From Clostridiales bacterium (GTDB lineage Bacteria > Bacillota > Clostridia > Lachnospirales > WRAX01), in the NCBI GenBank assembly GCA_031265685.1, contig JAISCI010000029.1:1-50123 (forward strand): a DNA stretch of 50,123 nucleotides, given 5' to 3'. Under the pieces are notes generated by a model. It saw only the letters and a list, made by a program, of their open reading frames with translations, did not search any database and was not told the DNA's origin. The position numbers and the translations under genes were made by a program. Position 1 is the first letter of the stretch. Every line of letters starts with the position of its first letter. This document shows, in pieces, positions 1 to 50,123 of this stretch.

Positions 1-189
1 CATTATAATTAAGATCCGCCAGCCGCTACTCACAGTTCGCCTGATCACGGCGTTTTTTGTTTGGCTGGTGGGTTTTTCAATTATAATGAGTGGTGGATTT
101 TTCGGTTGACAAATACATACAAGGCAAACCCTCCAAAGTACGACAGAAAATCTATAGCATGGGAGTTATGCCGCCTGATACTGAACTAT

Positions 190-215
190 GAATTTTGCCA
201 GAACCCGCAAAATTC
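190..215. repeat. short palindromic element, GAATTTTGC-cagaaccc-GCAAAATTC
   Basis: perfect 9-bp inverted arms around an 8-nt centre. Confidence 0.8.
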
Positions 216-262
216 CTTTACTCGCGCAATGCGCGGCGTGCCGCTGGTACCGGCTGATAGCT

Positions 263-289
263 GAATTTTGCGTGAACCAAGCAAAATTC
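263..289. repeat. 27-bp palindromic element, GAATTTTGC-gtgaaccaa-GCAAAATTC
   Basis: perfect 9-bp arms, 9-nt centre; same family as the copies at 12620, 37915 and 38048. Confidence 0.85.
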
Positions 290-468
290 ATTAATCCATA
301 CATAGCAAAGGGAGTTCCTGATAATGCTAAAGCAAACCAACATGCGGACGTCGGCGTATAACCGGGTCAGCGAGGCGCTGACGGCCGAATTGAAGCGGAG
401 AAGAGAGAGGAGGTGCAGCCATGTTAATAAAAGAAAACATCTTGCGATTGGCGAACGGCGCAATCGAT

Positions 469-496
469 GAATTTTGCTTGAACCACGCAAAAATTC
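469..496. repeat. palindromic element, GAATTTTGC-ttgaaccac-GCAAAAATTC
   Basis: near-perfect arms with a 1-nt bulge; lies in a short ORF (MLIKENILRLANGAIDEFCLNHAKIQSRAR) preceded by a GGAGG site. Confidence 0.8.
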
Positions 497-710
497 AGAG
501 CCGCGCAAGATGATTATTGATGTAAGCGTTCAGAAAGAATGTCAAACATCTCTATGTAAAATGACAACTTTTTTCTCTGTCAAACAAACGAAAAAACGTT
601 CCACATGTACGATAAATCATCGTACACATAAAACATTTTATATACAGCGTGTATCCAATTTTACATCATAAACAGAATCAAAATAACATCAACAGTAACT
701 CTTTATAATT

Positions 711-862
711 GACTACTAGTAATTCCAAACTATCAACTCCTTATAATTTTCTCGATTTTCATATCGGCTTGTCAGACTGTTTGATCGCGAAACATGCTCA
801 ATATTAAACCCGCCGTACAACTCCCGAACAAACTCACAGTCATTATAAGACAGTATGAACCG
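711..862 (-). pseudogene. C-terminal tail of a D12-class DNA adenine methylase (left arm of an inverted repeat)
   Basis: minus-strand translation FILSYNDCEFVRELYGGFNIEHVSRSNSLTSRYENRENYKELIVWNY* resembles D12/Dam C-termini; no catalytic domain present. Confidence 0.6.
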
Positions 863-1079
863 TCCTTTAATCGCCGTTAACAAGCGGATGTCGATTGAGA
901 TAACAGACCGGAGGAATCGAAATGAACCTTGACGAGAGCAAACTGGCGGGACGCTACCAAGTGACCGCCGCGCGCAAGGATAACGGCGAACGGGTGACGG
1001 GTTATTACTACTGCGGAGCGGCGGCAAACGGCATAATATGCCATTGCGTTGTTAACGGCGGTTGCAGATTTTGCGTGAT

Positions 1080-1135
1080 GGAATTTCGCATCGCATTTTC
1101 GCGTGACAGAAGTTTGTATGGTTCACACAAAATCC
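1080..1135. repeat. decayed nested palindromic-element arms (ggaatttcgc, gcattttcgc, gaagtttgt...acaaaatcc)
   Basis: ordered left arms of the palindromic family; most right arms missing. Confidence 0.55.
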
Positions 1136-1141
1136 ATAGGC

Positions 1142-1293
1142 CGGTTCATACTGTCTTATAATGACTGTGAGTTTGTTAGGGAGATGTATGGTGAGTTTAA
1201 TATTGAGCATGTTTCGCGGTCAAACAGTCTGACAAGCCGATATGAAAATCGAGAAAATTATAGGGAGTTGATCGTTCGGAATTACCAATAGTT
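1142..1293 (+). pseudogene. second D12-class DNA adenine methylase tail, right arm of the inverted repeat
   Basis: FILSYNDCEFVREMYGEFNIEHVSRSNSLTSRYENRENYRELIVRNYQ*, near-identical to the reverse complement of 711-862. Confidence 0.6.
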
Positions 1294-1643
1294 AATTATT
1301 TATAGCGGCTATTAGCGTTGTTTTGATTCTGCCTATAGTATAAAATTAGATTCATATGGCATACGAAAACGTTCTATGTGTATAAAGATTTTTGAACGTC
1401 TTGCTGAACGCTTACAGCGACGGACGAAAATTATTCAAGCAGCGTGAAATATTATGCGGTTAATTTAGATTTATAAATGAATTTTATACATTATAAGCGG
1501 ATGGATTATACAAATTCGCAGTCTGGAGCCAAGACAGCCGTTTAACGCGCGTAACGCTCTTATAACGCCATTCCTTTCCCGGTTTATCCCGCTTGCGGGC
1601 TGATTGGTGGTTTGATGTTTTTTGTGTTAACAGTGGATTGACA

Positions 1644-1678
1644 AAAGAACCGCCCCCATGTGCGTGGGGACGGTTCTT
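1644..1678. terminator. bidirectional hairpin terminator at the 3' end of the CE15-like gene
   Basis: AAGAACCGcCCCCA...TGGGGaCGGTTCTT stem with A and T tracts, just beyond the stop codon. Confidence 0.6.
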
Positions 1679-1684
1679 AAAACT

Positions 1685-4600
1685 TCAAAACTGTATAGTA
1701 TACGATTCAGACAGTGGTTCGTATGTAACCGGATCCCAGGCGAAGGCTGTCACCCATCCGCCAACCGAGCCTGTCGCGCCGATATTCACAATCGCCGTGC
1801 CGGAATCGGCCTCCGCCGTGCCGCTCTGCTGACTTATCGCCGTCAGGCGGCCGTCGGCGCCGTATGTAGCGGCGATAAGCTGGTAACCGCGAGGAGACGT
1901 CGTCGTGTTCGTTATCGCAAAGTCGGCTGTGGCGGACGTTCCATCTCCCGCGACGTCTATCGCGATGCTGAACACGGGTTCGGTAAACCGCGCGTAGAGT
2001 ACGAAATACTGCTCGTCGTCACGCTGAGGCGACGGGAATGCCGTCACCGCGTTTCCGCCCGTCTCCGCGTCAAACCAGCCGCGGAATACCAGATCGGTGT
2101 CGGCGAACGCCGCCGCGCCCGGAAGCGCCGGAAACGTGTCGGTCGTCAGCCATACGCCGGATCTGTCCTGACCGGTCTTAAGCGCGACGTCCGAGACAAG
2201 CCTGACGTGGTACGTGCCGTACGGCGTACCGGAAGCGGATCCCGCCTGACTGTACGCGTAATCGCCGTACATCGCGCGGACCCGCACGGTCTGCGGCGCG
2301 CCGTCCGCAAGCCCGTCAACGGCGCCGCTCAGCTTAGCCGCGGATGTTTCGGCAAACTTGACCCAAGACGTCCCCCCGTCGATGGAATACTGATACCCTG
2401 TTATCGTCAGTCCGGTCTGCGCGGCGGGCGCAGTCCAAGATACGGCCAGCTGGCCGCTGGTGCCGGTCGCCGACGCGGAGACGTTCGCCGGCGAAACGGC
2501 CGGCTGATCCACTACGGTGTATGTCAGCGTCGAGGTGCGCAGGGCGTTCGTGTCGTCGCCGAACTTCGTCGTCAGCACGCCGGTGTACGTCCCGGCGGCC
2601 TTTCCCAGTTTCGGGGAGACGTCGTAATAGTACCAGACGTCCGCCGCGTCGTTGTACGTTCCGGTCGCGGGGCCGTCGGAATCGTAGTTGTTCGTCCCGT
2701 TGGCGTCCCAAGACGCGGTGTAATTCTTGTTGGTCGTACCGGTGCCGTAGCTTCGGTGGATCGCCGTTATGACTACGGACGGCACATCCGCGTACCCGAC
2801 GACGAACGTCCCAAAATTGTACGTCTGCGGGACGACGATGTTGCCGTAGCCGTTCGGCGCCAGCCACTGAGCGTAGACCGTCGCCGTTTCGGTCGGCGTT
2901 ACGTTCAGCTGAGCGCCGCCCGTCGCGGCGGTGAACCAGCCGGTCAGGCCGTAAATATCCGGGTTGGTCGCCGTCGTGTATTCGCTGATAACGTTGCGGT
3001 TGGATGGGAGCGCCTTATACTGCCCGTATGTCTCCGGCGTTATCGTTATCGCGTAGGTTGTGTTCGATCCGCCCGTCGTCGGCCATGGGGTTGAAGCGTC
3101 GCTGTCGTCGCGCCAATGCGTCAGCGTCGTGTTGGAACTGCCGGGCGTGTTCAAGCTGAACGTCACGACCCAGCTGCCGTCGGCGTTGACGTTTTTCGGA
3201 ATTCCGCTGCGGATATTAGACGGATCGCCCGGTTCGTCGGTCTCCGACGACGCGCGGACGCGGACGTAATACAGCGTGCCGTTGGTCAGCCCGGTAATCG
3301 CGCCGGACGTTACGGCCTGGCTCGACGCTCCGGGTATCTGCGTCCACGTCTCGGGCCACGTCACCCCGTCCGCGGACGTCTGGTACTGATAACCCGAGAC
3401 GTTGCCGGACACCTCGACCCACGACAGCGATAGCGTGCCGTTGCCTCCCGCGAGCGAATGCCCGTCGTCGGCTGTCGGCAGCAGCACCGCACGGCCAGCC
3501 TGCGGCGCGGAAGGCCGCGCGGCCAGCCCGTTCGATGCGGGACCTCCGCCGGACGCCGCCGCGGCGCGTACGATAAACGCATACAACGTGCCGTTGGTCA
3601 TGTCCGAGCCGGTTGAATTGCGCCCGGTAACGGCGCTCAGCGTGCCGTCCCCGTTATCGGCTACTTGGTTGTAGCCGTCCTGAAGGTCGGCGAAATTCAT
3701 CCATGTGTCTCCGGCGTCGTTCGAGTATTCGTACCACTCCGCCCCGGGCACTGCCGTCCACGTCAGCATGACCCGCCGCGACACGCCGGTGCCTTCGGCC
3801 GAAACAAGCTCCGGTGCGGACGGCACGATATTGATCGTTATGGCGGCGGTCTTGGAACCCGCGCCGGAGACGACGGTCACGGAACCCGTGTGCGAGCCGA
3901 CCGCCAGACCCGTGACGGGCGTTACGGCTATCGTTGAGGATGATTCGCTCGTCGGGTTAACCGGAACCGCCGCGCCGACGCTGAACGAATCGCCGTCCCG
4001 CGTGACGCTCGTAATCGTGAGCTGGTTGCCGCCGACGTTGCTGAAAATAAGATTTTGCGCCGGTATCGACGCGTATCCGTCCGTCGCCGTGAACGTCAGA
4101 GATTCGGTCAGAACCGCCTGATTGTCCAGCAGCGCGTATTTCGCGTATACGGTGATCACGTCTCCGCCAAGCAGCTCCGTCTGCGGCGCCGCGGTTATCC
4201 GAGTGTAAGCCGTGCCCGTCAGGGCCGGCGTGCCGTACCAGGCGACCGCGCCGTAGCCGGTCTTCGACGCGGACGGAAGGTCTGTAGCCGCGCCGTATGT
4301 GTGTACCGCGGGAGCGCCGTCCGCCAGCGTCCCGCCGTCAAGTACGTAGTCGATCGCATACTGTTTGCTAAGAACAAGGTTCTGCCCGGTCACATCCGCG
4401 CCGGAAACCGCGAAGCCGGCTGTCGCGCCTCCCGCGTACCCGTCGGCGGAAACCTCGATTGTGTAGCCGGTTCCGTCGCCCACGCCGCTGATGGTGTAAG
4501 TGCCGTCGCCGGATGTGGCCGCCGAGCCGATCACGGCGTCGCCCTGCCGTAGCGTAACCGAGGCGCCCGCGATATTGACCGCGCCCGGGCTGCCGGTGAT

Positions 4601-7600
4601 CCTGCCGGATACCTTCGCGCCGGAGGACACCACGATATAGATGTTGTACTCCTTCGCGGACTCGGGGGAATTCAGCTTATGGTATATAGTGGACGAGTTG
4701 GTATCCAGCTCGCGTACCATATACGTCACGGGCGTGGCCGTACCGGCGTTCGCGTTCGCCGTCACGCCGCTCTCGGTTACAACGGCGTCCGAGAAGCTGC
4801 GGGCGTATCCGGCGGCGTAATCCACCGTCGATCCGCGGTTGATGAAGAAACGCGGTATGAGAGAGGTAAGGTTCGCGCCCGCGTCCGCCAGCGTTATCCA
4901 TATGTCTTTGCCGCCGCTCGCGTTGGCCTGCTCAACCCAGTTAGTTATCGTCTGTCCCTTGAAGTTAAACTTCTCCTGGCTGTTCGCGCCCGTGTACATA
5001 AAGTTGCCGGAGACCGGCTCGGGCTCGGCGTAGTACCAGCCGTCGCGGCCGGTTCTGCCGCCCGTGCCGCCGGACATGGTGTTGTATCCGCCGTAATAGT
5101 AATCATAGGCGCTCATCGTCTGCGCGACGCTGCTGATCGTGCCCTTGCTGCTCGTAACGCTCACCGCTATGGCGCCCGACACGTTGCGGTCGCCGAAAGG
5201 ATCCTTGGAGATCGCCTCGGCGGGCGCGGTGGTATTGCCCACGCCGCTCGTCGCGGCGTATTTGGCTATCTGGGCGTTCGCGCCGGTTACGTTGTTTCTG
5301 TGCGGGTCGCCGGCAGTATAAAAGTCTACGAAGCTGCTGCCAACGTAGTTATTTGGATCGTACCCGGAGGACGGGCCGAGGAAGCGGTAGACCGCCTTGG
5401 CCATCGACGCGGCGGCCGCGTCCTGCAGGGTGTTGTCGTTGTGGTCGTTTATGCTGGTGTTTCCGACGATAACCATGCGGTCGGGCGCGAAAGTCGCGAT
5501 CAGCTCGTCTTTGTCATACGGCAGATGGTTCCAGAAGCCGAACGAGCCGTTATACATACGGGACTGGCTGCCGATCGGATTGACGAAGGCGAACAGATGG
5601 TTTTCGCGGCCAAGGTTCAGGGTGTACGCGCTCAGCGTCTCGTTGCCCCAGCCGTAATCCGTCGCGTATCCAGCCGTGGTTCCGTAGCCCGCGCCCGTCC
5701 AGTTATAGGCCTGGCCGTAGTTGCTGTAGCGCCAAAGCCCCGCGCCCGAAGCGCCCGAAGCGCCCGGAACGGCGATATATACGCGTTCGTCGAACAGAGC
5801 GCACGCGAACGCTACCTTGCCGTTGATCGAGAAGCCCGTTATGGTGGCGCGTATTGGATAACACTTTTTGTACAGATCGTCGTCCTTATGCGAAAGCATG
5901 TAGGCTTCCAGCACTTCCAGCTGAGCGTGCAGGCTTATCGCCGGTCCCATAATGTTCGAGTAACCGTTGGCCGTCTGGTAGTCGTTGGCATACCCGTTCA
6001 CCGTCGAGCTGTGTGATCCGACCACGTTGTTGCGCGTATCGGTGACAGTAGTGCTGAATGTCATGGTAATCGAGTTGGGAACGGTCAAACCGCTGCCGAT
6101 ATTGATGAACGCGCCCGCCGATACGCCGCTGGCTGAGCCAAGCGTCACCGTTATGTTCTGATTGGCGCCGCCGTTGTACTTAACCACGCCGGTGACGTTG
6201 TTGCCGTTCTTTGCCGTGCTGACGACGGTTATCTCGGGCATCAGGCCGTATTCGTACATCTGTGCCATCTTTAGTACCTCTTCGCGCCGGCCCCCAACGC
6301 CGAACCAGTCCGCGTTGTTGAGGACCTTTCCGTCGTGACCCTCGCCTATACCGTTGTTTAGCGCCACGTCGGGTTCGCCGTATACGTCCGTGTACTCGCC
6401 CTGCGCCGCCTTGTACGTCACGAACTCATACGGGTTCGGCAGCGTCTGCTGCGCGGGCAGGTTGCGCGGGTCGGGGAAGCGCGTGTCATACCACCGCAGC
6501 CCGTCGAACGCCTTAAGCGCGGCGAGCATATTGGCCTGGTTCTCCGTAGCGCTCCACGTATTGTATGCCGCGGTCCACCTGTCGCGCGAATCCGGCGTCC
6601 ACAGGTTGGGACTGGTGTTAAGTCCGTATCGCGCGTCGTTTCTGTTCCAGAACCACTGATCCTGCGTAACCGCCCACGCGCTGTAGGCGAAGCTGTTCGC
6701 GTCCGCCGGGTAGGATGCGGCGCGTCCCGATACCGTCGGCGCGCCCGTCAGCGTCACTATACCCGCCGAGCGGTTACGCGAGCGCTCGTTGTTGAAGTTC
6801 GGCGCGGCGGTATCGGCGTCCGCCGCCACGTAGTTCTTCGCCGACCAGAGCGTCCACGCCGCCGTGCCGCCACCGTTGTGATAGGCCAGCTCCAGGCCGA
6901 CCTCCGTGCCGTTCGTCAGCGGGAAGTCCCAGTCGCTGCCCCAACCGGCTATCTCGATGGCGATCTTGAAAAGCGTGTGCGTCGTGTTGTTCTCGACGGC
7001 GTAAGCCTTGATACGCGGGCCGTTGTACCACGGGTGATTCGTATTGTAGGGCGAGTTGCCCGCGATCATGCCGCCTGAGCCGAACGACGTGTACGCGGTT
7101 CCGTTCGTCGTGGACGCGCCGGATATGTACATCCACCCGGTGGTGTCGGTCTCGAACGCCAGCATCTCGTTGCGCAGATCCAGCTGAATACCGAGATAGT
7201 CGTTGCTGCTGGTGCCTATGCCGGCTGCAGTCGTGTCGGGAGGCGCGCCGCCGTTCGACGTCGTGTCCGCCATGTCGAGCAGCGCGTAGAGCGTCGGCCC
7301 GTCCCACAGGAACTTGACCGTTCCGGTCGGAGCGCCTGTAGTCGTCGCGGTGCGGGCCTCGGTGAACATGCCGTTCACCGTGTAACTCGCCGCGCCTGCC
7401 CAGGCGGTCGCCTCGGCTCCCGTGCCGGTTCCCGCCACGGCCATGTTGACGGAGGTCGCCCCGCCGCCCGCCGCCGGGGCAACGAACGCCGCGTTGGCCT
7501 TCGCGCGGTCATAGAGAATCCATTCGTTGTTGGTATTGCTCCAATGTGCCATGTTCGTGTTGGGACGATAGGCGTACTCGCCGGGGCGCGCCCCGTACGG

Positions 7601-7774
7601 ATACGTTGAGTCGTCCCCCGCCACATACGCGCTGCTTGTCAGCGTCTTGCGCTGATCCAGCAGGTTGCCGACGGGACCGGCGGCGGCCGCCCGCGCCGGT
7701 GTGACCACCAGCGCGGAAACGATCGTTACGACCGCCGTCGCTGCCGCGAAAATTCGCGGCAGTGTCTTTTTCAT
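1685..7774 (-). CDS. very large secreted multidomain protein: CBM9-like N-terminal domain, CE15 (glucuronoyl esterase)-like domain, InlB-type and fibronectin III-like repeats
   Basis: 2029 aa ORF; signal peptide MKKTLPRIFAAATAVVTIVSALVVTPARA; GFSINGKVAFACALFDERVYIAVPGASGASGAGLWR resembles the CE15 GCSRxGK nucleophile region; FN3-like segments (VSWTAPAAQTGLTITGYQYS); GAGGAG RBS. Confidence 0.85.
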   Translation of the reverse strand: MKKTLPRIFAAATAVVTIVSALVVTPARAAAAGPVGNLLDQRKTLTSSAYVAGDDSTYPYGARPGEYAYRPNTNMAHWSNTNNEWILYDRAKANAAFVAPAAGGGATSVNMAVAGTGTGAEATAWAGAASYTVNGMFTEARTATTTGAPTGTVKFLWDGPTLYALLDMADTTSNGGAPPDTTAAGIGTSSNDYLGIQLDLRNEMLAFETDTTGWMYISGASTTNGTAYTSFGSGGMIAGNSPYNTNHPWYNGPRIKAYAVENNTTHTLFKIAIEIAGWGSDWDFPLTNGTEVGLELAYHNGGGTAAWTLWSAKNYVAADADTAAPNFNNERSRNRSAGIVTLTGAPTVSGRAASYPADANSFAYSAWAVTQDQWFWNRNDARYGLNTSPNLWTPDSRDRWTAAYNTWSATENQANMLAALKAFDGLRWYDTRFPDPRNLPAQQTLPNPYEFVTYKAAQGEYTDVYGEPDVALNNGIGEGHDGKVLNNADWFGVGGRREEVLKMAQMYEYGLMPEITVVSTAKNGNNVTGVVKYNGGANQNITVTLGSASGVSAGAFINIGSGLTVPNSITMTFSTTVTDTRNNVVGSHSSTVNGYANDYQTANGYSNIMGPAISLHAQLEVLEAYMLSHKDDDLYKKCYPIRATITGFSINGKVAFACALFDERVYIAVPGASGASGAGLWRYSNYGQAYNWTGAGYGTTAGYATDYGWGNETLSAYTLNLGRENHLFAFVNPIGSQSRMYNGSFGFWNHLPYDKDELIATFAPDRMVIVGNTSINDHNDNTLQDAAAASMAKAVYRFLGPSSGYDPNNYVGSSFVDFYTAGDPHRNNVTGANAQIAKYAATSGVGNTTAPAEAISKDPFGDRNVSGAIAVSVTSSKGTISSVAQTMSAYDYYYGGYNTMSGGTGGRTGRDGWYYAEPEPVSGNFMYTGANSQEKFNFKGQTITNWVEQANASGGKDIWITLADAGANLTSLIPRFFINRGSTVDYAAGYARSFSDAVVTESGVTANANAGTATPVTYMVRELDTNSSTIYHKLNSPESAKEYNIYIVVSSGAKVSGRITGSPGAVNIAGASVTLRQGDAVIGSAATSGDGTYTISGVGDGTGYTIEVSADGYAGGATAGFAVSGADVTGQNLVLSKQYAIDYVLDGGTLADGAPAVHTYGAATDLPSASKTGYGAVAWYGTPALTGTAYTRITAAPQTELLGGDVITVYAKYALLDNQAVLTESLTFTATDGYASIPAQNLIFSNVGGNQLTITSVTRDGDSFSVGAAVPVNPTSESSSTIAVTPVTGLAVGSHTGSVTVVSGAGSKTAAITINIVPSAPELVSAEGTGVSRRVMLTWTAVPGAEWYEYSNDAGDTWMNFADLQDGYNQVADNGDGTLSAVTGRNSTGSDMTNGTLYAFIVRAAAASGGGPASNGLAARPSAPQAGRAVLLPTADDGHSLAGGNGTLSLSWVEVSGNVSGYQYQTSADGVTWPETWTQIPGASSQAVTSGAITGLTNGTLYYVRVRASSETDEPGDPSNIRSGIPKNVNADGSWVVTFSLNTPGSSNTTLTHWRDDSDASTPWPTTGGSNTTYAITITPETYGQYKALPSNRNVISEYTTATNPDIYGLTGWFTAATGGAQLNVTPTETATVYAQWLAPNGYGNIVVPQTYNFGTFVVGYADVPSVVITAIHRSYGTGTTNKNYTASWDANGTNNYDSDGPATGTYNDAADVWYYYDVSPKLGKAAGTYTGVLTTKFGDDTNALRTSTLTYTVVDQPAVSPANVSASATGTSGQLAVSWTAPAAQTGLTITGYQYSIDGGTSWVKFAETSAAKLSGAVDGLADGAPQTVRVRAMYGDYAYSQAGSASGTPYGTYHVRLVSDVALKTGQDRSGVWLTTDTFPALPGAAAFADTDLVFRGWFDAETGGNAVTAFPSPQRDDEQYFVLYARFTEPVFSIAIDVAGDGTSATADFAITNTTTSPRGYQLIAATYGADGRLTAISQQSGTAEADSGTAIVNIGATGSVGGWVTAFAWDPVTYEPLSESYTIQF

Positions 7775-7896
7775 GTCGCATTACTCCTCTCTGTCCGACC
7801 GCGCCCCGCGGCGCGACACCCGCCGCCCGAAATTAGTCAAAGGCGGGCGTTCCCCCCGCGCCCGAGCCGGAATTGACAAAAGCGCCGCAAGTTTCA

Positions 7897-7910
7897 TGAA
7901 ATTACTTTCA
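7897..7910. promoter_or_regulatory. possible operator TGAAAttacTTTCA beside the CE15-like gene promoter
   Basis: inverted repeat at the predicted start of transcription. Confidence 0.3.
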
Positions 7911-7917
7911 CAAGATG

Positions 7918-7947
7918 ATTATAAGTCCGCAACCGTTAGTTTGTCAA
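7918..7947 (-). promoter_or_regulatory. sigma-A type promoter for the CE15-like gene
   Basis: minus strand TTGACA-N18-TATAAT. Confidence 0.6.
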
Positions 7948-8156
7948 TATAATATTATAATTTGCTACGAAATTTTATAAAAATCTTTGCAAATTTGTGA
8001 AAATAGTAGGTAACGCACAGAAGATTTGCGGAATTAACGGGCGTATTGCGCAACGCTCCGCGAAAGATGTTTCACAACAGGGAGGGGGATACCCGTCCGG
8101 TTATCCCCCGTTTCACAGCGCCGGCTCCGAAAGGCGATTCGCGCTTAATACCAATA

Positions 8157-8244
8157 CTAATCTCCATTTTGAGGAATAGAAAAGATTTTTCAAGTCCGCG
8201 CTTCCGCTTTGAAAAATATTTTCTACCAATCTAACGGAGATTAG
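8157..8244. repeat. MITE-like inverted-repeat element, copy A
   Basis: termini CTAATCTCC...GGAGATTAG with internal GATTTTTCAA...TTTGAAAAATATTTTC complementarity; same architecture as 12571-12706. Confidence 0.7.
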
Positions 8245-9541
8245 CATGATCTCCATTTGAGGAATAGAAAAGATTTTTCAGGTGCGCGCCTATATGCTCG
8301 GCGAGCCGCTCGGCGTAATCTTCCGCGTGTTCCGCCCAGAGCCGGTACAACCGGCTGCGGAACTGCGGCGCCGTCAGAATATGCCCGTAGGTGATGTGGA
8401 CGACCTGGCGCGCGTCGTCGTCGTCCAGAACGGACGGAAGGTCGGAATCGGGAACGCCGGAAATATCCGGGGCGCTTTCGGGCGCCGCCTTAACGTGGTA
8501 GAATCGTCGCGCGTCCGCGAAACTCTCCAGAGCGAAGGCGTAAACCTCGCGGAACAGCGCCGGATCCGCCGCCGCGACCACGCGGACCGCCTCGAGCCAG
8601 TTGGTGCCGGCGGTCTTCAGGTGGAAGCGACCGCGCGTCAGTCTGCCGACGGAACGGAACACGGCGAATTTATCCGATCCGGAATGGATCGACAGTTTGT
8701 ATCCAAACCGTTCCGCTATCTCCCGGTGCGCGGCCAGCTCGCGCTCGAATTGGCTTATATCGCCGATATAGTCGATCCCCTTCTGAAACTCACCGCAAAA
8801 GCGCGGCGCGACGGTCGCGGGACGGACGCCCCGCGCGGCCAGACTTTCCGCTACGTACAGATGCTGGGCCGGCGTCGTGGGCGTATCGGTCTCGTCGATC
8901 GACAGCTCGAAATCCACTTTGCCGCCCGCGGGCGCGATGTAATCGTGATAGATCCGCGCGGCGAATTCTATCGCGTCTCCGTACACCGCGCGGCAGCTTT
9001 CGGGATCGTCGCCCGAGCCGGGGCGGATATGATCGGAACAATCCAGCGTTATCATCGTGTACCCCAGGCCGATCGCGGCGGTTATGTCCTCCGGGCGCTT
9101 CAGGTGGTCGGCGTCCGCGCCGTAGCCGCGCCGGTACCCCTCTCGGAAGACGGCGAATGTCGCCGCGTCGAGCACGTCCTCAAAGGACCGGTTCGTCAGC
9201 GAAAGCTCGCGCGCGGACTGCTGAGCGAACACCGGAAACACGTCGTAATCCGCGACGGCGCGGATATGCCCCGGCGTCGCGACGCCGAGGCGATCCCCCA
9301 GGCCGATCGTGCGCGGATTGGACAGTATCGGAGCGGGCGCGGTGAAAGGCAGCAGAGAGCGCAGCGCGGCGGCGTTCGCGCGGGTCAGTTCGCCCCCGCC
9401 GAACGCGTCTTTTACGGCGCCGGCGGTCACTACTATGTCGCGCCCATTGTGCCGCGCCATGGCGAGGCCTCCGTCTTGCACCTCGCTCACCGAGTCCGGG
9501 TACACGCGCGCGCCATCCGGCAGTACGAAATCAATACTCAA
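8231..9541 (-). CDS. uxaE: tagaturonate epimerase family protein (UxaE-like)
   Basis: 436 aa, TTG start; IGLGDRLGVATPGHI, NRSFEDVLDAATFAVFREGY, GADADHLKRPEDI and TLDCSDHI motifs recalled from the UxaE family; beside uronate genes. Confidence 0.8.
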   Translation of the reverse strand: MSIDFVLPDGARVYPDSVSEVQDGGLAMARHNGRDIVVTAGAVKDAFGGGELTRANAAALRSLLPFTAPAPILSNPRTIGLGDRLGVATPGHIRAVADYDVFPVFAQQSARELSLTNRSFEDVLDAATFAVFREGYRRGYGADADHLKRPEDITAAIGLGYTMITLDCSDHIRPGSGDDPESCRAVYGDAIEFAARIYHDYIAPAGGKVDFELSIDETDTPTTPAQHLYVAESLAARGVRPATVAPRFCGEFQKGIDYIGDISQFERELAAHREIAERFGYKLSIHSGSDKFAVFRSVGRLTRGRFHLKTAGTNWLEAVRVVAAADPALFREVYAFALESFADARRFYHVKAAPESAPDISGVPDSDLPSVLDDDDARQVVHITYGHILTAPQFRSRLYRLWAEHAEDYAERLAEHIGAHLKNLFYSSNGDHANLR

Positions 9542-9596
9542 CGGCGTATCACTTCCTTCATTATAATATATAATCTAACTACATGAATGAACAAAA

Positions 9597-9623
9597 ACGG
9601 CTGGGACTAAACATCCCAGCCGT
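9597..9623 (-). terminator. intrinsic terminator overlapping the GH4 gene stop codon
   Basis: acggctggga-ctaaaca-tcccagccgt, perfect 10-bp stem followed by TTTTT on the minus strand. Confidence 0.75.
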
Positions 9624-11001
9624 CGGGCAAATATTCCAGCGTGGCGCGGATCATCGAGCGCAACAGCGCGTCGGCGCCGCCCGGAGGCACCGACGACATC
9701 AGCGGATCGTTCTGGAACGTCGAGAGCGCCAGCCTGTAGTCGCGGCGGAGAGCGGCGTCCAAGGTATTGCGCTGGTTGTGCGCGTGCCGCGCCACGAGCG
9801 GCAGCACATTCCCCGGGAGCGATCCCGCCGCTACCGGCAGTATAGCCCCGCGCCGGAACAGCGCGTTTGTCTCGACGACGGCGCCGCGCGGCAGGTTCTC
9901 GATCTGCCCGCTGTTCGGCAGGTTCACGTTGCTGATCAGGTCGCCCAAGCCGAGCAGCGCCTTGATGAGCAGGTGTCCTTCCTCGCCGGAGGGCGTAATC
10001 CGAAGCTCCTCCTCGCCGGAGACGAGCGCGTCGCTGCGGCGGAGCCGCCTCGCCAGATCCCGCTCGCGCCAATCGACCGACGTCAGCGCGAAGCCCCAGC
10101 TCTCGACCGTCTCCGGGTCGCGGAGGTACCACGGCGGCATGAACTCGGCCAAGTGCCTGTCCCCGGCCGCCGCTATCAGCCCGTAGCGCCGGAACAAGTC
10201 GAACTTAACGCGGTGGCTGCACACGAAATTCTTATTGAACGATACCTCGTCCTCGGCGAAAGCGAACCCGCTCTCGAAATACCTGCCGGCGAACCCGGCG
10301 TAGAGCGGAAACAGGTCGATCCCGCGATAGCTGGCTTTGTCGAACCACGTGAAGTGGTTGACGCCGAGCACGTTGACCGCGATCTCCTGTCTCGTCACGC
10401 CTTCTGCGCCAAGGGTATCCGCGAGCATGGCGGCCAGCAGCTTCTGCGTGCCGAACACCTCATGGCAGCAGCCGAAGGCGCGTATACCGGGGAACGTCTC
10501 GTAAAGCGCCGCTATGCACACGCTCATCGGGTTAGTATAGTTGACGACCCAGGCTTCGGGCGCGTAGTCGCGGATCGCTTCCGCTATCTCAACGAACATC
10601 GGCACGGCGCGCAGCGCGCGGACGAACCCGCCCGGACCCACCGTGTCGCCGACGGACTGCCATACGCCATAGGCTTCCGGCGCGTGGACGTCCGAGCGCA
10701 TCTCGCGGAATGTGCCCGGCAGTATCGATATGACGACTACGTCCGCGCCCTCGAGCGCTTCGGCCAGACTGTCCGCGACGGAATACTTCCAGCGGGACAC
10801 CGCGTCCTTGTGCGCGGATATTTTATTTCCGATAACGGCGTTCCGGCCGGCGGCCGCGTGGTCTATGTCGTACAGGCGGACGGCGCCGGCCACGCTCTCG
10901 TCCATGGCCAGATCCATCATGAAGCCCCACGCCCACCCGCGCGACCCGCCGCCGATATACGCCACGCTCACGTCCGCGGCGTTTCCGTTTTCATACCTCA
11001 T
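9607..11001 (-). CDS. GH4 family glycosidase, probable alpha-galacturonidase
   Basis: VAYIGGGSRGWAWGFMMDLA NAD-binding motif, VVNYTNPMSV, CCHEVFGTQ; start chosen at internal MRYENGN. Confidence 0.8.
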   Translation of the reverse strand: MRYENGNAADVSVAYIGGGSRGWAWGFMMDLAMDESVAGAVRLYDIDHAAAGRNAVIGNKISAHKDAVSRWKYSVADSLAEALEGADVVVISILPGTFREMRSDVHAPEAYGVWQSVGDTVGPGGFVRALRAVPMFVEIAEAIRDYAPEAWVVNYTNPMSVCIAALYETFPGIRAFGCCHEVFGTQKLLAAMLADTLGAEGVTRQEIAVNVLGVNHFTWFDKASYRGIDLFPLYAGFAGRYFESGFAFAEDEVSFNKNFVCSHRVKFDLFRRYGLIAAAGDRHLAEFMPPWYLRDPETVESWGFALTSVDWRERDLARRLRRSDALVSGEEELRITPSGEEGHLLIKALLGLGDLISNVNLPNSGQIENLPRGAVVETNALFRRGAILPVAAGSLPGNVLPLVARHAHNQRNTLDAALRRDYRLALSTFQNDPLMSSVPPGGADALLRSMIRATLEYLPDGWDV

Positions 11002-11081
11002 ACCACACCTCGGAACACGGGAGAACCGGCGAGGAACCGATTCTCCCAATCTTCTCTGACTTCTGTTACAGATCTTCCGTA

Positions 11082-12485
11082 TCAGCCGGTGGCGGCCAGT
11101 CTAGTGATCAGCTCGACGATCTGCTGCGCGCCCTCGTCGTTTGTGGCCTCTCCGAACTGAACGGCCTGATATATCCGCTGAAGCTCCTGGATAAACTCCT
11201 GGTCGCCGGGAAGGTTCGGATCCTGTGGGATCGTCTGGCCGGACGCGGCGGCGAAAGCAGAATAGTCGAACAGAATCTTGTCGGCGCCTTCGGCGCTGGC
11301 GGAGAGCGACTCAAGAGCCGGGATCGACGACGGGATACCGCGGTTGGTCTGGAGTATCGCCGCGGCCTCGGGGTGCGACGCGAAGAAATTGAGGAACAGC
11401 GCTGCCGCCTCGACGCTCGCCGCGGTCTTGTTGATCGTGAAGCACTGGCTGCCCTGCGTAGCGAGGGCGGGCTTCCCGCCGGTCGGCAGTACGGTCAGGC
11501 CCAGCTCGTCTGTCGTGGCGCCCTGATACGCGCCGATCTGGTTCGCCCAGATAAGGCCGACGGCGGCCTTGCCGGCGATCAGCGCGGATGTGTCGGGCGA
11601 GGTCTCGGCGTACCCGCCGGTCGTCTCAGCGTCGGGGACGAGCCCGTCGGCGATGTATCCGGTCCAGACGTCAAGCCATCCCTTGGCGCCGTCCGCGTCC
11701 ACGAACGTCTGCAGGTCGCTGGTCCAGACCGGCTTGTCGAGCTGACGGAACCAGTAGGCTATATAGTTCGCCTGATTCGCCGCGTTGTCCACGAACGGGT
11801 ACACGCCCTCGGGCAACAGAGCCTTGACGGACTCTCCGTAGGCTTTCATCTCTTCCCAAGTCCACGTGGCGGGCGGAAGCGGAGCGCCCGCGGACTCGAG
11901 CAGCGTCTTGTTGTAGACGAGCGCGAGCAGGTTCTTGCCGACGCAGACGCCGAGACGGTCGCCGCCCGCGCTGTAGATGTCGAACGTGGTCTGATCAAAT
12001 GCGGCGGGGTCGGCCACGTTCGCCAGCTCGCCGCCGAAATAGGACTGAAGCGGGACGATGAATTCCTTGAAGTCCGCGAAGTTTCCGCCCATCTGGATGA
12101 TGTCGGCGGCGTTTCCGGCGGTCAGCTGGGTCTTCACCATGTCGAACATCTCGTTGGTGCCGGGAGCGGGTTCGCCCGTCACCTTGATCGACGGATAGTA
12201 GCTCTCAAACAACGCTATCACGTCGTCTGTCCTCTGTACTCGGTCGTCGTTGCCCCAGTAGGCGAGACGAAGCTCTACGGGATCGCCCGTGTACTGCGGG
12301 TAGCCCTCCGGACCCTCGGCGACTGCCGGCGGCTCGACCGCGGCCGGCTCGGTCGTCACTTCGGCGGCGGGCGCGGTGGTTGCGACGGGCGTGTCCGTGT
12401 TGTTGGCGGCGGGCTGGTCGCCTCCGCAAGCGGTCAGGCCGAACGCCATAGCCGCGGCCATGAGCAGCGCTAGCGTCTTTTTCAT
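11082..12485 (-). CDS. ABC transporter extracellular sugar-binding lipoprotein
   Basis: MKKTLALLMAAAMAFGLTACGG lipoprotein signal; family 1 solute-binding protein pattern; next to two MalFG-type permeases. Confidence 0.9.
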   Translation of the reverse strand: MKKTLALLMAAAMAFGLTACGGDQPAANNTDTPVATTAPAAEVTTEPAAVEPPAVAEGPEGYPQYTGDPVELRLAYWGNDDRVQRTDDVIALFESYYPSIKVTGEPAPGTNEMFDMVKTQLTAGNAADIIQMGGNFADFKEFIVPLQSYFGGELANVADPAAFDQTTFDIYSAGGDRLGVCVGKNLLALVYNKTLLESAGAPLPPATWTWEEMKAYGESVKALLPEGVYPFVDNAANQANYIAYWFRQLDKPVWTSDLQTFVDADGAKGWLDVWTGYIADGLVPDAETTGGYAETSPDTSALIAGKAAVGLIWANQIGAYQGATTDELGLTVLPTGGKPALATQGSQCFTINKTAASVEAAALFLNFFASHPEAAAILQTNRGIPSSIPALESLSASAEGADKILFDYSAFAAASGQTIPQDPNLPGDQEFIQELQRIYQAVQFGEATNDEGAQQIVELITRLAATG

Positions 12486-12570
12486 GCTGATTCCTCCCAA
12501 TTTTGTAGTGTGACGCACGTATATGTATGCGGGGATCCGCGCCGTTATCCAGCGGAAAAACGGCGTCACA

Positions 12571-12706
12571 CTAATCCCATTTTACAAAGACGGGTAAAAA
12601 TTTTTCAGTTCGCGCCAAGGAAGTTTGCTTGGTTCACGCAAACTTCAGAGCCGCGCGAACGCGCTGACGCTTGAAAAATTTTATCCATAAATCTAAATGG
12701 GATTAG
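12571..12706. repeat. MITE-like inverted-repeat element, copy B, with a nested 27-bp palindrome
   Basis: CTAATCCCATTTTAC...AAATGGGATTAG termini and TTTTTCA...TTGAAAAATTTT inner arms, as in 8157-8244. Confidence 0.75.
12620..12646. repeat. 27-bp palindromic element, GAAGTTTGC-ttggttcac-GCAAACTTC
   Basis: perfect arms; nested in MITE-like copy B. Confidence 0.85.
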
Positions 12707-12708
12707 CA

Positions 12709-13587
<879 letters not shown>

Positions 13588-13590
13588 GCG

Positions 13591-14499
13591 CTATTCCCCC
13601 GTTCCGTATGACACCCACGAACCCGACGAGCGGAAGATGATAAGCGTCAGGACCGCGATAATGAGCAGCAGAACCCAGGCCATCGCCGAGGCGTACCCCA
13701 TGTCGCTGAGATAGAATCCCTTGTTGTAAAGGTAGAGCGAGTAAAACAGAGTGGAATCCACCGGGCCGCCCTTGCCGCCCGAGATGATGTACGCCTGCGT
13801 GAACGCCTGGAACGCCGAGATCATCTGCATGATAAGGTTGAACAGGATGACCGGCGTGAGCGACGGCACGGTTATCTTGAAGAACTGCCGAACCTTGCTC
13901 GCGCCGTCGATGGAGGCGGCCTCGTAGTAATCCTGCGGTATCTGCTTAAGCCCCGCCAGGAAGATGATCATGGACGAGCCGAACTGCCAGACAGTCAGTA
14001 TCACGAGCGTCCATATGGCGTACTTCGGATTGGCGATCCACCCGGGCAGGTCGGACGCGTTTATCCCCGGCAACGACCCCAGCAGCATGTTTATAACGCC
14101 GTCCTTCGAGAACAGCTTGCGCCACAGAACCGCTATCGAGACCGATCCGCCCAGCAGCGTCGGTATGTAGTATATCGCGCGGTAGACGCCCACGAACCGC
14201 AGCTTCTGGTTCATCAGCACCGCGATCAGCAGCGCGAATATCAGCTTGAGCGGCACAGACACGAACACATAGAGAAACGTCACCTGGAGCGACTTCATGA
14301 ATTTCGGGTCGGACGTGAACATCTGGATATAGTTGCCCAATCCGATGAACTGTGTGGAGTTCGGCCTGGTGATGTTATAGTTCGTCATGCTCATGTACAG
14401 CGACATCGCCATCGGATACAGCGTCATCACGAAGAACCCGATCAGCCACGGCAGCAGGAACAGGTACGGAACCGAGTTTTTCTTAAGGAAGCTTTTCAC
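13591..14499 (-). CDS. carbohydrate ABC transporter permease (MalF type)
   Basis: multiple TM segments; EAASIDGASKVRQFFKITVPSLTPVILF EAA motif. Confidence 0.92.
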   Translation of the reverse strand: MKSFLKKNSVPYLFLLPWLIGFFVMTLYPMAMSLYMSMTNYNITRPNSTQFIGLGNYIQMFTSDPKFMKSLQVTFLYVFVSVPLKLIFALLIAVLMNQKLRFVGVYRAIYYIPTLLGGSVSIAVLWRKLFSKDGVINMLLGSLPGINASDLPGWIANPKYAIWTLVILTVWQFGSSMIIFLAGLKQIPQDYYEAASIDGASKVRQFFKITVPSLTPVILFNLIMQMISAFQAFTQAYIISGGKGGPVDSTLFYSLYLYNKGFYLSDMGYASAMAWVLLLIIAVLTLIIFRSSGSWVSYGTGE

Positions 14500-14543
14500 C
14501 GCCAGGACTCCTTTCCGTTAGAGATAAATAACTTAAACCAAGG

Positions 14544-14570
14544 CAATTTCGCGTGAACCCGCGAAAATTC
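14544..14570. repeat. palindromic element, CAATTTCGC-gtgaaccc-GCGAAAATTC
   Basis: imperfect arms, family centre. Confidence 0.7.
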
Positions 14571-14631
14571 ATTGGGGGCGCCGCCCCAAACCCCGCCTCT
14601 TTTCTTAAAAGAAAAGAAGCAAAAGAACTTG

Positions 14632-15534
14632 TTACAGAAGAAATAGTTTGCCGCCTTTTATCGCCGCCCCGCGGACTTGGCAGCGCTCGTTCGGCGTGTC
14701 GTTGGGCGAATGGAACGCTATGTAAAGGCGCTCCGATTCATCCCTGAAGAACATCCCGTGCCCTCCGCCCGAGACGAGCGGTTCCGGCTGCTGCTCCCAC
14801 GGCTCGAACAGCCCGCCCGAGTCCGACCGCGCGTATCCGAGACAGTACCTGCCGTCCGCCCCGAACGACGACCACAGCATATACAGCGCGCCGTCCGGAC
14901 CGCGGAGCAGGTTCGGCCCGTCGGTGACATAACTGCCCGGGGCGCGGCCCGCCAACGGGTACGCCCACGGCGCCGAGCTGGCCGCGAACAGCGTCACGGG
15001 TTCGCCGGCGGCTTTCGTAAGGTCCGGCGACAGCCGCATTGCGCATACCGTCCCATCGCCGATCTGCTGCCACTCGTGACAGAACGCCATGTAACAAGTT
15101 TCATTTTCTATCCACAGCGAGCCGTCCAGGCACTCCCGTTCGGGGGGCGTGACCGGCTCGTCGGTGATCGGGACGAAAGGACCAAGCGGGTTTTCGGCCC
15201 GCAGTACGGCGGTGCCCCGCCGGCCCGCCTTCGGCTTGAAAGTAGCGAACATATAGTACGCGCCGTTTAGCGGGTATACCTCCGGCGCCCAAAAATTCTT
15301 CTCCGACCAGAAACCGGCGTCAGGGCGGAACACCGGGAACGGGCCGTCCAGTTCTTCCGTCCCGCCGCCCCGATACGCGTCGAACCCCGTACCGCCGCGC
15401 CATATATCCTTGTCGGTAGAACCGTACAGATAATACGCGCCGCCCTCCAGCAGGAAATACGGGTCGCGGATCTGAATATCTTCAAGACGAATTCCGCTTG
15501 ATTCACGCGAAATTACCTTTTTCATAATTATCAA
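14632..15534 (-). CDS. GH43-like glycoside hydrolase
   Basis: IQIRDPYFLLEGGAYYLYGS, NFWAPEVYPLNGAYYMFAT, CLDGSLWIENETCYMAFCHEW five-blade propeller motifs. Confidence 0.85.
   Translation of the reverse strand: MIIMKKVISRESSGIRLEDIQIRDPYFLLEGGAYYLYGSTDKDIWRGGTGFDAYRGGGTEELDGPFPVFRPDAGFWSEKNFWAPEVYPLNGAYYMFATFKPKAGRRGTAVLRAENPLGPFVPITDEPVTPPERECLDGSLWIENETCYMAFCHEWQQIGDGTVCAMRLSPDLTKAAGEPVTLFAASSAPWAYPLAGRAPGSYVTDGPNLLRGPDGALYMLWSSFGADGRYCLGYARSDSGGLFEPWEQQPEPLVSGGGHGMFFRDESERLYIAFHSPNDTPNERCQVRGAAIKGGKLFLL
15489..15515. repeat. 27-bp palindromic element inside the GH43 coding region, GAATTCCGC-ttgattcac-GCGAAATTA
   Basis: same 9-9-9 layout; reads in frame as ISRESSGI near the N-terminus. Confidence 0.7.
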
Positions 15535-15597
15535 CTTTCTGGTTGCGTTATGCTGAACGCTGTGTTATTATATGTAACGAATTTTCATTGCCATATA

Positions 15598-15655
15598 GAT
15601 TTTCGCGGGTTCAGGCGAGAATCACAGCGGATTTTCGCGGATTCAGGCGAAAATC
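15598..15655. repeat. two tandem palindromic elements, GATTTTCGC-gggttcag-GCGAGAATC and GATTTTCGC-ggattcag-GCGAAAATC
   Basis: two consecutive hairpins with 8-nt centres in the divergent intergenic region. Confidence 0.8.
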
Positions 15656-15679
15656 ACTTATAGAGGGAGGCGGCGCGGC

Positions 15680-17716
15680 GTGATAGACCGCGAACAGCTT
15701 GTAACGCGCCACAACACGCGCTTTTCAGCGCTTCATAACGAGCCGCTCTCCGTCGGCAACGGTCGTTTCTGTTTCACCGCCGATTACACCGGACTGCAGA
15801 GCGAACCGGCGCTCTATCCGGGCTTCCCGCTAACGACTATGGCGGAATGGGGCTGGCACAGCTACCCCGACGCGCCGAAATCCGAGAAAGGCCTCAGGCT
15901 CACATCCTACGACACGTTCGGGCGCGGCGTCCGCTACGCCACCGAACACGAGGGGCAGGAAGAACTCTTCTACGCCCTGCGCCGGAACGCCCACAAGGTA
16001 TCGCTGGCGCGGCTCTCGTTCACATTGGACGCGTCCGGGCTTGCGGGGGGAACCGCCGTCGCGCGGACGCTGGATATGTACCGCGGTGTACTCTCGTCCG
16101 AATTCATTGCCGCCGGGGAGACCGTTAATGTGGAAACGTTCGTCGATCCCGACCGCGACGCCGTCTATGTGCGCGCCGAGTCGCCGCTTCTGGCGTCCGG
16201 GCGGCTTGGGATAGAGCTGTCGTTTCCGTACGGCTCGCATACGATCAGCGGAGCGGACTGGACGAAGCCCGATCGGCACACGACCGAATCCGTAGCCGGG
16301 GATGGAACGGCCCATGTAACGCGGCGTTTGGACGACTTGTCCTTCAGCGTCCGCGCGGACTCGCCGGGCGCCTTGATTACGGCGGGCGAACACTCGCTGT
16401 CGTTTGTATGGGACAAACCCGCCGTCTGGCTGTGCGTCCGTTTCGACATGAATTCCGCGTGGTTCGCGCGAAATTACCCTCGAGGCGCGGACGCCGCCGA
16501 GCCGTTCGGCGCGGCGAAACTCCGTCTGGCCGAATTCTGGCGCGGATACTGGCAGTCCGGCGGCGCGATAGACCTTTCGGAATCGTCCGACCCCCGCGCT
16601 TTCGAGCTGGAGCGCCGTATCGTTCTGTCGCAATACCTGACGGCCATTCAGAGCCGGGGCAGCCTGCCGCCCGCCGAGACAGGCCTGACGCTCAACAGCT
16701 GGTACGGCAAGTTCAACGTCGAGATGCACTGCTGGCACATGGCGCACTTCGCGCTCTGGGGCCGGGCCGGCGTTATCCGGCCAAGTCTCGCGTGGTATAA
16801 ATCCGCGCTGCCCGCCGCCAGAGAGATCGCGCGCTCACAGGGTTACGAGGGAGCGCGCTGGCCGAAGCTCTGCGACGCCAGCGGATACAACTCGCCGTCC
16901 GCGATAGCCGTCCTTCTCATTTGGCAGCAGCCGCACCCCATCATGCTGGCCGAGCTTATCCGGCGCGCCGGGGCGCCCCCCGAGTTTACGCGCGAATACG
17001 CCGAAGTGATCGCCGAGACCGCGAATTTCATGGTTTCTTTCGCCCGCTGGGACGGTTCGCGTTATGTGCTGGGGCCGCCGTACTACCCGTCGCAGGAGCG
17101 GTTCGACCCGCGTACAGTGCTGAACGCCGGGTTTGAGGTCGAATACTTCCGATGGGGTCTGCGGAAAGCCGCCGAGTGGACCGCCGAGACGGGCGGAACG
17201 CCCGATCCGCGCTGGATACAAGTCGCGGACAAACTCGCCGCGCCCGCCGTCGCCGACGGCGTGTTCCCAGCGCATGAGAACTGCCCCGAGACGTTCACGA
17301 CCGCCCCGTTCAATACCGACCACCCGTCGCAGACGGCCATGCTGGGGTTCCTGCCCGGGGACGGCGTCGATCGCGCCGTTATGAGCGCCACGCTCGACCG
17401 CGTTCTCTCCGATTGGGACATACCCTCGGTCTGGGGCTGGGACTTCCCGATGATGGCTATGACCGCGGCGCGGCTGGGCCGGCGGGAGGACGCCGTAAAT
17501 CTGCTGCTGATGGATTCGCCCAAGAATACCTGTATGCCCAGCGGCCACAACCGCCAAGGCGACAAGGCCGACCTGCCGCTGTATCTGCCCGGCAACGGAG
17601 CGTTGCTGCTGGCCGCCGCCATGATGGCTGCCGGCTGGGACGGAGCGGAAGGATACGCGCCCGGTTTTCCCGAAGGGTTCGTCACGCGGCACGAGGGGCT
17701 GTCGAGATATATCTGA
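15680..17716 (+). CDS. six-hairpin (alpha/alpha)6 glycosidase-like protein, exact GH family unassigned
   Basis: 678 aa, GTG start; WYGKFNVEMHCWHMAHFALWGR and repeated Trp/Glu-rich helices typical of the superfamily; beside glycan genes. Confidence 0.65.
   Translation: MIDREQLVTRHNTRFSALHNEPLSVGNGRFCFTADYTGLQSEPALYPGFPLTTMAEWGWHSYPDAPKSEKGLRLTSYDTFGRGVRYATEHEGQEELFYALRRNAHKVSLARLSFTLDASGLAGGTAVARTLDMYRGVLSSEFIAAGETVNVETFVDPDRDAVYVRAESPLLASGRLGIELSFPYGSHTISGADWTKPDRHTTESVAGDGTAHVTRRLDDLSFSVRADSPGALITAGEHSLSFVWDKPAVWLCVRFDMNSAWFARNYPRGADAAEPFGAAKLRLAEFWRGYWQSGGAIDLSESSDPRAFELERRIVLSQYLTAIQSRGSLPPAETGLTLNSWYGKFNVEMHCWHMAHFALWGRAGVIRPSLAWYKSALPAAREIARSQGYEGARWPKLCDASGYNSPSAIAVLLIWQQPHPIMLAELIRRAGAPPEFTREYAEVIAETANFMVSFARWDGSRYVLGPPYYPSQERFDPRTVLNAGFEVEYFRWGLRKAAEWTAETGGTPDPRWIQVADKLAAPAVADGVFPAHENCPETFTTAPFNTDHPSQTAMLGFLPGDGVDRAVMSATLDRVLSDWDIPSVWGWDFPMMAMTAARLGRREDAVNLLLMDSPKNTCMPSGHNRQGDKADLPLYLPGNGALLLAAAMMAAGWDGAEGYAPGFPEGFVTRHEGLSRYI
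16450..16476. repeat. 27-bp palindromic element in frame inside the six-hairpin gene, GAATTCCGC-gtggttcgc-GCGAAATTA
   Basis: same layout; encoded peptide around it FDMNSAWFARNYPRG. Confidence 0.7.
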
Positions 17717-17870
17717 TTTACTGCGAAACCCATATGTAACTATTTTCACCGAAAGTGTAACGTAATTACGCGCCGTTGTCAATAGATATGTTAAATTTGA
17801 TAACTTTTTCGATAGGCGGCGTGGAATTTTTATGGTTTTTAACGCGGCGACGCATTATAGGGTGATTTTT

Positions 17871-18860
17871 GTGAACATTCACGATATAGCCGCCATGTGC
17901 GGCGTATCCGCGGCGACGGTGTCCCGCGTCATAAACAACAGCCCGAACGTAAGCCCGCCCACGCGCGAGCTGGTCCTTCGGACCATGCAGGAGGCGGAAT
18001 ATATCCCGAACGCCTTCGCGAGCGGGTTCGGGCGCAACTCGATGCAGCTGGCTGGTATCCTCTGCCGAGACGTCGCCAATATGTATTACGCGAACGTCGT
18101 CTCGCTGCTGGAGCGGGAGCTTCGCGGCAAGGGGTTCGACTCGCTGCTCTGCTGCACCGGGCGCAACCTGACCGACATCAAGGAGCGGCTGACGTCTGTA
18201 CTCCAGAAGCGCGTCAACGCCGTCATCCTAGTCGGCTCGGCCTACCGCGAGGAGCGCGATAACAGCCACATCCGCGAGGCCGCCGCGCAGGCGCCCGTGT
18301 TCATGGTAAATGCGTTTATCCAGACGCCGAACGTATACTGCGTATACTGCGACGAGCGCGACGCGATGAAAAACGCCGTAAAGCGGCTGTTTGAGGACGG
18401 ACGCCGCAAAATCCTCTATATCCACGATATGGCGAAGTGGGCGTGGAGCGGCAGCCAGAAACTGGCTGGGGTGCGCGACGGCCTGACCGAATGCGGCCTG
18501 ACCCCGGGCGACGACCTGATCCAGCAAGTGACGAACGGTATCGACCCGGCGCGCAGGCGCGTATCCGATCTGATCGAGCGCGGAGTGGATTTTGACGCGG
18601 CGCTGGCTTCGGAGGATCTGCTCGCCATAGGCGCGCAGAAGGCGCTGCTCGCGGCGGGCAAGGACATTCCCGTGGTCGGCTTCAACAACAGTCAGCTGGC
18701 CGAATGCGCCACGCCGGAGTTATCCTCCGTCGATAATATGCTGGAGACGATCTGCGTCATGTCCGTGGACTTTATGGCGAGCCTGCTGGCGGGCAACAAG
18801 ATACCGCAGAAAGTGGTGGTGTCGGCGGAACTGGTCCAACGCAAGACGTTTCGGGCTTGA
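17871..18860 (+). CDS. LacI family transcriptional regulator
   Basis: NIHDIAAMCGVSAATVSRVINNSPNVSPPTRELV HTH plus periplasmic-binding-like domain; GTG start. Confidence 0.93.
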   Translation: MNIHDIAAMCGVSAATVSRVINNSPNVSPPTRELVLRTMQEAEYIPNAFASGFGRNSMQLAGILCRDVANMYYANVVSLLERELRGKGFDSLLCCTGRNLTDIKERLTSVLQKRVNAVILVGSAYREERDNSHIREAAAQAPVFMVNAFIQTPNVYCVYCDERDAMKNAVKRLFEDGRRKILYIHDMAKWAWSGSQKLAGVRDGLTECGLTPGDDLIQQVTNGIDPARRRVSDLIERGVDFDAALASEDLLAIGAQKALLAAGKDIPVVGFNNSQLAECATPELSSVDNMLETICVMSVDFMASLLAGNKIPQKVVVSAELVQRKTFRA

Positions 18861-18896
18861 CGCCAAAAGGGCGTTTGGGAGGCGTCTTTTTGGCGT
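18860..18896 (+). terminator. hairpin after the LacI gene
   Basis: acgccaaaag...cttttt ggcgt imperfect stem directly after the stop codon. Confidence 0.45.
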
Positions 18897-19530
18897 AGCC
18901 GTTGCAAAACGTCCCGAAGAACATCAAATGACAGGAAGCGAAAGAAGCGCAGAACCCCGCAATACAGCCATTCTGAAACTCGATTGAGGACATTTTGGTA
19001 TATACACCGGAGATGTATAAAACGTATATTTATACATTTTATCCTAATCGGCTTTTCGGAGGGCTTTCTAGATTTCGACATTTAGAAAATTTGGTTTTGG
19101 CCAAAAAAGCTTAGAAGCACCCTGAAACGGTGTAATACCGTAATCTTGTTTTCCAGAAGAAAAAATTGATGAATTATTAACACGCATACATATGGAATCA
19201 GAGGGCTTCCGGACACAAAAAGATCGCTGACATGGATGCTACAATCAGTTTTTTGATGTCCGCAATCGACAATCCAGTATTTATGCCATCTTTTCATCAA
19301 ATAATACACTCGGCATTGTGTATAAATTTTCCGATTGCGGACATTACATAAACTGTTTCTCCATCCGATGTATTTTTGGCTTCCGGGGAAAAGCACCTCG
19401 ATTTTGAATGAATCCCCCCTCGAATTTCTTAAAAAAACGGATCCGATCGAACCGATTTCGGCGATAAAAAATAGTATTTTTTCGCGCCACATCCAAACAG
19501 CATTTTTGAGTCGGATAATTTAATGGGAGC

Positions 19531-19580
19531 GAGCAAACCCGCATGAACACTACGTTTGCGCGGGTTTGCTCTTTTCCTTT
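19531..19580 (+). terminator. strong intrinsic terminator
   Basis: GAGCAAACCCGC...GCGGGTTTGCTC followed by TTTTCCTTTTT. Confidence 0.6.
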
Positions 19581-19939
19581 TTGCGCTCGCCCACGCGTCT
19601 AAAATCGGCGCGCGGTGCCAAAATGGTGCCTGAGCTTCGTAAGGTGATATAAGAAGCGGTAAGGAATTGTAAGCACTTGCGTGATTTACAACTCCGTTTC
19701 ACGCCCTTTTGCCTTTTGCGGTTTTTGCTTCTCCGCTTCCTTTTCCGTCTGCCCGCCCGCCGCGTGGACGGCGGCGTGGTAGAGGTCAAGCACTTTCTTT
19801 TGCGTTCAAGCCGCACGTCCACATACCGCGCCGTGAGCGCCTCAAAGTTCATGGACAGGCCGAGCGACGCGCCGATCCCCGCGAGCGTATGCCCCAACAC
19901 TTCGCCCGTGGTGTAGAAGTCACCCGTCAACTGGTGCAT
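19550..19939 (-). pseudogene. C-terminal remnant of a tyrosine integrase
   Basis: MHQLTGDFYTTGEVLGHTLAGIGASLGLSMNFEALTARYVDVRLERK resembles integrase C-termini; then K/R-rich low-complexity sequence; no catalytic core upstream. Confidence 0.5.
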
Positions 19940-19960
19940 ATTGGTCGCCGCCGTGTGCCA

Positions 19961-20057
19961 TTATGGTATAATAGTGCCAAACCCGAATACACCAGTAATA
20001 TCAAGGTTTGCGGGTTTGGCGTTATTCTTTTTCACTCTATTCCCGAACCAAAATGGG
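19961..20057 (+). repeat. dispersed structured repeat, copy 1 (TATAAT then GCCAAACCCG...CGGGTTTGGC hairpin)
   Basis: matches the reverse complement of 38283-38380 over about 95 bp. Confidence 0.7.
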
Positions 20058-20109
20058 CAAAACAATCTTTATCGGCGCGAGAAAGGTCAGCGTGGGGCTT
20101 GCCCGCAAG

Positions 20110-20213
20110 GAATTTTGCTTGACAGAAGTTTGCATCGCATTTTCGCTTGGATGAATTTTGCGGCTTTACGCAAAATTCTGTCAGGCGAAAATACTTCGAT
20201 TCAAGCAAACTTC
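20110..20213. repeat. nested palindromic elements, three complete levels plus an extra left arm
   Basis: gaagtttgc(20125)/gcaaacttc(20205); gcattttcgc(20137)/gcgaaaatac(20185); gaattttgc(20153)/gcaaaattc(20170). Confidence 0.8.
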
Positions 20214-20220
20214 ATCCACA

Positions 20221-20315
20221 TCATGGGGCACAAGTCCGGGGACGCCGGGGAGCGGATTTACACGCACAAAACTTTACAGGAACCGCGCGAGGCCGTCGAG
20301 CTTATAACAAACTAG
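20221..20315 (+). pseudogene. C-terminal remnant of a second tyrosine integrase
   Basis: IMGHKSGDAGERIYTHKTLQEPREAVELITN* with the catalytic GH...Y spacing; no upstream domain. Confidence 0.6.
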
Positions 20316-20325
20316 TTAACATAGG

Positions 20326-20361
20326 AAGCGGGAAGCCTTGTAAAATCAGGGCTTCCCGCTT
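20326..20361. terminator. intrinsic terminator hairpin
   Basis: AAGCGGGAAGCC-N12-GGCTTCCCGCTT. Confidence 0.6.
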
Positions 20362-20409
20362 GCTGCGAGTTATATTGCATGATTATTCGGGTAGAAATAA
20401 GCGATTCAT

Positions 20410-21672
20410 TTATGCGATGATAGACTTGATTTCCACCGCGATATCGTCTAAAAGCCGACGAACAAACGCCCTATCGCTTTCGCAGCCATAAATATTACAG
20501 CATATGGTACAATAGCCGTCCCATGTAGAAGCCGTCAACTGCAGATAAGGACGCGGTTTAATCGAGGCTGTCATATACGCGCGCTTAACCGGCGCGGACG
20601 CGAAACACAGCCGTTCTTTTTCCAGTACGCCCAAGTTGGTGTACGAAATAACCGGCTCGGCTACAAATTTTCTGAAACATGGCTTCAGTACCGGTAACGG
20701 CAGAAATCGGACGGCGGCGTCCCAGAGCATAACTTGTTTCAGGACGTTTTTGCCCGATTTATGCTCGCCCATCCGTGCCGAAACCTGTTTCATGGTTTCA
20801 GACAGCGAATCCCCGCCGCGGACGGTTACAGCGCACATACAATTGCCGACATAATTGCTGAATCCGATGTTTCCCGGCGGCAGAAACCGCCGCAGGTCCA
20901 TTGTCGATGGCAGCAAGACTTTTTCTGTACGCGTTTCCTTGCAAAACGCTCGGGCATAAAGCGCCATCAGAGCGTCGTTGACCGTCGCTCCGTCCGCCTT
21001 TGCGGAGCGGCGCAGCCGTCCGAAATCTTCCGCCGCTATTACCAGATTCTCCATGTAAGTTTCGTTTTGGTCTGACGCGGGGCGAGACAGTCCTTCCTGA
21101 CGGTTGGAAGAAGCGTACGCGTCGAACCTGGAGCGCAGAATCCTCAGACGCTCGCCGAATCTCACGCTCCTCAAGAGCGGTTTTGTTCCTCTGCAGCCGG
21201 GCTTTGGTACGGAAAATTCTTCGTGACGCGCGAGTTTTGTATAACAGTTGCTCAACAGGTAAAGATATGCCTTAAAACCCATACCGTCGCAAATAAGATG
21301 GCTTATAACGGCGCACATCGTATCGCCGGAGGTTTTCCTGACGACGGATATTTTAAGCGGAGGTTCGCGCGTAACTTCGACGCCGTCTGACATAATTTGA
21401 AAAACCGTTCGCTCAGCGCCGGCGTCCGCGATGATCGTCCGTACCATGTCACCGCCGTCGAAGCCCTTGTCAGCCCAGCGAGGGTATAGGCGGACTCCGT
21501 CAAAAACGCAGCCTAAAACCGGAACGGCGCGTATCGAAACTGTTACGGATTCCCGCAAAACGTCAGCGTCTAAACGACCGTCGAAATCTATTCGGCAGCG
21601 GATAAGCGGATTATAGTTCGTTATGTTTTGCAGATACATCCAAATATCAAACGCTTCCGCTTTAAGGTCCAT
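20410..21672 (-). CDS. condensation-domain / acyltransferase-like protein
   Basis: 420 aa; SHLICDGMGF matches the HxxxDG motif of the condensation/WS-DGAT/alcohol acetyltransferase superfamily. Confidence 0.65.
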   Translation of the reverse strand: MDLKAEAFDIWMYLQNITNYNPLIRCRIDFDGRLDADVLRESVTVSIRAVPVLGCVFDGVRLYPRWADKGFDGGDMVRTIIADAGAERTVFQIMSDGVEVTREPPLKISVVRKTSGDTMCAVISHLICDGMGFKAYLYLLSNCYTKLARHEEFSVPKPGCRGTKPLLRSVRFGERLRILRSRFDAYASSNRQEGLSRPASDQNETYMENLVIAAEDFGRLRRSAKADGATVNDALMALYARAFCKETRTEKVLLPSTMDLRRFLPPGNIGFSNYVGNCMCAVTVRGGDSLSETMKQVSARMGEHKSGKNVLKQVMLWDAAVRFLPLPVLKPCFRKFVAEPVISYTNLGVLEKERLCFASAPVKRAYMTASIKPRPYLQLTASTWDGYCTICCNIYGCESDRAFVRRLLDDIAVEIKSIIA

Positions 21673-21793
21673 TTATGCCCGCACCCTTCCGGCGGTGACG
21701 CATAATGAAACGTCTTTCATTGGGAAACTTCCCCGGACGTTTCCCTGATTATAGCGCGATACTTGTGATGCGCCGGCCAACCCCTTGCCTCCT

Positions 21794-23764
21794 CTAACTC
21801 AGCTCGCTCAAGTCAATGTAAAGATGTCCGAATTCCTCGATGTACGCTTTCCGCGCCTTCAAATTGTCGCCGAGAAGGACGTCGAACATTGTCCGCGCCT
21901 TGTACATATCGCCGGGCAGTACCGCCAGCAGCCGTCTGGTTTCCGGGTTCATCGTCGTCCGCCACATCATGTCCGGCTCGTTCTCGCCAAGACCCTTCGA
22001 GCGCTGGATCGAGTACTTTGCGAGCCGCGCCGTTATCTGCGCCTTCTCACGCTCGGTGAAGGCGAAAAACGTCTTCTTCCCGCTCGTAATCTCATAGAGC
22101 GGCGATTCCGCGATAAACACCTTTCCCTCATCAATCAGCGTCGGAACAAGCCGGTAGAACATAGTCAGTATCAGCGCGCGTATCTGGAAACCGTCCACGT
22201 CCGCGTCCGTGCAGATGATCACCTTGCTCCAGTTCAGCTTCGACAGATCGAACGAGTTCAAATCCTTGTTATGCTTAGCCTTGACCTCGACGCCGCAGCC
22301 CAGCACCCGTATCAGATCCGTTATGATGTCGGAAGCGAAAATCTTGTCGTAATCGGCTTTCAGGCAGTTGAGAATCTTCCCTCGCACGGGCATGATCGCC
22401 TGAAACTCCGCGTCCCGCGCCAGCTTGCACGCGCCCAGAGCCGAATCGCCCTCCACGATATATATCTCGCGGCGCGTCAGATCTTTCGTGCGGCAGTTGA
22501 CGAACTTCTCCACGCGGTTCTGCAGGTCGATTGATCCGGTCAGCTTCTTCTTGATGGCGGTGCGCGCTTTCTCCGCCTGCTCGCGGCTACGCTTGTTCAC
22601 GAGCGTCTGCGCCGCGATTTTATCCGCGTCGGCCTTATTCTCGATGAAATATATCGTGAGCTGCTTCTTCAGGAACTCCGACAGCGTCTCCTGGATAAAA
22701 CGGTTAGTTATGGATTTCTTCGTCTGATTCTCATAGCTCGTGACGGTGGAAAACGAGCTGACAACCAGGATCAGGCTGTCCTCGATGTCGGCGTATACTA
22801 TCTTCTTTTCGTCCTTCTTATACAGACCCGCGTTTTTAATATACGCGTCCACGGCGGACACGAAAGCGCCGCGCGCGGCCTTGTCCGGGGAACCGCCGTG
22901 CTCCAGCCAGCTGGAGTTGTGGAAATAGAAAACGGCGGCGTTGTCGTTCGAGAAACAAAACGCCGTCTCGAATTTTACGTCGTATTCGGGCTTATCCTCG
23001 CGGTCGCGTCCCCGGGCGCGTCCTTCCCACAGCACCGGCTCCGTCAGCGACTTACCGGCGGCAAGCTCGGCGATGTAGTCCGCGACGCCGCGCCCGTAGT
23101 AAAACTCCTCTGTCGTTCCGCTCGGCTCGTCCGTGAAAACAAAGCGCAGACCGGCGTTGACGATAGCTTGGCGCTTCAGCGTGTCGCGGTAGAAATCAGC
23201 CGTAACGGACACGTCGGTGAACACCTCGCGGTCGGGCCGCCACTTTATTACGGTGCCCGTAGGATGCCCCGGGGCGGGCAGGCGCGAAAGCCCGCCGACG
23301 TTCCTGCCTTTCTCGAAGCGCAGCGTGTACCGCGTATCGTCACGGTGAATCAGGACGTCCATATACTCGGAGGCGTACTGCGTCGAGCACAGCCCGAGTC
23401 CATTCAGCCCCAGGCTGAACGTGAAGCTGCCGCCGTCGTTGTTGTCGTACTTACCCCCGGCGTACAGCTCGCAGAACACAAGCTCCCAGTTGTATTTCTT
23501 CTCGACCGTGTTGTAATCCACGGGTATGCCGCGCCCGTGGTCGGCCACCGTGACCGAGTCGTCCCGGTGGCGGGTTATCTCGATCACGTCGCCGAAGCCT
23601 TCCCTGGCTTCGTCGATCGAGTTGGAGATAATCTCGAAAATCGAGTGCTCGCAGCCCTCCGCGCCGTCCGAACCGAATATAACGGAAGGTCGAAGGCGCA
23701 CGCGCTCCTCGTCCTTCAGCATTTTTATGCTGTCATTGCCGTATTCGGCGGCTTTTCTTATCAT
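21794..23764 (-). CDS. parE: type II DNA topoisomerase subunit B (ParE/GyrB-like)
   Basis: EIISNSIDEAREG, DHGRGIPVD, GGKYDNNDGGSFTFSLGLNGLG (ATPase), YIVEGDSALG and CTDADVDGFQIRALILTMFYR (TOPRIM). Confidence 0.9.
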   Translation of the reverse strand: MIRKAAEYGNDSIKMLKDEERVRLRPSVIFGSDGAEGCEHSIFEIISNSIDEAREGFGDVIEITRHRDDSVTVADHGRGIPVDYNTVEKKYNWELVFCELYAGGKYDNNDGGSFTFSLGLNGLGLCSTQYASEYMDVLIHRDDTRYTLRFEKGRNVGGLSRLPAPGHPTGTVIKWRPDREVFTDVSVTADFYRDTLKRQAIVNAGLRFVFTDEPSGTTEEFYYGRGVADYIAELAAGKSLTEPVLWEGRARGRDREDKPEYDVKFETAFCFSNDNAAVFYFHNSSWLEHGGSPDKAARGAFVSAVDAYIKNAGLYKKDEKKIVYADIEDSLILVVSSFSTVTSYENQTKKSITNRFIQETLSEFLKKQLTIYFIENKADADKIAAQTLVNKRSREQAEKARTAIKKKLTGSIDLQNRVEKFVNCRTKDLTRREIYIVEGDSALGACKLARDAEFQAIMPVRGKILNCLKADYDKIFASDIITDLIRVLGCGVEVKAKHNKDLNSFDLSKLNWSKVIICTDADVDGFQIRALILTMFYRLVPTLIDEGKVFIAESPLYEITSGKKTFFAFTEREKAQITARLAKYSIQRSKGLGENEPDMMWRTTMNPETRRLLAVLPGDMYKARTMFDVLLGDNLKARKAYIEEFGHLYIDLSELS

Positions 23765-23795
23765 TCAGCGATCTCCAGTTCTTCGTTAAATACTT

Positions 23796-24968
23796 TTATT
23801 CCGGAAGCGCTTCCCCGGCGCCGTCCGCGATGTCGGCGATGTAGAACTCCGTAGGGTGCCCGACGCGGCGCTCGTACCCCTCGCCGACGCGCCGGATGAA
23901 CCCGTTCACCGCGTCTTCGGCGACGATAGCCACCGAACAGCCGCCCATTCCCGCGCCCGTCATGCGCGCGCCTATTACGCCCGGCGCCGCGAGCGATTCC
24001 TCGACCAGCGCGTCAAGCTCCGGACCCGTCACCTCATACAGGTCGCGAAGCGAATTGTGCGAAGCTATCATGAGCTTGCCGAACTCGTCAAGACGCCCCT
24101 CCCGCAGCGCGTCCACGGACATGAACGCGCGCTCGTTCTCGTAAATTACGTGCTCGGCGCGGCTGCGCTGAGCCGGCGACGGTATCAGATGCTTATAAAG
24201 CTCGAAGTCCCGCGGGTTTACGTCGCAGAGGCTCTGGATCGGCAGGCGGTTCTTGAGGTAAGAAAGCGCCGCCTGGCATTCGTACACGCGCTCGTTGTAC
24301 TTGGAATCCGTCAGCGCGCGCGGCTTTTTAGTGTTCGCGATAACTATCTTGTACCCCGGCATGTCAACGGGGACATACTCATATTTAAGCGTGTCGCATT
24401 TAAGCAGTATCGCGTGCCCCGCCTTGCCCATCGCGACGGCGAACTGATCCATTATGCCGCAGTTGACGCCGATATAATTATGCTCGACGCGCTGCGCCAG
24501 CAGAGCGGTCTCAATGCCCGACAAGCCAGCGCCCGTGAACGCGTTGAGGATAGTCGCGACCAGTACGCACACCGACGCGCTGGAACTCAGACCCGAGGCC
24601 GACGGGATATTGCCGTGGATCAGCAGGTCGAAGCCCGGTATCTTCGGATGGCCGGGCAGCTTCGTGAACTCGACCGCGACGCCCTTCGGGTTGTTAGCCC
24701 AGCCGTGCGCCTTGTCGTACCTGAGATCGTCCGCGCTCACCTCGACGCGCGTGTCGAAGTTGACCGAAGCGAGCCGGATAACGCCGTCGGAACGCTCGCG
24801 CGCGACGCCGTATGTCCCGAAAGTGAGCGCGCACGGGAACACGTAACCGCCGTTGTAGTCGGTATGCTCGCCGATCAGGTTGACCCTGCCAGGACTGAAA
24901 AACACCCGGGGATCGTCCCCCCCGCCGAACAAATCGGCGAACCGCCCCTTAAGGCTCAATATGTCCAT
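23796..24968 (-). CDS. galK: galactokinase
   Basis: PGRVNLIGEHTDYNGGYVFP, GLSSSASVCV, GARMTGAGMGGCSVAIV motifs; internal ATG with RBS. Confidence 0.95.
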   Translation of the reverse strand: MDILSLKGRFADLFGGGDDPRVFFSPGRVNLIGEHTDYNGGYVFPCALTFGTYGVARERSDGVIRLASVNFDTRVEVSADDLRYDKAHGWANNPKGVAVEFTKLPGHPKIPGFDLLIHGNIPSASGLSSSASVCVLVATILNAFTGAGLSGIETALLAQRVEHNYIGVNCGIMDQFAVAMGKAGHAILLKCDTLKYEYVPVDMPGYKIVIANTKKPRALTDSKYNERVYECQAALSYLKNRLPIQSLCDVNPRDFELYKHLIPSPAQRSRAEHVIYENERAFMSVDALREGRLDEFGKLMIASHNSLRDLYEVTGPELDALVEESLAAPGVIGARMTGAGMGGCSVAIVAEDAVNGFIRRVGEGYERRVGHPTEFYIADIADGAGEALPE

Positions 24969-24987
24969 CCTCAACACTTCCTTTAAT

Positions 24988-25014
24988 GAATTTTTCAAAA
25001 CTCACGAAAAATTC
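24988..25014. repeat. diverged 27-bp palindromic element, GAATTTTTC-aaaactcac-GAAAAATTC
   Basis: perfect 9-bp arms, 9-nt centre; overlaps the end of the 25002-26123 CDS. Confidence 0.55.
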
Positions 25015-26123
25015 TTATCATATTTATTACTGTCAGCATATTCCGCAGGCTCGGGAACAGTTTCGGAACCCGGCGCCTGGCCGCCGTAATCCGCGCGGAA
25101 AGCCGCGACGGAACGCTCGAAAGCTTCCGCCATACCGGCGTCGTACCCCGTTACGACGCCGGGCGCGCGGGCGGCTATCCACGCGAGAACCAGCCGCGCC
25201 CGTTCGGCGCCGCGGAATTTAAGCGAAGCCGTCCCGCCGTTCTCAAACCTCAGCCACACGGAGCCGCCGCGTATATACGCCCAAACGAGACCGGACAGTT
25301 TCCAGACACGGTAGTCAAACGCGCCGCGCCGAATGATCCAGCCGGGGTAGAACGTCCAGCTGCCCGCCGCGAACCCGTCCGAAGCCGATATAACCTCGGA
25401 GACGGCCTTGTTGACGTCCTCGGGTTCGACCCCGGCGTCTCGGCCCATCCTCCGGAAATCGCGGCACTCATACGGCGATATGACCTGCCCCAGACCCAGC
25501 GCCAGATAGAACAGCCAGAAGCACCCAAGCCCGAACACCGCCCCCCACGCGGCCTGATCCGCCCAGCGCGGAACCGTCGTATCAATTATATACGGCGCGA
25601 GAATCGCCCGCGCGGACGCGTCGTCCACCCCAAGCTGCTCGGATATGTCCGCCGCTACGCGGTCCGCCGCCAGCGCCAAAAGACCCTCGGGCTTTTCGAG
25701 CCGCCCCTGTATGTCCTTGTCGGTATACGACGGCTCGTCGTACTCAAGACCCGCCCGGACTATCACGAAACGCTCGCCCATCGCGAAAGCGTAGTATGTC
25801 GCGTCGCGTCTGCCGTTTTTCCGTTCCATGTACATCGTGTCGAACATGGCCGAGGCGCGCGCCGTCACGTGATATTTACGCCCTAAATACGCCGCCTCCA
25901 TCTGTTCGGCGGACGTTATAACCTCCGGGGCGACAAAAATATTTCCCAGATTCGGCTGAAACAGAAACGGCGAACACGCCGCGGCCAGTCCGATAAGCGC
26001 CGCGATTATCCTGCCCCGCCCGGCGCGCCGGCCCTCTCGCTTCGCGAAGTCCGGCGCCGGTCGCGAACCCTCCGTCCCGTCTGCCGGCGCGTCCGGACCT
26101 GTTTCCCGCAATTTCTCATCCAT
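25002..26123 (-). CDS. hypothetical membrane protein
   Basis: 373 aa ORF with two or three hydrophobic segments, consistent with its position between galK and glyA. Confidence 0.7.
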   Translation of the reverse strand: MDEKLRETGPDAPADGTEGSRPAPDFAKREGRRAGRGRIIAALIGLAAACSPFLFQPNLGNIFVAPEVITSAEQMEAAYLGRKYHVTARASAMFDTMYMERKNGRRDATYYAFAMGERFVIVRAGLEYDEPSYTDKDIQGRLEKPEGLLALAADRVAADISEQLGVDDASARAILAPYIIDTTVPRWADQAAWGAVFGLGCFWLFYLALGLGQVISPYECRDFRRMGRDAGVEPEDVNKAVSEVISASDGFAAGSWTFYPGWIIRRGAFDYRVWKLSGLVWAYIRGGSVWLRFENGGTASLKFRGAERARLVLAWIAARAPGVVTGYDAGMAEAFERSVAAFRADYGGQAPGSETVPEPAEYADSNKYDKNFS

Positions 26124-26181
26124 ACTATATCCGCCCCATCCCGGCTCTTGGCCTTATCTTCCAGTTCCTGTGTTCCGGCGT

Positions 26182-27408
26182 CTAGTAAATCGGCCTCTTG
26201 TTAGTCAGCTTCACGACGCGCGCCCTGGCGTCCGCCTCGCCGCCGCCTCTAAGCGCTATCGCGATTATATCGGCCACCTCGGCCATGTCGGCTTCGTCGA
26301 AACCGCGCGTCGTCACGGCGGGCGTGCCGAGCCGGATGCCGCTGGTCACGAAAGGCGACTGCGGATCGAAAGGTATGGTGTTCTTGTTGCACGTCACGCC
26401 GACGGCGTCCAGCTTCTTTTCGGCTTCCTTGCCCGTCAGCCCGGCGCCGCGCAGATCGACGAGCATGAGGTGGTTGTCGGTGCCGCCGGACACTATGTCG
26501 AAGCCGTTGGCGGTAAGCGCACCGGCCAGCGCCTTGGCGTTCGCGACGACCCGCCCGATGTAGCGCTTGAACTCGTCCGTGGCGGCTTCTTTCAGCGCGA
26601 CCGCCTTCGCCGCGACGACATGCATAAGCGGCCCGCCCTGTATCCCCGGGAATACGGCCTTGTTTATCGCCGCCGCGTTTTCCTCCCCGCAGAGGATCAT
26701 TCCGCCGCGCGGACCGCGCAGCGTCTTGTGCGTCGTCGTTGTGGTATAGTCAGCGAGGGATATCGGGCTTGGGTGGTACCCGGTCGCGACAAGCCCGGCG
26801 ATATGGGCGATGTCCGCCATCAGCAGCGCGCCGACCTCCTTGGCGATATCGGAAAACTTCTCGAAGTCGATCACGCGCGAATAGGCGCTGGCCCCGGCGA
26901 CGATCAGCTTGGGGGCGGTACGTTTCGCGAGATCGCGCAGAGCGTCGTAGTCGATACGGCCAGAGCCGTCCACGCCGTATGGCACGATATTAAAATACTT
27001 TCCGCTCATATTGACGGGACTTCCGTGGCTAAGGTGCCCGCCGTCGGAGAGGTTCATGCCGAGAACGGTATCCCCCGGCTTTATCGCCGCGAAGAACACG
27101 GCCATATTCGCCTGCGCGCCGCTGTGCGGCTGAACGTTCGCGCTGCCGGCGCCGAAGAGGGCCTTGGCGCGGCTTATCGCCAGATTTTCGGCAATGTCCA
27201 CCTGTTCGCAGCCGCCGTAGTAACGCTTCGCCGGATACCCCTCGGCGTATTTGTTCGTGAGCGGACTGCCCATCGCCGCCATAACCGCCTTCGAGACGAA
27301 GTTCTCGCTGGCGATAAGCTCAATCCCCCGCCGCTCGCGGTCAAGCTCGCCGGTTATCGCCGCCGCCAGTTCCGGATCGGCGGACGCTATCTCGTTATAG
27401 TCATACAT
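26182..27408 (-). CDS. glyA: serine hydroxymethyltransferase
   Basis: [60 protein letters not shown]-lysine site; GGAGG RBS before MYDYNEIA. Confidence 0.96.
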
Positions 27409-27525
27409 CAGGTATTCCTCCCAGTAGCGCGAATCCCCCGAGGAACTCGCATCAGGCGCATTATAGCATAGGTTGGGGTAATAATCAAGGGGCAACGAAT
27501 CGCGGGAGAGGGATAAATGACAGAT

Positions 27526-27561
27526 GGAATTTTGCGTGACGGAATTTCGCTTGCGAAATTC
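27526..27561. repeat. nested palindromic-element arms, ggaattttgc gtgac [ggaatttcgc tt gcgaaattc]
   Basis: inner arms complementary; outer right arm decayed. Confidence 0.55.
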
Positions 27562-27625
27562 TGTTGCAATATGAAGTGGTTTTTTCGCCCGACGTTTATA
27601 CTCCGCGAGCCGAAGCGAGCGGCAG

Positions 27626-27654
27626 TTGACTTTTCCCCAAGTATGTGTTATCCT
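27626..27654 (+). promoter_or_regulatory. candidate hppA promoter
   Basis: TTGACT-N17-TATCCT upstream of GGAGG and ATG at 27724. Confidence 0.45.
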
Positions 27655-27723
27655 GCACGTGGGTTTTTTAGTTTTCCGGTTTTCGTTATCCAGTTTCTAA
27701 ATATTTAGATTGGAGGATTTGCT

Positions 27724-29886
27724 ATGTCATTGTTAGACGCGATGTTTCTGCTGGCGCCGGTCGGCTCAATCCTGGCGCTTGTTTTCGCGGCCTTTCAGGC
27801 AAAGGGGGTACTCAAGTTCCCCGAGGGTTCGGACGTCATGAAGAGCATCTCGCAGAAGATCCGGATCGGCGCGAACGCGTATCTCAAGCGCCAATACAAG
27901 ACTGTCGGCCTGTTCTTCGTCGGGATGTTCGTCGTGCTCGGCGTTATGGCGTTTTTTAACATGCTGACGCCGTTCGTGCCGTTCGCATTCATCACGGGCG
28001 GCTTCTTCAGCGGACTTTCGGGCTTCGTCGGCATGAAAATAGCCACCGCCGCCAACGCCCGCACCGCCAACGCCTCGAGCGAGAGCCTTAACAAAGGCCT
28101 GCGCGTGGCTTTCTCCAGCGGGACGGTCATGGGGTTCACGGTCGTCGGGCTTGGCCTGCTCGATCTCTCCATCTGGTTCTTCCTGCTAAGGTACGCGTTC
28201 GCGCCGTATTTCGTGGACGTACACAACGTTGACGAGCTGGTGTCGTTTATCTCGCAGGCCATGCTGACGTTCGGCATGGGCGCCAGCAGCATGGCCCTGT
28301 TCGCGCGCGTCGGCGGCGGCATATTCACTAAAGCGGCGGACGTCGGCGCGGATCTTGTCGGCAAGGTTGAGGCCGGCATCCCCGAGGACGACCCCCGCAA
28401 CCCCGCCGTCATCGCCGATAATGTCGGCGACAATGTCGGCGACGTGGCCGGCATGGGCGCGGATCTCTACGAATCTTACGTCGGATCAATTGTCGCCACG
28501 ATCGCGCTCGCCGTGTCGGCGTTCAAGGATCCCGGCGATCCCACGTCGCTGGGCGCGATAAGGGGCGCGTCGGTACCTATGATCATGGCGGCCGTCGGAA
28601 CCCTCGCGTCCATCGTCGGAACATTCTTCGTCCGTACGGGCGAGAAGGCCAGCCAGCGCGCGCTGCTCTCCGCGCTGCGTAAGGGTACTTACATTTCGAG
28701 CGGGATAATCGTCGTCGCGGCGTTCCCGATCATATGGTTCGCGCTCGGACCCGAGAATATAGGCGTTTACGGCGCGGTTCTCTCCGGGCTTATCGCGGGC
28801 GTGCTGGTCGGCTTCTTTACCGAGTACTACACGTCGGACACGTATAAGCCGACGCGCCGCCTGGCCGATTCCAGCCTGACGGGACCGGCGACTCTCATCA
28901 TCAGCGGGCTGTCGCTGGGCATGGTCTCCACGTTCCTCCCGGTCGTCATAGTCGGCATATCCGTCCTCGTCAGCTACTACGCCTCAGGCGGGGCGGCCTC
29001 GTTCGCCCAGGGTCTGTACGGCGTCGGCATATCCGCCGTCGGAATGCTCTCGACGCTGGGGATAACGCTGGCCACGGACGCCTATGGACCCGTGGCGGAT
29101 AACGCCGGAGGTATCGCCGAAATGAGCGGCCTGCCTGAATCCGTGCGCGAGCGCACCGACGCGCTGGATTCGCTCGGCAATACGACCGCCGCGACCGGCA
29201 AGGGATTCGCGATAGGCAGCGCGGCGCTGACCGCCCTCGCCCTCATAGTCGCCTATACCGACGAGATCGCCGTCAAGGCGCCGGACTTCATTTTCCATCT
29301 CGACCTTACGTATCCGCCGACGCTGATCGGCCTGTTCATCGGCGCGATGCTCCCGTTCCTGTTCTCGTCGATGACGATGCAGGCCGTGGGGCGCGCGGCG
29401 CAAGGGATCGTCGTGGAAGTGCGCAGGCAATTCAAGGAAATCAAGGGGCTTCTTGAGGGCAAACCGGGCGTGGAGGCCGACTACGCCAAATGTGTGGACA
29501 TCTGCACCGGCTCCGCTCAGCGCGAGATGGTCGGTCCGGCGCTTACGGGCATAGCCGCGCCGATAGTCGTCGGACTTATCCTCGGCGTCAACGGCGTGGT
29601 CGGTATGCTGGCCGGGGCGACCGCCACGGGATTCGTGCTGGCCGTCATGATGTCGAACGCGGGCGGCGCGTGGGACAACGCGAAGAAGTTCATCGAGGCG
29701 GGCAAGCACGGCGGCAAAGGCTCTGATGCGCACAAGGCGGCGGTCGTCGGCGACACGGTCGGCGATCCGTTCAAGGATACCTCCGGCCCGTCGATCAACA
29801 TACTGATCAAACTGCTAAGCATGGTGTCGATAGTGTTCGCCGGTCTGACGCTGACATTCAATTTGGTGGATACGCTGTTCAAATAA
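27724..29886 (+). CDS. hppA: membrane-bound ion-pumping inorganic pyrophosphatase
   Basis: DVGADLVGKVEAGIPEDDPRNPAVIADNVGDNVGDVAGMGADLYESY signature; GNTTAATGKGFAIGSAALTALAL; many TM segments. Confidence 0.96.
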   Translation: MSLLDAMFLLAPVGSILALVFAAFQAKGVLKFPEGSDVMKSISQKIRIGANAYLKRQYKTVGLFFVGMFVVLGVMAFFNMLTPFVPFAFITGGFFSGLSGFVGMKIATAANARTANASSESLNKGLRVAFSSGTVMGFTVVGLGLLDLSIWFFLLRYAFAPYFVDVHNVDELVSFISQAMLTFGMGASSMALFARVGGGIFTKAADVGADLVGKVEAGIPEDDPRNPAVIADNVGDNVGDVAGMGADLYESYVGSIVATIALAVSAFKDPGDPTSLGAIRGASVPMIMAAVGTLASIVGTFFVRTGEKASQRALLSALRKGTYISSGIIVVAAFPIIWFALGPENIGVYGAVLSGLIAGVLVGFFTEYYTSDTYKPTRRLADSSLTGPATLIISGLSLGMVSTFLPVVIVGISVLVSYYASGGAASFAQGLYGVGISAVGMLSTLGITLATDAYGPVADNAGGIAEMSGLPESVRERTDALDSLGNTTAATGKGFAIGSAALTALALIVAYTDEIAVKAPDFIFHLDLTYPPTLIGLFIGAMLPFLFSSMTMQAVGRAAQGIVVEVRRQFKEIKGLLEGKPGVEADYAKCVDICTGSAQREMVGPALTGIAAPIVVGLILGVNGVVGMLAGATATGFVLAVMMSNAGGAWDNAKKFIEAGKHGGKGSDAHKAAVVGDTVGDPFKDTSGPSINILIKLLSMVSIVFAGLTLTFNLVDTLFK

Positions 29887-29887
29887 G

Positions 29888-29928
29888 CGCCGAAAAGCCC
29901 CGCGCCTAGGGCGCGGGGCTTTTCGGCG
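29888..29928. terminator. intrinsic terminator after hppA
   Basis: perfect 19-bp stem CGCCGAAAAGCCCCGCGCC-TAG-GGCGCGGGGCTTTTCGGCG. Confidence 0.85.
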
Positions 29929-30044
29929 GCGGCGTGAAATAGGCGCGGATATCGAATCATCAAATCGCGCGGGAAACCGGACACGACCGCGGAACGATAT
30001 CACGGATATGAAGCGAATACCGCACATCACCTCAACTCTCAGAC

Positions 30045-30213
30045 CACGCAAAAACGCACAAAGCCACAGCAAAAGCCCTCGGAACACGGTATAATAAAAG
30101 CGGCGAAAACGATTGCGGAGGCGACGATCATGCCCAAGCAGGGCAAAAACCGGAACCGACTGACGCTGATCCCAATATGTCCGGGCGATTATATTGAATC
30201 TAACAGCGTATGA
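30045..30213 (+). mobile_element. decayed left end of an IS1182-like element
   Basis: aligns with 49930-50123; encodes MPKQGKNRNRLTLIPICPGDYIESNSV* like IS1182 transposase N-termini. Confidence 0.6.
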
Positions 30214-30289
30214 AGTATAGTGTTTGAGAATGCGTCATAGACTTAACGGGTCTCCCCTTATCGCAGCTTTTGACGTGATCAAACGAAGA

Positions 30290-30696
30290 CTTACTTGATT
30301 AGGGCGCAGGAGGAAAAATTGCGAAGCTATGCGGTAGCCAGGGATTGGGCGGTCTACAAAATTTACGCGGACGAGGGAGTCAGCGCGAAGGACATTGATG
30401 GCCGCCCGGCGGTCAAGTAGTTGATTGCGGACATTACGGAGGGCAATGTCAACAATGTGCTGGTCTATAAAATCAATCGTTTGACGCGCTCGGTGAAAAA
30501 TCTGATTGAGTTGGTTGACTTGTTCAATCAGCACCGTTGCGCCTTTAACTCGTTAAACGAGTCGATTGACACCACCACCGCCACCGGGCGCATGTTCCTA
30601 AAAATCGTGGGGATTTTCGCCGAGTTTGAGCGGGAGAACTTGGCGGAGCGGGTACGGCTGGGACTGGAGCGGAAGGTGCGCGAGGGCTATACCTAA
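30290..30696 (+). pseudogene. serine recombinase (resolvase domain) remnant with an in-frame TAG at 30418
   Basis: VYKIYADEGVSAKDIDGRPAVK*LIADITEGNVNNVLVYKINRLTRSVKNLIELVDLF...TATGRMFLKIVGIFAEFERENLAERVRLGLERKVREGYT*. Confidence 0.8.
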
Positions 30697-30802
30697 AGCC
30701 TTTCACTCATCAAGTAGGGTTTTCCGTCTTTTTTTATCCCGCCGAGTATATCGGTCGCTTTTAATCTAAAAACTCTGTGGAAAAAGGTACTTGATTACCC
30801 GG

Positions 30803-30830
30803 TTGACAATATCGCAAGGCGTGATATAGT
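30803..30830 (+). promoter_or_regulatory. sigma-70 type promoter
   Basis: TTGACA-N16-TATAGT. Confidence 0.5.
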
Positions 30831-30840
30831 CTATGTCAGA

Positions 30841-30917
30841 GTTTTTAGGCATTAAAAACCAACGTCCTTACCGTCTAAAGTTCGGGGGCTTTTTTTGCTT
30901 TTTAGGCACTAAAAAAG
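30841..30917. repeat. two copies of a small palindrome TTTTTAGGCA(C/T)TAAAAA (30841-30859, 30898-30917)
   Basis: GTTTTTAGGCATTAAAAAC and CTTTTTAGGCACTAAAAAAG. Confidence 0.6.
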
Positions 30918-31130
30918 CCCTTTTGTTGGTGGCAGATGTACAAAAACATACATTTTGGCAAATGATTTCTCACCTGCCAGTCGCAAAAAGGCTTTCAATA
31001 ACAATATGTTATAGTATGTTTTTGTTTTTTACAATCCCTATTTGCCATGGTTTCGTCTGATTTGTCCGGCAAAACGCCGATAAATTGCGAAGTCGGCACG
31101 AATTGCCCGGCTGATCCGCCGTAAATCTTT

Positions 31131-31604
31131 TTAGTCGTGCTGATCCTTTCGCAAATATTTGTCCACAAAGTCCGAAAAATCGCGCGCCGCGCCCTCGTCC
31201 GCGTAATCGTCCCAAAGCCAGACGGCGTTACCCTGCGCTTCCTGAACGCACACGCCCTCGCGCACAATCGTCCGGTACACGCGCGTCTCCAGTTTCGCGG
31301 CCCAAGCCATCATCAGGCTTATGTACAGCCGCTCGTTGTTCGTCGCCCTGTTTCGCCCCAGAAGAATGCCGTCAATCCGCAGCTTTGGGTTAAGCTGGCG
31401 AATTTCCGGCAGACCTTCGATCAGGTTGACACAGCCTTGAACGTTCGCGCTGTCGGGATGAAGCGTGATGATCATATCGTCGGCGCAGTTCGCGGCTTGC
31501 AGCATCTGCATCGTTCCGACCAGCGGCTGGTTGTCGATGACGATGTAGGAATATTCAGACTTTATCGGCTCCAGCGCCTTGTCAAGCGCCTTGACGCCGT
31601 TCAT
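31131..31604 (-). pseudogene. N-terminally truncated ParA/Soj-family ATPase
   Basis: SEYSYIVIDNQPLVGTMQMLQAANCADDMIITLHPDSANVQG...GILLGRNRATNNER; Walker A region missing. Confidence 0.6.
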
Positions 31605-31833
31605 CGACGTGCTGGAACTGTTCTACCAGATGGCCGCTCTGTCCAAAACATTTTCCAAAAAACGTCAGGGAAAAAGTGAGCCATATATCCGGTGTAGGCT
31701 ACCCTCGGATAGGCAAATCATAATAAGGACATCTCTCATAGAAAATAAAGCCAACTGTATTTTGAGCCATACCCAACTGGGCATATGCATTATAACATAG
31801 ATGAAATGCCGTGACAGGACATTTAAGGAAAAA

Positions 31834-32103
31834 TTATCCTCTCGCCACTTGGGGTTGGTCGTTCCAATTCTTGAAATTTTTGTTCGGCAAGTGTAGCCGC
31901 GTGTTTGGGTGTTTTGCCCGGATTTTCTCTATAAATTCGCGGCCAGCCTCGTCGTTGTCCACGCACAAAACCGGCTCGGCTCCCACTCCGGCGACGCCGA
32001 GCGTATGCTCCAGCACGTTTTCTTTCAACCCCGCCAGCGATACCAAAAGACATCCGGTCAGAGACTTGCCAACGCCGCGCTCAATCTCAATAAAAGATAA
32101 CAA
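31834..32103 (-). pseudogene. TOPRIM-domain fragment (primase/mobilisation type)
   Basis: LLVSLAGLKENVLEHTLGVAGVGAEPVLCVDNDEAGREFIEKIRAKHPNTRLHLPNKNFKNWND; start missing. Confidence 0.6.
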
Positions 32104-32304
32104 ATCAATTCCGCTCTCAAAATAGAACGCATAGGCGGTCTTTTCACCGAAGTGAAACTATTTCCAGACTTCCGCGGATCAACGCTATATGCCCTGTCGA
32201 TTATTATAGCGCTTGTCGTGATGAATTTCAAGTGATATTGCTGCTGATATTCTTACCGACGCGCGTTACTTTAGGGTTATGATGAACATTTTCGCCTGTC
32301 TTTC

Positions 32305-32334
32305 TTGCGCATCCCTATTAATTTATGCTATAAT
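32305..32334 (+). promoter_or_regulatory. candidate promoter for the GH127 gene
   Basis: TTGCGC-N18-TATAAT upstream of the nested palindromes. Confidence 0.4.
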
Positions 32335-32398
32335 TAAATAACTAATGATTAATTAAAAGGAAGGCGGTATATATGGGCTAAAAGTGAAAAGTAAAAGG

Positions 32399-32520
32399 TA
32401 ATTTTCGCCTGATGGAATTTCGCTTGGTTCGAAGCATTTTTGCTTGGACGAAGTTTGCTTGAACCACGCAAACTTCTGTCACGCAAAAATGCGATGCGAA
32501 ATTCGTACCCGCGAAAATTC
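32399..32520. repeat. four-level concentric nest of palindromic elements
   Basis: taattttcgc(32399)/gcgaaaatt(32511); gaatttcgc(32415)/gcgaaattc(32496); gcatttttgc(32434)/gcaaaaatgc(32483); gaagtttgc(32450)-ttgaaccac-gcaaacttc(32468). Confidence 0.92.
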
Positions 32521-32559
32521 ATGCCGAAAAGGCAATCCAAGAAAGAAGGTTAACTGTTA

Positions 32560-35500
32560 ATGAAAAAACGTATTCCGCGAGCGGTGTCGGCGATTGCTCT
32601 GGCGGTATTGATGTGCCTGCCGGGCGGTCTGACCGCCCAAGCGGGGATCGGAGACGTTGACGGCGCGTGGAGCGCGGGGCTTGTGCTTGACCTGCCGTTC
32701 GACGGGAACCTGACGGACGCGACGGGCAAACACACCGTAACCGCCGCCAACTACGACGGCGCGACGACGGTAACTTACGTAAACGGCGCGGACGGCGGCG
32801 CGAACCGCGCGGTGCGGCTGTCCGGCAATACTTATCTGAACATTGGTTCTGAGGCCGACTTGAACCCGGAGAGCATGACGCTGTCGTTCTGGATTAACCC
32901 GAGCGCGGCAATCACCGGCGAGCAGATTGTCATGTGGAACAAGAACGCCTACAATTCCGCGGGCTGGTACGTAACGCTGCTGTCCGACACCGTACCGATC
33001 AAGCTTTCGGTCGGTACGGAGCCGTTCGAGATAAGCGTGCACGGCGCGCGTGCCGATTTCTTCCCGGTCGGCAAATGGACGCACATCGCCGTCACCTTTG
33101 ACGGCACCGCAAAAGAGACCCGGATATTCCGCAACGGCGTACCGCAGACTCTGAGCGTAGACCAGGGAAGCGCCGCGAGCGCCGCGATTTCTGACAGCGG
33201 CGTCCACAAATCCATCGGATGGAACGGGCCTAACCACCATAACGGCGGATGGCTCGCGAATTCGGCGCTCGACGGTCTGAAGCTGTTCGACGGCGCGGTG
33301 ACGGAACAGGAAGTTGTGGAACTGTACAACGAAGCCGGGACAAAACTCGCGGCGACGGCGGACTTCACGTCGGACGTTATTCTGGATCTGAAATTTGACG
33401 GCGACACGAACGACGCGTCATCCGGCGCAAATAACTATAGCGTCGCCTCGGGAACCGCCGGATACACGACCGGAGTGGACGGCGCGGCGAACCACGCGTT
33501 CCTATTCAACGGATCGACTTGGCTGGAAACCCCGGCCTCGGGCAGCGAAGACTTGAACCCCGAATCGTTTACGGTCTCCTTTTGGGTGAAACCGACCGGG
33601 ACGATGAGCGGAGAGCAGATCTTTTTCTGGAACAAGAACCAGTATAACCAAGCCGGCTGGTATATCGGATCCAATACGAACGATAAGCCGCTTGTCGTAT
33701 CGGTCGGCGTGGGTACGGGCGGATCGGGCAGCGGGCAGCCGCTGGAATTTAATATTGAAACATCGCGCGCGGCGTTTTTCCCGGCGGATACTTGGACGCA
33801 TATCGCCGTGTCGTATGACGGCGCCGCCAAGGAATGCAAGATATATCGCGACGGGATAATGCAGATTGCCGCCGACGGCGCGACAACGGGCAACGCGACG
33901 GCGGCGGGGGCGGTCGCGGACAGCGGCGTCAAGAAGATGATCGGGCGCAACGGACCATCGCACAACAGCGGCGGAAACCTGAGCGTCGCGCTTGACAACG
34001 CGCTGATGTGGAAGAGGGTAGTCCCGCAGAACGCGCTCGCGGATCTGTACGGACTCCACGCGGAGCTGGACGCGCAGGCTCTCGTCAATAAGGATACCGT
34101 CTCCCTCCCGGCGCAGATATCGTCGAGTATAACGCTGCCCGTTATCGGTCAGCAGGGTTCCCGCGTACGGTGGATCAGCTCGTCCCTCCCCGGAATTCTT
34201 TCCGCGGATGGAACCGTCGTCCGACCGGAGGAAACGACTGAAGTGACGCTAACCGCGGCGTTCACCTACGACGGGAAGACGGCGGTAAAAACGTTCACCG
34301 TGACGGTATTGGGGCGGGACGAATCGGACGGCACGGTAGTGCTCGAGGAAATGATGGAAAATATCGGCACGGACAGCGTGGAGCTGCTCGACGCGTACCT
34401 CTTGAACAACGAGATGAACGACGTGTCGTACCTGCTTTCACTTGACCCGCAAAGGTTCCTGTACCACTTCTACAAGACGGCCGGCGTAACGCAGCCGACG
34501 GGCAACACGGCTTACGACACACTGAACGGCGAGGCGACCTGGGAGCGCACGAACGACCTAAACTTCCGCGGACACATGTTCGGGCACTGGCTGGGCGCTT
34601 GCGCGCTGGCGTACCGCTCGGCGGACACGACGACCGATCAAAAGTCTCGGCTGCTGACGAAGATTCAAACCGCGCTCGCTGGGCTCGCGGCCTGCCAGAC
34701 CGCCTACGGAAACACGTACAGCGGCCGCGGCGGCTACATCGCGCCGTTCACCGAGAAGCGTCTCTATGAGCTGGACGGCGTTTCGGGCGGCGGCTACCAA
34801 ACCGCTTACGACGGAACCGTCTATGTGCCTTACTATAATCTTCACAAAGTTGTGGAAGGCCTGCTGCAAGTTTACTCGAGCTTCCGCGACATCGGAACGA
34901 CTACGGCGGCGACTGAGTCGGCGAGGGACGACGCTTTGGAGATAGTTTCCAAATTCGGCGACTATATGTACGACTGCCGCGTCAATAACGCGTCCTGGTC
35001 GGACTCGAGGACGCAAGGCACCGAATACGGCGGCTTCAACGAGGCTTTTTACGAGCTTTACGCCATAACCAAAAGCGCTAAGCATCTGCGCGTCGCCGAG
35101 GCTTTCGACGAAACGAGCAACTTCCAGCGCATGGTCAACGGCGAGGATTACCTGACGGACGTACACGCCAACACGACTATCCCGAAATACATCGGCGCCG
35201 TCAAGCGGTACGAGGTGTTCACGGAGAACGAAACGCTCTACAACACGCTGACCGCCGCCCAGCGGGAACAGCTTACGTCACTGTATCTGACGGCGGCTGA
35301 GAATTTCTGGGACATTGTAGTCCGCGATCACAGCTACATCACCGGCGACAACTCGACGGGCGAGCATTTCCGCTCTATCGTCGGCGGCAACGGGCTTAAG
35401 TACGACGCGGTGACGCGCAACCCGCCCGAAACCTGCGAAACCTGCAACGCCTACAACATGCTGAAGCTGACGCGCGAGCTGTACAGGATCACGGGCGACA

Positions 35501-37338
35501 AGAAATACTCCGACTTCTACGAGCGGACGTTCATAAACACGATCGTTTCGTCGATGAACCCGGAAACGGGCGGCATGACGTACTTCAACCCGATGTACTC
35601 GGGCTACTACAAACTGACCAACGCGAACCGCTTCTGGTGCTGCACGGGCACGGGCGTCGAGAACCACGTCAAGTACGGCGACTCGATCTACTTCAAGTCC
35701 GGCGGGGACGTATTTGTCAACATGTACTACTCGTCGATTCTGACGCTGACGGAGCTGAACCTCAAGCTGACCCAGGAGACAAGCATCCCCGTTTCCGACT
35801 CGGCGAGGTTCACCGTAGCCACGGCGTCCGGTTCGGGCGAGGTAGCCGCCGGCACTAACCTGCGCTTCCGCCGGCCGGATTGGATCGCGGGTACGCCGAC
35901 GGTTAAGGTAAACGGGGATGAAACGGCGGCGGTGATCGAGGGCGGATACATCGTCGTTAAAGGCGCCGCCGCGGGCGATGTAATCGAGCTGACCATCCCG
36001 GCGGGAACCGAGGCGTGGAGCGCCGCGGACGACGCGAGTTTCGTCGCTTTCCGCTACGGGCCGCTCGTGCTTTCGGCCACGCTCAGCGCCGTCGCGGACG
36101 TTTCGGCGGGCGACGGTACGGGCATATTGGTTCTCCACTCGTCCGACCCAGCGTCGGAACCCAACACGATCAACATCACCAACGGTCAGACGGTCGCGGA
36201 GTGGAAAGCCGACATAAACAACAACCTAGTACGCGCGTCCAACGCGACAAAGACGATAACCGGCAAGACGGGGACGATCAGCGTACCGCAGATCCGATTC
36301 CAGCTTACGGGTACAAGTCAGGACAGCCTTGTCTACATACCGCACTACATGCAGTACGCCAACCGTTACGGATTGTATATGAACGTCAAGACCGGCCCGG
36401 CAGCCCCGGCGCCCGAGCGGGAACCGATCCTGCGCTATACGTTCGACGCGGGCACGATAACCGGCACAACCGTCGAAGACGTAACCGGCAACGGCAACGA
36501 CGGCGCGCTGATGAGCGGAGCGGCGGCGTCCGCGTCCAGCCCGTTGGGAAATACCATGGGCAGCTCGCTTTCGCTGGACGGCGGCGCTCAATATGTCGAT
36601 ATCACGACCAACCCGCTTGACGGGCTTGTAAACTTCACGATATTGGCGTGGGTCAAGCCGGACGCGCTGGACAGCTGGGCGAGGGTGTTCGACTTCGGCC
36701 CGTCAGGCGAGAAGCCCGGCCTGTTCTTCACGATCAACAGGGGGAGTAATTTAGGGCGGCTGGCGTTTGAAACCGCCTCGTCAAACACGGCGGTGAACCT
36801 TACAAGCGCGCTTTCAACCTCCGCGTGGGCGCACCTTGCCTGCGTTATCGACGGGACGAGCGCCCGGCTCTACATCAACGGCGTCCTGGCGGGCGAGAAC
36901 GCCGCGTTTAACTATGATTCGGCGCTGGCGGGTCAATTTTCCGACAACTACCTCGGCAGGTCGCAATACGGCGGCGACGAGTACTACGACGGCGGTATCG
37001 ACGATTTCCAAATCTACAACTACGCGCTGTCCGGCGACGAGGTCGCGGACATATACCGAGGCGAGGAACCGCGGCGCGACCTTGAGTTCTCGTCGACGCT
37101 CAGCCTGACCGCGCAATGGCAGGCGGAAGTCCACAATCCCGGATACTTCGACAGCGAAAGCGTGACGGTCATCGTCGCGTACTACAATGCGGGCGGACGT
37201 CTTATCTACGTCCTTACAAAATCCGGGACGGTCGCGGGGTTGGGTTCGCTGACCCTCAACGAGTACGCGCCGCAGGGGGCGGCGTCCGCTAAGGCGTTCT
37301 TCTGGGACACGGCGTCATATGTTCCGCTGACGGCGTGA
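32560..37338 (+). CDS. secreted GH127-type (beta-L-arabinofuranosidase family, DUF1680) protein with LamG-like domains
   Basis: signal peptide; two N-terminal and one C-terminal LamG/ConA-like domains; PETCETCNAYNMLKLTRELY ... FWCCTGTGVENHVKYGDSIYF retains the Glu and Cys/CysCys pattern of GH127. Confidence 0.88.
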   Translation: MKKRIPRAVSAIALAVLMCLPGGLTAQAGIGDVDGAWSAGLVLDLPFDGNLTDATGKHTVTAANYDGATTVTYVNGADGGANRAVRLSGNTYLNIGSEADLNPESMTLSFWINPSAAITGEQIVMWNKNAYNSAGWYVTLLSDTVPIKLSVGTEPFEISVHGARADFFPVGKWTHIAVTFDGTAKETRIFRNGVPQTLSVDQGSAASAAISDSGVHKSIGWNGPNHHNGGWLANSALDGLKLFDGAVTEQEVVELYNEAGTKLAATADFTSDVILDLKFDGDTNDASSGANNYSVASGTAGYTTGVDGAANHAFLFNGSTWLETPASGSEDLNPESFTVSFWVKPTGTMSGEQIFFWNKNQYNQAGWYIGSNTNDKPLVVSVGVGTGGSGSGQPLEFNIETSRAAFFPADTWTHIAVSYDGAAKECKIYRDGIMQIAADGATTGNATAAGAVADSGVKKMIGRNGPSHNSGGNLSVALDNALMWKRVVPQNALADLYGLHAELDAQALVNKDTVSLPAQISSSITLPVIGQQGSRVRWISSSLPGILSADGTVVRPEETTEVTLTAAFTYDGKTAVKTFTVTVLGRDESDGTVVLEEMMENIGTDSVELLDAYLLNNEMNDVSYLLSLDPQRFLYHFYKTAGVTQPTGNTAYDTLNGEATWERTNDLNFRGHMFGHWLGACALAYRSADTTTDQKSRLLTKIQTALAGLAACQTAYGNTYSGRGGYIAPFTEKRLYELDGVSGGGYQTAYDGTVYVPYYNLHKVVEGLLQVYSSFRDIGTTTAATESARDDALEIVSKFGDYMYDCRVNNASWSDSRTQGTEYGGFNEAFYELYAITKSAKHLRVAEAFDETSNFQRMVNGEDYLTDVHANTTIPKYIGAVKRYEVFTENETLYNTLTAAQREQLTSLYLTAAENFWDIVVRDHSYITGDNSTGEHFRSIVGGNGLKYDAVTRNPPETCETCNAYNMLKLTRELYRITGDKKYSDFYERTFINTIVSSMNPETGGMTYFNPMYSGYYKLTNANRFWCCTGTGVENHVKYGDSIYFKSGGDVFVNMYYSSILTLTELNLKLTQETSIPVSDSARFTVATASGSGEVAAGTNLRFRRPDWIAGTPTVKVNGDETAAVIEGGYIVVKGAAAGDVIELTIPAGTEAWSAADDASFVAFRYGPLVLSATLSAVADVSAGDGTGILVLHSSDPASEPNTINITNGQTVAEWKADINNNLVRASNATKTITGKTGTISVPQIRFQLTGTSQDSLVYIPHYMQYANRYGLYMNVKTGPAAPAPEREPILRYTFDAGTITGTTVEDVTGNGNDGALMSGAAASASSPLGNTMGSSLSLDGGAQYVDITTNPLDGLVNFTILAWVKPDALDSWARVFDFGPSGEKPGLFFTINRGSNLGRLAFETASSNTAVNLTSALSTSAWAHLACVIDGTSARLYINGVLAGENAAFNYDSALAGQFSDNYLGRSQYGGDEYYDGGIDDFQIYNYALSGDEVADIYRGEEPRRDLEFSSTLSLTAQWQAEVHNPGYFDSESVTVIVAYYNAGGRLIYVLTKSGTVAGLGSLTLNEYAPQGAASAKAFFWDTASYVPLTA

Positions 37339-37344
37339 GCGGGG

Positions 37345-37367
37345 AGGGGTTGAAAACTTCAACCCCT
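37345..37367 (+). terminator. terminator-like hairpin after the GH127 gene
   Basis: AGGGGTTGAA-aac-TTCAACCCCT. Confidence 0.5.
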
Positions 37368-37721
37368 TGCGCTGTTTCAACAAAACATAATAGCCGGCTA
37401 TGTAAACGACGCTAAAGAAAGGTTTGACAAGCTTCCCATAGCGTGCGGCAGCAGGATTGTGTTTCTACTCGAAAAATCACTCACCGCAGCAATATAATTG
37501 AAATCGCCCGCCGCATTTTCAAAGTTCGCTTAAATTCGCGTTTTGTTGATGTCGGTATATTCGTAGGCGTCAGCGGCGTCCAGCCCTTGGACGTCCGACA
37601 GTACGTAGTGCCGGTCAGGATTTTGCCCCAATCCCCAAAATTCGTTTCCTATCCGCACTGATTGATTTCCTCACGAATCAGCGTGACTTCCAGCATTTCA
37701 AGCACCGGCCAGCCCTTCACT

Positions 37722-37747
37722 GAATTTTGCGGGTCCAAGCAAAATTC
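37722..37747. repeat. palindromic element, GAATTTTGC-gggtccaa-GCAAAATTC
   Basis: perfect arms, 8-nt centre. Confidence 0.8.
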
Positions 37748-37914
37748 ACCTCGCTAAAGTCCGCGACAGCGCTAATTCCGTCTGCGTACGCACACTGTGC
37801 CTGTCGGACGCCGATACTCCGTTGATCGTAATCGGCGCGGAGATATTGGCGCCGCCTGTCACTGTTTGATACTGCCATTGGTTATTTATAGCGCTTGCCG
37901 CCGCTCCCGCCACT

Positions 37915-37941
37915 GAATTTTGCGTGGTTCAAGCAAAATTC
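37915..37941. repeat. 27-bp palindromic element, GAATTTTGC-gtggttcaa-GCAAAATTC
   Basis: perfect arms. Confidence 0.85.
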
Positions 37942-37942
37942 A

Positions 37943-38203
37943 TCAGGCGTTGTAACGCGCCGCCTTGCCTACTGAATTTTGCGTGGCCCTTGCAAAATTC
38001 ATCGCGGCGGCGCGGATGTCGCCCAGCCGCTCCCTTATCTCGCCAAGGAATTTCGCTTGATTCACGCGAAATTCTGAGAAGCCCTCGGCGTCCATCCGCG
38101 CGAAGCAGGCGCGTTTTTTGGAGGGCTGGCAATTTCCTGCTCGTCCGCCGCCGTCTGATTCGCCTCCGCGAATATAGACCGTATCGTGTCCGCGATTGCC
38201 CAT
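37943..38203 (-). CDS. small phage/mobile-element-like protein carrying palindromic elements in frame
   Basis: AAGGAGG RBS then MGNRGHDTVYIRGGESDGG...; EFRVNQAKF and NFARATQNS segments are encoded by palindromes at 38048 and 37974. Confidence 0.5.
   Translation of the reverse strand: MGNRGHDTVYIRGGESDGGGRAGNCQPSKKRACFARMDAEGFSEFRVNQAKFLGEIRERLGDIRAAAMNFARATQNSVGKAARYNA
37974..38000. repeat. 27-bp palindromic element, GAATTTTGC-gtggccctt-GCAAAATTC
   Basis: perfect arms. Confidence 0.85.
38048..38074. repeat. 27-bp palindromic element, GAATTTCGC-ttgattcac-GCGAAATTC
   Basis: perfect arms. Confidence 0.85.
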
Positions 38204-38282
38204 TATAGTTTTCCTCCTTCATTTTCGGGGCAAAACTTTTAGCGTTAATTTTACGTTGGAGTTTTCCGGACGCAAAATCAGT

Positions 38283-38380
38283 CCCATTTTGGTTCGGGAA
38301 TAGAGTGAAAAAGAACAACGCCTAACCCACAAACCCTTGATATTGTCGGGTTCTTCAGGTTTGGCGCTATTATGTCATAA
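38283..38380 (-). repeat. dispersed structured repeat, copy 2 of 19961-20057
   Basis: reverse complement ...CATAATAGCGCCAAACCTGAAGAACCCGACAATATCAAGGGTTTGTGGGTTAGGCGTTGTTCTTTTTCACTCTATTCCCGAACCAAAATGGG. Confidence 0.7.
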
Positions 38381-38680
38381 GGGCAGGTTGGCCGAGCGCA
38401 ATACACGGTGGACGGCCAACGCCCCCGGCATCGCCGCAAGCGACATCGCGGAAAGCTGCCTGCGGAGATAGCGGCCACCGTCAGGAATCTTGAAATCAAA
38501 CAGCCATCGAAGACGCCGGTTGTATATGCTAATCGGAAAAACCGCCACCCACTTATATTTGGAAACTCTCACTACAGATTGCGGGTCTCGCTTAATATCT
38601 CCGTTTGCTTCTCGGCCGGCGGCTTTTTCGATTATATTACGCGGTGGTTTTTCGCTTGACATTTATATAAGTCAGTGACA

Positions 38681-40072
38681 TTACGACACCCGTAGTCCAA
38701 AATACTTGACGGAGTTTCCAAAAGCGATATCCCGTATAATTCCGCCCAGCGTCTCATAGTCCTCCGGATATTCCCCGTTATCCACCCATTCGCCGATCAG
38801 GCCGCAGAGTATGCGCCGGAAATACTCATGGCGGGTGTAGCTCAGCAGACTGCGCGAATCGGTCAGCATACCGATGAAGTCGCCCAATACGCCAAGATCG
38901 GCGAGGTTGGCCAGTTGACCGCGCATACCCCGCTTTGTGTCGTTGAACCACCAGGCCGAGCCGTGCTGGATCCTTCCGCGCGCGCCCGCGCCTTGAAAAC
39001 ACCCCGCTGCCGTCGCGAGCGCCGCGTCGTCGTTGGGGTTGAGCGAGTATAGCACGACTTTCGGCAGCGAACCTTCCCGCGACAGCGCGTCGAGAATGCC
39101 GGCCACGCCATCCGCGCACGGTCGCGTCGATACGCAATCGAAACCGGCGTCCGGACCGAGCGCCTCGAAGCCCCGCGTGTTGGCGTTACGGATCGCTCCG
39201 TAATGAAACTGTGTCGCCCAGCCGCGCTTCGCGTACTCGCGGCAGCAGAACAGCAGCATCTCCGTTTTGAACGCGTCGGCCTGCTCACGCGTTACGCAAC
39301 CGGCCCGCGCCGCGCGAAACGCCGCGTCCGCGTCTCCGGGGACATAAACCATCGTGTCCAAGCCGTGGTCGGAGAGCAGGCAGCCGTTTTCGCCGAAGAA
39401 GTCCATGCGCCGCGCGAGGGCGTCCTTCAGGGCGTCGGCGTCGGTGATCGCGGAGCCGCTCGCCTCTCCGAGCTTTTCGATATAACCCCAGAAACCGGGC
39501 TTGTCGATGTTGACGGCCTTATCGGGGCGGAACGCCGGAAGGACGCGCGTCTTGAAACCCGCTGCGGCGATGGCGCGGTGATAACGCAGGTCGTCGATCG
39601 GGTCGTCGGTGGTCGCCAGCGCCGCGACGTTCGAGCGCGAGATAATAGTCCGCGCCGACAGCTCCGGTAGCTTCGCGCCGCATTCGTCAAAGATACGCCG
39701 GGCGGACGCGGGCGAGAGCGGCTCCGTTATGCCGAAATACCGCCGCAGCTCAAGGTGCGACCAATGATAGAGCGGGCTGCCGGGCGCTCGGGACAGCGCT
39801 TCGGCGTACCGCACGAACTTGTCGAAGCCGGGAGCGCCGCCGGTTACGAGGCTCTCGTCGGCGCCGTCCCAGCGCATCAGCCGCCATTTGTAGTGGTCTG
39901 CGCCGAGCCATAGCTCGGCCATGTCCGCGAATACTTTGTCCTCGGCGATGTGCGCCGGGGGGATGTGGCAGTGGTAATCGAAGATCGGCTCGGGCGCGGC
40001 GTATGTGTGATAGAGACGGCGCGCGGCGTCGGTGGTGAGGAGGAAGTCCTCGTCCATGAATGGTGTTGGCAT
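38681..40072 (-). CDS. uxaC: glucuronate (uronate) isomerase
   Basis: EPIFDYHCHIPPAHIAEDK, WLGADHYKWRLMRWDG, HYGAIRNANTRGFEALGPDAGFD, SWWFNDTKRGMRGQL. Confidence 0.95.
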   Translation of the reverse strand: MPTPFMDEDFLLTTDAARRLYHTYAAPEPIFDYHCHIPPAHIAEDKVFADMAELWLGADHYKWRLMRWDGADESLVTGGAPGFDKFVRYAEALSRAPGSPLYHWSHLELRRYFGITEPLSPASARRIFDECGAKLPELSARTIISRSNVAALATTDDPIDDLRYHRAIAAAGFKTRVLPAFRPDKAVNIDKPGFWGYIEKLGEASGSAITDADALKDALARRMDFFGENGCLLSDHGLDTMVYVPGDADAAFRAARAGCVTREQADAFKTEMLLFCCREYAKRGWATQFHYGAIRNANTRGFEALGPDAGFDCVSTRPCADGVAGILDALSREGSLPKVVLYSLNPNDDAALATAAGCFQGAGARGRIQHGSAWWFNDTKRGMRGQLANLADLGVLGDFIGMLTDSRSLLSYTRHEYFRRILCGLIGEWVDNGEYPEDYETLGGIIRDIAFGNSVKYFGLRVS

Positions 40073-40091
40073 AATTCACCTTCTCAATTTA

Positions 40092-41306
40092 TCAGAACCG
40101 AGCCTTATAAGCCCACAGCCCCAGCGCCGGATTAGGCACAAAATAAATCCCGCCGTCATTGTACCCGGCTCTAAGCGTCTCCGGCGCGAACCGCTCCGAA
40201 GCTTCCTCGAACGGCATATACTCAAAGCCCGCGCCCGTCACCTCTTCCGCCGTCAAACGCCGCGTGCAGTACGTAATCTTAAACCGCCCGTCGCTCGAGC
40301 CGTGGATGAGGTGCGCCGCCGCCGACAGATTTCCGCGCAGATCAGCGTTCTCCGCGCACATCCGGATGACGCGCTCGCGCCCCTTGTAGCCGTATTTGCG
40401 GATCAGCGCATCGATGGCGGGGTCCTCGCCGAATTTATCCGCGCCCGGCGCTAGAACGAACAGTTCCCCGCCGTCGGCGATCGCCATGCGCGTGCGGTAG
40501 ATGGCCTTGTTCCCGAGCCAGCAGCTCTGAAACTCCTCCGGGTCGAGCCAGACGACCATCGTTTGAACGGGTTCGTCCAGCAGCGTGATATTCACCTCTC
40601 GCGAGAGCGCCACCGCCGCCTCGAAGCCTTCGCGCCCGCGCGAGATAAACACGCCGCGCGTCTCGATAACCCCGGCGGGGGCGGTCGTTACTGTCAGGAT
40701 ATACCACAGCGGCAGACCGGCCAAGTATTTTTCGGCGGCGTAGTCGAATACCGCGCGCGCGGGCGAATGATCCTTACCCATCGCCGCCTCCAGCCCGCAG
40801 AACGCGCCGAGCATATGGGATGCGTTGATCATGGCCTGCCCGCCGCACCCGACGAAAATATTCTTGGCGTGGTTCGCCATGCCCACGACCTCATGCGGCA
40901 CCACTTGGCCGATCGACACAACCAAGTCGTACCCGTCGAACAGACGCCGGTTCACCTCCACGGGGATCGGGTCGCGGACCAGCCCGCCGGACACCTCCGC
41001 GACAAATTCGCCGGGCACCTCGCCGAGACGGATCAGCCCGTCCCGCCAATTGTGCGGGATGAAACTATGCTTCGGGATATCGCCGTACATATGCCCGAGC
41101 TGGCGGTCCGTCATAGGCACGTGCGTGCCCAGCGCCTCTATCAGCTCGACCAGCTCCGCCTTGAGGTTGTGATAGAGGTAGTTCGCGATAAACCCGGCGT
41201 TCGAGTGATACCGCGTATAGTCCGGGACAATGAGCAGAACGCGCCGCCGCTCCCCCGCCTCGCGTATAAAGCCGTCCAATTGCCGGATTATCTCGCTGCC
41301 TGTCAT
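40092..41306 (-). CDS. LarA-family (DUF2088) nickel-pincer racemase/epimerase-like protein
   Basis: VLLIVPDYTRYHSN, VVPHEVVGMANHAKNIFVGCGGQAMINASH; ATGA overlap with gnd; start set at MTGSEIIRQ. Confidence 0.75.
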   Translation of the reverse strand: MTGSEIIRQLDGFIREAGERRRVLLIVPDYTRYHSNAGFIANYLYHNLKAELVELIEALGTHVPMTDRQLGHMYGDIPKHSFIPHNWRDGLIRLGEVPGEFVAEVSGGLVRDPIPVEVNRRLFDGYDLVVSIGQVVPHEVVGMANHAKNIFVGCGGQAMINASHMLGAFCGLEAAMGKDHSPARAVFDYAAEKYLAGLPLWYILTVTTAPAGVIETRGVFISRGREGFEAAVALSREVNITLLDEPVQTMVVWLDPEEFQSCWLGNKAIYRTRMAIADGGELFVLAPGADKFGEDPAIDALIRKYGYKGRERVIRMCAENADLRGNLSAAAHLIHGSSDGRFKITYCTRRLTAEEVTGAGFEYMPFEEASERFAPETLRAGYNDGGIYFVPNPALGLWAYKARF

Positions 41307-42754
41307 ACCGTGTATACCGTGGACGCGGTGTCCCCGCCTTCCCCCGTCCAGTTGGTGTGGAAAAACCGCCCGAGCGGCGCGTCCACGCGCTCGTAGGTGT
41401 GGGCGCCGAAGTAATCGCGCTGAGCCTGAAGCAGGTTCGCCGGGAGCCGCGCCGAGCGGTATCCGTCGAAATACGTCAGCGCGGAAGCCATCGCCGGTAC
41501 GGGTATGCCGTAGGTAATTGCCGCCGCGCACACCTCTCGCCAGCCCTTCTGCGCCGCCTGTATCCTGCCGCTGAAATAGCCGTCCAGCAGCAGGTTAGGA
41601 AGCCCCGGATCCTTGTCGAACGCCTTTTTTATGTCTCCGAGGAACGCGCTGCGGATTATGCAGCCTCCGCGCCACATCAGCGCTATACCGCCGTAGTTCA
41701 GATCCCAGCCGCAGGTGTTGGCGGCCGAGCGCATGAGCGTGTAGCCCTGGGCGTAGCTGATAATCTTGGAAGCGAATAACGCGTCTTTAATCGCGCCGAC
41801 AAAGGCGGGCTTGTCCCCCGCGAACGCGCGTCCGGGACCGCTGAGAACGCCGGACGCGGCCACGCGCTCTTCCTTCGCCGCCGACAGGCACCGCGCGAAC
41901 ACGGCCTCGCCGATCAGCGTCAGCGCCACGCCCTCATCCAGGGCGGCTATGCCCGTCCATTTGCCCGTACCCTTCTGCCCGGCGGTATCCAGTATCTTGT
42001 CGATAATCGGCAGGCCGTCCGCGTCCTTATATTTCAGAATATTACTGGTTATCTCGATCAGGTAACTGTCCAGCTCGCCCTTGTTCCACTCGGCGAAAAC
42101 CTTGCCGATCTCTTCGGCGCCCATGCCCAGCAGATCGCGCATAAGCTGGTAGGCCTCGCAGATCAGCTGCATGTCGCCGTACTCGATGCCGTTGTGAACC
42201 ATCTTGACGAAATGCCCCGCGCCGCCCTGTCCGACCCAGTCGCAGCAGGGGCTACCGTCCTCGACTTTCGCCGAGATAGCTTGCAAAACCGGCGCGACGC
42301 TGGGCCAAGCCGCCGGCGATCCGCCCGGCATAATCGAAGGTCCTTTGAGGGCGCCTTCCTCTCCGCCGGATACGCCCGTGCCGACGTAGAGAAGCCCCTT
42401 ACTCTCGACATACGCCGTCCGGCGGGCGGTGTCCGGGAAATGCGAATTGCCGCCGTCGATGACGACGTCTCCCGGCTCGAGGACGGCGAGAAGCTGTTCG
42501 ATGGTGTCGTCCACGGGCTTACCCGCCTTGACCATGATCATCACTTTGCGCGGCGTCTTAAGCGCGGCGGCCAAATCGGCCAGAGTCTTTGTCCCGACGA
42601 TGTTCCGGCCTTTCGCCCTGCCGTTCACAAAATCGTCCACTTTACTGGTTGTGCGGTTATATACCGCCACCCGGAATCCCTTGGATTCCATATTCATGAC
42701 CAAATTCTCGCCCATGACGGCAAGGCCGATCAGGCCTATATCGCATTTCCCCAT
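41303..42754 (-). CDS. gnd: 6-phosphogluconate dehydrogenase (decarboxylating)
   Basis: IGLIGLAVMGENLVMNMESKGFRVAVYNRT; GTGVSGGEEGALKGPSIMPGG; VGQGGAGHFVKMVHNGIEYGDMQLICEAY. Confidence 0.97.
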   Translation of the reverse strand: MGKCDIGLIGLAVMGENLVMNMESKGFRVAVYNRTTSKVDDFVNGRAKGRNIVGTKTLADLAAALKTPRKVMIMVKAGKPVDDTIEQLLAVLEPGDVVIDGGNSHFPDTARRTAYVESKGLLYVGTGVSGGEEGALKGPSIMPGGSPAAWPSVAPVLQAISAKVEDGSPCCDWVGQGGAGHFVKMVHNGIEYGDMQLICEAYQLMRDLLGMGAEEIGKVFAEWNKGELDSYLIEITSNILKYKDADGLPIIDKILDTAGQKGTGKWTGIAALDEGVALTLIGEAVFARCLSAAKEERVAASGVLSGPGRAFAGDKPAFVGAIKDALFASKIISYAQGYTLMRSAANTCGWDLNYGGIALMWRGGCIIRSAFLGDIKKAFDKDPGLPNLLLDGYFSGRIQAAQKGWREVCAAAITYGIPVPAMASALTYFDGYRSARLPANLLQAQRDYFGAHTYERVDAPLGRFFHTNWTGEGGDTASTVYTV

Positions 42755-42787
42755 CGCCGTTTCCCCCAGATGATGTTTTTCCGTATA

Positions 42788-43861
42788 TTAACGTTTTACC
42801 CTGGCGTTGCCTTTATATATATCCCAAACCTGATCCTCGTCGGCGGGCGAACCGAAGTCGGTCTCAAGCGTCGCCGTAAGCGCGCCGCACGCCCAGCCGA
42901 ACCGCAACCATTTCTCTGGTTCCCAGCCCTTGAGCGCCCCGTACAGCAATCCGCTGACAAAGGCGTCGCCGCCGCCGATACGGTCAAGCACGGGTATCTC
43001 GCGCGGCTGTTCCACGAACCAGTCCCCGTCCGCGCGCAGGATAGCTCCCCAATTATGCGCGTTCGCGCTGATAACCTCGCGCAGCGTAGTCGCGAATACG
43101 CTCGCGTTCGGATACGCCGCGCCCACGCGCCCGATCATCTCCTTGAAACCCTCTATCTTCGCGGAAAGCCCTTTCCCGCCGGACTCCGGGCCATCTATGC
43201 CGAGCGCCAGCTGGAAGTCCTCCTCATTGCCGATCAATATGTCGGACGCCGCCGCTATCTCGCTGAAGACGGCGCGAAGCTCGCGCTCGCGCCCTTTCCA
43301 GAAGCTGGCGCGGTAGTTCATGTCGAACGACACGAGCGCGCCGTTCGCCTTAGCCTTACGCGCGACGGACAGACACGTCTCGCTGGTCGTCTCGCTCATC
43401 GCGGCGATAAGCCCGGAGAGGTGTACGATTCTCGCGCCCTGTCCGCCGAAAAGCCCGTCCAAATCGAAGTCCTCGGGCGAGAGCGTCCGCCCGATCTCCC
43501 CGGCGCGGTCGTTCCAGACGCGCGGGCCACGGGCGCCGTACCCCGCGTCGGCTATATTGAATTGGTGCCGGTATCCCCAAGGGCCGCCCTGGGCGGTTTC
43601 CGGCCCCATGTATTCTATACCGCGCCGCCGCAGGTCGCCCCGGATGAAAGCGGCGATTGGGCTACCGGCCACGAACTTCGTCAGCGCGAGCGTTTTCAGG
43701 CCAAGCGCCGCCGGTACACTGAGGACGTTGCTCTCGGCGCTGGTGGCCTGCAACTCGAAAAGCCCCCCGGCATGCACCGGCTGGCGGTTCCGCGGGACGA
43801 GCCGGACGCCCATGCTGGTGAGTGTGACAAGGTCGTAGACCGCGCCTTTGCGCAATTCCAT
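42788..43861 (-). CDS. kdgK: PfkB-family sugar kinase, probable 2-keto-3-deoxygluconate kinase
   Basis: DRIGGGDAFVSGLLYGAL PfkB signature; uronate operon context; AGGAG before ATGGAATTGCGC. Confidence 0.8.
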   Translation of the reverse strand: MELRKGAVYDLVTLTSMGVRLVPRNRQPVHAGGLFELQATSAESNVLSVPAALGLKTLALTKFVAGSPIAAFIRGDLRRRGIEYMGPETAQGGPWGYRHQFNIADAGYGARGPRVWNDRAGEIGRTLSPEDFDLDGLFGGQGARIVHLSGLIAAMSETTSETCLSVARKAKANGALVSFDMNYRASFWKGRERELRAVFSEIAAASDILIGNEEDFQLALGIDGPESGGKGLSAKIEGFKEMIGRVGAAYPNASVFATTLREVISANAHNWGAILRADGDWFVEQPREIPVLDRIGGGDAFVSGLLYGALKGWEPEKWLRFGWACGALTATLETDFGSPADEDQVWDIYKGNARVKR

Positions 43862-44003
43862 TGGAATCACTCCTAAAAAAGTCTGTTAACGGGTTAATTT
43901 TACTACAAAGCCAAAGCGATGTCAATGATCGGCGGAGACGGGGGAGCGTCAAAACTATGCCGCAAATGACTGTATGAAATTGAAAAAATCCGACGCGAGC
44001 GGT

Positions 44004-44951
44004 TTACCCCATAGATCCGGCGCTGCCGAGCACGTCCGCGATTTTGCCCTCGATCAGTCTCTGGATATAGACGCGGGCGTCGCCGAGATAGCCGCGCGGG
44101 TCGAACGACTCGGGCTTGTTGCCGAAGTGCTTGCGGATAGCCGCCGTCATCGCGAGCCGGATGTCTGTATCCATGTTGATTTTACAGACGGACATAGCCG
44201 CCGCCTTGCGCAGCATCTCCGCGGGCATGCCCTTCGCGCCAGCCAGCCTGCCGCCGTATGCGTTGCACGTCGCCACGGACTCCTCGTCCACGCTGGACGC
44301 CCCGTGCAGTACGATGGGATATTCCGCGAAACCTGCGGCGGCAAGCTTCGCGGTTATCGTCTCGAGCCGGGCGAAGTCGATCTTCGCGTCGCCTTTGAAC
44401 TTGTACGCGCCGTGACTCGTGCCGATCGCTATCGCGAGTGAATCCACCCCCGTGCGCGAAACAAAGTCCACGGCTTGATCGGGGTCGGTGTACGTAGCGT
44501 TGGCGGCGTCCACGTTCACGTCGTCCTCGACGCCGGCCAGCTTGCCCAGCTCCGCCTCGACGGATATGCCGCGCTCATGCGCGTATCGCGTCACTTCGGT
44601 CGTTTTAGCGACGTTCTCCTCGTAGTCGTAATGCGAGCCGTCGAACATGACGGACGTGAAGCCCGCCGCGATAACCTCCCGGACGGTCTCAAAGTCGGGT
44701 CCGTGGTCCAGGTGGAGGGCTATGTCTATGCCGGTCTCCTCGACGGCCGCGTCCACCATGGCCTTGAGGTATCCCGGTCCGGCGTACTTAAGGGCGCTCT
44801 TGGACACCTGCAGTATGACGGCGGATTTTTTCGCGGCGGCGGCGCGCGTCACCGCCTGTATGATCTCCATATTGTTGATGTTGAAAGCGCCGACGGCGTA
44901 TCCGCCCTCGAACGCCTTTTTGAACATTTCTTTCGTCGGTGTCAGTGCCAT
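44004..44951 (-). CDS. fba: class II fructose-bisphosphate aldolase
   Basis: GAFNINNMEIIQAVTRAA, LHLDHGPDFETVREVIAAGFTSVMFDGSHYDYEENV, LAIAIGTSHGAYKF, IVLHGASSV. Confidence 0.93.
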   Translation of the reverse strand: MALTPTKEMFKKAFEGGYAVGAFNINNMEIIQAVTRAAAAKKSAVILQVSKSALKYAGPGYLKAMVDAAVEETGIDIALHLDHGPDFETVREVIAAGFTSVMFDGSHYDYEENVAKTTEVTRYAHERGISVEAELGKLAGVEDDVNVDAANATYTDPDQAVDFVSRTGVDSLAIAIGTSHGAYKFKGDAKIDFARLETITAKLAAAGFAEYPIVLHGASSVDEESVATCNAYGGRLAGAKGMPAEMLRKAAAMSVCKINMDTDIRLAMTAAIRKHFGNKPESFDPRGYLGDARVYIQRLIEGKIADVLGSAGSMG

Positions 44952-45082
44952 TTTTATGACCTCCCAAATTCATCTTTTGACCATTATAAACGCTTGTTAA
45001 AAAAAATACAAGTCTTGACGGGGTGGGACGGGCATATTATTATTCAGATAACGACGACGCGCGTATGAAAAGAGGTATAAAA

Positions 45083-47554
45083 ATGAACCGTAAAATATAT
45101 CGGGCCGCTCTGGCGCCGCTGGTCTGCCTGACGCTGCTATCCTGCGCCCCTGCGCCGTCCGCCTCCGATCCGTCAGCTTCCGACCCCGTTTCTACCGAGG
45201 GACAAGCCGCCGAAGTCTACGCGCCGGGCGGTCTCAGCGTCATAGAGCCGACGGCCGATCCGGTAACATACGACGGCGACAGCGTTCCGGTCTCCCGGGC
45301 GCTCGTGGCGAAGATGGCCGCGCTGATCGGCATGGACGGCGCGCGGATAACCGGCTTGCCCCGCTCGATCAAATTCGCGGACACCTCGGCGGACAAGTGG
45401 TATGACAAATACATCAACGCGGCTGTGTCGCAGGGCTACATGTCCGGCGCCGGCGAGGTGTTTATGCCGGAGCAGCCGCTTACGCTGCGGCAGGCGCAGT
45501 ACGTGCTGGACAAGATATGCGGCGGGCGCATCAAGATTCAGCTCACCGGCGAGAACGACGGCAAGGCTATCTCATACGCGCTCTGGACCGAGCTGTTCAT
45601 GAAGGCGCTGGAGGAGACTTCGGGCGGGGCGGGCGCCGCGGCGAAATTTGGAATAACGCGTCGTGACGCGATCGTTCTGGCGACGCCCGGCACGAACGCT
45701 AAACTTCCAGCCTGGCGCATGGTGACGGATTCGGGTCTGCTGAGCTTCGACGGCCTTTCGATGGACGCGTATGTGGACAAGAAGGTTTCCCTGCTGACCA
45801 AAGGACGCGAAACCGTCGCGTACCTCTCCCTGCTAGACGAGTCGCCTACGATACATAACGCTTACATAGTCGGTTCCACGTCGAGATCGATAACGCTTTT
45901 CGCCGGGGGCGCCGAGCGCGTCTACGCGTGCGCCGCCGAAGGCGTCGCCGCCGGGATGGTTCTCGACGTAAAAATAAACGGAAGGATCGCCGAGAACGTA
46001 ACGGTGTACCCGGAAAGCGCCGGGGGTACGGTCAAGCGAGTGACGCCCGACACCGTCGAGCTGGCGGACGGGCGCAAATTCGCCGTCACGCCCGAGACGC
46101 GCGTCTATTCCGTCACGGACGGAGCGCCCCGGCTGGGGGACCTTGACGCGCTGACCGTCGGCGGCGACGCGGCGGAATTCGCCGTATCTAACGGCACGAT
46201 CCGCGCGGCGATGATAAAACGCACCACCCTGCCCGAGCATATCCGCGTGGCCATATCGACTTCCGGGTTTGCCGGGCTTACGCACACGGGCGTGACGCTC
46301 ACGTCCGACGCCGCGTACACAGTGAACGACGGCTCGGGCGAGCGGACTATCGCGGCGGGCGAGCCGTATTCGGTCATGACGGAATCCGACTTCAAGAACG
46401 GCGCGACGCGTATATACGTAAAGCCGTCCGGCGGAGCCAAGCTCGCGGTAACGAGCGTAACTCGGGCGTATCCCGGCGGGGCTTCGCCGAAGTACCGCGG
46501 CGTGATAGAGATTAGCCTGGAAAAAGACGGGTTCTGCGTCGTCAACGAAACGACGATGGACGAGTACCTGTACGCGGTCGTTCCCAGCGAGATGCCGACG
46601 GGCTACGGCGTGGAGGCGGCGAAGGCGCAGGCGGTCGCCGCGCGCAGTTACGCCTACATACAGTACTACGCCAATCGCTTCCGGCAGTATGGCGCGAATG
46701 TGGACGACTCGGTGTCGTGCCAGGTGTACAACAATATTCCGGAGAACGACACGTCGATCCAGGCGGTGGACGCGACGCGCGGTCAGTGCCTGACATACGA
46801 CGGAGTCGTAATATCGGCGAACTACTTCGCGGCGTCCTGCGGGATGACGGCGAACAACGGCGAGGTGTGGGCGGGTTCGGACGGGGCGCTGCCGACTGAT
46901 ACAGCGCCGTACCTCGCGGCGCGCAAGCAGTATGTCTCGGGCGACTACGGCGATCTGTCCGACGAGGGGAACGCCGCCGCGTTCCTCAAGAATGACGCCG
47001 TCGAGTCATACGATTCCAAGGCGCCGTGGTTCCGCTGGACTGTCCGCCTCACGCGGGAACAGATCTCGCGCGGCGTTAACGCTTCGCTGGCGGCACGGTA
47101 CGCCGCCAACCCCAATCTGATCCTGACGCTCGATTCATCCGACGGCGTTTATAAGAGCGCGCCGGTGTCCTCGGTCGGGGACGTGAGGAGCTTGGCGGCG
47201 GCGCGGCGCGGGGAGGGAGGCAATATCATAGATCTGGAGATTGCCGGCAGCGAGAATACCGTCCTCATACGCGGCGAGTACAACATCCGCTCCCTGCTGT
47301 CGCCCTCGAAGATGGGCGGCGTCACGATAAAGCGCAAGAACGGTTCGGACGTCGCCGATTACGCGATGCTGCCGAGCGCGTTCGTGACGTTCGAGCTTGG
47401 CGCGGACGGGGCGTACACGCTGTATGGCGGCGGATGCGGACACGGAGTCGGCATGAGTCAGGACGGAGCCGCCGGGATGATCGGGTATGGGTATACGGCG
47501 ATGGATATTTTGGCGCATTATTATCCGGGTACGGTGGTGCGCAAGATGTATTGA
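45083..47554 (+). CDS. lipoprotein with an SLH-like region and a SpoIID/LytB domain
   Basis: LTLLSCAP lipobox; KFADTSADKWYDKYINAAVSQGYMSGAGE SLH-like; TTMDEYLYAVVPSEMPTGYGVEAAKAQAVAARSYA and GCGHGVGMSQDGAAGMIGYGYTAMDILAHYYPGT SpoIID signatures. Confidence 0.88.
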   Translation: MNRKIYRAALAPLVCLTLLSCAPAPSASDPSASDPVSTEGQAAEVYAPGGLSVIEPTADPVTYDGDSVPVSRALVAKMAALIGMDGARITGLPRSIKFADTSADKWYDKYINAAVSQGYMSGAGEVFMPEQPLTLRQAQYVLDKICGGRIKIQLTGENDGKAISYALWTELFMKALEETSGGAGAAAKFGITRRDAIVLATPGTNAKLPAWRMVTDSGLLSFDGLSMDAYVDKKVSLLTKGRETVAYLSLLDESPTIHNAYIVGSTSRSITLFAGGAERVYACAAEGVAAGMVLDVKINGRIAENVTVYPESAGGTVKRVTPDTVELADGRKFAVTPETRVYSVTDGAPRLGDLDALTVGGDAAEFAVSNGTIRAAMIKRTTLPEHIRVAISTSGFAGLTHTGVTLTSDAAYTVNDGSGERTIAAGEPYSVMTESDFKNGATRIYVKPSGGAKLAVTSVTRAYPGGASPKYRGVIEISLEKDGFCVVNETTMDEYLYAVVPSEMPTGYGVEAAKAQAVAARSYAYIQYYANRFRQYGANVDDSVSCQVYNNIPENDTSIQAVDATRGQCLTYDGVVISANYFAASCGMTANNGEVWAGSDGALPTDTAPYLAARKQYVSGDYGDLSDEGNAAAFLKNDAVESYDSKAPWFRWTVRLTREQISRGVNASLAARYAANPNLILTLDSSDGVYKSAPVSSVGDVRSLAAARRGEGGNIIDLEIAGSENTVLIRGEYNIRSLLSPSKMGGVTIKRKNGSDVADYAMLPSAFVTFELGADGAYTLYGGGCGHGVGMSQDGAAGMIGYGYTAMDILAHYYPGTVVRKMY

Positions 47555-47760
47555 CAGAGATTAGCGCCGGCGGCGCGAGCCGCCGATTCCGTCTCGGCGA
47601 GAGCCGTCGGGGGCGGGCGGGCAGGGGCCTGACGCCGCCGGCTGGCGAGCGATATGGCCGAAGCCCTTCACCGCGCGGTCGGCGGCGTGTCGCGTTGAGC
47701 GTTGCCGGTCAGTCGGCGGCAATCGTTGGGTAAAAATTCTATCAAACTTCATATAATGGA

Positions 47761-47955
47761 ATGAACCGGGAAAACAGCCGGCAGCGCGCGCCGGAAATAA
47801 AGACGCTCGGCATGGCGCCCGACCAAACTTGGATGACCGCGCCTGGCGGCAAGTATATATACCAAAGGTCTGCGGAACTGGATATGCCGTTCATTATCTG
47901 CGCGGCGGGCGATCTGAACCTATACGAACGTTTCGGCTTGATGAGAAGGAAGTGA
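47761..47955 (+). CDS. small hypothetical protein directly upstream of the S8 peptidase
   Basis: 64 aa ORF ending 4 nt before the protease start. Confidence 0.4.
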   Translation: MNRENSRQRAPEIKTLGMAPDQTWMTAPGGKYIYQRSAELDMPFIICAAGDLNLYERFGLMRRK

Positions 47956-47959
47956 CGCG

Positions 47960-49615
47960 ATGCCGGAGGGAGAGAACTGGGAAGTAATAGTCAAGTGTAA
48001 CGGGGACATCGGCGCCATCGCGGAAGCGCTGGGCATCCAGGCGGAAGTCCTTGGCGAGGGATTCGCGATCCTCACGCTCGCGCCGGAAGATATTGACGAA
48101 TTATACCAATTCCCAGAGATCGCATATATCGAGATGCCGCGCGAACTGTCGCTGTCCGCGTGGATCGGGCCTGACGACTCCTGCGTGCCCCCCGCGCGGA
48201 ACCCCTTGGACTACGGGTTGAGCGGACGCGGGACGATCGTCGGCGTAATCGATTCCGGCGTGGATTACACGCACCCGGCGTTTCGGGACGCGGACGGTAA
48301 CAGCCGCATACTGTGTCTGTGGGATCAGACCGCCGAAGGCGCGCCGCCCCGAGGCTTCCTCGGCGGCGTGGAATATAATAACGAGCAGCTGAACGCGGCT
48401 CTTAAAAGCCCGATTCCTTTCGATGTCGTCCCGGAGACTGATTCTGTGGGGCACGGGACGGCTGTGGCCGGCATAGCGGCGGGGGGCGGGGAAGAGGAAG
48501 GCGTCGCGCCCGAAGCGTCGCTGATTGTCGTGCGCCTGGGCGAAAGGGGGCGGCGCTCTTTCGCCCGCACGACCGAAATTATGCGCGCGCTGAAATACGT
48601 TTCCGACAGGGCTTTGGAGTTCGGTATGCCCGTCGCGGTAAACTTAAGTTTCGGGACAAATAACGGCTCGCACGCCGGCAACTCGCTGTTTGAAACCTTC
48701 ATCGACGACGTGGCGCGGCGCGGCAAGTGCGTGATTGTCACCGCGACCGGCAACGAGGGCTTCGCGGGCCATCACTACGAGGGCAAAGCGAAAGAGGGGC
48801 AAATGATTGAGATTGATTTCACGGTAGTCTCACCGCGCTCGGTTTACCTGACGATGTGGAAGGGCTTCGCCGATACGTTCGACATCGAGCTGATCGCGCC
48901 GAACGGCGGTTCCAGCGGCATTATGAGTCCTTCCGACGCTTTCCGGAGCTTTTCAGTTCCCGGCGTGGACGTCTCAATCTATTACGGCCAGCCGTCGTTC
49001 TATAATGAGAACCAGGAGATATTTATCCAGCTGGATCCGTCGGGACTCGCCCCGCAAAACGCTTTTTGGCGTCTGCTTGTCTTCGGTCGTAAGGTTATCG
49101 AGGGGGATTTTCATATTTGGCTTCCGACTTTGGAGGACGCCGGCGACGAAACATTTTTCCTTACGTCCGACTCGGATCTGACGCTGACGATCCCTTCAAC
49201 GGCGCGTAACGTGCTGTCCGTCGGGGGTTATGACGCCGAAACGGGTTCCGCCGCTCCGTTCTCCGGCAGGGGTTACACGTTCCGCGATATCTACGTCAAG
49301 CCGGATTTGGCCGCGCCCGCCGTCGATATCCGGTCCGCGCGCGCGGGCGGCGGATACGCGGCTTTCACGGGCACCAGCATGGCCGCTCCTTTCGCGGCCG
49401 GCGCGGCGGCGCTGATGATGGAATGGGGGATAGCCCGCGGGAACGACCCGTTCCTGTACGGCCAGCGCGTAAAAGCTTACCTTATGAGCGGAGCCTCGCG
49501 CGATCCGTCGATCGCTTACCCCAACAATATATGGGGTTACGGAGCGCTGTGCCTCGAGGCTTCGATGGATCTGCTGCGCGATTACGGATCAATCTATCCT
49601 CTTGCCTGCGAATAG
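47960..49615 (+). CDS. S8 family serine peptidase (subtilase, Csp-like layout)
   Basis: VGVIDSGVDYTHPAF (Asp), VGHGTAVAGIAAGG (His), GTSMAAPFAAGAAALM (Ser); N-terminal prodomain-like region. Confidence 0.93.
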   Translation: MPEGENWEVIVKCNGDIGAIAEALGIQAEVLGEGFAILTLAPEDIDELYQFPEIAYIEMPRELSLSAWIGPDDSCVPPARNPLDYGLSGRGTIVGVIDSGVDYTHPAFRDADGNSRILCLWDQTAEGAPPRGFLGGVEYNNEQLNAALKSPIPFDVVPETDSVGHGTAVAGIAAGGGEEEGVAPEASLIVVRLGERGRRSFARTTEIMRALKYVSDRALEFGMPVAVNLSFGTNNGSHAGNSLFETFIDDVARRGKCVIVTATGNEGFAGHHYEGKAKEGQMIEIDFTVVSPRSVYLTMWKGFADTFDIELIAPNGGSSGIMSPSDAFRSFSVPGVDVSIYYGQPSFYNENQEIFIQLDPSGLAPQNAFWRLLVFGRKVIEGDFHIWLPTLEDAGDETFFLTSDSDLTLTIPSTARNVLSVGGYDAETGSAAPFSGRGYTFRDIYVKPDLAAPAVDIRSARAGGGYAAFTGTSMAAPFAAGAAALMMEWGIARGNDPFLYGQRVKAYLMSGASRDPSIAYPNNIWGYGALCLEASMDLLRDYGSIYPLACE

Positions 49616-49619
49616 CTGC

Positions 49620-49639
49620 TTATGTCACAAGTGACATAA
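49620..49639. promoter_or_regulatory. 20-bp inverted repeat TTATGTCACaaGTGACATAA
   Basis: perfect 9-bp arms, just after the protease stop codon. Confidence 0.4.
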
Positions 49640-49676
49640 AGTTCGCTATGCGCTGAAGTGGCGGGTTAAAAGAAAA

Positions 49677-49693
49677 GAGCCGCAAAGCGGCTC
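49677..49693. terminator. short hairpin gagccgc-aaa-gcggctc
   Basis: 7-bp stem downstream of the protease gene. Confidence 0.4.
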
Positions 49694-49826
49694 AAATACA
49701 GGTTTCATAGGGAAATCTCCTCACATAATATTTCTTGCTTGGCTGATGAAGTCCGGCAATGGAAATTGTGGATTGGGTGATGCGGGTTCGGTAACAGCAA
49801 GTTGAGGTATCTTTCGATTGGTAAGT

Positions 49827-49961
49827 GCCTTTGTGACGGCGGTGCTTGAGAAACGCGCGGGGCTTAACTTCGCCCAGATGGATCTCTACCTCAACGTCGC
49901 CGGCGGGTACCGCAAAATCAGCCCGCGCAAAAACTCCCAAACCCATAGCAAAATCCCATAA
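49827..49961 (+). pseudogene. RadA (Sms) C-terminal fragment
   Basis: AFVTAVLEKRAGLNFAQMDLYLNVAGGYRKIS... resembles RadA AVLEKRAGL..D.Y.NVAGG; start and end missing. Confidence 0.65.
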
Positions 49962-50123
49962 AACATGGTATAATTAAAACAACACAAACGATTGCGGAGG
50001 CGAAGATTATCCCATACAAACAGGGCGAAAACCGAAACCAACTGGCGCTTGAGCCGCTGTGCCTGGACGACTACATTGAGCCGGACAGCATATGCCGGGT
50101 GATCGCGGCGTATGTGGACAGCC
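49932..50123 (+). mobile_element. left end and transposase 5' part of an IS1182-like element, continuing past the window
   Basis: GGTATAAT promoter; PYKQGENRNQLALEPLCLDDYIEPDSICRVIAAYVDS matches the IS1182-type transposase N-terminal pattern; homologous to 30045-30213. Confidence 0.75.

Follow-up and report, generated by a model that had tools for sequence, protein, structure and literature searches.

Concentric nests of short palindromic repeats in a Clostridiales genome suggest layer-by-layer insertion at hairpin tips

Results

A four-level nest upstream of a GH127-like gene

The window analyzed here, 50,123 nucleotides of Clostridiales bacterium contig JAISCI010000029.1 (assembly GCA_031265685.1), carries four concentric inverted repeats at 32400-32519, and every arm pair is exactly complementary (Table 1). 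This nest stops 40 bp short of the start codon of a large gene resembling GH127 beta-L-arabinofuranosidases, with Pfam domain PF07944 and laminin-G-like domains. Short open frames at 30421-30696 and 31131-32103 look by eye like a serine recombinase, a ParA-like ATPase and a Toprim domain and are possibly remains of a mobile element adjoining the nest.

A first-pass annotation had described four inverted-repeat pairs around a common centre. We recovered all of these arms, exactly complementary, and its positions hold within one base: the outer left arm begins at 32400, and at 32399 only if the preceding T is counted. It held that unrelated hairpins would not stack in this way. Of 1,000 dinucleotide-preserving shuffles of the nest region, none exceeded two levels. 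An exact 9-bp stem was absent from 982 shuffles, while 17 had one level, 1 had two and 0 had three or four. Folded as RNA, the nest reaches -51.7 kcal/mol (z = -5.9 versus shuffles). A search of the window with Rfam at the gathering threshold gave zero matches.

TABLE 1 Parts of the four-level nest and other members of the repeat family in the window
Feature	Positions	Strand	Basis or partner
Whole nest C > A > B > A	32400-32519	.	Exact arms, shuffles, fold z -5.9
C-unit left arm AATTTTCGC after AAGGT, a context shared with other C units	32400-32408	+	Partner 32511-32519
CTGA-TG, C loop left half plus 2-nt junction	32409-32414	+	Empty CTGAACCC loops elsewhere
Outer A-unit left arm GAATTTCGC	32415-32423	+	Partner 32496-32504
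Left A-to-B linker TTGGTTC-GAA, half of A loop TTGGTTCAC plus B flank GAA	32424-32433	+	Grammar
B-unit left arm GCATTTTTGC	32434-32443	+	Partner 32483-32492
Left B-to-A linker TTGG-AC	32444-32449	+	Recurrent junctions
Inner A-unit left arm GAAGTTTGC	32450-32458	+	Partner 32468-32476
Terminal loop TTGAACCAC, one recurrent tip allele	32459-32467	+	Other tips of family
Inner A-unit right arm GCAAACTTC	32468-32476	+	Exact complement
Right B-to-A linker TG-TCAC	32477-32482	+	Recurrent junctions
B-unit right arm GCAAAAATGC	32483-32492	+	Exact complement
Right B flank GAT	32493-32495	+	Recurrent junctions
Outer A-unit right arm GCGAAATTC	32496-32504	+	Exact complement
GT-ACCC, junction plus C loop right half	32505-32510	+	Recurrent junctions
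C-unit right arm GCGAAAATT before CATG, a context shared with other C units	32511-32519	+	Exact complement
Single-level A unit	190-215	.	
Single-level A unit	263-289	.	
E frame without inner A/B units	8156-8245	.	
E frame with one A unit (12620-12646) in loop	12570-12707	.	
A-A-B-A nest, partly decayed	20110-20213	.	
Tandem A arms around short centre, partly deleted	27527-27561	.	
Single-level A unit	37722-37747	.	
Single-level A unit	37915-37940	.	
Single-level A unit	37975-38000	.	
Single-level A unit	38048-38074	.	

Unit types and nesting grammar

The host assembly is a 2.2-Mb draft in 130 contigs (91% complete, apparently metagenome derived). Searching it with the nest gave about a hundred partial matches, and the loci we read comprise these matches and stretches totaling about 0.7 Mb (~30% of the assembly). 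Four unit types, designated A, B, C and E, recur. A arms read GAA[G/T]TT[T/C]GC around a tip of 9 nt (such as TTGGTTCAC or TTGAACCAC) or 8 nt (such as CTGAACCC), B arms read GCATT[T/A]T[C/T]G[C/T] with tips as in A, and C is AAGGT-AATTTTCGC. E has ends beginning ATACTAAT, a second variable stem and GTCCGCGC/GCGCGGAC. The A unit is 27 bp, units of the A and B types measure about 27-36 bp, and C and E are longer frames. A arms with a short flank (GAAKTTYGCKTG) number 646 in the assembly (2 for the reversed control), B arms with a short flank (GCATTWTYGCNTG) 207 (control, 0) and E-frame ends (ATACTAATYYCM) 88 (control, 0). A generic detector of concentric nests (two or more levels) gave a density of 126 per Mb for a 0.68-Mb genome sample, compared to 2.9 per Mb after block shuffling.

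The order of enclosure is E, then C, then A and B within each other. Among 198 nests resolved by a simple parser, on which these counts rest, the parent>child pairs were A>B (73), B>A (56), A>A (47), C>A (17), C>B (4) and B>B (4); C was never inside A or B, and E encloses C or A. At least two levels with a recognized outer level were present in 94 of the 198, versus 0.08% at random flanks, and the deepest nest had eight. The other 104 were single A, B or C units at unrelated sites. Nearly every locus has its own order, arm variants and depth.

The linkers between levels are fixed and asymmetric, the two sides reading TTGGTTC-GAA and GAT from A to B, and TTGG-AC and TG-TCAC into A; B follows GTTC, and A leaves TTGG/TCAC in both A and B parents. 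The window's C loop CTGAACCC has A between its CTGA and ACCC halves (CTGA-TG-[A]-GT-ACCC), and empty CTGAACCC loops are present elsewhere in the host genome. The linkers are the remnants left by placement of a unit into the tip of its parent. For the 9-nt loops, this tip-insertion reading requires the loss of 1 central base, and at B junctions 2 bases appear to be replaced. The inner junctions are split loops without direct repeats, and no classical form of the target duplication that the annotation had asked about is apparent there. Arms within a level carry the matching variant in 94.5% of cases, compared to 45% when shuffled, so the two arms of each level came as a matched pair or are kept matched.

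Layers differ in number at the same site and in decay

Two diverged, broken IS1182-like genes of the host genome (71% DNA identity) have hairpins at matching positions; the comparison is thus between paralogues inside one draft assembly (91% complete), not between strains. The two copies (L077:10241-11821 and L156:1050-2690) hold several A-type hairpins each, some of them common to both. At site 3, the outer hairpin is common to both copies, and depth is 1 in copy 1 and 5 in copy 2. Copy 1 has a single A hairpin (CCCAAGT / GAATTTTGC ttggtacac GCAAAATTC / CTTTATGCAC), and copy 2 reads GCGCAAGT / GCATTTCGC, four further levels (inner A, B, A, A), then GCGAAATTC / TTTTATGCAC. At site 1, the single A of copy 1 corresponds to a decayed A frame with A/B material in copy 2. 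At site 2, the hairpin is in copy 1 only, and the corresponding position in copy 2, the only apparently empty external site, falls in a diverged stretch.

The E frames form a depth series: bare (28-39 nt), with the second stem (89 nt), with a GC-rich stem (about 109 nt), with one A (133-138 nt), with two or three A (169-180 nt) and with A/B/C stacks of up to 299 nt. In the E frames of L034 and L046, the loop flanks match and the inner stacks differ.

Arm mismatches rise outward within nests (permutation P = 0.0003), as expected if the outer layers are older. Their mean is 0.19 for levels that enclose no other, 0.67 for those enclosing one, 0.73 for two and 1.16 for three. The innermost level was left out of the test because nest detection favors intact arms there, and the test was limited to recognized units. 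Moreover, 73 of the 83 paired B hairpins sit inside another hairpin, compared to 9% at random by the same loose test; insertion into inverted-repeat structures is also a trait of IS1182/IS1272-type elements.

Units have thus been placed repeatedly at hairpin tips, with the parent arms kept at each level, and we put the probability that the layers were added one by one by insertion at these tips at about 0.85. The annotation had proposed that each element entered the centre of an older one, with loci of fewer levels to be looked for. One versus five levels at the same IS1182 site, E frames ranging from bare to about 300 nt and the greater decay of outer layers all speak for that proposal. The 122-bp nest does not recur as one conserved unit, depth and order varying by locus. 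A history of insertion only is too simple, however, as centres have also been lost. The short E frames L107, L089, L075 and L062 keep scraps of inner stems and are clearly centre-deletion products, so nest depth can fall as well as rise.

Such derivatives, together with nests that were duplicated whole (L043/L061), would also be expected if nests spread ready-made or if small nests were deletion products of a large ancestral one. We consider this highly improbable: order, arm variants and depth are different at nearly all loci, single units are common at unrelated sites (104/198), and the decay gradient contradicts layers of equal age. Elsewhere, at L158 (reverse strand, ~1466-1500 of the reverse complement), an unrelated gene meets an IS1182 fragment exactly at an A unit, which suggests that hairpins also mark rearrangement breakpoints.

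Genomic placement

Predicted genes contain 20 of 177 hairpins, compared to 77% of random positions (simple codon-usage gene caller). The intergenic hairpins lie in 70 tandem, 29 divergent and 17 convergent gaps, and the background gaps number 144, 45 and 32, respectively. Terminators would be scarce in divergent gaps. We rejected a terminator reading, since divergent gaps are not depleted and the intergenic copies are spread over the gap types much as the background is. Some A units lie in frame within genes (L077:10824-10854, L062:7438-7466 and L067:11564-11620), adding a 9-residue peptide such as EFCVNQAKF, and one A-in-A nest inside a gene also keeps the frame.

Strong folds and intergenic placement are what one would expect of nests that are selected structures (terminators, RNA elements or protein-binding sites). 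Against this stand the background-like gap orientations, a depth ranging from 1 to 8, the lack of an Rfam match and the in-frame copies inside genes, and we regard selection for such a role as very improbable indeed. No host function of the stack is evident, and the pattern is more in keeping with genomic parasites that the host tolerates than with host signals.

Distribution among relatives

The nest is absent from 57 other genomes of the host's family and order, and the E frame has weak partial matches at most, in 3 of 95 genomes. When one genome per GTDB species was scanned for the exact pattern, five isolated matches appeared, none with A arms nearby; these were rejected as chance, as was one viral match. 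Given the absence from relatives and the isolation of the GTDB matches, the family is apparently restricted to the host lineage within the genomes compared.

Other palindromic repeats were seen in related genomes. A sister-genus genome (G001) has a homogeneous palindromic family of ~112 bp, mostly single unit and without modular nesting, in about 20 copies (e.g., L126:8859-8970); two 70-bp copies have no centre (e.g., L126:16177-16246). In relative G002, a TTTTCGTG unit forms an inverted tandem array (L139:1391-1469) that is A-in-A-like with a different sequence, and relative G007 has a similar array (L142:1861-1985). These two arrays are possibly an independent case of the same nesting process.

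Discussion

Palindromes nested in one another have been described before. The mitochondrial and plastid palindromes of Volvox carteri average 50 nt, are intergenic and often nested, and form elements of up to 633 nt (PMC2670323). They resemble the nests of the present genome in the insertion of palindrome within palindrome, but they lie in organelle DNA, have TAAA/TTTA loops and differ in sequence from our units; a layer-by-layer grammar, same-site series and decay gradient do not appear in the available part of that source (PMC2670323). The first-pass annotation named no described bacterial family of this size with such self-targeting, and Rfam has none that matches. The Volvox organelle repeats are comparable in their nesting, so the principle is not wholly new.

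Bacterial REP elements of the GTAG and CGTC families are high-copy palindromes of 20-40 bp, some inside genes, and some lie within longer palindromes in Anabaena variabilis, T. roseum and H. neapolitanus (PMC3733652). The A unit is REP-like in its 27-bp size, its more than 640 arms genome-wide and its intergenic bias. In contrast to our nests, REPs as presented in the accessible text have one level only, carry a GTAG or CGTC tag and are often dimers, and target palindromes without a REP were not found, whereas the host genome has empty frames (PMC3733652). No GTAG or CGTC tag was found at the hairpin foot in the flanks of single A units. Pneumococcal BOX, RUP and SPRITE elements are inserted into one another but, unlike the nests, are not described as concentric, tip targeted or multilevel (PMC3049150). 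Rickettsia palindromic elements, of about 150 bp, are found in frame inside genes (PMC10969869). A units share this in-frame placement. To our knowledge, the Rickettsia elements have no concentric nesting. Classical MITEs have terminal inverted repeats related to an autonomous IS; E frames have long terminal inverted repeats, and no gene-bearing partner was seen in the sampled stretches. In the openly accessible literature, we found no bacterial family with concentric, multilevel, tip-targeted stacking. Palindrome nesting itself is already known, and there is a real chance that the underlying hairpin-tip activity is new.

We propose that the nest is a stack of short noncoding mobile palindromes (A and B) and longer frames (C and E), whose preferred landing site would be the tip of a folded hairpin, their own kind included, so that each insertion would supply the tip for the next. 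Once a hairpin or cruciform is extruded, its loop may be attacked as single-stranded DNA, and a trans-acting recombinase or transposase would insert the small hairpin there. Centre deletions also trim the stack. The identity of the inserting agent is much less certain than the layering. A Y1 (RAYT) transposase was not found in the host assembly (PF01797 search; controls detected; 91% complete), and a search for Y2 enzymes gave zero matches but was uninformative, as its controls were equally silent. Between E ends, no gene was found in the sampled stretches. IS110 is present, partly broken and without an informative shared insertion. Near the end of contig C46, an IS110-like gene is broken by a short palindrome of another sequence beginning CGTTTAGAAACGAGCAATG (L170:874-919).

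Candidate agents include DDE enzymes of the IS1182 kind, which target structure. IS1272, of the IS1182 family, recognizes hairpin structure rather than sequence and makes no target duplication (PMC5678879), and because it targets inverted repeats of unrelated sequence, the IS1182 family is a plausible candidate. An IS1182-family transposase may thus have spread the hairpins, the units being minimal derivatives that are each both element and target. Remnants of the family occupy at least five loci in the host genome, but every copy found is broken or partial, and the apparent ends (CAGACCGCGCAAAAA), read by eye, are unlike A, B, C or E. In addition, IS1272 is a gene-bearing insertion sequence that replaces its target stem-loop and is not described as stacking (PMC5678879), whereas here the parent arms are kept at each level. 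We therefore consider this route rather improbable.

The main rival, still unlikely in our judgment, requires no transposase: hairpins stalled in replication would switch template from one dispersed copy to another via the 9-nt arms and copy other tips into the centre. This would account for arms and tips that are near-identical across hundreds of dispersed copies, for the tip trinucleotides GTT and AAC in both orientations, as inversion between arms would give, and for the common centre deletions. Units at new unrelated sites and in frame within genes call for real mobility, however, and B keeps its asymmetric GAA/GAT flanks fixed whatever the parent loop. Both template switching and IS1182-driven spread concern the agent, not the layering. 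A further reading, to which we give somewhat less than even odds, is that A and B (about 30 bp) are two-partner, self-perpetuating minimal mobile hairpins that target their own or each other's tips and are moved by an as yet unrecognized hairpin-tip integrase.

Small palindromic repeats are common, and how they spread is mostly unclear; the nests make their multiplication directly testable. Like tree rings, the layers of a nest record its history from the outside inward and so reveal the order of insertion. Replication through such deep palindromes is expected to be difficult, which means that the host has to tolerate or trim them. Together, the nests, the decay gradient and the same-site intermediates point to an activity that recognizes hairpin tips. 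If the two-partner reading is true, these hairpins would be among the smallest known kinds of mobile DNA, making their own target.
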